Positions 1 through 41,539 of a stretch of DNA of 41,539 nt are shown here, piece by piece. The stretch is taken from IMG/VR virus record IMGVR_UViG_3300031673_000160, positions 1 through 41,539 of that record; one strand, 5' to 3'. The position numbers were made by a program, and so were the translations under genes. The DNA comes from a virus. Position 1 is the first letter of the stretch. Every line of letters begins with the position of its first letter. Under the pieces are notes generated by a model, which saw nothing but the letters and a program-made list of their open reading frames with translations, searched no databases and was not told the origin of the DNA.

Positions 1-183
1 GGTGTAATGCTTGGTAATCAACAAAATTTTGAAAACCCCGATACGTTATCATGGACATATGTTACGAGAGTCTATTACAAGTCATTAAGTGGAGTTAATA
101 CCATCAGAACAGAATTTTCAAGCATAACATCAGGTACGGTTAGTGTTAAAGATGTTAGCATTGAGATAATTAGAGTATCATAA
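1..183 (+). CDS. C-terminal end of an unidentified, probably virion, protein (partial)
   Basis: The frame is open from the first base of the window to a TAA at 181-183, giving about 60 residues without a visible start, so the gene is cut by the window edge. The fragment is rich in Ser, Thr, Val and Ile with alternating polar/hydrophobic residues (for example WTYVTRVYYKSLSG and SGTVSVKDVSIEIIRVS), which looks like a beta-sandwich end of a structural or fibre protein. It is followed after 11 bases by another gene on the same strand. Function is not recognisable; the virion assignment is an inference from composition and neighbours. Confidence 0.6.
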   Translation, partial: GVMLGNQQNFENPDTLSWTYVTRVYYKSLSGVNTIRTEFSSITSGTVSVKDVSIEIIRVS

Positions 184-194
184 ATTTAAATGAA

Positions 195-914
195 ATGAAA
201 AAATATTTATTAGCATATCAAATAAATGGACAGGCAGTTGGTGTTGATATTCAAACATGGGATAATGCTGATTTGAATGGTAACTCAGCGTTTCAAATAA
301 TATTGTCTGGTACAAGTGTTCCAAGTGGTTATGTCGATATCAGTACAATTACTTATTGGGATAGCTTTGGTGGTATCGTTGCCAATGATTATGCGGTTAT
401 AAAATTTCAAATCAAAGATATTGTAGAATCACTTGGCTGGACGGGTTTAACGAACACCGAAAAAGATTTAGCGATTAAATACTACAGTTATCCCGACCCC
501 ACAACTGCTGTTATTTACTTAATGACAACCAAAGGCTGGTCACAACAACAAGCCGAGGGATTTGTGTTGCAATCATGGCACAAACACCATTTAAAAAATA
601 TTGAAGCATATACGCAGCGATGGAATTACGCCAAATTTACTGTCTTATCATATATTAGTAGATATGATGGCGAAGACCTGTTTAATACCGTTAAACCCCT
701 GATTGATTTATATGTTGAAGTCGGAGTTATTGGTAGAGAATGGGGAGATAATAATGATGGTATTGTTGATTACATATATTCAACATATGGTTTTACGGGG
801 CAAGGACTTGAAGAAAACGGATACACGTTGTTACAAGGTACGTGGGCAGATTTTAAAGCAGCACTGAATGACGTACTTATTTGGGGTATTTATAACATAT
901 ATACTGATTTATAA
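195..914 (+). CDS. Hypothetical protein, 239 aa, possibly virion-associated
   Basis: The protein has no motif I recognise. The first ~90 residues look beta-rich (AYQINGQAVGVDIQTW, GYVDISTITYWD). The remainder is helical and aromatic-rich, with many Trp and Tyr (GWSQQQAEGFVLQSWHKHH and a Tyr-rich C-terminus). There is no signal peptide and no membrane segment. The ATG at 195 is preceded by an A/T-rich leader with no Shine-Dalgarno sequence, as for most genes here. The stop overlaps the next start (TAATG at 912-916), so the two are probably translationally coupled. An accessory structural protein is the most natural reading, but only by neighbourhood. Confidence 0.75.
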   Translation: MKKYLLAYQINGQAVGVDIQTWDNADLNGNSAFQIILSGTSVPSGYVDISTITYWDSFGGIVANDYAVIKFQIKDIVESLGWTGLTNTEKDLAIKYYSYPDPTTAVIYLMTTKGWSQQQAEGFVLQSWHKHHLKNIEAYTQRWNYAKFTVLSYISRYDGEDLFNTVKPLIDLYVEVGVIGREWGDNNDGIVDYIYSTYGFTGQGLEENGYTLLQGTWADFKAALNDVLIWGIYNIYTDL

Positions 915-1171
915 TGGCAAAACAGGAAACAAATTTTTTGGAAATATTATTTCGTAACCTATTAATTGGGACGACTATGTATGATGATGCTGGTACTGCA
1001 TTACTAATTGACGAGTTAAATTATGACCCCGTTATTAAACACGTCTTTATTAAATCGGGTGCTGATACATATAAAATGAGATTGGATAAGAATTACGATT
1101 TCGAAATCAATGCCAATTTTAACAAACTCGTACCAAACAAAGAAAAGATTCACGGTAAACGTGATAGATAA
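914..1171 (+). CDS. Small hypothetical protein, 85 aa
   Basis: This short soluble protein starts inside the stop codon of the previous gene (TAATG), which supports both the start and coupled expression. The N-terminal half has an amphipathic stretch (FLEILFRNLLIGT). The C-terminal half is charged and ends in a basic tail (EKIHGKRDR). No domain is recognised. It is flanked by a probable structural gene and a small membrane protein. Confidence 0.65.
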   Translation: MAKQETNFLEILFRNLLIGTTMYDDAGTALLIDELNYDPVIKHVFIKSGADTYKMRLDKNYDFEINANFNKLVPNKEKIHGKRDR

Positions 1172-1173
1172 TC

Positions 1174-1182
1174 GTATTTAAT
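1174..1182 (+). promoter_or_regulatory. Weak variant of the GTATTTATA motif (GTATTTAAT)
   Basis: GTATTTAAT lies 13 bases before the start of the membrane-protein gene at 1196. It is the same distance and context as the stronger GTATTTATA copies but differs at position 8-9, so it may be a weak phage promoter or chance in AT-rich DNA. Confidence 0.25.
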
Positions 1183-1195
1183 TAAAACCGAAACA

Positions 1196-1582
1196 ATGAC
1201 AGAATTTTTTACAATATTATTCGGAGACTATTCATTTGCACAATTATTAGCATTTGTGGTTTTTTTCATAATTGGATACGTTATATATGGTTTAACTGAA
1301 ACCAGTGGACGTGATAGACTTGGTACAAATACACCTAAAAAATGGAATTGGAAGTTCTGGTTTAACGATAACTGGCGCAGGTATTTAACCACAATATTAT
1401 GTACATTTGTGCTTTTCAGATTTTATTCTGAATTAAGTGGACATCCATTTGGTAATTTTGATGCGGTTTCATTTGGTCTTATTGGTGATGGTGTAGCTGC
1501 AACAATAAAGAAAAGAATTAAAGGAATCGGTGCTGATAGAGAAAAATTAATGGCAGAAATGACAGACGAAGAAAAAGGATAA
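1196..1582 (+). CDS. Small membrane protein, holin candidate
   Basis: The 128-residue protein has a clear transmembrane segment at about residues 14-34 (QLLAFVVFFIIGYVIYGL). A second follows at about 63-78 (YLTTILCTFVLFRF), and there is a weaker hydrophobic stretch at 85-104 (FGLIGDGVAATI). A basic, Trp-rich loop (KKWNWKFWFNDNWRR) separates the first two and a charged tail ends in EEKG. Small size, two or three membrane passes and a charged tail are typical of phage holins, but no holin family signature is recognised and no endolysin is visible beside it. The stop overlaps the next start (TAATG). Confidence 0.65.
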   Translation: MTEFFTILFGDYSFAQLLAFVVFFIIGYVIYGLTETSGRDRLGTNTPKKWNWKFWFNDNWRRYLTTILCTFVLFRFYSELSGHPFGNFDAVSFGLIGDGVAATIKKRIKGIGADREKLMAEMTDEEKG

Positions 1583-1998
1583 TGGATTACAGCACATTTA
1601 ATATTAACAACTTTTTCATAAAGAAAGACAGCACGCTTCCCGAATTGAAATATCCACTGACGCAACATACGATGGAGCAATACGATATCACTCCTGACAT
1701 GTTGGAAAACGTTGGTGTGACATTCTCGATGCAGGAAGCCGACACAGGCATATATCGCATCGCCAACATTGCTGCAAATCTTGTTGTTAATAATAACAGA
1801 CCTGAATATCCTGACGAGGTTCAGTACACACTCATGTACAGATTTAAATTACCACAGACGGCAAAGGCTGGAAGATATCTGGGTGAATTCAAACTCGATT
1901 TTTTAGGAAATGAGAATTGTGGTAAAATAACTTTACCTACTCAGAGTCAGATAAATATACAGATTTCTGATGGAATCACAAAAACTACTGTGGTTTAG
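1582..1998 (+). CDS. Hypothetical protein, 138 aa, beta-rich
   Basis: It starts inside the upstream stop (TAATG). The sequence alternates like a beta-sandwich. The second half has a pattern of the kind 'YTLMYRFKLP...GRYLGEFKLDFLG...KITLP...INIQIS', reminiscent of accessory baseplate or tail proteins that cap with a jelly-roll-like fold. That resemblance is an impression only. The gene ends with one of just two TAG stops in the window, and that stop directly abuts a Bacteroidota-type promoter, so it closes a transcription unit although no hairpin terminator is seen. Confidence 0.7.
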   Translation: MDYSTFNINNFFIKKDSTLPELKYPLTQHTMEQYDITPDMLENVGVTFSMQEADTGIYRIANIAANLVVNNNRPEYPDEVQYTLMYRFKLPQTAKAGRYLGEFKLDFLGNENCGKITLPTQSQINIQISDGITKTTVV

Positions 1999-2028
1999 TT
2001 GACAATTTAATTATTTTCATTATCTTTG
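1999..2028 (+). promoter_or_regulatory. Bacteroidota-type promoter (TTG-N19-TAnnTTTG) before the helicase gene
   Basis: TTGACA begins at 1999. Exactly 19 bases separate the TTG from TATCTTTG (2021-2028), a perfect match to the TAnnTTTG -7 element used by the main sigma factor of Bacteroidota. The expected transcription start lies a few bases on, leaving a leader of roughly 10-15 bases before the ATG at 2046. It is probably read by host RNA polymerase early in infection. Confidence 0.65.
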
Positions 2029-2045
2029 TTGCATATCAAATAATT

Positions 2046-3848
2046 ATGCAAGAAATAATTTTCGTGGTGCACTGCGAGAGAATTCGAAGAAGACAATGGT
2101 ATTATCTTAGATTCCCAATTAACGACCAATTAATTCAGAGATTAAAAAATCTTCCAGAAGAAAGTCGTAAGTGGAATGCCAGTATGATATGTTGGGAAGT
2201 TAGTGTTGCATCACTATTTGCTTTAATTAAAAGATATAGGGATTCTAAAAAAATTCATTTCGATTTTGGAAATGAAGACAGTCGTAAAATCTTCATTGAG
2301 CAAATCAAGAAAGTCGAAATTGCTGAAGAGGAAAAGCGCAAATTCATTGCCGACCTCAATATCAAAAAAGAACATTGGGTCAGGTATAAGCAAGAACTGG
2401 AAAACACTTATGTGGATTACAGCGAGAAAATGCATGCGTTACTGAAAGAAGGTGTTAAACTATACCCCCATCAGATTGTCGCTGCGATGTTTATGAATGT
2501 CACACGTAACACGTTGATTTCCCATGAAATGGGTTTGGGTAAAACTCTTAGTGCCATTCTTTACGTTGAAATGAACGGTTTTGAAAAGGTTTTTGTCATC
2601 ACACCGAATTCCCTGAAATTCAATTTTTATGGTGAAGTCCAGAAATTTACAAATAGCACCGCACATATCGTAAATTGGAAAAAGAATAGTTGTGGTATCG
2701 AAGAAGCTAAGTATGTTATTGTTAATTACGATTTCTTTAATCCCAAAAATACTAAAGACAAGAAATTCATTAGTAAATGGAAGAAATTAGGTGTTGATGT
2801 GATTGATATAGTTATTTGTGATGAAAGCAGTAAATTAAAAAATACCAAAGCCAATACTTATAAGAATTTCAAGAGTACGTTTAGAAAATCTTTATTTAGA
2901 AATGAAAAAATCAGTAAGATTTTCTTATCAGGAACACCTGCACCTAATAGAGCACATGAATTATATACTGTTCTGAATCAGATATCAGATGTTGATTTTG
3001 CCACAAAGAAATATTTTCAAGAATATTATTGTGGTATGACTCGTGATGGTGATGGTTGGGGTTATGTTGTGGATACGATGGCACAGAAACTCGAAGAACT
3101 TTATCATAAAATTGCCCCATTCACACATAGAAAGCGTAAATTCGAAGTTCTAACAGACCTTCCAGATAAAACGTATCAACGTATTATATTGGAAATGACT
3201 GATGACGAGCAGAGAATTTATGATGAAATCGAAGCAGGTGTTGCTAATGAGTTCGTTGAGAACCCCAATGGTAATCCGTTGACAATAATGATTAGATTAA
3301 GACAGTATCTTGCACTTGTTAAGGTACAACACGTTATCGAACTAATTGAAAACGTATTTGAAACTGGTGAAAAGGTTTTGGTGGTGGATTTTTTCAAAGA
3401 CAGTCTATATCAGTTAAAAGAAAAACTTGGTGATGTCGTGGCATTACATACTGGTGACCAGAGTGTTGAAGAACGTGCTGAACTCGTGAAGACGTTCCAA
3501 GACCCTAATAGTGCAATTAAAGGATTTCTGGGTAGTATTCAGACTTGTAACTATGGACTTACTCTTACTGCTGCAAGTAAATTATTCATTATGACACTTC
3601 CGTATAGCGTAGGCGACTACGACCAAGTTAGCGATAGACTTCATCGTATAGGTCAGAAATCTGCTGTTAATATCTATGCATTAATATTCCCCGACACTAT
3701 TGATGATTACGTATTCTCTGCAATTGAGAATAAACGTAAGGAAATTCTAAAGGTTATTGATAACGAAGATTATTCATCAAATGTGAGCGAATCGGTATTA
3801 AGTGAAGTAATTAAAAAAATTAAGGAGAAGCATGGGAAGCAGTTATAA
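2046..3848 (+). CDS. SNF2-family superfamily 2 helicase / DNA translocase
   Basis: This 600-residue protein should be an ATP-driven double-stranded-DNA translocase or fork-remodelling helicase. Visible SF2 motifs in order are Walker A HEMGLGKT at about 160-167, motif II DESS (ICDESSKLKN) at about 259-262, motif III SGTPAPN at about 295-301, and the motif VI region DRLHRIGQ at about 530-537. DRLHRIGQ is typical of SNF2 proteins. The first ~65 residues (Arg/Trp/Tyr-rich, with RKWNASMICWEV) resemble the small HARP-like DNA-binding module of SMARCAL1-type enzymes. Length is normal for a compact phage SNF2 protein. It leads the operon with the DNA polymerase, and a role in replication-fork restart or recombination, analogous to T4 UvsW, is inferred. 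Confidence 0.93.
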   Translation: MQEIIFVVHCERIRRRQWYYLRFPINDQLIQRLKNLPEESRKWNASMICWEVSVASLFALIKRYRDSKKIHFDFGNEDSRKIFIEQIKKVEIAEEEKRKFIADLNIKKEHWVRYKQELENTYVDYSEKMHALLKEGVKLYPHQIVAAMFMNVTRNTLISHEMGLGKTLSAILYVEMNGFEKVFVITPNSLKFNFYGEVQKFTNSTAHIVNWKKNSCGIEEAKYVIVNYDFFNPKNTKDKKFISKWKKLGVDVIDIVICDESSKLKNTKANTYKNFKSTFRKSLFRNEKISKIFLSGTPAPNRAHELYTVLNQISDVDFATKKYFQEYYCGMTRDGDGWGYVVDTMAQKLEELYHKIAPFTHRKRKFEVLTDLPDKTYQRIILEMTDDEQRIYDEIEAGVANEFVENPNGNPLTIMIRLRQYLALVKVQHVIELIENVFETGEKVLVVDFFKDSLYQLKEKLGDVVALHTGDQSVEERAELVKTFQDPNSAIKGFLGSIQTCNYGLTLTAASKLFIMTLPYSVGDYDQVSDRLHRIGQKSAVNIYALIFPDTIDDYVFSAIENKRKEILKVIDNEDYSSNVSESVLSEVIKKIKEKHGKQL

Positions 3849-4191
3849 ATGGAGTATGAATCCGTTTCGAGATTTTTTATTCAGTTCGATACTGATGGGT
3901 ACTGATATCACAAATAAAGAACATGAAGCCGACATTTATGTTGGTTTTGTCACAATTTTAGAGTATTTTGTGCCAAACAACGATGCCCAATATCTGGATT
4001 TTGAAATCGGAAATAAAGATAATTATTTTAAAGTTGTTGCAAAAAATGCAATAACAGCACTCTGGTTGTCAGGAGTTTTCCCTGATAATCCCAAACAGGT
4101 GTTGGAAACCAATGAATTTATATTTGAAAATCTAAAATATAAATTTAATGTCAAAACAAAGAAGTTAAGTTATAGACAAATAAGAAAATAG
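3832..4191 (+). CDS. Hypothetical protein between helicase and polymerase, 119 aa
   Basis: The ATG at 3832 is preceded by AAGGAG, one of the few clear Shine-Dalgarno sequences in the window, and overlaps the helicase gene by 17 bases. The protein is soluble, aromatic-rich and acidic in the middle (DAQYLDFEIGNKDNYF), with a basic end (KLSYRQIRK). No family is recognised. It is locked between helicase and polymerase (one-base gap to the next start), so a replication accessory role is plausible but not shown. Confidence 0.75.
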   Translation: MGSSYKWSMNPFRDFLFSSILMGTDITNKEHEADIYVGFVTILEYFVPNNDAQYLDFEIGNKDNYFKVVAKNAITALWLSGVFPDNPKQVLETNEFIFENLKYKFNVKTKKLSYRQIRK

Positions 4192-4192
4192 T

Positions 4193-7100
4193 ATGGATAA
4201 ACACAAGGTTTTAGGTGAAATCAAAGGATTTCTTGAGGGTTATAATAACGATATTAAGTATCTGGTAAATGTCGAAACCGACCCAAGAACCGATATTGCT
4301 GAATGTGTGATACATGAGCCGAAACAGAAACCGAGAATCGAAAATATCAGATATCTACCTTTCATGTATATGAAGGATTTATCGAGACTTGGTAGAGATT
4401 TATATCCAGACAAAGACGAATCATATATTGAAAGTAAGAGAATTAAGTATGGTATCAAAATCACTAAATTAAAAACTGGTAACCAGAAAAGATTACTTGA
4501 TGGCTACTGCTATAAGTTAACAAGCCATAGGTGTTATAACGATATCGTTAATTATGTGCGAGACGGTGGAATCGACCCATATGAAAAACTAAGTGATGAA
4601 GACGGTAATTTTGTGCGAGACGAAAAAGGTAAACTCGTTTATAAAAATCGTGATATATTCCATTCTCCCCGTACCACTGAACAGTTCTTTATCTCAACAC
4701 AATCAAGACTTTATAAAGGTTATGAACAATATAGGGATGTTCATCGTTTGACATTCGACATCGAGACAACTGCTTTACGTTATCAGATTGGCAGAATGTT
4801 TGCTATTGGTGTCAGGGACAATAGGGGGTTTGAGACCATATTAGAAGTCGATAAACTTAATGATGACGAAGCCGAAATCAGATTGATTCAGGATTTCTTT
4901 AATCTAATCGACTATATCAGACCTGCCGTTATTTTGGGACATAATTCCGAGACTTTTGACTTTGATTTCATCTTAGGCAGAGCAGGTATTCTTGAAATGG
5001 ATTTAACTAAAGTTCCAAACGGACTTAAAGAAGGTATGTTGTTGAAAAGAAGAGGAAATACCAGTGTTAAGTACGGCAATACCACTGATAAATATACTGC
5101 CACTGAAATGTGGGGTTATTCTATTATCGACACAATCCATGCAGCGAAACGAACTGCTGCCGTTAACAGTGACTTGAAATCAACAGGTTTGAAATACGTT
5201 GCGAAATTCGAGAACTTTGCCAGAGAAAATCGAACCTATATTAAAGGTGAAGACAACGACATCGGCAGATACTATAACGAAAACAAGGTGTTTTTAATTA
5301 ACGAGAAGAACGAATATGTTGAAATTCCCGATGAATATCAAGATGTTGCGAAGAATCTGTACCGACTTCAAGCCAATAAAGATACTATAACTGCCGACCA
5401 ACATAAAGTATATAGAAATAAATTTCTTGACGAGAATAAATATTTTGTCACTTGGTATAAGGAAAATTGTATTGAGAAAAATCTCACAACGTTTATCGGT
5501 GGTAAGAAACTCGTGAAGCAGTACCTGCTTGATGACCTCTGGGAAACCGAACAGGTTGATGAACTCTATAACCAGTCATCATTCATGCTTGCCAAAATCG
5601 TTCCAACCACGTATCAACGTATCTGTACAATGGGTACTGCAAGTATCTGGAATCTTCTGCTTACCGCATGGAGTTATGAAAATGACTTGGCTATTCCGAT
5701 TCCCGATAAATATATGAAGTTTGGTGGTGGTCTGGCAAGAACCTACAAAAAGGGATATAATACGAAACTTATCAAAATTGACTACGCCAGTCTTTATCCA
5801 ATGATTCAATTAACCGATGATGTATTCCCGATATTCGATATCACTGGTGTTATGAAGAAATTCTTGTTGTACATGACAACTACTCGTAACATCTATAAGA
5901 AAATGGGTAGTGGTGCTAAATTGGATGTTGAAGAGGTTGGGTTATTGAAACAACTTGACCCTGAAGTACATGTTAGATATATTAATAATCTCTTGAGTTC
6001 CGAAGATGTTGCGATGTTCAAGGTTAAGCAATTACCTATTAAGATTCTAAACAACTCTCTTTATGGTGCGTTGGGTTCACATATTAGTTTTAACTGGTCT
6101 GATAACGTTTGTGCAGCAAGAATTACCAGTGTGGCACGTATTCAGTTGAGACATGCAATTTATTGGTTTTCACAATTCGGTTGTCTCGCATTACTTGCCG
6201 TAACTGATGGTGTTAACTTCAAAATACCTGACAGCACTAATATCAAGGTGAGTAATGAGGGAATAAGTGAGGGAACAACTGAGGGATTAATTGAAGAAAT
6301 GTGGCAATACGGTGGAAAAACAGGTATAGGAGCACTCATTGAATTATTTAATGAAACCGAAATGCCGAAACCATATATGAGTGTTGATGATGATGGTGAA
6401 AGTGTTAGTTGTTTGAACCTTGCCAGAATTAATTATGCCACACTTTCACTGGTTGAAGATAAGAAGAGTGGTAAAATGAAAGAAAAAATCAAATTAACTG
6501 GTAACACAATTAAATCCAAAGTGATGCCAGAATATATTGAAGAGTTTATTGATAAAGGTCTTGAACTTATTCTTCATGGTAAAGGTAGGGAGTTCGTTGA
6601 GTATTATTATAGTTATGCGGAAGACATTAGATACATGCAAGTGCCGTTGAAGAAAATAGCAAGTAAAAGTAGAATGAAACAAACACTTGCCAATTATAAA
6701 AAGAGAGGTAAGGATAAGAATGGCAGGGAAAAGGGTAAACAAGCACATATGGAGTTACTGATTCGAAAACGTGAGAAACTCGCATTGGAACTTTTTGAAA
6801 AACACAAAATCGAATTGGGTTTCGATAATCCCGAAAAAGAACCGAAAAAAATTGATGATGTAATGAAAGCCGTCATCAATTACATGCCACCACCACCCGA
6901 ATTAGATAGCACAGTATATTATGTAAATACTGGATATATGAAATCTCACGGTGACACCAAGGATGATGTTAAAGATAAGGAAACTGGTGAATTAAGATAT
7001 GGTTCTACATTAATTAGTAGTGAAGATTTACAGGAAAACCCCAATATGACAGGCACATATAATTATGAAAAATATCTTGCTGCTTTTAATAAGAGAGTTG

Positions 7101-7867
7101 AGACGATTCTCGTGGGATTCGACCCAGAGGTTATAAAGAAAATACCAGTAAAAATTATTAAGAAGGGTGAAAATGCTGGTGATTTAAAGAAGGGTGAATT
7201 CAGTCCGTTAAAAAATGAATTAGAACTTAAAAGTTTCGACCTTGATGACTTCGATGAAAGTATGCATTTGGAAGAAATAGAGGTTGATTTCTGGAATAGA
7301 ACAGGATATGACCCAAGACTGGTTTGGAACGGTTTTAAAATGCGTGACGACTACCGTGTTCATTACGAAATATATGAAAATGCCCTGAATTTCTTGAATA
7401 ACAAAATGATTAAAACCAATAAACCATGCATCAAATCAATAAATGATAAATATCAAGACGGTGATTTGGTTCTGATTAAAGATGGTAGTGAATATCATGT
7501 CGGTGCATATAATGGGGTTTATTTACAGATTGTCAGAGACAACGTTGATATTCCCAAGAGTGAATTGGAATTGGAACTCGACAGAATCCAAGAAGAACAT
7601 CAGAATAAAATCGAGTCATTGGAAGCCAGTGAGTTAACGACTAAAACTGATAGAGATATTTTTCTTGAAGCACAAGCTAAGAAACAATCAATGTATTTCA
7701 AGGAATTTAAACAGACTTTCAGTCTTGACTTAACATATACTATGGAGAAATTATTTACTGATATTCCTGAAGCAAAAGGAGCGTTTGAGATATTTGTAAT
7801 AAATGCCGATAATGCTGTTGATGAAGAAGCAAGTGAATATTTGGATGTTGATGATGGTTCATATTAA
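4193..7867 (+). CDS. Family B DNA polymerase with 3'-5' exonuclease
   Basis: This is the replicative DNA polymerase. The exonuclease domain shows Exo I FDIET at about 188-192, Exo II around HNSETFDFDF (250-259) and an Exo III-like YLLDD at about 444-448. The polymerase domain shows motif A DYASLYP (530-536) and motif B KILNNSLYG (617-625). Motif C is AVTDGVNF (669-676) instead of the usual xDTDSxxx. The catalytic second Asp is kept (D672) while the first Asp position is Val. The thumb region is recognisable near VYYVNTG (~900). At 1224 residues it is about 300 longer than T4 gp43, with an acidic C-terminal extension from ~1020 onward. It is coupled to the helicase operon and probably made early. 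Confidence 0.95.
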   Translation: MDKHKVLGEIKGFLEGYNNDIKYLVNVETDPRTDIAECVIHEPKQKPRIENIRYLPFMYMKDLSRLGRDLYPDKDESYIESKRIKYGIKITKLKTGNQKRLLDGYCYKLTSHRCYNDIVNYVRDGGIDPYEKLSDEDGNFVRDEKGKLVYKNRDIFHSPRTTEQFFISTQSRLYKGYEQYRDVHRLTFDIETTALRYQIGRMFAIGVRDNRGFETILEVDKLNDDEAEIRLIQDFFNLIDYIRPAVILGHNSETFDFDFILGRAGILEMDLTKVPNGLKEGMLLKRRGNTSVKYGNTTDKYTATEMWGYSIIDTIHAAKRTAAVNSDLKSTGLKYVAKFENFARENRTYIKGEDNDIGRYYNENKVFLINEKNEYVEIPDEYQDVAKNLYRLQANKDTITADQHKVYRNKFLDENKYFVTWYKENCIEKNLTTFIGGKKLVKQYLLDDLWETEQVDELYNQSSFMLAKIVPTTYQRICTMGTASIWNLLLTAWSYENDLAIPIPDKYMKFGGGLARTYKKGYNTKLIKIDYASLYPMIQLTDDVFPIFDITGVMKKFLLYMTTTRNIYKKMGSGAKLDVEEVGLLKQLDPEVHVRYINNLLSSEDVAMFKVKQLPIKILNNSLYGALGSHISFNWSDNVCAARITSVARIQLRHAIYWFSQFGCLALLAVTDGVNFKIPDSTNIKVSNEGISEGTTEGLIEEMWQYGGKTGIGALIELFNETEMPKPYMSVDDDGESVSCLNLARINYATLSLVEDKKSGKMKEKIKLTGNTIKSKVMPEYIEEFIDKGLELILHGKGREFVEYYYSYAEDIRYMQVPLKKIASKSRMKQTLANYKKRGKDKNGREKGKQAHMELLIRKREKLALELFEKHKIELGFDNPEKEPKKIDDVMKAVINYMPPPPELDSTVYYVNTGYMKSHGDTKDDVKDKETGELRYGSTLISSEDLQENPNMTGTYNYEKYLAAFNKRVETILVGFDPEVIKKIPVKIIKKGENAGDLKKGEFSPLKNELELKSFDLDDFDESMHLEEIEVDFWNRTGYDPRLVWNGFKMRDDYRVHYEIYENALNFLNNKMIKTNKPCIKSINDKYQDGDLVLIKDGSEYHVGAYNGVYLQIVRDNVDIPKSELELELDRIQEEHQNKIESLEASELTTKTDRDIFLEAQAKKQSMYFKEFKQTFSLDLTYTMEKLFTDIPEAKGAFEIFVINADNAVDEEASEYLDVDDGSY

Positions 7868-7876
7868 TATTAAGAA

Positions 7877-7885
7877 GTATTTATA
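7877..7885 (+). promoter_or_regulatory. GTATTTATA phage promoter candidate
   Basis: GTATTTATA sits 15 bases before the start of the gene at 7901, just past the polymerase stop. Same motif and spacing as eleven other sites in the window. Confidence 0.55.
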
Positions 7886-7900
7886 TGAAAACATGCCATC

Positions 7901-8566
7901 ATGAAGTTAAAAAAGAAAGATTTACTCGAAATAATTGATAGTAATGGAGAGTTAATTGGGAATACCGATATACCCACAGTTGATGCTAATGCTGATACTC
8001 AAGCAAGTAATACCAGTGACTATAATCAGAAAATAGGTACTCAGCCATTCCGATATGATATGTTGGGTCGTTTCGGCTTTACATTGATGCCTTTTATGGA
8101 AGGCGTTGATAAACATCAGGGTCAGGCTGAATTGGAAAATGATTTAGTTGACCTGTTGAATGACAGATATGTTGAACTCCTTAGTCATTATTATAGAAAT
8201 CCTCAAAAAGTCAAATCAGATTACCGAAAATATAGTGCCGATAAGGAAGTTGGTGAAGAAGCAACGAAACATAGTGTTATTTGGGCAGATAAAATCCTTA
8301 AAATACTTGAGAAACATTTCGGAAACGCATTTAATAATCTCGATGAAAGACTCAAAACCCTTGACGAGCAATTTCATGAAAATATTGCCGAAGGAAAAGT
8401 TGTTGAAGACAAAATGGTTGACCGAAAAGAAGATGAAATGTCAACTAAAACCGAGGACGGTGAGGTAAGGGAAAAGAAACTCGAAAAAATTGCTGGTCTA
8501 ATTAATAAATTGGAGAAGAAGGATATTGATAAACTAATTAATTTATTGGAGAAGAAGAATGGCTAA
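7901..8566 (+). CDS. Hypothetical coiled-coil protein, 221 aa
   Basis: No family is recognised. Residues ~1-50 are polar and probably disordered (many Asn, Thr, Asp, Ser). Residues ~50-130 are helical (LENDLVDLLNDRYVELLSHYY). The C-terminal third is strongly charged, with heptad-like Leu/Ile spacing ending in LEKKDIDKLINLLEKKNG, suggesting a coiled coil. The gene follows a GTATTTATA motif, so it is probably the first gene of a phage-promoter transcript. It overlaps the next gene by 8 bases, suggesting co-translation with the Nudix fusion. Confidence 0.75.
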   Translation: MKLKKKDLLEIIDSNGELIGNTDIPTVDANADTQASNTSDYNQKIGTQPFRYDMLGRFGFTLMPFMEGVDKHQGQAELENDLVDLLNDRYVELLSHYYRNPQKVKSDYRKYSADKEVGEEATKHSVIWADKILKILEKHFGNAFNNLDERLKTLDEQFHENIAEGKVVEDKMVDRKEDEMSTKTEDGEVREKKLEKIAGLINKLEKKDIDKLINLLEKKNG

Positions 8567-9338
8567 TCAAGAACTATATGATAAAACCTATAGGATACCC
8601 CCAGAGGTCTTAAAGGGTATCCAGACAGCCTTGGTATCCAATCCGCAAGGAGAAGGCGTAAAACGAGCTAAATTCATGCTTAAAAACGGTTCTATGACCT
8701 ATCAAGCAATGAAGAGATTAAAGAATTTCTTCGATTACTTCAATCCACAGTCAGATGACCCGACCCAATTCAGTCTTGCAGGTGGTCAACCCATGAAAGC
8801 GTTCATTGAAACCACATTGAATCAAGACAGAGCAGGTGTTGCAAGGTCAAAAGAAGTCAGACGTGATATAACAGCAAATCCGAATTCAGAATTAAAACCA
8901 TTTCAAGCACCAAGATTAAGTATAAACGAAGAAAAGAAAGAAAAAGCAAAAAATGCCGTTGCTGTTATCGTAAATAAAGACAATAAAATATTGTTATTAA
9001 AACGAGCAGATGGTAAAAAAATCTGGATGCCAAGCAAATGGGCACTTGTTGGTGGGGGAATTGAAAAAGGTGAGACCCCACAACAGGCATGTGAGAGAGA
9101 AATACTGGAAGAAACTGGTTTGGAAATCAAGAAATTCGTTCAGTCTTTTAGAATTGAAAGACATGCTGATAGCATTGAATATATTTTTGCTTGTAGATAT
9201 GATGGTGACCCAACAGATATTACGCTTAACGAAGAAAATACAAATTACGGTTGGTATGACGTGAGTGAAATGGAATATCTTGATATTGTTCCACATTTAA
9301 TCGAATATATTACTCTCGTGTTTAAAAAATACGAATAA
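8559..9338 (+). CDS. Nudix hydrolase with an unknown N-terminal domain
   Basis: The C-terminal half is a Nudix pyrophosphohydrolase. The Nudix box GX5EX7REUXEEXGU is complete at about residues 166-188 (GGIEKGET...REILEETGL), preceded by the typical strand VAVIVNKDNKILLLKRAD. Such enzymes cleave nucleoside diphosphates linked to another group: damaged dNTPs, NAD, ADP-ribose or capped RNA. The substrate cannot be read from this sequence. The first ~120 residues form a separate helical domain (RIPPEVLKGIQTALVSN..., KRAKFMLKNGSMTYQAMKRL) that I do not recognise. The start at 8559 has GGAGAAG upstream and overlaps the previous gene by 8 bases. Given the ART-like and RNA-repair genes downstream, ADP-ribose or RNA-end substrates are possible. 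Confidence 0.88.
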   Translation: MANQELYDKTYRIPPEVLKGIQTALVSNPQGEGVKRAKFMLKNGSMTYQAMKRLKNFFDYFNPQSDDPTQFSLAGGQPMKAFIETTLNQDRAGVARSKEVRRDITANPNSELKPFQAPRLSINEEKKEKAKNAVAVIVNKDNKILLLKRADGKKIWMPSKWALVGGGIEKGETPQQACEREILEETGLEIKKFVQSFRIERHADSIEYIFACRYDGDPTDITLNEENTNYGWYDVSEMEYLDIVPHLIEYITLVFKKYE

Positions 9339-9341
9339 TTT

Positions 9342-9350
9342 GTATTTATA
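9342..9350 (+). promoter_or_regulatory. GTATTTATA phage promoter candidate
   Basis: GTATTTATA is 31 bases before the ATG at 9382 and immediately follows the Nudix stop codon. The leader is nearly pure A/T with no Shine-Dalgarno sequence. Confidence 0.55.
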
Positions 9351-9381
9351 AGAAATAACAGAAAAATTAATAATAAATAAA

Positions 9382-9960
9382 ATGGCAGAAGAAACCAGTA
9401 GATTGTTAGAAAATAGTGCAGAATTAAGAACCTGTTCGTTAGCAAAAAATAGTGCTGGATACACACCCGGAAAGGAATATCTTCCAACTACTCCAGACAC
9501 AATTTCAGATGGTGATAACAGGGGAAGAGACCCTGAATCAGAAGGCGCAATAATTGGCACGCAAATCGATATCGAAACAAGGACTAAGCAGATGGCAAAG
9601 AATGCCGATGGTTATACGTATGGTAATGAGTACGGTCCGAGTCACGCAGACACTATTTCAGATGGTGATTGTAGAGGCAGAGACCCTGAATCAGAAGGCG
9701 GTTCAATTGGAACAAACAAAGATATTGACACACGGAATAAACAGATGGCAAAGAATGCCGATGGTTATACGTATGGTAATGAGTATTGTGCAGGTGTTGC
9801 TGATACGGTTGCTGATGGTGACGATAAAGGCAGAGAACCAGAAGTTGGTGAAGAAGCTGGAACTTGTATCGATTTCAATAATAGGAATCGTTTACTTGCA
9901 AAAAATGCTGGTCTTTACACAAAAGGTAATGAATATTGTGCAGGTAGTGGTAGAGTATAA
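9382..9960 (+). CDS. Tandem-repeat protein (four AKNxxGYTxGxEY repeats), function unknown
   Basis: The whole 192-residue protein is built from about 51-residue repeats. AKNxxGYTxGxEY occurs four times, starting near residues 21, 72, 123 and 173. Between them a DTISDGDxRGRDPESEG segment is repeated, diverging in the last copy (DTVADGDDKGREPE). The repeat is Asp/Gly/Asn-rich, acidic and without hydrophobic core stretches or membrane segments, so each unit is probably a small metal- or partner-binding turn structure. A few Cys appear in the later copies (NEYCAG twice). The gene follows a GTATTTATA motif and its stop overlaps the next start (TAATG). An abundant virion or decoration protein is one guess; no known family is recognised. 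Confidence 0.85.
   Translation: MAEETSRLLENSAELRTCSLAKNSAGYTPGKEYLPTTPDTISDGDNRGRDPESEGAIIGTQIDIETRTKQMAKNADGYTYGNEYGPSHADTISDGDCRGRDPESEGGSIGTNKDIDTRNKQMAKNADGYTYGNEYCAGVADTVADGDDKGREPEVGEEAGTCIDFNNRNRLLAKNAGLYTKGNEYCAGSGRV
9528..9785 (+). repeat. 153-base direct repeat inside the tandem-repeat gene
   Basis: Two stretches recur exactly 153 bases apart. A 20-base block is at 9528-9547 and 9681-9700. A 44-base block is at 9589-9632 and 9742-9785. Near-identity at the DNA level, not only in protein, indicates recent duplication or gene conversion between repeat units. Confidence 0.85.
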
Positions 9961-10916
9961 TGATAAATGAGGCTAAAATATTGTTCAATAATATCAAAAA
10001 CTTTCGCAATCTCTTAACAGAAGGCGTTGGTCAGGATGCTATTAAGAAAGCGATTGAAAATCATGAATGGATTTATCTTTACTATAACGGTGATGATGAA
10101 GATGGTAAAAATGCAACTGGTTATCGAACGGTAAGACCTTATGTACTTGGCACAAATGCTGCTGGAAACACGGTTTTGAGAGCATGGCAAGACAATCCAA
10201 AAAATAGTTGGCATTTCAGTAACCGAAAGACACGTCCCGATAGTCAATATCATGATTATTGGAGTGATTCCGAGGGTGTGAAACCGGGCTGGCGAATGTT
10301 CAACTTGGATAAAATTTCAAAAGTATATCCAACAGGTAAGAAATTTAATGACGCAAATGGTCTACCTATGATACCTGCGGGATATCATGAAGGTAGTGAT
10401 GACAACATGACCAGTGTTATTGCATATGTATCAACAAAAACCGAACCTGATTTTGATATGAAATATGATAAGGATGTTCAAACAGATATCATATCAAGAA
10501 CAGACCGAGATAAAGCGAAATGGGATAGTATTAGAAGAGGAAATAAGAATGCGAAGAAAATCACTGCCGATGACGTGGTTAAATTACGTGATGTCGCAAG
10601 TCGTGTACAAAAAACCGCACATGGTAGTTATCTCGTTGTAATTGATGACCGAAATAATTTCCAATTGATGTTGGGGAAAGATAAGGATAAACAAAATATC
10701 CCAGACATCGCAATTGTTGGGTCATTACCTTATTTATATGACAGTCTTGTTAAACAAAATGCCCCTGCCGATGACAAATTCTTCAATGATATGAAAAACA
10801 AGACACAAACTGATTTAAGACTGAAAGCACAAGATACTGCAAATCAGCCTGAACCAGAAATAAAAGAAACAAAAACTCCAGAAATACCATATAAGAAAAT
10901 GACTTTTTTCAAATAA
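9960..10916 (+). CDS. WYL-like domain protein, 318 aa
   Basis: Residues ~26-128 match the WYL fold pattern: 'AIKKAIENHEWIYLYYNG', then 'GYRTVRPYVLGTNAAGNTVLRAW', then after a loop 'WRMFNLDKISKVYPTGKKF'. That is the usual strand, RxxxPYxLG, LRAW, and 'R-F-LDRI' order. WYL domains bind nucleic acid or nucleotide ligands and often regulate defence genes or activate helicases and nucleases. Here there is no HTH in front. The remaining ~190 residues are unassigned, with one segment (GSYLVVIDDRNNFQLMLGKDK) predicted as beta. The start overlaps the upstream stop (TAATG). A role as ligand sensor or nucleic-acid-binding effector is inferred. Confidence 0.75.
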   Translation: MINEAKILFNNIKNFRNLLTEGVGQDAIKKAIENHEWIYLYYNGDDEDGKNATGYRTVRPYVLGTNAAGNTVLRAWQDNPKNSWHFSNRKTRPDSQYHDYWSDSEGVKPGWRMFNLDKISKVYPTGKKFNDANGLPMIPAGYHEGSDDNMTSVIAYVSTKTEPDFDMKYDKDVQTDIISRTDRDKAKWDSIRRGNKNAKKITADDVVKLRDVASRVQKTAHGSYLVVIDDRNNFQLMLGKDKDKQNIPDIAIVGSLPYLYDSLVKQNAPADDKFFNDMKNKTQTDLRLKAQDTANQPEPEIKETKTPEIPYKKMTFFK

Positions 10917-10920
10917 TGAA

Positions 10921-10929
10921 GTATTTATA
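10921..10929 (+). promoter_or_regulatory. GTATTTATA phage promoter candidate
   Basis: GTATTTATA lies 23 bases before the ATG at 10953 and just after the WYL-like gene's TAA, followed by an A-rich leader. Confidence 0.55.
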
Positions 10930-10952
10930 AAAAAATATAAAATTTTATAATA

Positions 10953-11645
10953 ATGGCAAAAAAACTTGACTTAAATAAATTAAGGGATGAAATCGATAAG
11001 GAGAAGCAGAGTCGAAACATGATTCCATCTAAATTAGGTGAAAGTGTTGGTAGAGGCGTGTCACCACGAGATGAATTCTTAACTGGATTATTGCAAGCCA
11101 GAGAAACTGGAAATGACACCCCTTCAACTACACTAATTAAAGTAGTTGAAAACAAGGTAGCTGAAAAACATGGTGGAATAAAAAAACATGTTATTAATGA
11201 AGCAGCACCAGTCCAACGTCCCACAACAGTTGACATGTCGCCTGAAAGGGATGAACAACTATTTGCTGACCTTGAGAAGAAAAGAAAAGCAACTCTTGCT
11301 GAAAGTATTCAGGCATTCACTGGTTCACAATCTGCTGCACCACCAGCACCTTCTGTAAATTATAACGGACAACAATTCTTGACATCAGCACCTGTTCTAC
11401 CTGCTGGAGCACCAATGCAAATAAATGAAGCAGCACTGGTTGAGGGCGTAAAAAACGTTGTTAATGAATATCTCAGTGAGAATCTTGGTGTTGTATTTGA
11501 AGAAGCAATCAAGGGAACGATAATCGAAATGTATGCCGTGGAACGAATCAAAGAAGTCTTGAATGAAAACCGAGATTTAATTAAAACAGTGGTTATTGAA
11601 ACCATTCGAGAGATTCAAGCAAAAAACAAAGCAAAGGCGCAATAA
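10953..11645 (+). CDS. Hypothetical protein, 230 aa, helical ends
   Basis: No domain is recognised. The N-terminus is charged and helical (KKLDLNKLRDEIDKEKQSR). The middle (about 90-150) is Ala/Pro-rich and probably flexible (SAAPPAPSVNYNGQQF). The C-terminal ~70 residues form a long amphipathic helix region (GVKNVVNEYLSENLGVVFEEA, then VVIETIREIQAKNK), suggesting oligomerisation. Its stop codon lies inside the terminator hairpin. A small structural or scaffolding-type protein is possible. Confidence 0.75.
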   Translation: MAKKLDLNKLRDEIDKEKQSRNMIPSKLGESVGRGVSPRDEFLTGLLQARETGNDTPSTTLIKVVENKVAEKHGGIKKHVINEAAPVQRPTTVDMSPERDEQLFADLEKKRKATLAESIQAFTGSQSAAPPAPSVNYNGQQFLTSAPVLPAGAPMQINEAALVEGVKNVVNEYLSENLGVVFEEAIKGTIIEMYAVERIKEVLNENRDLIKTVVIETIREIQAKNKAKAQ

Positions 11646-11662
11646 TTATTGCGCTTTTTTTT
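11637..11662 (+). terminator. Rho-independent terminator (perfect palindrome + T8)
   Basis: The 18-base perfect palindrome GCGCAATAATTATTGCGC (11637-11654) is followed by eight T. It includes the TAA stop of the preceding gene and separates it from the giant gene at 11703. Confidence 0.9.
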
Positions 11663-11674
11663 ACTACCCTTTCT

Positions 11675-11683
11675 GTATTTATG
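11675..11683 (+). promoter_or_regulatory. GTATTTATG phage promoter candidate
   Basis: GTATTTATG lies 13 bases after the terminator T-tract and 19 bases before the giant gene. It is followed by a short inverted repeat, GAATATA-A-TATATTC (11683-11697). Confidence 0.5.
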
Positions 11684-11702
11684 AATATAATATATTCGTA
11701 AC

Positions 11703-14700
11703 ATGACTTATGATGAATTCAAACAAAATTTCTTACCAGAATTCCTAAATATTAATTCCTATGCTGGTAGGATGAAATATGCTGATGAAAATCTTCAGAG
11801 AATCGGCAGTGGTACTGGAAGAGCAGTTTATGATATTGATGGTGAAAAGGTTTTGAAACTCGCAAAAAACGCCAAAGGTATTGCACAGAACGAAGCCGAA
11901 GCAGGTGCTGGATATTATCGTGATACCCAACATATAGTAACCATTGTTTTTGACAGTGAGGATAATAATAGTTGGTTGATTTCCGAGAAAGCGAAAAAGG
12001 TTAATGAGGCACGAATTAAAGAACTCACTGGTATCCCAAGCCTCAATGATTTATATTATTTTCTTAGAAATTTCAAAGAACAAAATAATGGTAGAAAAAA
12101 AATTATTCATCAAGACCAAGAACTCGTGGAATTTTTCTACGAAAACGAATTCGCACAAGACCTACAAAATTTCATAGCCAATTATAGTCAACATGCTGGT
12201 GACATGGGCAGACCAAGTACATATGGTGAAGTACTTCGAGACGGTCAACCGACAATTGTTCTAACAGATTACGGTTTGAATGATGAAGTATATGACAGCC
12301 ATTATAATCGACAGAGAAAGCAGAGATATGGAATGCATGAACTCTTCAATTATGCAGACGGTAATGATGATATTCTTAGTGATGCTGGTGGTGGAATGGA
12401 TATTAGACACGGTATGTGGGCACAAATGCCTTATAGTGTGGATGATGGTCAAGGTGTTATCAATGAAAACTTTATTAAATTTGTTTCAAATCATGACAAA
12501 TATCCCAATAAGCCAGTAGCGGGTCTTCCTGTTCTTGCAGACCATTTTCAGAACTGTGTGAATAACATCAAAGAAACATTAAAACATGTTGAAAACAAAA
12601 AACAGTTTTATGGTAATTTATTGGAACTCCAGAACTATCTAATTAGACGAGGTTTTTATGACCGAGACCCATTAATGAGTGAAGAATATGTTATTAATGA
12701 AGACACTCCTTCTGTTGACCCCGATACGTTAAATGATAGAAATTATAGTGATAAACTGGCGACTGCGGTTGCAATTAAATTAAACCTAACATCACCAAAA
12801 TATCTGGGTGGTGGAGGAAATGGGTTTGCATATGAGATTAATGATAATCTTATAATGAAACTAACCACAGATATTAGTGAAGCAGATGCTGCATCAAGAC
12901 TAATGAGAGGTCAACCCAAAAACATATCAATAATTTTCAATCTATATAAAGTCGTTGATACCGAAACCGATAAAGCGGTTTTTGTCATAATGCAAGAAAA
13001 TATCAACGATAAACCACTGGATAGACTTAGAAAACTTCAAGCCGATATTTCCACAATAAAACCAGATGGTTTGGATTATGAAGATATTATGGTAAATATA
13101 AAAAAACCAAAGAAGTTTAATCATAATGAATGGGTTGTGTGGGCGAAAAAAATATTAACTAATAATCCAGAATCTGGTGTTAGTCAACAAGAAAGACAAG
13201 CAGCATATGAATATCTTCTCGACATGTTCAAAATACGTCAGGAATTATTAGATTACCGCATCAAATCGACTGATTATATTGCGATTGCGAATCTTGGTTA
13301 TAAAAATGGTGTGTTGAAATTTTTTGATGTTGGTGGTTATTATGGTGTCGGTGAACCAGAAATTGGTGATGAAGATATCATAAATTTACCTGAAAACCTT
13401 AGTGAAGAACAATTAAGTGAAGACTATCCCAGAGACCGTGCAGATGCAATTGCTGTTGAAATTGGGAAAAAACTTGGTGTCGAACCACAGTATATCGGAC
13501 ACGGATTATTTGGTGTTGCATACGATATTGGTGATAATAAAGTGTTAAAAATAACATCAGATAAAAGTGAGGCAGCAGAAAATCTTGGACTTATTGGAAA
13601 ACCTCTGAAATATATTGCACAACCATATCGGGTATTTCAAGTCAATTCGGAAGTGAATGCTGATTTCCCAATAACATATGGTATTATTCTGGAGAAATTA
13701 AAAACAGACCAACCATATTTTAAACGTATGTATGATAGACTTGAATATGTCTTTAAAAATATTTTTAATATTGATTATAAAGAAGCACTTGAGGTATATC
13801 TATATGGTCATCAATTTGACCACGATATTGAAAAAAGCGAGGTTGACCACTATTTTAAAAAGAACAGTGAAGACGCAGAATTCTTTTTCAGTATTTTGAG
13901 AATTGCTGAAGAACTTGATAAGTATGGTGTGGAAAGTCTTGATTATTATAATGCTGAAAATCTTGGATACAAGAAAGACGGTGCAATTGGTTTCTTTGAT
14001 GTGGGGTTCGGCAATGGATTTTTACAACCAACTGATGCGGAACAAATGGGTGTGAATGTTGCTGAAGACGGTAGTGCTAAATTCAGTACTGATAATGCGA
14101 TAGCACAGGATGATTTTCCACCATATAATAGTAATGATACTTCTCCAATGATTAATAATGACTTGGATGCGAATGTTGCTTCCACAATGTATGAAGACCT
14201 TGAATATAACCATGTTGTTGGTGACGCTACTGAAGATAAATATATGTTAACTGAAAATGAGGGGGAAAAATATTATCGTGCTGTTGAGAAAAATATGGGT
14301 AAGACAATTGAGTTCGAACCAGAAGGTTTTTATGAAGCAATTGATGATGACGGCAATCCAATTTATCAATATGATACATTCTGGGAAAGTGATATAGCAG
14401 AAGTTGCTGCAAGTAAAACTATTGGTGGTGCTGTAATGGGATTATACTCAATGTTTAGGACAAATGGTAGAAATCCAGAAACATTCTATATTTATATGAT
14501 TAATGAAAAACCCGATGTTGATATTTCTCATTGGGATATGGGTGATTTTTATCATTTAAAAGAGGTTAGATATCGTAGAGCGGTTCAGGGTAAATATATA
14601 GGTAAACTGATAATTACTGATGACATGAAAACAAAATTAAATGCTTTTTATAATATGAATTCATTAGAAGCATATGATGAACCCGATGATGAGACATATG

Positions 14701-16802
14701 AAATTGTGAAAAATACTGATTATGACCAATATATTGATAATGTTAAGGGTATGGTGCATGAAAGGAATAAATCATTTGGCACTGGTTCTAAAACAGTAAA
14801 GGTAAAAAGAAAATGTCAACTTGCTGGATTAGGTAATACCAGTGTTGCTTGTAATCAAGGTGATATAAATAATCTGGAATTCGGTTCAGTTAATGAGGAA
14901 GATTTGGAAATCAGGGAATATTTTAGTAGTCTTGTACCTAAAATAGATGAGGGAGAAATTATGACATTACAAGACCTACCTTTTAGAAAAGAAGTCGAAC
15001 AACTTGGTGGTAAGATATTTAGCGTTGGTGGTGCTGTCCGTGACGAGTTTCTGGGTAAAGAATCTAAAGACTTAGATGTGCTGGTAACTGGTATTCCTAT
15101 GGACAGTCTTGAACAACTACTTAAGAAATATGGTGGGGTAAATAATGTCGGTGCGAGTTTTGGTGTTTTGAAGTTCGTACCAAAGGGCAGTAAAGAAGAA
15201 ATTGATATTGCGATTCCCCGTACTGAAGTACCAACTGGTGCTGGTGGTCATCAAGGTTTTGATGTGACTTCAGACCACGAATTACCAATTGAAAAAGATT
15301 TGGAACGCAGAGATTTTACAATTAATGCAATAGCCAAGGACATTGATGGGAACATAATTGACCCATATAATGGTCAGGAAGACCTGAAGAATAAAATTAT
15401 TCGTATTGTTAATCCAAAAGCATTTAGTGATGACCCATTGAGGATGTTACGTGCAGTTCAGTTTGCCAGTCGTTTCGGTTTCACAATCGAACCCAAGACC
15501 ATGCAAATGATAATTGATAATGCCAGTAAGATTACTGAGATTGCACCAGAAAGAATTTTAATTGAACTTGAAAAGATTGTTACAAAAGGCAATGCGTTAA
15601 TTGGTGTTGAGCTACTGGCTTCAACTGGTTTGTTTAAGCAGATTTTCGGTAACGAAATCCAACCTTCTCAAATAGGTCGTAGAGACTTTACTGGTGTCAA
15701 AACAATGGCTGAATTATTATTCTTAATGATGAATGGTGTGGTTCAGAATCCCGCAGAATTCTATCTTAGTAGGTTTAGCACCGAAGACGCTAAAAGAGAT
15801 AGAACATATAAAGAATTACAGGCATTGGATTTAGCATTCAACTCAGACTTACTTGACCAACAAATGAGTCCAGTTAAAGCAAGGTCAATTGCTCATAACA
15901 TGTATACAACAGCATCACAGACACTCGAAAGTCAAGTCTTACCTGAAGCAATTGCTGTTGCTGCACAGGAATTGCTACAAGGTAAGTATCCGAAAACCGT
16001 CAATGAGTTGGCGGTTAATGGCAATGATTTAATGCAAAAAGGATTGCAGGGAAAAGCAATAGGAGACATGCAAAAATCAATGCTAATTAGGATTTATGCT
16101 GATAAGATTAGGAACAATAAGGAAGAATTACTATCTTTGGTGAAATCTAATAATGAAAAATTAAACGAATTATCTCATTTAGATTTTGAAAGAGAAAGTA
16201 AATGGAATATAAATGGTGAAGAGGTCGAATTAGATTTTTTTATTGAGAAATACGATAAATGGAATTATAAATATGAAAGATTTAGAGACCCATCTAAAGA
16301 ATCGGTGTTGAGATTTATAGAAGATGAGTTTCCAGAATTTGTTAATGATGAAAAACTAAAAAAAGAATTATATTGGGCATTGACTGATAGAGAATTATTG
16401 AATGAAGACGAAATGAAAAAAGTGAGTTACAGTGCGGTAGTTCTTGATGATAAGTCGAAAGCAAGTTTACTTAAAGTATTCAGTCCAATGATACCTGAAG
16501 GTTGGGAAGTCATTGCTCACCATATGACAATAAAAATGGGTGCGCTTGAAAACGGTAGTAGAGAAAAAGATGATATGGAAAACGGTACTGAAATTACATT
16601 AAAAGTAAATGATTATGCTATGGATGAACTGGTAATGGCTGTTGGTGTTGAAGGATACCCAACTACAAATCCTAAACCACATATAACAATTGCTGTAAAT
16701 AGAATAGAAGGTGGGAAACCGTTCCTCTCAAACAAATTAACTGATTGGAAACCATTAGGGTTTCCCATAACATTAACTGGAAAAGTAAGTGAAGAAGGGT
16801 AA
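11703..16802 (+). CDS. Giant multidomain protein: three kinase-like modules, CCA/poly(A)-type nucleotidyltransferase, 2H phosphoesterase
   Basis: The 1699-residue protein has several modules. Three kinase-like units start with glycine loops at about 35-43 (GSGTGRAVY), 369-377 (GGGGNGFAY) and 599-607 (GHGLFGVAY). Each continues to a VLKL/IMKL/VLKI strand and later a DFG-like DYG (~189) or FFDVG (~540, ~764). HRD is not evident, so they may be atypical or inactive. Residues ~1090-1300 are a class II tRNA nucleotidyltransferase/poly(A)-polymerase head and neck: SVGGAVRDEFLG, metal-binding DLD (1123-1125), RRDFTINAIA and DPLRMLRAVQFASRFGF. The end (~1573-1699) carries the two HxT motifs of 2H phosphoesterases, H1607-M-T and H1660-I-T. 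Adding nucleotides to RNA 3' ends and opening cyclic phosphates together point to RNA end repair, which is inferred. Residues ~850-975 may hold a further ART-like region. Confidence 0.88.
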   Translation: MTYDEFKQNFLPEFLNINSYAGRMKYADENLQRIGSGTGRAVYDIDGEKVLKLAKNAKGIAQNEAEAGAGYYRDTQHIVTIVFDSEDNNSWLISEKAKKVNEARIKELTGIPSLNDLYYFLRNFKEQNNGRKKIIHQDQELVEFFYENEFAQDLQNFIANYSQHAGDMGRPSTYGEVLRDGQPTIVLTDYGLNDEVYDSHYNRQRKQRYGMHELFNYADGNDDILSDAGGGMDIRHGMWAQMPYSVDDGQGVINENFIKFVSNHDKYPNKPVAGLPVLADHFQNCVNNIKETLKHVENKKQFYGNLLELQNYLIRRGFYDRDPLMSEEYVINEDTPSVDPDTLNDRNYSDKLATAVAIKLNLTSPKYLGGGGNGFAYEINDNLIMKLTTDISEADAASRLMRGQPKNISIIFNLYKVVDTETDKAVFVIMQENINDKPLDRLRKLQADISTIKPDGLDYEDIMVNIKKPKKFNHNEWVVWAKKILTNNPESGVSQQERQAAYEYLLDMFKIRQELLDYRIKSTDYIAIANLGYKNGVLKFFDVGGYYGVGEPEIGDEDIINLPENLSEEQLSEDYPRDRADAIAVEIGKKLGVEPQYIGHGLFGVAYDIGDNKVLKITSDKSEAAENLGLIGKPLKYIAQPYRVFQVNSEVNADFPITYGIILEKLKTDQPYFKRMYDRLEYVFKNIFNIDYKEALEVYLYGHQFDHDIEKSEVDHYFKKNSEDAEFFFSILRIAEELDKYGVESLDYYNAENLGYKKDGAIGFFDVGFGNGFLQPTDAEQMGVNVAEDGSAKFSTDNAIAQDDFPPYNSNDTSPMINNDLDANVASTMYEDLEYNHVVGDATEDKYMLTENEGEKYYRAVEKNMGKTIEFEPEGFYEAIDDDGNPIYQYDTFWESDIAEVAASKTIGGAVMGLYSMFRTNGRNPETFYIYMINEKPDVDISHWDMGDFYHLKEVRYRRAVQGKYIGKLIITDDMKTKLNAFYNMNSLEAYDEPDDETYEIVKNTDYDQYIDNVKGMVHERNKSFGTGSKTVKVKRKCQLAGLGNTSVACNQGDINNLEFGSVNEEDLEIREYFSSLVPKIDEGEIMTLQDLPFRKEVEQLGGKIFSVGGAVRDEFLGKESKDLDVLVTGIPMDSLEQLLKKYGGVNNVGASFGVLKFVPKGSKEEIDIAIPRTEVPTGAGGHQGFDVTSDHELPIEKDLERRDFTINAIAKDIDGNIIDPYNGQEDLKNKIIRIVNPKAFSDDPLRMLRAVQFASRFGFTIEPKTMQMIIDNASKITEIAPERILIELEKIVTKGNALIGVELLASTGLFKQIFGNEIQPSQIGRRDFTGVKTMAELLFLMMNGVVQNPAEFYLSRFSTEDAKRDRTYKELQALDLAFNSDLLDQQMSPVKARSIAHNMYTTASQTLESQVLPEAIAVAAQELLQGKYPKTVNELAVNGNDLMQKGLQGKAIGDMQKSMLIRIYADKIRNNKEELLSLVKSNNEKLNELSHLDFERESKWNINGEEVELDFFIEKYDKWNYKYERFRDPSKESVLRFIEDEFPEFVNDEKLKKELYWALTDRELLNEDEMKKVSYSAVVLDDKSKASLLKVFSPMIPEGWEVIAHHMTIKMGALENGSREKDDMENGTEITLKVNDYAMDELVMAVGVEGYPTTNPKPHITIAVNRIEGGKPFLSNKLTDWKPLGFPITLTGKVSEEG

Positions 16803-16805
16803 ATT

Positions 16806-17438
16806 ATGGAAGAAATTCACGACTTTATTGGAAAAAATAAAGCAGGTGAGAAGTTAGAAAAGGAAGTTATTGAAGATATCCGAAAGAAAAGATATCCAAC
16901 AACACATAAATATGAACCAAATAATGGTGATTATGATGTTTTTATTGATGAAATAAATGAAGGAATTGAGATTAAAAATGATTTAGAAGCACTATTCAGT
17001 AATAACATCTGTATTGAATATAAACAAGATGGTCGATTATCTGGAATTTCAATAACTAAAGCAAAATACTGGATTCAATATGACCAAACTTATTTATATT
17101 TGGCGTTAACTGAGGATATTAAATATTTGATTCGTTCTTTTTTAATTTATCATATAGATTTAAAAAAGTTTGCAACTGGATTAGCTCTGGCTGATTATCC
17201 AAGCGATGTGTGTACAACGAAACTGAAGGAATTTGAGACTAAATCAAGAGAAAAATATGGTGATTTATATGAGGAAATTCAACCAACAGATAGAATTGGT
17301 GATTTACCGAATAAGAAATTGAATCAAGGAAATTATTATAAATATATGGGTTTATATTTAGTTCCTAAAGAATTATTTAGAAAATATTGTTTAGAAGTAA
17401 ACCCAATTAATAAAATGACATATAAGGGTTTACAATGA
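16806..17438 (+). CDS. PD-(D/E)XK-like nuclease, 210 aa
   Basis: Residues ~40-92 follow the core of a phage PD-(D/E)XK family. There is an Asp strand (DYDVFI, D44), a strand with E-x-K (GIEIKND, E55 and K57), and then 'NICIEY...SGISITKAKYWIQY', like the 'GN-IE...SGI-T-AdyW' tail of that family. An N-terminal helix with a conserved-looking Glu (GEKLEKEVIEDI) also fits. The remaining ~115 residues are unassigned. It starts 3 bases after the giant gene and overlaps the HAD gene by 4 bases (ATGA), so the three are one translational unit. It might cut or process DNA or RNA; the assignment rests on motif pattern only. Confidence 0.7.
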   Translation: MEEIHDFIGKNKAGEKLEKEVIEDIRKKRYPTTHKYEPNNGDYDVFIDEINEGIEIKNDLEALFSNNICIEYKQDGRLSGISITKAKYWIQYDQTYLYLALTEDIKYLIRSFLIYHIDLKKFATGLALADYPSDVCTTKLKEFETKSREKYGDLYEEIQPTDRIGDLPNKKLNQGNYYKYMGLYLVPKELFRKYCLEVNPINKMTYKGLQ

Positions 17439-18028
17439 AAAGATTAGCAGTTTTTGACTTTGATGGTACGTTGATGAATACACCAGACAAAGAAAATGGG
17501 ATGAAATTGTGGAAAGAAAAGAACGGACAACCATATCCACATAAAGGATGGTGGGGTCGTAGAGAAAGTCTTGACACCACATTATTTAACATCAAACCAT
17601 TTCCAAGAGTATTGGGTCAATTGAAGAAAGAGAAAGCCACACCAGATACCTCAGTCATTATATTGAGTTCGAGAATGGAGAAACTACGTCCAGAAGTCGA
17701 GAAGATTCTTGACATGAATAACATTGTCGTTGATGATGTTATCTTAAAAAGAGGTGCTGAAGACAAGGGCGATGTAATTCTAAAGATAGAAAACTATAAT
17801 CAGGATTTAAAAGAGATTGTCGTGTATGATGATTATACTGATAGAGATGCTGGAAAGATTGCAGAATATACAAAAATTAAAGACCAATTGTCTGATGATG
17901 TAAAATATATTTTATATTATGTTGATAATGATAATATCCGTCCACTTATGGGTGAAGGGAAGATTAGTTTTGAATCAACAAGTAGATTATTGGAGATAAT
18001 ACAAGAAGAAATCATAAATTTTAAATAA
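17435..18028 (+). CDS. HAD-superfamily protein of the Swiss-Army-Knife RNA-repair type
   Basis: The protein has complete HAD phosphohydrolase motifs: motif I FDFDGTL (D8, D10), motif II ILSSR (S78), a Lys around 112-117 and motif III VVYDDYTDRDAG (D132, D133). Between motif I and II the stretch HKGWWGRRESLDTTLFN matches the 'GWW-----SLD' signature I associate with the HAD_SAK_1 family, named for multidomain RNA-repair proteins. The expected activity is removal of phosphate from nucleic-acid ends. Its start overlaps the stop of the nuclease-like gene (ATGA), and upstream is a nucleotidyltransferase/2H fusion, so a shared RNA-end-healing pathway is a reasonable inference. The last ~45 residues are extra. 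Confidence 0.82.
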   Translation: MKRLAVFDFDGTLMNTPDKENGMKLWKEKNGQPYPHKGWWGRRESLDTTLFNIKPFPRVLGQLKKEKATPDTSVIILSSRMEKLRPEVEKILDMNNIVVDDVILKRGAEDKGDVILKIENYNQDLKEIVVYDDYTDRDAGKIAEYTKIKDQLSDDVKYILYYVDNDNIRPLMGEGKISFESTSRLLEIIQEEIINFK

Positions 18029-18030
18029 GA

Positions 18031-18039
18031 GTATTTATA
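18031..18039 (+). promoter_or_regulatory. GTATTTATA phage promoter candidate
   Basis: GTATTTATA begins 2 bases after the HAD gene's stop and ends 12 bases before the ATG at 18052, the shortest spacing of the set. Confidence 0.55.
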
Positions 18040-18051
18040 AGAAATTTCGAT

Positions 18052-18867
18052 ATGATTGATATGAGATATAAACCACATTTTCTTCCACAGGTACACGCAC
18101 CATATGATATGGTGCTTCAAAAACTTGATGATGAGGGTGTGAATTATACCAATGTTGAAGTTGACCCAAATGACTTAACACCTTTACAGGGAATTACATT
18201 TAGTGATGATGTTGGTGGTGTAAATGTTGATGACATGAATCCGATTTGGATTAGTTCTGACATGCAAGTTCTTGATGGTCACCATAGAATGGTTCGTGCG
18301 TTGCTCGATAACATTCCAATCAAATGTATTAAGATTGACATGAATCATAAGGATGCTTGTCGAGTACTTAATAAGATACAGGATATCTATGAATACGAAC
18401 AATCACAGGGTCTTGAAGAGGTGGAAGACCAAGACGCAATCAATTTTTATCGTGATGACGAGAATCAGTTTCTGAATACATTAGAAGAAGATAATATTGC
18501 GATTCAAACCGAAACACCAACCAAGAATCAAAAAACCGTGGTTGGGTATAGAAAAGACCCGATTAAAGAAAATAGCGTTGTTGGTAATTTTTTCACATTA
18601 AAACCTGTTGACGGCTATGATAAATACGAAATCGATTTCGAGAATCTACTGGATACCAATGCTTTGGGTGTTACCTACAAGGATGGTCAAGAACCAGTGG
18701 ATATTCTGGCAAAATCTTGGTTTCCAAACATAAATTTTGAAAAATTAAGTACACAACATAGTGCCCCATCAATTAATTTAAAAACCAAGGCAGTTGCTGA
18801 GAAAGCAATGAAAATGGGTTACGATGGTATAAAATATGGTGACACAATAATTCAAGGACTAAAATAA
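18052..18867 (+). CDS. ParB-like domain protein with a possible ADP-ribosyltransferase-like C-terminus
   Basis: Residues ~35-105 fit the ParB/sulfiredoxin-like nuclease fold, with 'NPIWISSDMQVLDGHHRMVRALL' including DGHHR at 75-79, the usual nucleotide-binding/catalytic loop. The C-terminal part (~155-271) has a pattern seen in ADP-ribosyltransferase-like domains: 'TVVGYRKDP...VGNFFTLKP' (a YR strand followed by a G-x-F-F-T turn) and a final 'KAMKMGYDGIKYGDTII', like the closing 'GYDGI' strand. A clear catalytic Glu is not identified, so this second domain is tentative. ParB-like domains in phages act as nucleases, CTP/ATP-binding proteins or effector enzymes. It is preceded by its own GTATTTATA motif and followed 7 bases later by a small gene. 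Confidence 0.75.
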   Translation: MIDMRYKPHFLPQVHAPYDMVLQKLDDEGVNYTNVEVDPNDLTPLQGITFSDDVGGVNVDDMNPIWISSDMQVLDGHHRMVRALLDNIPIKCIKIDMNHKDACRVLNKIQDIYEYEQSQGLEEVEDQDAINFYRDDENQFLNTLEEDNIAIQTETPTKNQKTVVGYRKDPIKENSVVGNFFTLKPVDGYDKYEIDFENLLDTNALGVTYKDGQEPVDILAKSWFPNINFEKLSTQHSAPSINLKTKAVAEKAMKMGYDGIKYGDTIIQGLK

Positions 18868-18874
18868 ATCAGAT

Positions 18875-19213
18875 ATGAATACATATAAAATAACAAACAT
18901 AACTAATCTTGCTGGAAAGCGTGATAGAAAATTTAATACGATTGTTAATATAGAATATATTGACGGCAGAACCAAGAAAACAATTGTTTTAAAAGCAGGT
19001 GATAACGTATTTTTAACAATTAATTCACTACCTCTCTCGGTGCACAGATTAAGAATCAAGAACCTAATTACAATCGAAGAAGTTAATCTTGCTGAACTTA
19101 CAAAACCAGTAACACCAAAACCAATTCGAAGACCTAAACCAGTAAAGAAACCCGTTGAGGTTGTAGATAAAGTTGAAAAGAAAACCACAAGTAAGAAAAA
19201 GACACTGACCTAA
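18875..19213 (+). CDS. Small protein with basic Pro/Lys tail, 112 aa
   Basis: The first ~75 residues are beta-rich (TYKITNITNLAGKRDRKFNT and later VFLTINSLP). The C-terminal ~35 residues are a low-complexity basic tail of Lys, Pro, Thr and Val (KPIRRPKPVKKPVEVV, ending KKTTSKKKTLT). No family is recognised. The tail suggests binding to nucleic acid or an acidic surface. It is the last gene before a strong terminator and follows the ParB-like gene by 7 bases. Confidence 0.75.
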   Translation: MNTYKITNITNLAGKRDRKFNTIVNIEYIDGRTKKTIVLKAGDNVFLTINSLPLSVHRLRIKNLITIEEVNLAELTKPVTPKPIRRPKPVKKPVEVVDKVEKKTTSKKKTLT

Positions 19214-19235
19214 TATCAAAACACACATGTTATCC

Positions 19236-19264
19236 AAAAGCCAACAGAAATGTTGGCTTTTTTT
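19236..19264 (+). terminator. Rho-independent terminator
   Basis: An 11-base stem, AAAAGCCAACA / TGTTGGCTTTT, with a GAAA tetraloop (19247-19250) runs into a T-tract of eight bases. It ends the 18052-19213 unit. Confidence 0.9.
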
Positions 19265-19324
19265 ATGAATTAATTCAAGATTTTTCCTTGAGTTCCGTAT
19301 AACCATATATATACAATAATTTTT

Positions 19325-19332
19325 TATAAATA
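19325..19332 (+). promoter_or_regulatory. TATAAATA element before the glycosyltransferase gene
   Basis: TATAAATA lies 13 bases before the ATG at 19346, where other genes carry GTATTTATA. It is the exact reverse complement of TATTTATA and identical to the T4 late promoter core. It may be a promoter variant or chance within AT-rich DNA. Confidence 0.3.
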
Positions 19333-19345
19333 ATTATAAACGAAT

Positions 19346-20728
19346 ATGGACGGAAAAATTAGAATCTTATTCTATAACCTTGACGGAGCAGGTGTAAACT
19401 ACTTCAGAACACAAACACCAGCACAAGAACTGGAACGAAATCACAGCGATGAATTTTATGTGGAAATCAATCCACAAATCGACTTCAACGACCCCAAATT
19501 TTTTGACTATTTAAAAACATTTCATATCATACATTATCACCGTCAATTCTTAGGTGAAACTGCACAGATGTTGAAACTGGCAGAAGAATTAAGAAAATCG
19601 GGTACAATATTAATAGTAGATATTGATGACTACTGGAAACTACATAGACTTCATCCGTTCTATAATATGAGTAAGGAGAAACAAATGCATGTTCCAATCA
19701 TCGAAAACCTAAAAATTGCTGATTACGTTACTACAACAACCGATTTATTTGCGTCTGAGATTCGTAAAATAACTGGTAAAGATAATGTTGAGGTATTTTA
19801 TAACAGCATTGACCCCAAGTGGATGAAACAGTTTCAAAACAACTGGAAGCCAGACCCAGACGGCTTGGTTAGAATCACATATATGGCAGGTAGTTCCCAC
19901 ATGGTTGACGTACAGCAACTCGAAGGCGTTGTAAATGTGTTGGAAGCTAATCCAAATACCAGAGGAAAATTTAAGATAATTATTGCTGGTTGGGACACTG
20001 AAGGCAGTACAACAGACATCACATTCAATCAGGATTTCAGTGCTGAACTCCAGAAAAAGGGGTTGTGGACACATGAAGTCGTGAAAGCGATTAACAAATC
20101 AAGAGGTGATGTTGACCAGATACCAAAAATTTCGCAAGAACTGAAAGACAAGTATAGGGATAAGGTATTTGATAGTAACCAAAGAGATATACAATCCGAA
20201 GAAAGTGTTTATCTTGTTTATGAAAAACTCCTGACTAATAATCATAAGTTGATTGATACTCCAGATTATCTACAATGGCTCATGAATTTCGAGAGAAACG
20301 TTAAATATGAAAACGAAGGGAATTTCGGCAGACGTTGGACACAGAAAGCCAACACTTATGCACAGGTACTTGATGAAACAGATATCGTACTTGCACCACT
20401 TGCCGATAACGAGTTTAACAGGATGAAATCTAACTTAAAACAAGTCGAGTGCTGGACAAGGAAACTCCCAATTGTTTGTAGTGACATTCCACCATATAAT
20501 GTACATGGTAGACATATGGAGAACTGCGTGTTGATTCGTTCAGAGAAAAACGCACATAAATACTGGCATAAGTATTTGAAAAGACTTATATTAGATGCCG
20601 ACTTGAGAAAACAACTTGGTGAACAATTATATGAAGATTTTAAAGAAGAATATAACTTGGAATTCGTTACAAAAAAGCGTGCAGAATTTTATAAATCAGT
20701 GGTCTTAAAGGGGTTAGAAGTTCAATAA
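19346..20728 (+). CDS. GT-B-type glycosyltransferase (GT4-like)
   Basis: The 460-residue protein has the two-domain layout of GT-B glycosyltransferases. The N-terminal domain opens with KIRILFYNLDGAGVNYFR and contains LIVDIDDYW and 'ADYVTTTTDLFASEIRK...VEVFYNSID', typical of GT4 enzymes. The C-terminal domain starts near VRITYMAGSSHMVDV and ends with 'TDIVLAPLADNEFN...SNLKQVECWTRKLPIVCSDIPPY', the acceptor/nucleotide-sugar site region. It probably transfers a sugar from a nucleotide donor. In phages such enzymes glycosylate modified DNA bases, virion proteins or host surface sugars; which applies here is not visible. The middle has an insert of roughly 60 residues (~230-300) with no GT motif. 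Confidence 0.85.
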   Translation: MDGKIRILFYNLDGAGVNYFRTQTPAQELERNHSDEFYVEINPQIDFNDPKFFDYLKTFHIIHYHRQFLGETAQMLKLAEELRKSGTILIVDIDDYWKLHRLHPFYNMSKEKQMHVPIIENLKIADYVTTTTDLFASEIRKITGKDNVEVFYNSIDPKWMKQFQNNWKPDPDGLVRITYMAGSSHMVDVQQLEGVVNVLEANPNTRGKFKIIIAGWDTEGSTTDITFNQDFSAELQKKGLWTHEVVKAINKSRGDVDQIPKISQELKDKYRDKVFDSNQRDIQSEESVYLVYEKLLTNNHKLIDTPDYLQWLMNFERNVKYENEGNFGRRWTQKANTYAQVLDETDIVLAPLADNEFNRMKSNLKQVECWTRKLPIVCSDIPPYNVHGRHMENCVLIRSEKNAHKYWHKYLKRLILDADLRKQLGEQLYEDFKEEYNLEFVTKKRAEFYKSVVLKGLEVQ

Positions 20729-20740
20729 TTTCATAGCGGA

Positions 20741-20749
20741 GTATTTATT
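20741..20749 (+). promoter_or_regulatory. GTATTTATT phage promoter candidate
   Basis: GTATTTATT is 29 bases before the ATG at 20779 and 12 bases after the glycosyltransferase stop. The last base differs from the consensus. Confidence 0.45.
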
Positions 20750-20778
20750 AAAAATAATTACATATTAAAACAAAAATT

Positions 20779-21258
20779 ATGAAAATATTTAAGAGAATAC
20801 GAAAATGGTTTAACAAGAATTTCTTGTCAAAATATTTGGTTACATATCACCCTGCTTTTCTGAGTTTAGTTGAAGAGATTGAAATTAAATTGAGTGATGA
20901 CAGGAGGAACAAGAAAGCCAAGGAAATCATGAAAATGATTAATAGCAGTCAATATAAAAGATTTTTTTATCGTGCCGTTAATTACAACCCAGCAGTTCCT
21001 GAACTACCCGAAACACCGCTTTCATTTGGTGATAGAGTCAAAATTTTTGTTTCGAAAATTCACATTTTTCTTTTCCGAAGGGATATTTATAAAAAATTAC
21101 AACTCTTCAAGAGAATTTCAGAGGAATTTGTTGAGAGAGAAAAGAAAATTAATAAATATATGAAACAAACCAGTGTTGGGGAAAGAATTGAAAGGGCGGT
21201 AGAATTAGGTGTTATTAGTAAGGAAACACAGGAATTGATTTTCGCAAGAGAAGAATAA
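20779..21258 (+). CDS. Hypothetical basic protein, 159 aa
   Basis: No family is recognised. The protein is helical and strongly basic, beginning with an amphipathic basic helix (FKRIRKWFNKNFLSKYLV). It has a hydrophobic patch at about 90-105 (DRVKIFVSKIHIFLFRRD) and a helical, charged end. The next gene begins one base after its stop, so the two are probably made together. Basic amphipathic ends and neighbouring baseplate genes would allow membrane or nucleic-acid contact, without proof. Confidence 0.7.
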   Translation: MKIFKRIRKWFNKNFLSKYLVTYHPAFLSLVEEIEIKLSDDRRNKKAKEIMKMINSSQYKRFFYRAVNYNPAVPELPETPLSFGDRVKIFVSKIHIFLFRRDIYKKLQLFKRISEEFVEREKKINKYMKQTSVGERIERAVELGVISKETQELIFAREE

Positions 21259-21259
21259 T

Positions 21260-22168
21260 ATGAAAAAATTCTTTCAAAATATCATACTTTGGCTTTATCT
21301 CAAGTTTCACATGATAATGGTTGCTATCAGCATTGCATTATTTAATACCGAACAAGAGATTCTTAAAGCCGACCCCAATGATTTGGATGAGAGAAATAAT
21401 CACACCCAGAGAATGCGTAGCAGGAATCAATTGCTTGAGAAGTTTTATGCTGGTCAGACTGATGAGAAGTACGTCAAGGATTATTACGAAGTTCTGAAAA
21501 AAGCCGATAAGTTTATTAGAACCGCAACACCACGTCAAATGGCTGTTGCTGCCGATAAACATGGTACGAGTTACGGCATGAAAGACCGTTACGGCAGACG
21601 ATATGAACACTATGGATTCTTCGATGACAAACATAAACATGTTGGCAAAACCCTTGGTGAAGTACTTGCTTTGGAATTCGAAGAGAGGCGCACCAAGGAT
21701 GACGATTTGGAAATAATGTACATTTTTAACAACAAACCAATTGAAGTTGGTCTGGCTAAAGTTATGGATGTCGTTGAAAGAAAAGAAGGTACTCTGGATG
21801 AATATGAAGTCCTTGACATAGAGAAGAAATCAAAACAGTTTCAGTTTCCAATTAATGTAATGCGTGAAAATGAAGCTGTAAATAAAATTGAGGAACTCAG
21901 CGAGTTTCTGCACATAAAAAAAATTGGTTTCGAGTACAGACAATTAGAATTTTTCATACCCTTGAAATTCAAAACATCAGAACTCGATGATGATTCCGAT
22001 ATTTTTAAAGAAATTATTAATATCCAACAACTGTTTATTCGTGATGAATACGGTACTTTAATTGGATTCGGAATCGATAAATATTTTAAAAGAATAAATT
22101 ATAACGATACTCATGAAGTGCTGAAATTCAATGGAATTGAAATGCAGACAATGGGTATACCAAATTAA
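21260..22168 (+). CDS. Hypothetical protein with N-terminal hydrophobic segment, 302 aa
   Basis: Residues ~5-28 are hydrophobic (NIILWLYLKFHMIMVAISIAL) and could anchor the protein in a membrane. The remainder is charged and soluble. A Tyr/Arg/His-rich stretch at ~108-130 (GMKDRYGRRYEHYGFFDDKH) is followed by beta-rich halves near 165-190 and 250-300. No family is recognised. The gene lies directly upstream of the coiled-coil and baseplate genes. Confidence 0.7.
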   Translation: MKKFFQNIILWLYLKFHMIMVAISIALFNTEQEILKADPNDLDERNNHTQRMRSRNQLLEKFYAGQTDEKYVKDYYEVLKKADKFIRTATPRQMAVAADKHGTSYGMKDRYGRRYEHYGFFDDKHKHVGKTLGEVLALEFEERRTKDDDLEIMYIFNNKPIEVGLAKVMDVVERKEGTLDEYEVLDIEKKSKQFQFPINVMRENEAVNKIEELSEFLHIKKIGFEYRQLEFFIPLKFKTSELDDDSDIFKEIINIQQLFIRDEYGTLIGFGIDKYFKRINYNDTHEVLKFNGIEMQTMGIPN

Positions 22169-22179
22169 AAACAAACAAA

Positions 22180-22653
22180 ATGAGTGATTTTTTAGAAAAC
22201 CTGAAGAAAGCAGCAGATAACGGAGAATTCAATTCCGAAGCAGCAAAAAAAATACTTGAAGTCCACGAATTGGCTGACAGTAAATTAGGTGCTGGTACAC
22301 CAGCAGACCTTGAAAAATTAAAAGAAAGTCTTGAAAAGCGTTACGAAGAGGGTAAAAACTCTGAAGAAGTTAAAGAGACTAAAGTAGTTACTGAAAAAGA
22401 AGTGCTTGAACTCAATTCTGAGTATGAGAAGAAAATGGAACAGATTAAGAAACTGGATATCGTTAACGCACAACTGGCAACACTAATTGAAATCGAAGAC
22501 ATGGTTAAATTAAGTATTGAAGACATGTTTAGTTTCACTGATGAACTCGAAGCCAAGTTTGAGAAAGAACTCGAAGCTGAAGACCCAATGTTTGGTGACC
22601 TGTCTCAAAAAATCGAACAAATTAAATCGAAGTATAATTCCATTATTAATTAA
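22180..22653 (+). CDS. Hypothetical coiled-coil protein, 157 aa
   Basis: Almost the whole protein is predicted helical, with high Glu/Lys and regularly spaced Leu/Ile (for example LEKLKESLEKRYEEG, LNSEYEKKMEQIKKL, FTDELEAKFEKELEAE), so a long coiled coil is likely. No enzyme motif is present. It is the last gene before a terminator that precedes the baseplate operon. A scaffold, chaperone or tail-assembly role is a guess from position. Confidence 0.75.
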   Translation: MSDFLENLKKAADNGEFNSEAAKKILEVHELADSKLGAGTPADLEKLKESLEKRYEEGKNSEEVKETKVVTEKEVLELNSEYEKKMEQIKKLDIVNAQLATLIEIEDMVKLSIEDMFSFTDELEAKFEKELEAEDPMFGDLSQKIEQIKSKYNSIIN

Positions 22654-22691
22654 AAAGAACCCAATAAAAACAGTTTAGACAAATTAAGACA

Positions 22692-22723
22692 AATCCCGAC
22701 AAACATTTTGTCGGGATTTTTTT
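22692..22723 (+). terminator. Rho-independent terminator
   Basis: A stem of AATCCCGACAAA pairs with TTTGTCGGGATT around a short loop, followed by a T-run. Nine bases later comes a GTATTTATA motif, so transcription units are cleanly separated. Confidence 0.92.
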
Positions 22724-22731
22724 CTTTATTA

Positions 22732-22740
22732 GTATTTATA
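22732..22740 (+). promoter_or_regulatory. GTATTTATA phage promoter candidate before baseplate operon
   Basis: GTATTTATA sits directly behind the terminator and 14 bases before the gp25-like gene, the clearest terminator-promoter junction in the window. Confidence 0.65.
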
Positions 22741-22754
22741 GGAAATCAATTATA

Positions 22755-23153
22755 ATGAATTCATATAATATTACATTTCCGTTTAGAGACGATAACGAAA
22801 CCAATAGTTATGTTCTAATGAATACCGTAACTAAGGATTCGTATAGTTCAAACCTACTGTTACTTTTATTGACTCAAAAGGGTGAAAGATATTATGAGCC
22901 AGATTATGGCACAAATTTATTAAAATATGTTTTTGAACCCAATGACTCTTTGACGGCAGCAGATGTTGAAGAAGAAATTCGAAATACTGTTTCATTATAT
23001 ATTCCAGAAGTTAAAATTAGTTCAGTAACATTCAATTGGGATAATAATGAAGAAGGACACCCAATTAATGAAAATCAACTAAATGTAAATGTTCAATTCG
23101 TATATGTTGAGGGTTCATTAACGGAACAAGGAAATATTGACTTAAATTTTTAA
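22755..23153 (+). CDS. Baseplate wedge protein, T4 gp25-like
   Basis: The 132-residue protein matches the gp25/W-like family of contractile-tail baseplates in length and pattern. Features include 'LLLLTQKGERYYEPDYGTNLLKYVF' (the family's conserved GER-M-P-FG-L---F core with Glu-Arg), followed by EPND and 'VEEEIRNTVSLYIPEVKISSV'. gp25 initiates sheath polymerisation on the baseplate wedge together with gp6 and gp53-type proteins. It opens the tail operon behind a GTATTTATA motif, with the gp6-like gene 10 bases downstream, the usual partner order. Confidence 0.88.
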   Translation: MNSYNITFPFRDDNETNSYVLMNTVTKDSYSSNLLLLLLTQKGERYYEPDYGTNLLKYVFEPNDSLTAADVEEEIRNTVSLYIPEVKISSVTFNWDNNEEGHPINENQLNVNVQFVYVEGSLTEQGNIDLNF

Positions 23154-23163
23154 AATATAAAAC

Positions 23164-25014
23164 ATGGCAACTGATGTAACAACAAATGTAGTTCAATACG
23201 GAAGCAGAACTTTCGGGGAAATTAGGGCAGACCTGATTTCATTAATTAGACAAATGTATCCAGAAGTTCTCTCAGACTTCACGGATTCAAGTGTCGGTGC
23301 AATGCTTATCGACTTAAATGCTGGTGTGGGTAATAACCTCAGTATTAATACCGATAGAGCATTTCAAGAAACTCAATTGGAATATGCGCAACAAAGAGCA
23401 AGTATTCTAAATATTGCCAAGAACATGGGATTTAATGTCCCAGCAAGAAGACCAAGCGTTACCGTTATTGATTTTAGTGTTATTGTTCCTGTACTTGGTA
23501 ATGCCCCTGATGCCAGTTATTATCCTGTATTGGAAAGCGGTGCGCAAGTACTTGGTGGTGGCAAAACATTTGAAACACAATCAATTATTGATTGGAGTAC
23601 CGCCATTAGTAGTCTTGGTGACCCTAATCGCAGTATTGTTCCAAATCTGGACACAAACGGTATACCTGTTAGTTATACCGTTACAAAAAGAGAGGTTGTT
23701 ATAAATGGTGGGACAAGTGTTTTTAAAAAAATTATTAATACCAGTGATGTTATCCCATTTTTCTCACTCACGTTGCCCGACCCAGATGTTATTGAAATTG
23801 AAAGCATTATACTTTTAGAAGGTACGAACTATAATATAAATCCAGATACAGGAGATTTTAATGACATCAATAGTAGATATTTTGAGGTTGATTATCTGGC
23901 ACAACAACGTGTTTTTGTTGAAGATGGTTTGGGTTCAAGTGCAAACACAACAACAAATAATATCAAGGCAGCGACATGGATTGATATTACGAAAAAATTC
24001 ATAAAAGAATACACACCCAAAGGTTTTTGTAGACTAACTTTTGGTTCTGGTGATAGCGATGTGAATGCGTTTCAAGAAGGGTTCTTAAAAGAAGGTGTTA
24101 GTAATCGCTATTTTCTTGAGAACTTCTTAAATAACACGGCTTTGGGTGAGAAACTGAAAGCGAATTACACTTTGTTTGTTAAATACAGAACTGGTGGTGG
24201 TGTGAGTTCCAATATTGGTTCGAATGTACTAACACAGCTTGGTTCATACAGTTTAAAAGTTTTTGGTTCTCGCCAAGATGTAAATCAACAGGTTCAGAGA
24301 AGTCTGAAAACAACAAATCCAATTCCAGCCATTGGTGGGAATGATGGTTTAAGTACTGAACAAATCAGACAACTGGTTAAATATAACTTCAGTGCCCAGC
24401 AAAGAGATGTAACGCTTACTGATTATTTGTTGCAGATATACAAGATGCCCGGGAAGTTCGGTTCACCATTTCGTGCGAATGCTTTCAAAATAAATAATAA
24501 GGTAGTTATTCCAATTCTGGATATCGGTGCTGATGGTAAACTGGATAACACAAGTAATTCATTATTACAATCAAATATTGCTGAATACCTAACACAGTAT
24601 CGAATGATTAACGATTATATTGAAATTAAAAATGGTAAGATTTTTAATCTGGCGTTTGAAATCGATGTATATGTCGAGAACACCGCAGATAATCAAATCG
24701 CCAATAGCATAATTTCAATAGTTACTGAGTCACTTGACATTAATAATCATGAAATGAATCAAGATGTTTTTCTTGGTAGACTTCAGAAGGAGATTTTGAG
24801 TGCAAATGGTGTGATAAACGTTATTAGTATTAAAGTATTTAATAAAGTTGGTGGTCAGTATTCAAACAATACCGTCACACAACCAATATCTAATACCAGT
24901 ACTGGTGAAATAAATATAGAAAATAACACGATTTATTCAACACAGGATTCGATGTTTGAAATCAAATATCCTTCCAAAGATATTAAGGTGTTACTGAGAA
25001 AGAATGTTACTTAA
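23164..25014 (+). CDS. Baseplate wedge protein, T4 gp6 / baseplate J-like
   Basis: The 616-residue protein has the gp6/J-like layout. The N-terminal 'FTDSSVGAMLIDLNAGVGN' and 'ETQLEYAQQRASILNIAKNMGF' (about 40-95) are the conserved start of baseplate J proteins. A beta-rich middle follows. The C-terminal domain contains 'FEIDVYVENTADNQ...SIISIVTES...MNQDVFLGRLQKEILSANGVI' (about 500-560), matching the terminal domain that joins wedges. It lies immediately after the gp25-like gene, as in many myoviruses. It should form the inner ring of the baseplate. The stop overlaps the next start (TTAATGG). Confidence 0.88.
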   Translation: MATDVTTNVVQYGSRTFGEIRADLISLIRQMYPEVLSDFTDSSVGAMLIDLNAGVGNNLSINTDRAFQETQLEYAQQRASILNIAKNMGFNVPARRPSVTVIDFSVIVPVLGNAPDASYYPVLESGAQVLGGGKTFETQSIIDWSTAISSLGDPNRSIVPNLDTNGIPVSYTVTKREVVINGGTSVFKKIINTSDVIPFFSLTLPDPDVIEIESIILLEGTNYNINPDTGDFNDINSRYFEVDYLAQQRVFVEDGLGSSANTTTNNIKAATWIDITKKFIKEYTPKGFCRLTFGSGDSDVNAFQEGFLKEGVSNRYFLENFLNNTALGEKLKANYTLFVKYRTGGGVSSNIGSNVLTQLGSYSLKVFGSRQDVNQQVQRSLKTTNPIPAIGGNDGLSTEQIRQLVKYNFSAQQRDVTLTDYLLQIYKMPGKFGSPFRANAFKINNKVVIPILDIGADGKLDNTSNSLLQSNIAEYLTQYRMINDYIEIKNGKIFNLAFEIDVYVENTADNQIANSIISIVTESLDINNHEMNQDVFLGRLQKEILSANGVINVISIKVFNKVGGQYSNNTVTQPISNTSTGEINIENNTIYSTQDSMFEIKYPSKDIKVLLRKNVT

Positions 25015-25280
25015 TGGAAATACTGAAAAAAACAATATTACAAGCAGTAATTATGGGTTCTAATGTTACAGGTGGGACAATCATTATACCTGATTTATCA
25101 GCAGTATATTTCATTAAAATTGGGTTGAAGCAATTTGCTCATGATTTAGGTTTTTTTACACCATATAGTGAACCACCAGAACCAATACCACCAATACCAC
25201 CAGTAGAAACGTTTTATCTGGTGGATAGTGCAAGTAATCCATTCGTAGATAATAATGACGATAACTTTATATATGAATAA
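25014..25280 (+). CDS. Small protein with Pro-rich linker, 88 aa
   Basis: It starts inside the stop codon of the gp6-like gene. The N-terminal ~50 residues are hydrophobic and could hold one membrane or core helix (LQAVIMGSNVTGGTIIIP). Then comes a proline linker (EPPEPIPPIPP) and an acidic end (FVDNNDDNFIYE). The same type of proline linker appears in the 1525-residue tail protein downstream. It is probably a small virion component; function unknown. Confidence 0.65.
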   Translation: MEILKKTILQAVIMGSNVTGGTIIIPDLSAVYFIKIGLKQFAHDLGFFTPYSEPPEPIPPIPPVETFYLVDSASNPFVDNNDDNFIYE

Positions 25281-25292
25281 ATATTAATAATT

Positions 25293-25790
25293 ATGGCAGA
25301 CAAGAAATTATTTGAATTACTATTAGGAACACCCGCTACCAGCGATAAGATTGCTTTCGGTAAGGCTGGGACTACCTATAAAAATATTACCTATGGTGAT
25401 TTAAAGAATATGATAATTGCTGGAATACCAACACCATATGTACCAGAATTCTTAACAAAAGTAGTGAACATTACTAATTTTGACATGTCTGGAACTGGAG
25501 AAAAGACTAAAGATGTTGATTTAGGTGTTGATAGGTCTAAAATTAGAAGTTGTGTAGTACTTATACGTTCGAATGACGGTGGTTTATATCCATTGTCAAT
25601 GCCATCAGGTAATAACGAGACAAAATCATATTGGTTCATAAGGCAAGAGTCTACATATGCAAGCAATGCCAGAGTTCATATATATTCTGACGCAAGAGTC
25701 GGAGGGTCATCATTTTTCGACCAAGGCGCATTTGATGGTAATGGTACTGGAGGAATTAGAGGGTATATTTACGTTACTTATTTGCCTTAA
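25293..25790 (+). CDS. Probable fibre-type virion protein, 165 aa
   Basis: The N-terminus 'LLGTPATSDKIAFGKAGTTYKN...YGDLK' resembles the attachment segment found at the start of phage fibre and head-fibre proteins. The remaining ~110 residues are beta-rich and Gly/Ser-rich (SGTGEKTKDVDLGV, DARVGGSSFF, GNGTGGIRGYIYVTYLP), like a globular tip. It sits among baseplate genes. A receptor-binding or short-fibre role is inferred; no family is certain. Confidence 0.65.
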   Translation: MADKKLFELLLGTPATSDKIAFGKAGTTYKNITYGDLKNMIIAGIPTPYVPEFLTKVVNITNFDMSGTGEKTKDVDLGVDRSKIRSCVVLIRSNDGGLYPLSMPSGNNETKSYWFIRQESTYASNARVHIYSDARVGGSSFFDQGAFDGNGTGGIRGYIYVTYLP

Positions 25791-25876
25791 ATAATATAAT
25801 ATGAAGAATGAAATATCTTAAAATATGAGAATGAGATAATGGAGAATTCAGAATTGTTGGATAAAATAATGGTATA

Positions 25877-26314
25877 ATGATAACAGGAGCGACAGATAAT
25901 AGCAGATTAGCCGAGTTGAAAAAGTACGCAGTCGGTGTACCTTTCACTGAGCAATATGTTGGTGGTGGGGGTTGGTGGAATGATGGCGTTGACTACCCTA
26001 ATTCACCAGTTATTGAAGATGTTATTTATTTTTTAGGTGGCATCAGATATCATGATATTACATTAATTGACGGCACATCAACAACATTTATTTATTTTCC
26101 AAGAAATACTGGAAATTTTATTGATGAACAATATATAAAAAACCCAAATAAGGAAAAAATAATAAGTAACCCTAAAATCTTTGACGATGTATTTATAATC
26201 AGAGATAAATTATCAGCATTTAATAATAATTATAGATTGGAATACATTACAAATTTACCAGACCTAACCACATATGCTGGTGGGAAATATTTTAAGATAG
26301 TAAATAACACATAA
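25877..26314 (+). CDS. Hypothetical protein in the baseplate operon, 145 aa
   Basis: No domain is recognised. A Gly/Trp-rich segment (YVGGGGWWNDGVDY) is followed by beta-strand-like sequence (YHDITLIDGTSTTFIYFP) and a mixed C-terminus. The 86 bases before it contain several stray ATGs but no gene or hairpin that I can support. The gap of one base to the next gene and its place between tail genes suggest a small structural protein. Confidence 0.65.
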   Translation: MITGATDNSRLAELKKYAVGVPFTEQYVGGGGWWNDGVDYPNSPVIEDVIYFLGGIRYHDITLIDGTSTTFIYFPRNTGNFIDEQYIKNPNKEKIISNPKIFDDVFIIRDKLSAFNNNYRLEYITNLPDLTTYAGGKYFKIVNNT

Positions 26315-26315
26315 G

Positions 26316-27224
26316 ATGGCAGTAGGAATTTATGGCACAACAAGACCCGCAGATGTAAGCGTTGATGATATCGATGTTTATTATAATTATACTCCAAACA
26401 GGGAAACTCTCAATAATTTTATTTATAAGTTAAATTCTTCAGAGATTTTAAGTTATAATTATCTTACAGAAGACGAACAAATTGTTGGTTATGACGAAAA
26501 TCTTTTAGAAGGTCTTTATAACCTGAGACTACCAGCAACGGTTTTTGGACAATTAGGAATTTATACAATATATCTTAAACCAAAAAAGATTTATTCAACC
26601 ATTGTTGATTGTAGTGTATTGTCCTCGTTGCCAAGTGTTAAAGGAATTGTACTCGATGCCAACCAATTACCTGAAGGTCTGAGAGCAAATAATGCATTGC
26701 AAGGCTATCGTATAGAATACGTTGATAGTACAACCAATAATAAAATAAGAAATGTGGTTCGTTATGTAGTAACAGCAAATAAAGTTGTTCCAGTTAGTGA
26801 GAACGTTGGAAACACAAGTCAGAAAGCAATTAGATATAGATTTGATGATACAGGTACACTGCTTTTCGTACAGGTTACGCCAAGTAGTTCAAGTGATGTG
26901 AAACCAAATGCGTCTCCATTTATCGGAAACCCAGACCAAATGATTATAATCTCGAATACTTTCTTCTCACCACTCGTAATTGAAGTCGATATGGTTCAGA
27001 ATACCATCGATACGCTTACAAGTTATGTTGCTGGTGAACAAATTAAGGACGTTGATAACGGAATATTAACCTATTACGATGAAAATAGGGTAATCACAAG
27101 ACAGTTTAATATCTATGAAATCAAGGATGATGTTAACGATGTTCCACTGTATGAAGTTAAGGAAAAAAGAACGAATATTGACGAAACTCAGGACTTTGAT
27201 GAGGTTACTGGTGATGTTCAATAA
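26316..27224 (+). CDS. Probable baseplate/tail structural protein, 302 aa
   Basis: The protein is beta-rich throughout, with repeated short hydrophobic strands (LGIYTIYLKPKKIYSTIVDC, NVVRYVVTANKVVPVSENVG). It has no enzyme motif, signal or membrane segment. An acidic C-terminal tail (EKRTNIDETQDFDEVTGDVQ) is probably disordered. It begins one base after the previous stop and ends at a strong terminator, so it closes the first baseplate transcript. In T4-like order it stands between gp6-like and the large gp7-position protein, but no clear homologue is recognised. Confidence 0.7.
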   Translation: MAVGIYGTTRPADVSVDDIDVYYNYTPNRETLNNFIYKLNSSEILSYNYLTEDEQIVGYDENLLEGLYNLRLPATVFGQLGIYTIYLKPKKIYSTIVDCSVLSSLPSVKGIVLDANQLPEGLRANNALQGYRIEYVDSTTNNKIRNVVRYVVTANKVVPVSENVGNTSQKAIRYRFDDTGTLLFVQVTPSSSSDVKPNASPFIGNPDQMIIISNTFFSPLVIEVDMVQNTIDTLTSYVAGEQIKDVDNGILTYYDENRVITRQFNIYEIKDDVNDVPLYEVKEKRTNIDETQDFDEVTGDVQ

Positions 27225-27244
27225 GATATTTAAATTAAATCGAG

Positions 27245-27280
27245 AAAATCCCAACTCATTAGATTGGGATTTTTCTTTTT
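27245..27280 (+). terminator. Rho-independent terminator
   Basis: The stem AAAATCCCAA / TTGGGATTTTT with a 9-base loop is followed by a T-rich tract. Three bases later a GTATTTATA motif starts. Confidence 0.9.
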
Positions 27281-27283
27281 ATC

Positions 27284-27292
27284 GTATTTATA
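27284..27292 (+). promoter_or_regulatory. GTATTTATA phage promoter candidate before the giant tail gene
   Basis: GTATTTATA follows the terminator directly and ends 14 bases before the GTG start at 27307. Confidence 0.62.
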
Positions 27293-27306
27293 GTAAATCA
27301 TAAACT

Positions 27307-30300
27307 GTGGCAAAGGTAAAAGTAGTAAAAACAAATCTTAATGGGAATCTAAATGGGGATTATTTTAATGATACGCCTTCCAATACTATATTTTCATTTG
27401 GAAAATTTTTCGTTACCACAAACTTCGATAATAAAGTAACTATTAACTACACGGATTCCCTGAGTTCTTTTGTTCGTCCAGTTACATTAGAAACTATGGG
27501 TGTTTCAGAAACTCAGTCTGAAATAATCCAATTATACACAACAAATGCCGTATTGAATCTCGACAAGTCAGACTTAAATACATTTGTTAGATATGGTTCG
27601 GCATATGAATTTCTACGAGTATCGATTCAGAATATCATCCTTGCGTACCCGGGCTCGTTATTCTGTAATTCACAAATAGATGCTGGTGGTAATCCAACAT
27701 ATGAAGAACTCAGTTATGATGTAATTAATAATGTCTCAACATTCTATGTACCAACGGCATATACAACAAATACTTTTGGATTGGTTTTCAATGCAGGTAA
27801 TACCAGTGTGCCAGATGACAACGAATTGAAGAATCTCAATACGTCATATGAAAATTATGTGATTTGGTCGAGTCTTGAACCAGATACTTTATTTAAAATT
27901 ATTGGATATACTGGAAATACAATAAATGTAGCCAACACTAATCCAAGTGGAATTACGAAAAATTATTTAAGACTACAAGTTACTGGAAATCCATTTGCGA
28001 AGATGGGAACAGGAAGCACTGCCAATCTTGATTATCATATTAGACCAAATAATGTTGTTTTTGAAGAATTCCGAGCATTACGTAATGCTTACGAAAAGAA
28101 TATTGTTTCACAAAGGGATGGAACAAATGGATTTGTCTTTACACTAAAAGACCCAACATTACTTGAAGACGGTAAAATTGTATATGCGGATTCACTGATG
28201 CTTTGGACAACTGGTGATAAATATAATATCGATATTAGCAATTCCGCTTATCAGAAATTCTTGAAAATAGTATTAACAATTGGCGTTAAATATGATAAAA
28301 TTAAAACGGATTTGATTGCAAGATTTCTGACCCCAGCATCACTTAAAACATACGACCTTACCGAAGAAGGTAAAACATCTAAACTTTTAAGAGTTTATGG
28401 TAGAGAATTTGACCAAATCAGACAATTTATCGACTCATTGGTTAATATTAATAAAGTAACATACGACAAACTAAACAATATTCCAGACCAAGTGATTAAA
28501 AATATGGCAAACACTTTTGGTTGGGATTATTTTTCTCTGATAAAGGAAAGTGAATTAGTTGAAAGTTTTTTAACTGTTGATGATACGGAAAGAAACCTGA
28601 ATGAAAACCTATTACCAGCAGAAATTGATGTTGAACTCTGGAGACGAATCATAAATAATACCAGCTATTTCTGGAAGTCCAAAGGTACTCGTCAGGCGAT
28701 AAAATCAATGTTCCTGTTAATTGGGATACCTGAACCTTTTATAAATATTACGGAATACGTATATACTGTTGATGGAAAAATAAATCCTAACACAGTACCA
28801 CTGACTCAAGACGATTTTCCATCGAACTCATTACCGTATGACACAAGTGGTTATCCCGTTGCACCACTGGAGACAAATGATTTCTTTTTTCAACTCAGTG
28901 GTAATACTGATAGTGGTCAGGCATATCTTGATGTATTCCGTTCGGCTGGCTTCAACCTCAAACAAACACCTGATAATAAAAAATCGTGGATTCAAACAGG
29001 TGCAACTACAAGGGTTCATTACAGCACCCCACAATATTATCAGGAAGACAGTAAACTCGTGATTAACACAAAAGAAGTGGATATCGCTCTTGATACCGCA
29101 CGTGGTATCGAGTATGATGTTTATGAATATATTCAAAAAGACTTTGCTGCCAATTCAAGTGGTTATACGTTACCATATTCATATGTTAATATTTCATTGG
29201 GAGTTGGTGCATCACAAACAACATTTCCATTACCTGCAAAAACACAAGGCGATTTTGAAGTTCGTTATAATGGTATTTTATTAAATGCACCTAAAACTGG
29301 AACGACTACAGGTATTACCTATCAAGCAGATTATAGTGTTGATTATAATGCAAATACCTTTACATTACTCACTGGAACAGCAATTAATTCAGGAAATCGA
29401 AGAGATGTTATACAGGCAACATATGTTTATTCGGGTGGAACTGCCGTTACGGGAATCACCATCCAATATATTGTGACTCGTGTTAAGGCACAACTAAGTG
29501 GAACATATGTTCCGTTACCCAGCTATCCACGTGGTGATGTGCAGGTTACCATTAATGGTATTGCACTTACTAAAGGAACGTCTCAATTTGTTGCCGATTA
29601 TATTCTTGACCCAGCAAATTCAACTGGTGGGACAAATCAAATTATTATTCAGAACCCTGATGTTATTTCATATTTAAATGCGAACCCAGATATCCAAATT
29701 TCATATATGGAAGTTCAGGGTAGTAATGACATTAATTTAAGGAGTGAGGTTATCAGAGTTGATAGTTTCAGCAGCAGTAAGATTTATTTCAATAATAGTG
29801 CGAACAAATACGTTTATAAACTTAATTATAAAGTAAATCAGGCAAGTGATGTTAAATTCCTTATTGACGGAATCGCTTTAGAACCAATTACTGATTACAA
29901 TATTAACGTACAGAATCCCTATGAAGTGTTCTTACCGAAAGGCATTAGATTTGGTACTGTAATTAGTGCATATTATCTCGTTGGGGGTAGTGGGGCATTT
30001 GACCCCGTTGTTAATGACGCATTTGGTCTTGGCGACATAAGCCAATTGTCGTTTTTGGAATTCATTGAATTGATTCAGAGAAAAATGATTAATGCCAGAA
30101 ACAGAAAAACTGTCACGGATTTCAAGGGTGGTTGGTATCCAACATTGTTGGCAATTTATGAAACCTATTTAAAAAGAGCATTGCTCCCAGATAGTAATCC
30201 ATTACAATCAAATGGTTACACGTTCCAAAACCTATATCCGTTCTTGAGCAAATATAATGCATTCTTCCAGAAATTCGTTGACCAATTATTAAGTGCAACA

Positions 30301-31884
30301 ATTATATTAAGAAGAAGCGGATTATTAATTAGAAATAGTGTATTTACTAAACAGAAACATTGGTATAAGAGAGGTGTGAATGTTGCAAGTGGTACTACTG
30401 AATACGATATGAGAGGTAATTCATTGGTTCAATTTTTTGGTGATGACGGCAGTAAATTCCAAATCATTCAAGGAACAATAGCACCCCCACCACCCCCACC
30501 AACGCAATTGTATGTCGAAACAACAGAGGGTGAATTGGGTAGTCTCACAACTGGTGGTAAAAATATTATCGGATTTGCTGAATTTAATGAATATGGTGTT
30601 CAATATAGATTTTTAGATGGCAGTGATTGGATGCCGTGGCAAACATCATCAAAGACAATCCCACCTAATCCCGCACTTACTGTTAATTATTTTAGTGTAA
30701 CATTAAGTGATGTGCTTGAAGATACTGATTATGAGTATCGTGCATTTGTTAAATCACCGTCAACAGGTTTTACTGGAAACACATTATCAATACACATACC
30801 ACCCCCACCACCAATACCAACTGTTACTACAAAAGAGGGGGATGTAGAAGGATATACTGTTAGTAGTGTTTATAGAGGTAAAGTTGAGGATGCTGGTTTG
30901 ATAACAGATAATTATGAAGAGGTTGAATTTTATGCGGTTCAATATAGAAAAGCTGATGGTAGTGATTGGTATGAGTGGGTATTCGAACCCTCACCACCAG
31001 CAGACGGACCGCTTGGAGGTAATGTTGAGGAAATATCGATTTATAATTTAGACCCAGAAACCGTATATCAATATCAAGCATATATGGTTATTGGTGGAGA
31101 AGTTTATCTTGGCAATATAATTGAAATTATAACACCTACTGAACCCGGGGTTGCTCCAAGTGGTGTTGATACAGGTGATGCCGATACTGTAACATCAAGT
31201 AGTTTTCAGGTAAGTGATAATTCTTTTGATAATAAAGGAAATCCCCCAACAATCACAGTATATGGTATTTTGTGGACAACAAATTCTTCATTGGGTACGG
31301 CTGCAAATCTAAAGTTTGTTGATAACACAATGGTAATGCCTATGGGTGTTTACAAGGATTCTGATAATGGTGATGTAAGTGGTACGGGATGGGATAATGA
31401 CGCAACTCTTCTTCCTGCAAGTACAACAACATATTTTAGGGCATTTGCGAAAAACGCAACTGGTTTTGGATATGGTGATGTTAAAACACAAGCAACAATA
31501 GCAGCACCAGTAACAACATTTAATATTACCACCAGACTTAATTGGGCGGGTGATATCGGTAGTATACCATTGCAAAGTGGTTATAGGGGCACTGTTCTTT
31601 TATATAAAGATGGGGCAGGAACTGCTTATCGTCAATGGAGTATAACTACACTTACAAAAAATGTTACAAATGTGAGTTTTCCTGATTGTCCATTGGGTTC
31701 AGTATATCATCTTAATTTCTCAAATATAGTAGCAGTTGTTGATGGCGCAACAGAAGTTGCTTTAAGAAGGTGGAGAATACCACCAAGTTATACTTGGACA
31801 AATAGTCCAGATATTTATCTTATCACAGATACTAATCGTAATGCTACCGATATGGAAATTAGTAATAATGGAATGCCCACATAA
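27307..31884 (+). CDS. Giant modular tail/baseplate protein with Tail_P2_I-like core and FN3-like domains
   Basis: The start is GTG at 27307, the only non-ATG start here; it is 14 bases after a GTATTTATA motif, matching other genes. At about 395-470 'NMANTFGWDYF...LWRRIINN...WKSKGTRQAIKSMFLLIGIPEP' resembles the P2 gpI-type tail module, including its KGT turn. Residues ~640-890 contain three related beta modules, each with 'LP...gdv.V..NGi.L...tdY'. Proline linkers PPPPPP near 1060 and PPPPP near 1165 frame FN3-like domains to ~1390, with the 'TVYGILWTTNSS' pattern seen in Bacteroidota FN3 repeats. The C-terminal ~130 residues are another beta domain. It occupies the gp7-like position after gp6. 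A long peripheral wedge or host-contact arm is inferred. Confidence 0.82.
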   Translation: MAKVKVVKTNLNGNLNGDYFNDTPSNTIFSFGKFFVTTNFDNKVTINYTDSLSSFVRPVTLETMGVSETQSEIIQLYTTNAVLNLDKSDLNTFVRYGSAYEFLRVSIQNIILAYPGSLFCNSQIDAGGNPTYEELSYDVINNVSTFYVPTAYTTNTFGLVFNAGNTSVPDDNELKNLNTSYENYVIWSSLEPDTLFKIIGYTGNTINVANTNPSGITKNYLRLQVTGNPFAKMGTGSTANLDYHIRPNNVVFEEFRALRNAYEKNIVSQRDGTNGFVFTLKDPTLLEDGKIVYADSLMLWTTGDKYNIDISNSAYQKFLKIVLTIGVKYDKIKTDLIARFLTPASLKTYDLTEEGKTSKLLRVYGREFDQIRQFIDSLVNINKVTYDKLNNIPDQVIKNMANTFGWDYFSLIKESELVESFLTVDDTERNLNENLLPAEIDVELWRRIINNTSYFWKSKGTRQAIKSMFLLIGIPEPFINITEYVYTVDGKINPNTVPLTQDDFPSNSLPYDTSGYPVAPLETNDFFFQLSGNTDSGQAYLDVFRSAGFNLKQTPDNKKSWIQTGATTRVHYSTPQYYQEDSKLVINTKEVDIALDTARGIEYDVYEYIQKDFAANSSGYTLPYSYVNISLGVGASQTTFPLPAKTQGDFEVRYNGILLNAPKTGTTTGITYQADYSVDYNANTFTLLTGTAINSGNRRDVIQATYVYSGGTAVTGITIQYIVTRVKAQLSGTYVPLPSYPRGDVQVTINGIALTKGTSQFVADYILDPANSTGGTNQIIIQNPDVISYLNANPDIQISYMEVQGSNDINLRSEVIRVDSFSSSKIYFNNSANKYVYKLNYKVNQASDVKFLIDGIALEPITDYNINVQNPYEVFLPKGIRFGTVISAYYLVGGSGAFDPVVNDAFGLGDISQLSFLEFIELIQRKMINARNRKTVTDFKGGWYPTLLAIYETYLKRALLPDSNPLQSNGYTFQNLYPFLSKYNAFFQKFVDQLLSATIILRRSGLLIRNSVFTKQKHWYKRGVNVASGTTEYDMRGNSLVQFFGDDGSKFQIIQGTIAPPPPPPTQLYVETTEGELGSLTTGGKNIIGFAEFNEYGVQYRFLDGSDWMPWQTSSKTIPPNPALTVNYFSVTLSDVLEDTDYEYRAFVKSPSTGFTGNTLSIHIPPPPPIPTVTTKEGDVEGYTVSSVYRGKVEDAGLITDNYEEVEFYAVQYRKADGSDWYEWVFEPSPPADGPLGGNVEEISIYNLDPETVYQYQAYMVIGGEVYLGNIIEIITPTEPGVAPSGVDTGDADTVTSSSFQVSDNSFDNKGNPPTITVYGILWTTNSSLGTAANLKFVDNTMVMPMGVYKDSDNGDVSGTGWDNDATLLPASTTTYFRAFAKNATGFGYGDVKTQATIAAPVTTFNITTRLNWAGDIGSIPLQSGYRGTVLLYKDGAGTAYRQWSITTLTKNVTNVSFPDCPLGSVYHLNFSNIVAVVDGATEVALRRWRIPPSYTWTNSPDIYLITDTNRNATDMEISNNGMPT

Positions 31885-31897
31885 AATAAATTTAATT

Positions 31898-31906
31898 GTA
31901 TTTATA
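31898..31906 (+). promoter_or_regulatory. GTATTTATA phage promoter candidate
   Basis: GTATTTATA is 16 bases before the ATG at 31923 and lies in the 38-base gap after the giant tail gene. No terminator hairpin is visible between them. Confidence 0.55.
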
Positions 31907-31922
31907 GAAAAGAAGAAATAAT

Positions 31923-33557
31923 ATGGCATTCATCGAGAAAAAAAATCCAGTAGTAATGAATATCAAACTGACTTCAAAAGGTAGGGAATTACTATCTTCT
32001 GGTCAGTTGGATTTTAAATACTATGCTATTGGAGACAGCGAAGTGGATTATGTGTTTAATGCCGAAGTTAACGCAGTTGACAGCGAATACAGTGCTTTTG
32101 ATTCAACAATATTAAGAGCAGCCGATAAAAATGCAAACATTATTTCATTTATTCCAAGAAATCTGAGCGGTGACCCATATAATGAGATGACAAATGTGCC
32201 TTCAACGGCATATAATGTTGAGAATCAAATCGAATCTCTGGGATTCTTCACCGAAAATAACACCAAATATATTACTGATAGTAATCACGTGAAACAACCA
32301 GATGCTATGGTTTTTATGGGTACTGTTGCTGGTGGTAATTCTATTATATTACTAAAAAATCCATCAACATATGGTACAAGCGGAGAAGAACCTGCGGTTG
32401 GTGATTTACTATATGTTAAATGGACAAGATATAGTCAAACAACAGGGGTCACTGTTCAGAAAAACTATCCCTACCCAAATCTATTTTATAAAATTACTGG
32501 AATTACAAGCGGTTCATTGGCAAGTGGAAGTGTTACTGTTAGGGTTGACAGGAATATTCCAGATTTTGGTTCAGGATTAGTTGTCTATGCTGGCGCAATG
32601 ATTTATTACAACGAGATTGCCTTCAGTGGTGGCACAATACTTAGTATGTCACCAACTGATTATCTCGATGAAAGCGTATTAACTTTTCTGGAGAACAGTC
32701 AGTGTCCAACAATTGTTTTTCCATATTGGAACATGTCAATCATTTTTACAGAGGAAATTGCTGGTGTACAAGCAGGTAACCTGAAATACACACAATTTAA
32801 AGACAGGGGATTGGGTGGATTCGTATCATATATTCAGAATCAAGCACCACTATATAAGAAATTAGGTGTTATACATTATACCAATAGTAGTCCTGCAAAC
32901 GTATATGGTGAGGGTTTTCTCCAAGACACACCAACAGTTGACATACCAACAATTATGTGGCATAAATCAACAACACAGACACTTGGAACAACGTTATCAC
33001 CAATTGGTGGACAGCAATTATTGGCTGGACTCAATCTTTATTATTACGACCTTGCGGATTCACAGGGTTTCGTGGTTGGAAAAGTGTTTCCAGACCTAAA
33101 AATATTTGTGATTGAAGACCAAGAATTACTATTTGCAATGTCATATAAATCAAACAGGTCGTGGACACTTCCAAATTATACCGCAATCACACAAGACGTA
33201 CCAGATGTACCAGTAGGTATTGCGGTTACTTGGAATCAACCAGCAGTATGTTGTGGAGATTTTTGTGTTGTATGTACACAGTATTGTCACAGTACATCAG
33301 GTAGTTGGATACCATTTAGTGGTCAGAAATCATTAATTGGTGTTGAAAATACTGGTTATATGGTTATAGGATGTAATATAAGTTCTGGGGATGACTTAGA
33401 TATTTGTTTATGCGCTATCGATATTCCAACAGGAGTTAAATTCGATAATGTTCGTGTAAGGGATGACGAACCCGAATTGACAGCATCCTTACTTAATGTG
33501 ACTGGATATACCAGCACCAATAGTTATTATTTTAAAAGTTGTATAGATGGTGATTAA
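31923..33557 (+). CDS. Virion structural protein (tail/baseplate), 544 aa, Cys-rich end
   Basis: The N-terminus 'NIKLTSKGRELLSSGQLDFKYYAIGDSEVDY' is a pattern I associate with tail-collar or baseplate-associated proteins of large phages (kGrelL--G-l-f---aiGD--vdY). The bulk is beta-rich with many Tyr and Asn. At about 443-456 there is a cluster of Cys, CCGDFCVVCTQYC, and further on CNIS and DICLCAID, unusual in this proteome and possibly a metal-binding or disulfide-bonded knob. The next gene (251 aa) starts 14 bases later and looks related in style. Confidence 0.75.
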   Translation: MAFIEKKNPVVMNIKLTSKGRELLSSGQLDFKYYAIGDSEVDYVFNAEVNAVDSEYSAFDSTILRAADKNANIISFIPRNLSGDPYNEMTNVPSTAYNVENQIESLGFFTENNTKYITDSNHVKQPDAMVFMGTVAGGNSIILLKNPSTYGTSGEEPAVGDLLYVKWTRYSQTTGVTVQKNYPYPNLFYKITGITSGSLASGSVTVRVDRNIPDFGSGLVVYAGAMIYYNEIAFSGGTILSMSPTDYLDESVLTFLENSQCPTIVFPYWNMSIIFTEEIAGVQAGNLKYTQFKDRGLGGFVSYIQNQAPLYKKLGVIHYTNSSPANVYGEGFLQDTPTVDIPTIMWHKSTTQTLGTTLSPIGGQQLLAGLNLYYYDLADSQGFVVGKVFPDLKIFVIEDQELLFAMSYKSNRSWTLPNYTAITQDVPDVPVGIAVTWNQPAVCCGDFCVVCTQYCHSTSGSWIPFSGQKSLIGVENTGYMVIGCNISSGDDLDICLCAIDIPTGVKFDNVRVRDDEPELTASLLNVTGYTSTNSYYFKSCIDGD

Positions 33558-33571
33558 TAAAAAATAAAATA

Positions 33572-34327
33572 ATGGACGGAAACACAGCATTCATATCATA
33601 CGTACTAATACCAAGTGGAATCACTGATGGTAGTTGTAGTCAGGCAGTTCATTGCAACTATATCAAGAAAATCAATTTAGGTACGAATAATCCATATGTA
33701 CAGGAAATTAGTTTGAATTTTCCAAATGCCTCGGATTTTAAATTTCTGGCATCAACATATAATACTACCATTGGTTATACCGCAAATAGAATCAACGCAA
33801 TTGTGCAGATAGTTAGTAATGGTGCGTTTAACAGTTTTGAAGAAGTTGTTCCAGATTCAACTGCATGGAAACAAGTCAATATCACACGTCAAGTAACTGG
33901 TTATAGTTCAAGTGCTTCTTGGGTATTAACTCCTGCCAATATTACGAGTGTTGTCTTCAAAATATCGTTATTACAATATGATAACCCCACAATATTCTTA
34001 CCATATAATCTTACTTACCTCAATTATCCAACCCCAAGTCAACCAGAAGACGAAAGATTGGCTTTTGGTGAAGCCACGTTTTTCTTCGGTAATGTTGAGA
34101 CGAAAATTATGGCAGAAGTATATACAACAGATATTAGCATTAATCTACCATTAAACGAATTCAATTCAAGTTCCAATCTAAGTTGGGATGGTGTTGAAAC
34201 CGTTTATATTAGCGAAATCGGTATATATGATAGTGATAAAAATCTTGTTGCAATTGGCAAATTAAACGACCCCGTAGCCAAAGATGCAACAATTGCCAGA
34301 ACAGTTGTGTTTGCATTGGACTTTTAA
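33572..34327 (+). CDS. Probable virion structural protein, 251 aa
   Basis: The protein is beta-rich (KINLGTNNPYVQEISLNFPN, SWVLTPANITSVVFKISLL) and ends with 'WDGVETVYISEIGIYDSDKNLVAIGKLNDPV'. That ending resembles the 'I-EiGiyd--g-lvaig' signature of tail-collar or fibre-associated proteins. One Cys pair (CSQAVHC) lies near the N-terminus. It is the last of the tail genes and abuts the membrane-protease-like gene with no gap, so it may share its transcript. Confidence 0.7.
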   Translation: MDGNTAFISYVLIPSGITDGSCSQAVHCNYIKKINLGTNNPYVQEISLNFPNASDFKFLASTYNTTIGYTANRINAIVQIVSNGAFNSFEEVVPDSTAWKQVNITRQVTGYSSSASWVLTPANITSVVFKISLLQYDNPTIFLPYNLTYLNYPTPSQPEDERLAFGEATFFFGNVETKIMAEVYTTDISINLPLNEFNSSSNLSWDGVETVYISEIGIYDSDKNLVAIGKLNDPVAKDATIARTVVFALDF

Positions 34328-34873
34328 ATGAAAAACAAAAAATTTTTAATTATTGGTGTTATTGTGTTAGTCATAACACTTGTTATTATTCTTTTGGTTC
34401 GCAGAGAAAGGAATGTCAACGTATATACGTATCCTGATTCGCTGGTTGTGAGTAATCATACCGACCACAAAAATGTTGATACATATTCACAAATTATTAT
34501 TAATAAGATTTATAATTACGATACTGTCAATCTTAATGTCTTTTATACACCAAAAGATTATAGTACCGATGAAATTGATGTGGCTGGGTTTATACAAAAA
34601 AACCCATTTGTTCCTCATACCTATATTATTTTCATGAAAAAAGGTGGTCTTTCCATCTCGATAAAGAAATTTTTATCACACGAATTGATTCATTTACAAC
34701 AAATGGAAATCGGTGATTTGATTCAACTTCAAAACCAAACAAAAATGGTGTATTTGAATGATACAATCGATTTATTTCAAATACCTTATGACCAACGACC
34801 TTACGAAAAAGATGCCAGTATTAAAGAAAATGGTATTCTAAAATCATTAAATCATCTTCTTTATTCAAAATAA
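34328..34873 (+). CDS. Membrane-anchored HExxH putative metallopeptidase, 181 aa
   Basis: Residues ~5-25 (FLIIGVIVLVITLVIILLV) form one transmembrane segment followed by RRERN, predicting a single-pass protein. At about 118-124 'LSHELIHLQQM' gives the zinc motif HExxH. About 40 residues later 'RPYEKDA' supplies a plausible third Glu ligand (HExxH...E), as in small zincin families. The rest is unassigned. A peptidase acting on host envelope or virion proteins is inferred; whether it faces the periplasm or cytoplasm is not settled. Its start directly follows the previous stop. Confidence 0.72.
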   Translation: MKNKKFLIIGVIVLVITLVIILLVRRERNVNVYTYPDSLVVSNHTDHKNVDTYSQIIINKIYNYDTVNLNVFYTPKDYSTDEIDVAGFIQKNPFVPHTYIIFMKKGGLSISIKKFLSHELIHLQQMEIGDLIQLQNQTKMVYLNDTIDLFQIPYDQRPYEKDASIKENGILKSLNHLLYSK

Positions 34874-34906
34874 TCATAAAAATCTATAATTTTTTATAAA
34901 ATCTTA

Positions 34907-34915
34907 GTATTTATT
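34907..34915 (+). promoter_or_regulatory. GTATTTATT phage promoter candidate
   Basis: GTATTTATT is 29 bases before the ATG at 34945. A nearer ATG at 34923 opens only a 15-codon frame. The last base of the motif deviates. Confidence 0.42.
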
Positions 34916-34944
34916 ATAAATTATGAAAATAAATTATATTAAAT

Positions 34945-35148
34945 ATGAAAGAATTACTCACACTCAATGAAACAAAACCCAAATCTGTTATAATTGAGGG
35001 TAATTTGCATAGCAGATTTAAAATCTTGTGCAAGGGGAAAAGTTTGAAAATTGGTGGGGTTATTGAAGACCTTATCAGTTTATATCTGGATAACCCCAAA
35101 AAGATTCAGGGACTAATTGAAGAAACTAAAGAGATTAATTACAAATAA
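34945..35148 (+). CDS. Small ribbon-helix-helix-like protein, 67 aa
   Basis: The length and pattern fit a ribbon-helix-helix DNA-binding protein: a short strand 'KPKSVIIEGNLHSRFKIL', a helix-turn-helix core 'KSLKIGGVIEDLISLYLDN', and a charged tail. RHH proteins usually repress or co-regulate nearby genes as dimers. It heads the RuvC-like/GIY-YIG unit (6-base gap to the next gene). Because of its small size the family call is moderate. Confidence 0.6.
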   Translation: MKELLTLNETKPKSVIIEGNLHSRFKILCKGKSLKIGGVIEDLISLYLDNPKKIQGLIEETKEINYK

Positions 35149-35154
35149 TTAATT

Positions 35155-35766
35155 ATGGAAAACTATATCTGGTCATTAGATATCAGTACCACAAATATCG
35201 GCATGGCATTGTGGAGCAGTAGAGGTAAACTTATTGAACTTAAACATCTTGAATTAAAAACAGATAAGAATACCCCTGTTGAAAATCGAGACCTACACAA
35301 AGCCGAGATATTCAGGAAATACGTTCTGGACTTCAAGGAACGTGTTCTCCATAAACTCAATGGTGAAATCATTCATATTATCGTGGAAGAACCTCTGGGT
35401 GGTAGTAATAATGCCAACACGGTTTCATTACTATATGGGTTTAATGGCATTTGTAGATATATTTTATCCACAATCTTCGGTATACATCCAATGAAAATTA
35501 GTGTTTATGAAAGTCGTAAAATATTTTGTGATGAATTGGTTCACATTTCTTATGTAAAAGGTGAGAAAAAGGAAACACTTAGTTTTCCACCTGAATATCG
35601 TAAAGAAAAAAAGTTGTATATTTGGAAAAAAGTCTGTAACTTAGAACCCCAAATTGAATGGTTTTACAAGAAAGACAGCGATGTACCCAAAGACATGTGT
35701 TTCGACATGTCAGATAGTTATGCTGTTGGCTTTGCAGGATTAAGGCGATTGGGAATTATTAAATGA
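35155..35766 (+). CDS. RuvC-like Holliday-junction resolvase
   Basis: The protein shows the RNase H-fold layout of RuvC-like nucleases. The first strand SLDISTTNIGMAL contains catalytic D9. The second acidic motif is IIHIIVEEPLGG (E78/E79). The C-terminal helix MCFDMSDSYAVG carries the last catalytic Asp(s) (D184/D187). At 203 residues it is close to bacterial RuvC and poxvirus A22. It should resolve four-way or branched DNA during replication, recombination or packaging, the job of gp49 in T4. The stop overlaps the GIY-YIG start (ATGA). Confidence 0.85.
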   Translation: MENYIWSLDISTTNIGMALWSSRGKLIELKHLELKTDKNTPVENRDLHKAEIFRKYVLDFKERVLHKLNGEIIHIIVEEPLGGSNNANTVSLLYGFNGICRYILSTIFGIHPMKISVYESRKIFCDELVHISYVKGEKKETLSFPPEYRKEKKLYIWKKVCNLEPQIEWFYKKDSDVPKDMCFDMSDSYAVGFAGLRRLGIIK

Positions 35767-36071
35767 AATCGGTATATTTAATTCAATCATTAGAAGATAG
35801 TCGTTATAAGATTGGGGTGTCCAAACATCCTAAGAAACGAGTACTACAATTGCAAACGGGAAATTCTTCTAAGTTAAAACTCGTTGAAACCTATCAATCG
35901 GAACTTGCACATCAAATTGAAAGAACATTGCAGAGACGCTATTCTTATTTAAAAAAGGAAGGTGAGTGGTTTGACATGTCGATAAGTAATGAAGTAAGTT
36001 TTCTAAAAGAGTGTCAGCAAATCGAAAAAACCATGATTCTTCTGAAAGAAAATGGCAATGTATTTATATAA
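35763..36071 (+). CDS. GIY-YIG-type (MUG113/T5orf172-like) nuclease domain protein
   Basis: The 102-residue protein is little more than one domain: 'SVYLIQSLEDSRYKIGVSKHPKKRVLQLQTGN', then 'AHQIERTLQRRY', then 'KEGEWFDMS'. This is the order of the Mug113/T5orf172 branch of GIY-YIG proteins, with Tyr/Ile strands, an Arg after KK, a Glu in the helix and the final GEWF. Free-standing copies in phages include homing endonucleases and small regulators; no DNA-binding extension is visible. It is coupled to the resolvase by a 4-base overlap. Its stop overlaps a GTATTTATA motif (36060-36068). Confidence 0.8.
   Translation: MKSVYLIQSLEDSRYKIGVSKHPKKRVLQLQTGNSSKLKLVETYQSELAHQIERTLQRRYSYLKKEGEWFDMSISNEVSFLKECQQIEKTMILLKENGNVFI
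36060..36068 (+). promoter_or_regulatory. GTATTTATA motif inside the end of the GIY-YIG gene
   Basis: GTATTTATA overlaps the last codons of the GIY-YIG gene and is 77 bases before the next start, much farther than the other copies. It could serve the HTH-metallophosphoesterase gene with a long leader that includes the inverted repeat at 36082-36121, or be coincidental coding sequence. Confidence 0.35.
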
Positions 36072-36081
36072 AACCTTGTGT

Positions 36082-36121
36082 TTTTGATATTTTTGTTATA
36101 GATTTGACAAAAATATCAAAA
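36082..36121 (+). repeat. 15-bp perfect inverted repeat (operator or hairpin)
   Basis: TTTTGATATTTTTGT at 36082-36096 is exactly the reverse complement of 36107-36121, with a 10-base spacer. It lies in the 74-base gap before the HTH-metallophosphoesterase gene. No T-tract follows, so it is not a standard terminator. The left arm contains TATTTTTG, a TAnnTTTG match without a proper -33 element. It may bind a dimeric regulator, for example the RHH-like protein upstream. Confidence 0.7.
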
Positions 36122-36145
36122 TAATTTTATTTAATTATTTAAACA

Positions 36146-37639
36146 ATGGCAAAAGAACGAAGTAAAACAATACAGAAAAGAATTGAAAACGCAGTAGAAA
36201 TCATTGAATACGCAATAAAGAATCAAGTGTCGGTAAAAGAAGCATCAGTTAGATGTGGATTTTCCGACACTTATGTTAAGAACATAAAGGCAATGGTTTA
36301 TGAGAAATTTGAGAACGGTGAACTCGAACTCAGTAATTATAACATGTTCCACACACCATTTCAGAATTACCTCAACATGAAAGGGTTTTCGCAACCCACA
36401 ACCAGTCCTGAGACTAACAAAATCGCAGAACCAAACAAACCCAAAGACCTTCCCAAAGCAGGAAACCGTGAAAGTTTTAGACAGAAAGGCAATGATGCCG
36501 AATTTGAATGGGTTGGTGGTAGTAACTATCCTAAAGACCATGTTCATACCCTTAAACAATTATTGGGCGTATCTAATGTGGATACCGATACATGGATTGT
36601 TAAAGACCACATCATCAATAAATGGGATGTCACCATGAAACTTCTGGAAGATGGTGAATGGGTTGCAAAAACTTTCCAAAATTGGCAAGTAAAAGCACGT
36701 CTTGAAAGGGATGTGCAATACGTTAAAGAACGTATTGTTGGTGAACTGTTCCAAAAAATGACTCAGGATTATATTCCACCTGTGTTACAAATTGACTCAT
36801 GGAGAAAAGCCGAAACCAATGGTGAAAAAAATCTTTTGGAAATCTCGATTTTCGACTTACATATCGGCAAACTGGCATGGGGTGGTGAGACTTTTGAAAA
36901 TTATGACGTGAAAATCGCTCGTAAGAGATTTCTAACTTCAATTGAAAAACTTCTTCAAAGAGCACAGGGATTCAATTATAATAGAATATTATTTCCTGTT
37001 GGTAACGACTTCTTCAATAGTGATACTATGGAGAACACAACAACTAAAGGCACACCACAAGACGAAGACCTTAGATGGCAAAAAACTTTTGATGTTGGAA
37101 CACGACTACTTGTTGATGCAATAAATTTATTGAAACAAAGCGGTGTTCCTGTTGACGTGGTGGTCATCCCCGGTAATCATGATTTCGAACGCAGTTATTA
37201 CTTAGGTAGTTATTTAGCAGCATGGTTTCATCAAGACCCAGCAGTAAATATCAATAACGGTGCGTCTCCAAGAAAATACTATCGTTATGGTAATCTATTA
37301 CTTGGACTTACACATGGAAGTGAAGAAAAAGAAGCAAGTCTTCCGATGTTGATGGCAACTGATGTTGAATCAAAACCAATATGGAGCGAAACCAAATTCC
37401 ATGAATGGCATATTGGTCACATTCATAGGAAGAGAACCGTGACATACGACATAAATAAATCAAGACCTTTAAATGAAGATTTGGGTGTTACAATCAGGTA
37501 TTTATCAAGTTTAACTGGTACTGAAGAATGGCATCATAAAAAAGGATTTGTTGGTGCAACAAAAGCAGCAGATGCATTTGTATGGAACTACGAATTCGGA
37601 CTAATCGCTCATTTAAACACAAATTTAATATTAAACTAA
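36146..37639 (+). CDS. Calcineurin-like metallophosphoesterase with N-terminal HTH
   Basis: Residues ~230-430 carry all metallophosphoesterase motifs in order: DLHIG (~237), GND (~286), PGNHD (~341), THGSE (~389) and GHIH (~423), so two metal ions should be bound. In front lies a helix-turn-helix-like segment 'EYAIKNQVSVKEASVRCGFSDTYVKNI' (~20-47), followed by a long unassigned region. Length (497) is larger than the phosphatase core alone. Substrate is unknown: a phosphoprotein, nucleotide or DNA end are all possible, and it lacks the SbcD/gp47-type partner ATPase nearby. The N-terminal HTH suggests DNA targeting. Expression may run from 36060 through the inverted-repeat leader. Confidence 0.85.
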   Translation: MAKERSKTIQKRIENAVEIIEYAIKNQVSVKEASVRCGFSDTYVKNIKAMVYEKFENGELELSNYNMFHTPFQNYLNMKGFSQPTTSPETNKIAEPNKPKDLPKAGNRESFRQKGNDAEFEWVGGSNYPKDHVHTLKQLLGVSNVDTDTWIVKDHIINKWDVTMKLLEDGEWVAKTFQNWQVKARLERDVQYVKERIVGELFQKMTQDYIPPVLQIDSWRKAETNGEKNLLEISIFDLHIGKLAWGGETFENYDVKIARKRFLTSIEKLLQRAQGFNYNRILFPVGNDFFNSDTMENTTTKGTPQDEDLRWQKTFDVGTRLLVDAINLLKQSGVPVDVVVIPGNHDFERSYYLGSYLAAWFHQDPAVNINNGASPRKYYRYGNLLLGLTHGSEEKEASLPMLMATDVESKPIWSETKFHEWHIGHIHRKRTVTYDINKSRPLNEDLGVTIRYLSSLTGTEEWHHKKGFVGATKAADAFVWNYEFGLIAHLNTNLILN

Positions 37640-37640
37640 T

Positions 37641-38177
37641 ATGGCAAAAAATGATTTAATCGGTTTAGCAAAGAGTGGCACTGCCACGACTAAAAAACCT
37701 GCTGCAAAAAAACCAGCAGCAAAGAAACCTGTTGTTAAAAAACCTACAGCAGAAGAACTGAGAGACCTTAAAGCGAAAGAAACTGTTGAAAAACTGCTTG
37801 AAGATTCTCCAATCAATACTCTTGAAAAGAAAGAAGACCTTTTGGAACTCGATGAAACACCAGTAGAAGAACCTAAAGGTGTTGAATGGCTTGAAGAACA
37901 GGTCACATTACTTACGCAGAAAAGTGAAGCACTTGCTGCTGAATTGAACGTGGTTCAAATTGAGAATCAGCAACTCAGAAGTGGTACTGATGTTTCAGGA
38001 AGTAATGATGGTGAGGTGAGGAAAGTTGTGGTTCAACTTTTTAATGAATTGCAAGAGAATTATATTAAAATGGGTATTGATAATCAGGGTATCGGTAATT
38101 TCCGTATCTATACCCCCGGTTTTCTTAATCGTATGATTAAATTCTTCCCATTCTTGGATGAGGTAAAGAGATACTAA
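37641..38177 (+). CDS. Protein with H1-like KKPAA N-terminal tail and coiled coil, 178 aa
   Basis: Residues ~14-45 are a Lys/Ala/Pro/Thr repeat (TKKPAAKKPAAKKPVVKKP) like a histone H1 tail, suggesting DNA binding or a flexible linker. Residues ~45-120 are acidic and helical, coiled-coil-like (LEEQVTLLTQKSEALAAELN). The last ~50 residues are mixed with 'GIGNFRIYTPGFLNRMIKFFPF'. It begins one base after the metallophosphoesterase stop. No enzyme motif is seen. Confidence 0.75.
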   Translation: MAKNDLIGLAKSGTATTKKPAAKKPAAKKPVVKKPTAEELRDLKAKETVEKLLEDSPINTLEKKEDLLELDETPVEEPKGVEWLEEQVTLLTQKSEALAAELNVVQIENQQLRSGTDVSGSNDGEVRKVVVQLFNELQENYIKMGIDNQGIGNFRIYTPGFLNRMIKFFPFLDEVKRY

Positions 38178-38179
38178 TA

Positions 38180-38338
38180 ATGAACATTTGGTGTTGGTTA
38201 TTCGGGCATAGATGGAAATATAATTTCAGTTGGATGCCTTCAAGACGCACGTGTAGACGTTGTGAAAAGAAGGGGAAACAAGTGATAAATAAACTCTATG
38301 GTCATCCGAAAGACCTACATAAATGGGTAGACGCATAA
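38180..38338 (+). CDS. 52-residue Cys/His-knuckle protein
   Basis: The short frame starts two bases after the previous stop and encodes MNIWCWLFGHRWKYNFSW then PSRRTCRRCEKKGKQ. The C5...H10...C25-x2-C28 spacing looks like a minimal zinc knuckle. The Trp/Arg/Lys content, the CxxxGHxW start and the RxCxRC element are typical of small phage Zn-ribbon proteins of unknown role. It is compact and unbroken, with codon use like its neighbours. It could be an accessory DNA/RNA-binding peptide; the call rests on reading frame and motif. Confidence 0.6.
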   Translation: MNIWCWLFGHRWKYNFSWMPSRRTCRRCEKKGKQVINKLYGHPKDLHKWVDA

Positions 38339-38341
38339 ATT

Positions 38342-38378
38342 AATTGTCTCTAAACTCTTTGTTTTGAGACAATTTTTT
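38342..38378 (+). terminator. Rho-independent terminator overlapping the next promoter
   Basis: AATTGTCTC (38342-38350) pairs with GAGACAATT (38366-38374), and after one T-T mismatch AAAC pairs with GTTT. A run of six T follows the GAGACAA. The loop side contains the -33 element of the primase promoter, so termination and initiation signals share DNA. Confidence 0.75.
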
Positions 38379-38388
38379 CATACATTTG
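38358..38388 (+). promoter_or_regulatory. Bacteroidota-type promoter (TTTG-N19-TACATTTG) before the primase gene
   Basis: TTTG at 38358-38361 and TACATTTG at 38381-38388 are separated by exactly 19 bases, a full match to the host-type consensus. The -7 element ends only 4 bases before the ATG at 38393, so the transcript would be almost leaderless. Confidence 0.62.
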
Positions 38389-38392
38389 TTTC

Positions 38393-39472
38393 ATGATTAA
38401 AGGACAGGAGTTTCACGCAATTATTCAAAACATTTTTGGGGATGTTCAGGGTTATTTGCAATCGGAACAATTGCAGGTTAACTGTCCACATTGTCAAGAA
38501 CGTGAAGGTCTTAATTACCCAGATGGTAAGTTCAATCTGGAAATCAACACTGGTAAACGAATGTTTAGGTGTTGGAAGTGTGATGAACCCCGATTTAGTG
38601 GGTCATTGGGAAGGCTTGTCAGGACATTTGGTAGCGGTGTTGATTACGAAATGTATAAATCATATGCGGGAATCTTTCAGGATTACGTTTATGATGAAGA
38701 CGAGAAAGAATATGTTCAGGTCAGATTACCTGAAGAAATGATATGTTTTTCACAAATGGAAAGTGGGAATTCAGAACATTTCGAAGCATATAATTATTTG
38801 GTGAATGAAAGAAAAATAAGCCGAGACATCATTTTAAGATATCGGCTTGGTTTTTGTACTACTGGAAAATACGCTAAGAGAATAATTATTCCATCATTCG
38901 ATAAAAATGGCGAACCCAATTATTTTGTTGGTAGATATTATGGAACTGACCTGAAGATTAGAAAAAAATTACCATATCTTAATCCCGTAGCGGATAAGGG
39001 TATGATTATTTTTAATGAAGGTTTTGTAAATTGGGATTCTACTGTATACCTTGTTGAAGGTGCGTTTGAGATGCTTTCTTTTCCTGTTAACAGCATACCG
39101 ATGCTGGGAAAAACATTATCAACCACATTGTTTTTAAAACTGAAAGAAATAAAACCTGATGTCGTTGTTTTGTTAGACCCCGATGCATATAAAAATAGCA
39201 TTGAGTTATATTATATGTTATACACTATTTATATCGAGTGCGAAGAAAGGGTCAAGATTGTTAAACTCCCCACCGAGGAAGATTTGGATGAACTAAGAAG
39301 AAATCAGGGTATAGATGAAGTAATTAAGAGTCTGTATGGTGCAAGGGGTTTGATTCTCGATGATTATTTTATTCAAAAGTTACAGAAGCCATATGATAAA
39401 AGTGCAGGAAGATACGGAACTTATTCAAAATATTTTGAAAGGAAATCCACAGGCGCAAGAAATACTATATAA
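38393..39472 (+). CDS. DnaG-like DNA primase
   Basis: The N-terminal zinc ribbon has CPHC (C31, C34) and FRCWKC (C60, C63). The RNA-polymerase-like region contains 'YLVNERKISRDIILRYRLGF' and 'RIIIPSFDKNGEPNYFVGRYYG', typical of DnaG. The Toprim domain has the catalytic Glu in VYLVEGAFEML (~E221) and DPD in VVLLDPDAYK (~261-263). Length (359) is short for DnaG, so the helicase-binding C-terminal domain is missing or reduced. It should make RNA primers for lagging-strand synthesis with a partner helicase elsewhere. Its last ~113 bases overlap the sigma-factor gene in another frame. Confidence 0.9.
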   Translation: MIKGQEFHAIIQNIFGDVQGYLQSEQLQVNCPHCQEREGLNYPDGKFNLEINTGKRMFRCWKCDEPRFSGSLGRLVRTFGSGVDYEMYKSYAGIFQDYVYDEDEKEYVQVRLPEEMICFSQMESGNSEHFEAYNYLVNERKISRDIILRYRLGFCTTGKYAKRIIIPSFDKNGEPNYFVGRYYGTDLKIRKKLPYLNPVADKGMIIFNEGFVNWDSTVYLVEGAFEMLSFPVNSIPMLGKTLSTTLFLKLKEIKPDVVVLLDPDAYKNSIELYYMLYTIYIECEERVKIVKLPTEEDLDELRRNQGIDEVIKSLYGARGLILDDYFIQKLQKPYDKSAGRYGTYSKYFERKSTGARNTI

Positions 39473-40019
39473 CAAATATAAAAAATCTGTTAAAAATTTC
39501 TTAAAGAACAAATATTCTATTTATTATGACCTTGATGATGATGTTTCAGAAATCATGATTAAGGTATTTATGAAATTAGACACATTTGACAGCACAAAAT
39601 CAAAATTCAGGTCATGGGTTTTCAGTATTGCGAAAAACCACATGATTGACAAATGGAGAAGCACATCAATTACACTCACAGGTAGTAACATCAATTGCAC
39701 ATACACGACCACCACAGCAGATATCGGTGTTAGTAGTTTCATTACCTCAAGTAACACTGCAACGATTGATATAGGTAATACGTTTGCAACAAACTGTTGT
39801 GGTACTGATTATGAGTTCGAAAATTGTAGTTCAATCAATTACATTTCAAATCAACTAACACCGCAAGATTTCACGCTGCTCGACATGAAATATGTACAAG
39901 GATATAATTATTGTGAAATCGGAAGCGAGTTCAATGTCACGAGTTCTACAATTAGTAACAGGGTGAACTACATCAAAACCAAATTAAAAAAGAATAACCC
40001 AGAGATAATTTACGAATAA
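39360..40019 (+). CDS. Phage RNA polymerase sigma factor (sigma-70 family, ECF-like)
   Basis: The 219-residue protein has a sigma-2 domain (about 20-100: AQEILYNKYKKSVKNFLKN and KFRSWVFSIAKNHMIDKWRS) and a sigma-4 HTH (about 161-212: LTPQDFTLLDMKYVQGYNYCEIGSEFNV). Between them is a Ser/Thr/Cys-rich linker (~101-160) with a CC pair, unlike standard ECF linkers. It is the natural candidate to read the GTATTTATA promoters. Starts at 39360 and 39393 are both possible, the first 113 and the second 80 bases inside the primase gene; either keeps region 2. It is probably transcribed from the host-type promoter at 38358. Confidence 0.85.
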   Translation: MIILFKSYRSHMIKVQEDTELIQNILKGNPQAQEILYNKYKKSVKNFLKNKYSIYYDLDDDVSEIMIKVFMKLDTFDSTKSKFRSWVFSIAKNHMIDKWRSTSITLTGSNINCTYTTTTADIGVSSFITSSNTATIDIGNTFATNCCGTDYEFENCSSINYISNQLTPQDFTLLDMKYVQGYNYCEIGSEFNVTSSTISNRVNYIKTKLKKNNPEIIYE

Positions 40020-40020
40020 C

Positions 40021-40045
40021 TCAAGTATTTATGTGAAATACTTGA
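40021..40045 (+). repeat. 10-bp perfect inverted repeat containing a GTATTTATG motif
   Basis: TCAAGTATTT (40021-40030) and AAATACTTGA (40036-40045) pair around a 5-base loop. The promoter-like GTATTTATG spans the left arm and loop. As RNA it would form a hairpin 4 bases before the ATG at 40050; as DNA it could be an operator. Confidence 0.7.
40025..40033 (+). promoter_or_regulatory. GTATTTATG phage promoter candidate before the ArdC-like gene
   Basis: GTATTTATG lies 16 bases before the ATG at 40050 and begins a few bases after the sigma stop codon. It is embedded in the 40021-40045 inverted repeat. Confidence 0.5.
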
Positions 40046-40049
40046 CGCA

Positions 40050-41426
40050 ATGAGTAATAAAAATCTATTCGAATACGTTAATCTTGAATCTCAAACACTT
40101 AAAAGTAAAGCAGGTAACGATTATACCAGATATGTTGTGGTTTCTGACCAAAACATGGAAACCAAAAAAATAGCCAGTAAGCTGGGTCCTCTCGGATTCA
40201 AATGGAATGGCAAAGAATGGTGGGTTTTTGGGAACAAATTAACAAAAGCAGCAGTTGATGGACTGAAAGCAATTAATACTGAATTGGAAACACAAGGTGG
40301 TCAAACAGGTGACCTTGAGGATTTTCTTACACAATTAGATGCTTTCAAAACCGAACTTCAGAGTGCTGACATTCCAACCAAAACGAAAACCGAACTCGAA
40401 GCAAATCTCGAACAATATATTGAAGACATTGCTAATGCTACTGATGAAAGAGCAGCAAGTGCAGAACTCCAGAAATTCCTGAACTTCTCAAGCAAATTCC
40501 ATCAATATAGTTTTAATAATATCATGTTCATTTATCTACAAGACCCCAATGCAACCAAAGTTGCTGGTAAATTCAAGTGGAAAAGGGATTTTAATAGAGA
40601 AGTTATTGACGTATCGAAGTCCATAACAATTAATTGTGGGAATAAATTCTATCGTCACCCCAGAACTGGAAAACTGGCAGAATACACATTAGACCAACAA
40701 AAGGCTGATAGACAATATGTTCAACAAGTTCAAAGTGGTGCTGCCCCTATGGACAGAAGTAAAATGGATGCCATTAGTGTTAGAAAAGAGATTAAACATA
40801 TTGGATTTAAACCATGTATTGTTTATGATATAGCCAATACGACTGGAGACCCTCTTCAGGATGAACCAGAATGGAAAGGGGGTAATGATGAAAGAGCAGA
40901 TGCTGTTGCGTTATTCAGTATCGCTAAGAAAAGTTTGGAAAGTATGGGTATTAGAGTGACACAAGACCCAGCGACAGCAGGTGAGAATGGTTGGAGTAGA
41001 AAAGGTCAAATAAATGTTAGTGCTGATGCAACAGGAAGTGGTGCTGCATCTACAATTTTTCATGAATGGGCACATGACTTGTTACACCAAAAGGGTGGTC
41101 AGTTCTATGATAAAGCACAAAAATATTTTGTGGATAAAGGACAATTAAATTATGCACAACTAAAACAAATTAAGGAAGTACAGGCTGAAACGGTTTCCGC
41201 AACGCTCTGTAAACACTTCGCATTACCAGCAGACCATCACCCAACATACATGGCGTTATGGCAAGCACAGGGTGGATTGAATAGCAAACAATTAATTAAA
41301 GAAAATATGTCAACAATTGCTACTGTATGTAATTTCATATTGAAGCAAGTTGATAAATATGAAAGTGAGTTCCAGACTGCAAAAGCAGGTATGGCTCAAC
41401 CAGAACAACCACAACCAGAACAATAA
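40050..41426 (+). CDS. ArdC-like antirestriction protein (zincin)
   Basis: Residues ~135-225 match the ArdC N-terminal (ssDNA-binding) domain: 'AELQKFLNFSSKFHQYSFNNIMFIYLQDPNATKVAGKFKWKRDF'. The C-terminal metallopeptidase domain has HExxH as FHEWAHDLLH (H338, E339, H342), followed by 'EVQAETVSATLCKHF' with the third ligand Glu near 377-380, as in ArdC and ImmA/IrrE-type zincins. The first ~75 residues are a small module with 'LGFKWNGKEWWVFGN' resembling the helicase N-terminus. ArdC-type proteins protect incoming phage or plasmid DNA from restriction enzymes. At 458 residues it is longer than plasmid ArdC because of this extra N-terminal module. Confidence 0.85.
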   Translation: MSNKNLFEYVNLESQTLKSKAGNDYTRYVVVSDQNMETKKIASKLGPLGFKWNGKEWWVFGNKLTKAAVDGLKAINTELETQGGQTGDLEDFLTQLDAFKTELQSADIPTKTKTELEANLEQYIEDIANATDERAASAELQKFLNFSSKFHQYSFNNIMFIYLQDPNATKVAGKFKWKRDFNREVIDVSKSITINCGNKFYRHPRTGKLAEYTLDQQKADRQYVQQVQSGAAPMDRSKMDAISVRKEIKHIGFKPCIVYDIANTTGDPLQDEPEWKGGNDERADAVALFSIAKKSLESMGIRVTQDPATAGENGWSRKGQINVSADATGSGAASTIFHEWAHDLLHQKGGQFYDKAQKYFVDKGQLNYAQLKQIKEVQAETVSATLCKHFALPADHHPTYMALWQAQGGLNSKQLIKENMSTIATVCNFILKQVDKYESEFQTAKAGMAQPEQPQPEQ

Positions 41427-41427
41427 A

Positions 41428-41456
41428 AAATGTGGTCGCAATTTGCGACCACATTT
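41428..41456. terminator. Bidirectional hairpin terminator between convergent genes
   Basis: AAATGTGGTCGCAA pairs perfectly with TTGCGACCACATTT around one base. On the minus strand the stem is followed by a T-run (the A-rich left flank), making a strong terminator for the minus-strand gene; on the plus strand the T-tract is weaker (ATTTAGTTTT). Confidence 0.88.
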
Positions 41457-41472
41457 AGTTTTCGGACAATAA

Positions 41473-41539
41473 TTACTTAATCACGATTTGGTTTTTCTTC
41501 TTGGTTTCATTAACGGCTTTGGGAATACTGACCGTTAAA
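41473..41539 (-). CDS. C-terminal end of a convergent minus-strand gene (partial)
   Basis: Reading the reverse strand from the window edge, an open frame of 21 codons ends in TAA at 41473-41475 and translates as LTVSIPKAVNETKKKNQIVIK. It is short, but it lies immediately before a hairpin terminator with a T-run in its own direction, and no plus-strand gene follows ArdC. Together these suggest that transcription direction reverses here. Function is unknown. Confidence 0.45.
   Translation of the reverse strand, partial: LTVSIPKAVNETKKKNQIVIK

Follow-up and report, generated by a model that had tools for sequence, protein, structure and literature searches.

A modular multi-enzyme protein as probable head cargo of T4-like jumbo phages

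Why would a phage join kinase-like folds, a tRNA nucleotidyltransferase and a 2H phosphoesterase in one polypeptide? The question is raised by an open reading frame at 11703..16802 on the plus strand of IMG/VR record IMGVR_UViG_3300031673_000160, of which the whole stretch of 41,539 nucleotides analysed is called the window; all features given below lie on this strand. A preliminary description, made from the window's letters, reported a single 1699-residue protein and read it as a machine for healing cleaved tRNA ends.

Composition of the chain and its variation among relatives

The frame is open throughout, and homologous long frames are kept in independent IMG/VR contigs (1763, 1814, 1776 and 2317 amino acids (aa)), the reading frame of the homologs being intact over 1.1-2.3 thousand residues, so that the single long protein stands. 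Chance or an assembly artefact is ruled out, as the architecture is found again in contigs from different metagenomes. While a search of the chain protein against genome contigs found no relative, homologs are present on about 25 IMG/VR contigs, the largest of which (325-365 kb) are T4-like jumbo phages. At least five enzyme-fold modules share the polypeptide, among them domains of unlike biochemical activity. From the N- to the C-terminus the order is three kinase-like modules (Kin1, Kin2 and Kin3), a disordered stretch, a tentative ADP-ribosyltransferase-like (ART-like) module, a Cys motif, the nucleotidyltransferase (NTase), a helical module and the 2H phosphoesterase.

The three kinase-like modules named in the preliminary description are borne out by predicted fold and by the conserved catalytic residues of Kin2 and Kin3, while a Pfam search gave no convincing family. 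The predicted folds match APH(2'')/aminoglycoside phosphotransferases and JNK3 (E ~1e-4). Kin1 (residues 31-325; 11793..12677; phrog_4301), for which the AF model is of low confidence, conserves K51, D167 and D190 (DYG), and its catalytic-loop Asn is replaced by Ser or Thr; homologs occur as stand-alone proteins in XacN1 and Slickus01. Kin2 (residues 345-558; 12735..13376) and Kin3 (residues 575-785; 13425..14057) keep the Gly loop, the Lys, the catalytic-loop Asp/Asn and the DxG in nearly all relatives; each spans about 210 aa, with few elements beyond DxG in the predicted structure. The kinase alignment held too little conservation to serve as a query on genome contigs.

Three further modules were absent from the preliminary description. 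The ART-like module (residues 853-1003; 14259..14711) is a weak assignment drawn from a sequence pattern and one relative, L014, which holds the only other copy; AF gave no resolved model, and the module used alone as a query on viral contigs returned its own family only. The Cys motif KRKCQLAGLGNTSVACNQGDINNL (residues 1016-1062; 14748..14888) varies less among the chains than any other non-enzymatic element, with KKKCRLGG.GNTS.ACNQGDINNL invariant in the window and all sister chains; it matched no family and is possibly a packaging tag or a metal-binding tag. A small helical module (residues 1495-1566; 16185..16400) is seen in the predicted structure.

The NTase (residues 1086-1485; 14958..16157) is of the class II CCA-adding type according to Pfam (PolyA_pol, 1.7e-22, plus the RNA-binding domain), PHROG (tRNA nucleotidyltransferase), NCBIfam (PRK13299 CCA tRNA nucleotidyltransferase, positions 11-395 of 396, E 1.2e-49, under the strict cut-off) and predicted fold. 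It carries the GG..RD and DxD, RRD and (E/D)DxxR motifs (GGAVRD at 1109-1114, DLD at 1123-1125, RRDFTINAIA at 1202 and DDPLRMLRAVQF at 1243, the third motif being DDPLR), and both these and the 2H motifs lie where the preliminary description had placed them. Its more general assignment, CCA/poly(A)-type, was likewise upheld, and the structure comparison proposed for residues 1085-1300 revealed a CCA-enzyme fold: the closest reference is the B. stearothermophilus CCA-adding enzyme (E 4e-20, TM(target) 0.73), compared with a TM(target) of 0.49-0.52 for E. coli poly(A) polymerase. The latter identity was rejected, since fold and full-length family favour the CCA type, nucleotide specificity itself being a prediction.

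The C-terminal module (residues 1571-1698; 16413..16796) was correctly recognised as a 2H phosphoesterase with H1607 (HMT) and H1660 (HIT). In an alignment of 12 copies the first His/Thr pair is invariant and the second motif is lost in L037 only. The Pfam family tRNA_lig_CPD, the cyclic phosphodiesterase domain of fungal tRNA ligase, matches the module in 11 of 12 relatives, with the window's own copy slightly under the cut-off. A 2H profile gave only chance-level matches against PDB sequences and fold comparison was needed; this retrieved mouse CNPase at ranks 48-49 (prob 1.00, TM(target) 0.44, E ~0.01), in agreement with a 2H-like structure.

Among relatives the chains begin with the kinases and the Cys motif, after which order and content vary. 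In other viral loci the variable part comprises GNAT modules (L036 and L014), ART-PolyVal (62 bits against a Pfam cut-off of 31 in the orthologous chain L032), zincin-like and ParB-like modules, an Acb1-like second 2H and repeats of unknown modules, followed by the NTase; the names zincin, ParB and other ARTs denote HExxH-type motifs or sequence patterns recognised by eye. In most relatives NTase and 2H lie close together, on one chain or with a few genes between them. About half of the relatives encode the 2H separately, in a gene of 126-136 aa that starts at a Met equivalent to the chain-internal M1571, and in some it is fused. Homing endonuclease genes (HNH, GIY-YIG and LAGLIDADG-like, named from sequence patterns) lie between module genes in L010, L011, L012, L049 and G004, and in some relatives part the NTase from the kinases. 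These split genes and intervening endonucleases indicate that the modules are able to work apart.

The shuffling, swapping and splitting of modules place the chain, as a variant, among the polyvalent proteins already described, which are phage polypeptides that each carry many unlike enzymes and are predicted to be injected (Iyer et al. 2017, PMC5512222). The claim that no standard family has this layout thus falls, as kinases, ARTs, GNATs and 2H domains of these kinds are also combined in the multidomain polyvalent proteins of phages. Their repertoire includes C-lobe-truncated kinases, ParB-like domains and zincins, their genes have a late-gene setting, and they are likened to polyproteins in PMC5512222 itself. 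Late or virion genes also lie near the chain in the window, namely gp25-like and gp6-like baseplate wedge genes (22755-25014), with the same neighbours in the 349-kb relative G004. Elsewhere in the window, an ArdC-like protein (40050-41426) with a weak ArdcN match and a HEWAH motif is another polyvalent-type anti-restriction candidate.

A motif shared by module borders and head proteins

The modules are parted by predicted-disordered linkers bearing I/L-N/T-E motifs. With borders defined as alignment breakpoints between chains and a motif counted if at most 15 residues away, [IL][NT]E was found at 35 of 113 non-redundant borders compared with 6.8 +/- 2.5 expected from local residue shuffles, which are a guide and give no formal probability because the chains are homologous, even after redundancy removal. 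Permuted motifs were not enriched in these shuffles (E[NT][IL], 7 vs 6.9; [IL]E[NT], 1 vs 7.0; [NT][IL]E, 4 vs 7.2), and [IL][NT]D was mildly so (13 vs 6.0). Compared with random positions, [IL][NT]E occurs at 60 of 208 borders where 19.6 are expected, and [IL][NT]K and [DEK][NT]E are without enrichment. As the motif is order-dependent in the local shuffles, composition alone is insufficient to explain it.

Six candidate protease sites are found in the window chain (a slash marks the putative cut): INE/D between Kin1 and Kin2 (residues 331-333; 12693..12701; pLDDT<50 at 326-333), LSE/D between Kin2 and Kin3 (571-573; 13413..13421; pLDDT<50 at 564-573), where L003 and L006 have NITE, LTE/N at the border to the ART-like module (849-851; 14247..14255), IDE/G before the NTase (1081-1083; 14943..14951; LNE/A at the equivalent position in L014 and L021), LNE/L after it (1487-1489; 16161..16169) and LNE/D before the 2H (1566-1568; 16398..16406). 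Both internal stretches with pLDDT<50 in the predicted C-terminal structure (1483-1497 and 1564-1574) hold an LNE. Three motifs of the chain lie in or near folded modules (residues 255, 935 and 1279), and several borders in L003 are without [IL][NT]E, so that either not all borders are cut or not all motifs are sites.

Within the window the motif excess is confined to a block of five genes at 8559-17438 (16 vs 3.8 expected); the other tabulated genes hold 10 motifs where 14 are expected, with no excess in replication or most tail genes. Besides the chain, the block comprises a Nudix hydrolase (8559..9338), whose N-terminal region ends in RLSINE/E ahead of the Nudix domain, and three proteins without assigned function: one with NLLTE/G near its N-terminus (9960..10916), one directly upstream of the chain with three [IL]NE (10953..11645; p 0.004) and syntenic in G004, and the downstream gene with two motifs (16806..17438). 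To judge from its sequence, the Nudix protein is possibly a second head-cargo enzyme. A small protein at 9382-9960 consists of about four 48-aa repeats (AKNADGYTYGNEY...DTISDGD.RGRDPE) and is shorter in G004.

Head genes are absent from the window, a 41.5-kb fragment, and the protease and capsid protein data come from relatives, which allow the motif to be defined in head proteins independently of the polyprotein. Gene order in G004 is as in the window. A Peptidase_S77 prohead protease of the T4 gp21 type is encoded in G004, G006 and G013, and in G004 the neighbouring genes were assigned to portal, scaffold and capsid by their sequence and order. T4 gp21 cuts after L/I-X-E (PMC9026906). The major capsid proteins of four relatives have a T4-like N-terminal delta domain ending in MINE/S, the relatives' scaffolds show a motif count of 5 compared with 1.1-1.5 expected, the protease itself has the N-terminus PLNE/S, and internal-protein candidates carry FKLNE/ and FKLTE/. 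The [I/L][N/T]E motif at module borders, shared with the head proteins of relatives, is what is new here; a search of the open-licence literature brought up no polyvalent protein with prohead-protease junctions. Among further observations on these genes, the G004 protease is broken by an intein-like LAGLIDADG insert (L046 ~8150-10080; G004 214152-216080), that of G006 is of a length similar to that of G004, and that of G013 is uninterrupted (242 aa), while proteins of 116-137 aa in G001 and G012 (L057 and L058) resemble the capsid N-terminal delta region.

The N-terminus of the chain may also bear on packaging. T4 internal proteins have N-terminal targeting peptides that are later cut off (PMC9026906), IPII and IPIII starting with MKTYQEFIAE/A; the stand-alone Kin1 homologs of the isolated phages XacN1 and Slickus01 begin similarly, with MK...FLSE/A and MK...LLE/A. 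An MTYxEF-type start is found in 9 of 489 ORFs, all of them polyproteins, and LxE at residue 13 in most chains, L038 being the exception. This pattern is suggestive of a T4-like capsid targeting sequence (CTS), a reading held at that strength because homology with the Slickus01 stand-alone kinase reaches residue 4; the stretch may merely be the first helix of Kin1.

Putative delivery of the enzymes and competing explanations

The chain is most likely, at a probability of roughly 0.6, a polyvalent-type head-cargo polyprotein of a T4-like jumbo phage that would be packaged, cut by the protease and ejected with the DNA, as argued by the precedent of the polyvalent proteins (PMC5512222) combined with the border and head-protein motifs. 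The chain would enter the prohead core, where the phage prohead protease would cut after I/L-x-E to yield single enzymes, which would then be ejected together with the DNA into a new host. There the kinases, and the ART-like module, may modify host proteins, the CCA-adding enzyme may rebuild or complete tRNA 3' ends, and the 2H may open the 2',3'-cyclic phosphates that RNases leave behind; a phosphatase and a phage RNA ligase could then complete the repair. Once cyclic phosphates are opened, CCA is rebuilt and the breaks are sealed, tRNAs attacked by host nucleases would be restored.

The genomic setting makes an action of the CCA/2H pair on RNA ends plausible. Three near-complete relatives have 35-54 Rfam tRNA matches each, and CCA is not encoded in 105 of 107 tRNAs (ARAGORN, the relatives' stretches examined). 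G004 encodes two RNA ligases, one DRB0094-type (above cut-off) and one Rnl1-like, and no RtcB above cut-off was found in the relatives. Two genes downstream of the chain lies a HAD phosphatase (17435..18028) with weak Swiss-Army-Knife/polynucleotide-kinase-phosphatase similarity. Jumbo-phage RNA repair sets consisting of a CCA enzyme, a 2H, a Swiss-Army-Knife HAD and RNA ligases have been treated as counter-defence (PMC7824862). Completing the phage's own tRNAs would be an equally simple use of the enzyme as the repair of attacked ones. The tRNAs of G004 and G013 include one with anticodon CUA (L074-L077; ARAGORN label Pyl), likely an amber suppressor, and TAG serves as stop codon in just 2 of the window's 38 tabulated genes.

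The healing role proposed in the preliminary description hence stands in part, as the ligases of a relative, the HAD phosphatase and the CCA-less tRNAs make a role at RNA ends plausible. Its one-chain form, in which an uncut protein made during infection acts on cleaved tRNA, with the CCA enzyme and the 2H joined for the sake of catalysis and the remaining modules as regulators, is quite unlikely: NTase and 2H are indeed neighbours in most relatives, but the frequent separate 2H gene, the homing endonucleases between NTase and kinases, the variable module order and content and a border motif that suggests cutting all speak against it, and three kinases have no obvious purpose in repair. A chain that is packaged and injected uncut, with its modules tethered and I/L-N/T-E a mere linker feature, would follow N4 virion RNAP and ArdC, which are transferred uncut (PMC5512222), and would fit the long frames maintained in relatives; it is nevertheless unlikely, as the motif goes beyond composition and recurs in capsid and scaffold proteins.

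A different function for the two RNA-related enzymes, with or without packaging, is doubtful. The CCA enzyme would then only complete the phage's CCA-less tRNAs, as the near absence of encoded CCA would suggest, and the 2H would degrade cyclic nucleotide signals in an anti-CBASS-like manner. The latter is in line with the second 2H module of sister chains L032 and L036, which passes the Pfam Acb1 (anti-CBASS) cut-off, and with Acb1 among the structural neighbours of the predicted model (rank 35, E 1e-3). However, the window 2H best matches tRNA-ligase CPDase and CNPase, and both the place among late genes and the motif of head type point to cargo, which would reach the cell before there are any phage tRNAs.

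The chances are about even that the jumbo phage packs a one-gene kit for host takeover and RNA-end repair, cut in the prohead by the capsid-maturation protease, with modules changed by recombination between cuttable junctions and CCA-adding and cyclic-phosphate-opening enzymes entering the cell with the DNA. If so, tailed phages could use head-protease processing of a polyprotein to fill their heads with several counter-defence enzymes encoded by a single gene, and I/L-N/T-E borders would offer a sequence rule for finding hidden head cargo in metagenomic genomes. Maintenance of tRNA ends would then begin with the first moments of infection, and delivery of a CCA enzyme would have a testable link with phage tRNA arsenals in which CCA is not encoded.

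Comparison with known systems

The chain resembles polyvalent proteins in its unlike enzymes, in shared domain families (2H and the kinase fold in the window) and in its late-gene setting. In contrast, the terms CCA and tRNA nucleotidyltransferase are absent from the main text of PMC5512222, where the Pol-beta NTases are minimal and NTox45-like, whereas the window NTase is full-length. Processing is also explained differently: PMC5512222 attributes it to embedded zincins, while prohead-protease-type junctions are proposed for the chain, which has no recognisable zincin. The NTase shares its motifs and its fold over the full length with class II CCA-adding enzymes (PDB 1miv), which are stand-alone and cellular, whereas here it sits within a chain. 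In the excerpts of PMC7824862 the jumbo-phage RNA repair sets are, unlike here, not described as modules of one chain.

Among phages with processed heads, phiKZ and SPN3US are jumbo phages in which many head proteins are cleaved and ejected (PMC10052503, PMC9026906). Their cleavage motifs are A-X-E in SPN3US and S/A-X-E in phiKZ, compared with I/L-N/T-E here; most of the cuts take off a propeptide, and the passages considered describe no release of separate enzymes. The T4 internal proteins and Alt, cut by gp21 (PMC9026906), share with the chain the features proposed for it, namely head cargo, L/I-X-E cuts and ejection; they are short or single-function with terminal cuts, whereas the chain would be cut internally, at many places between its enzymes.
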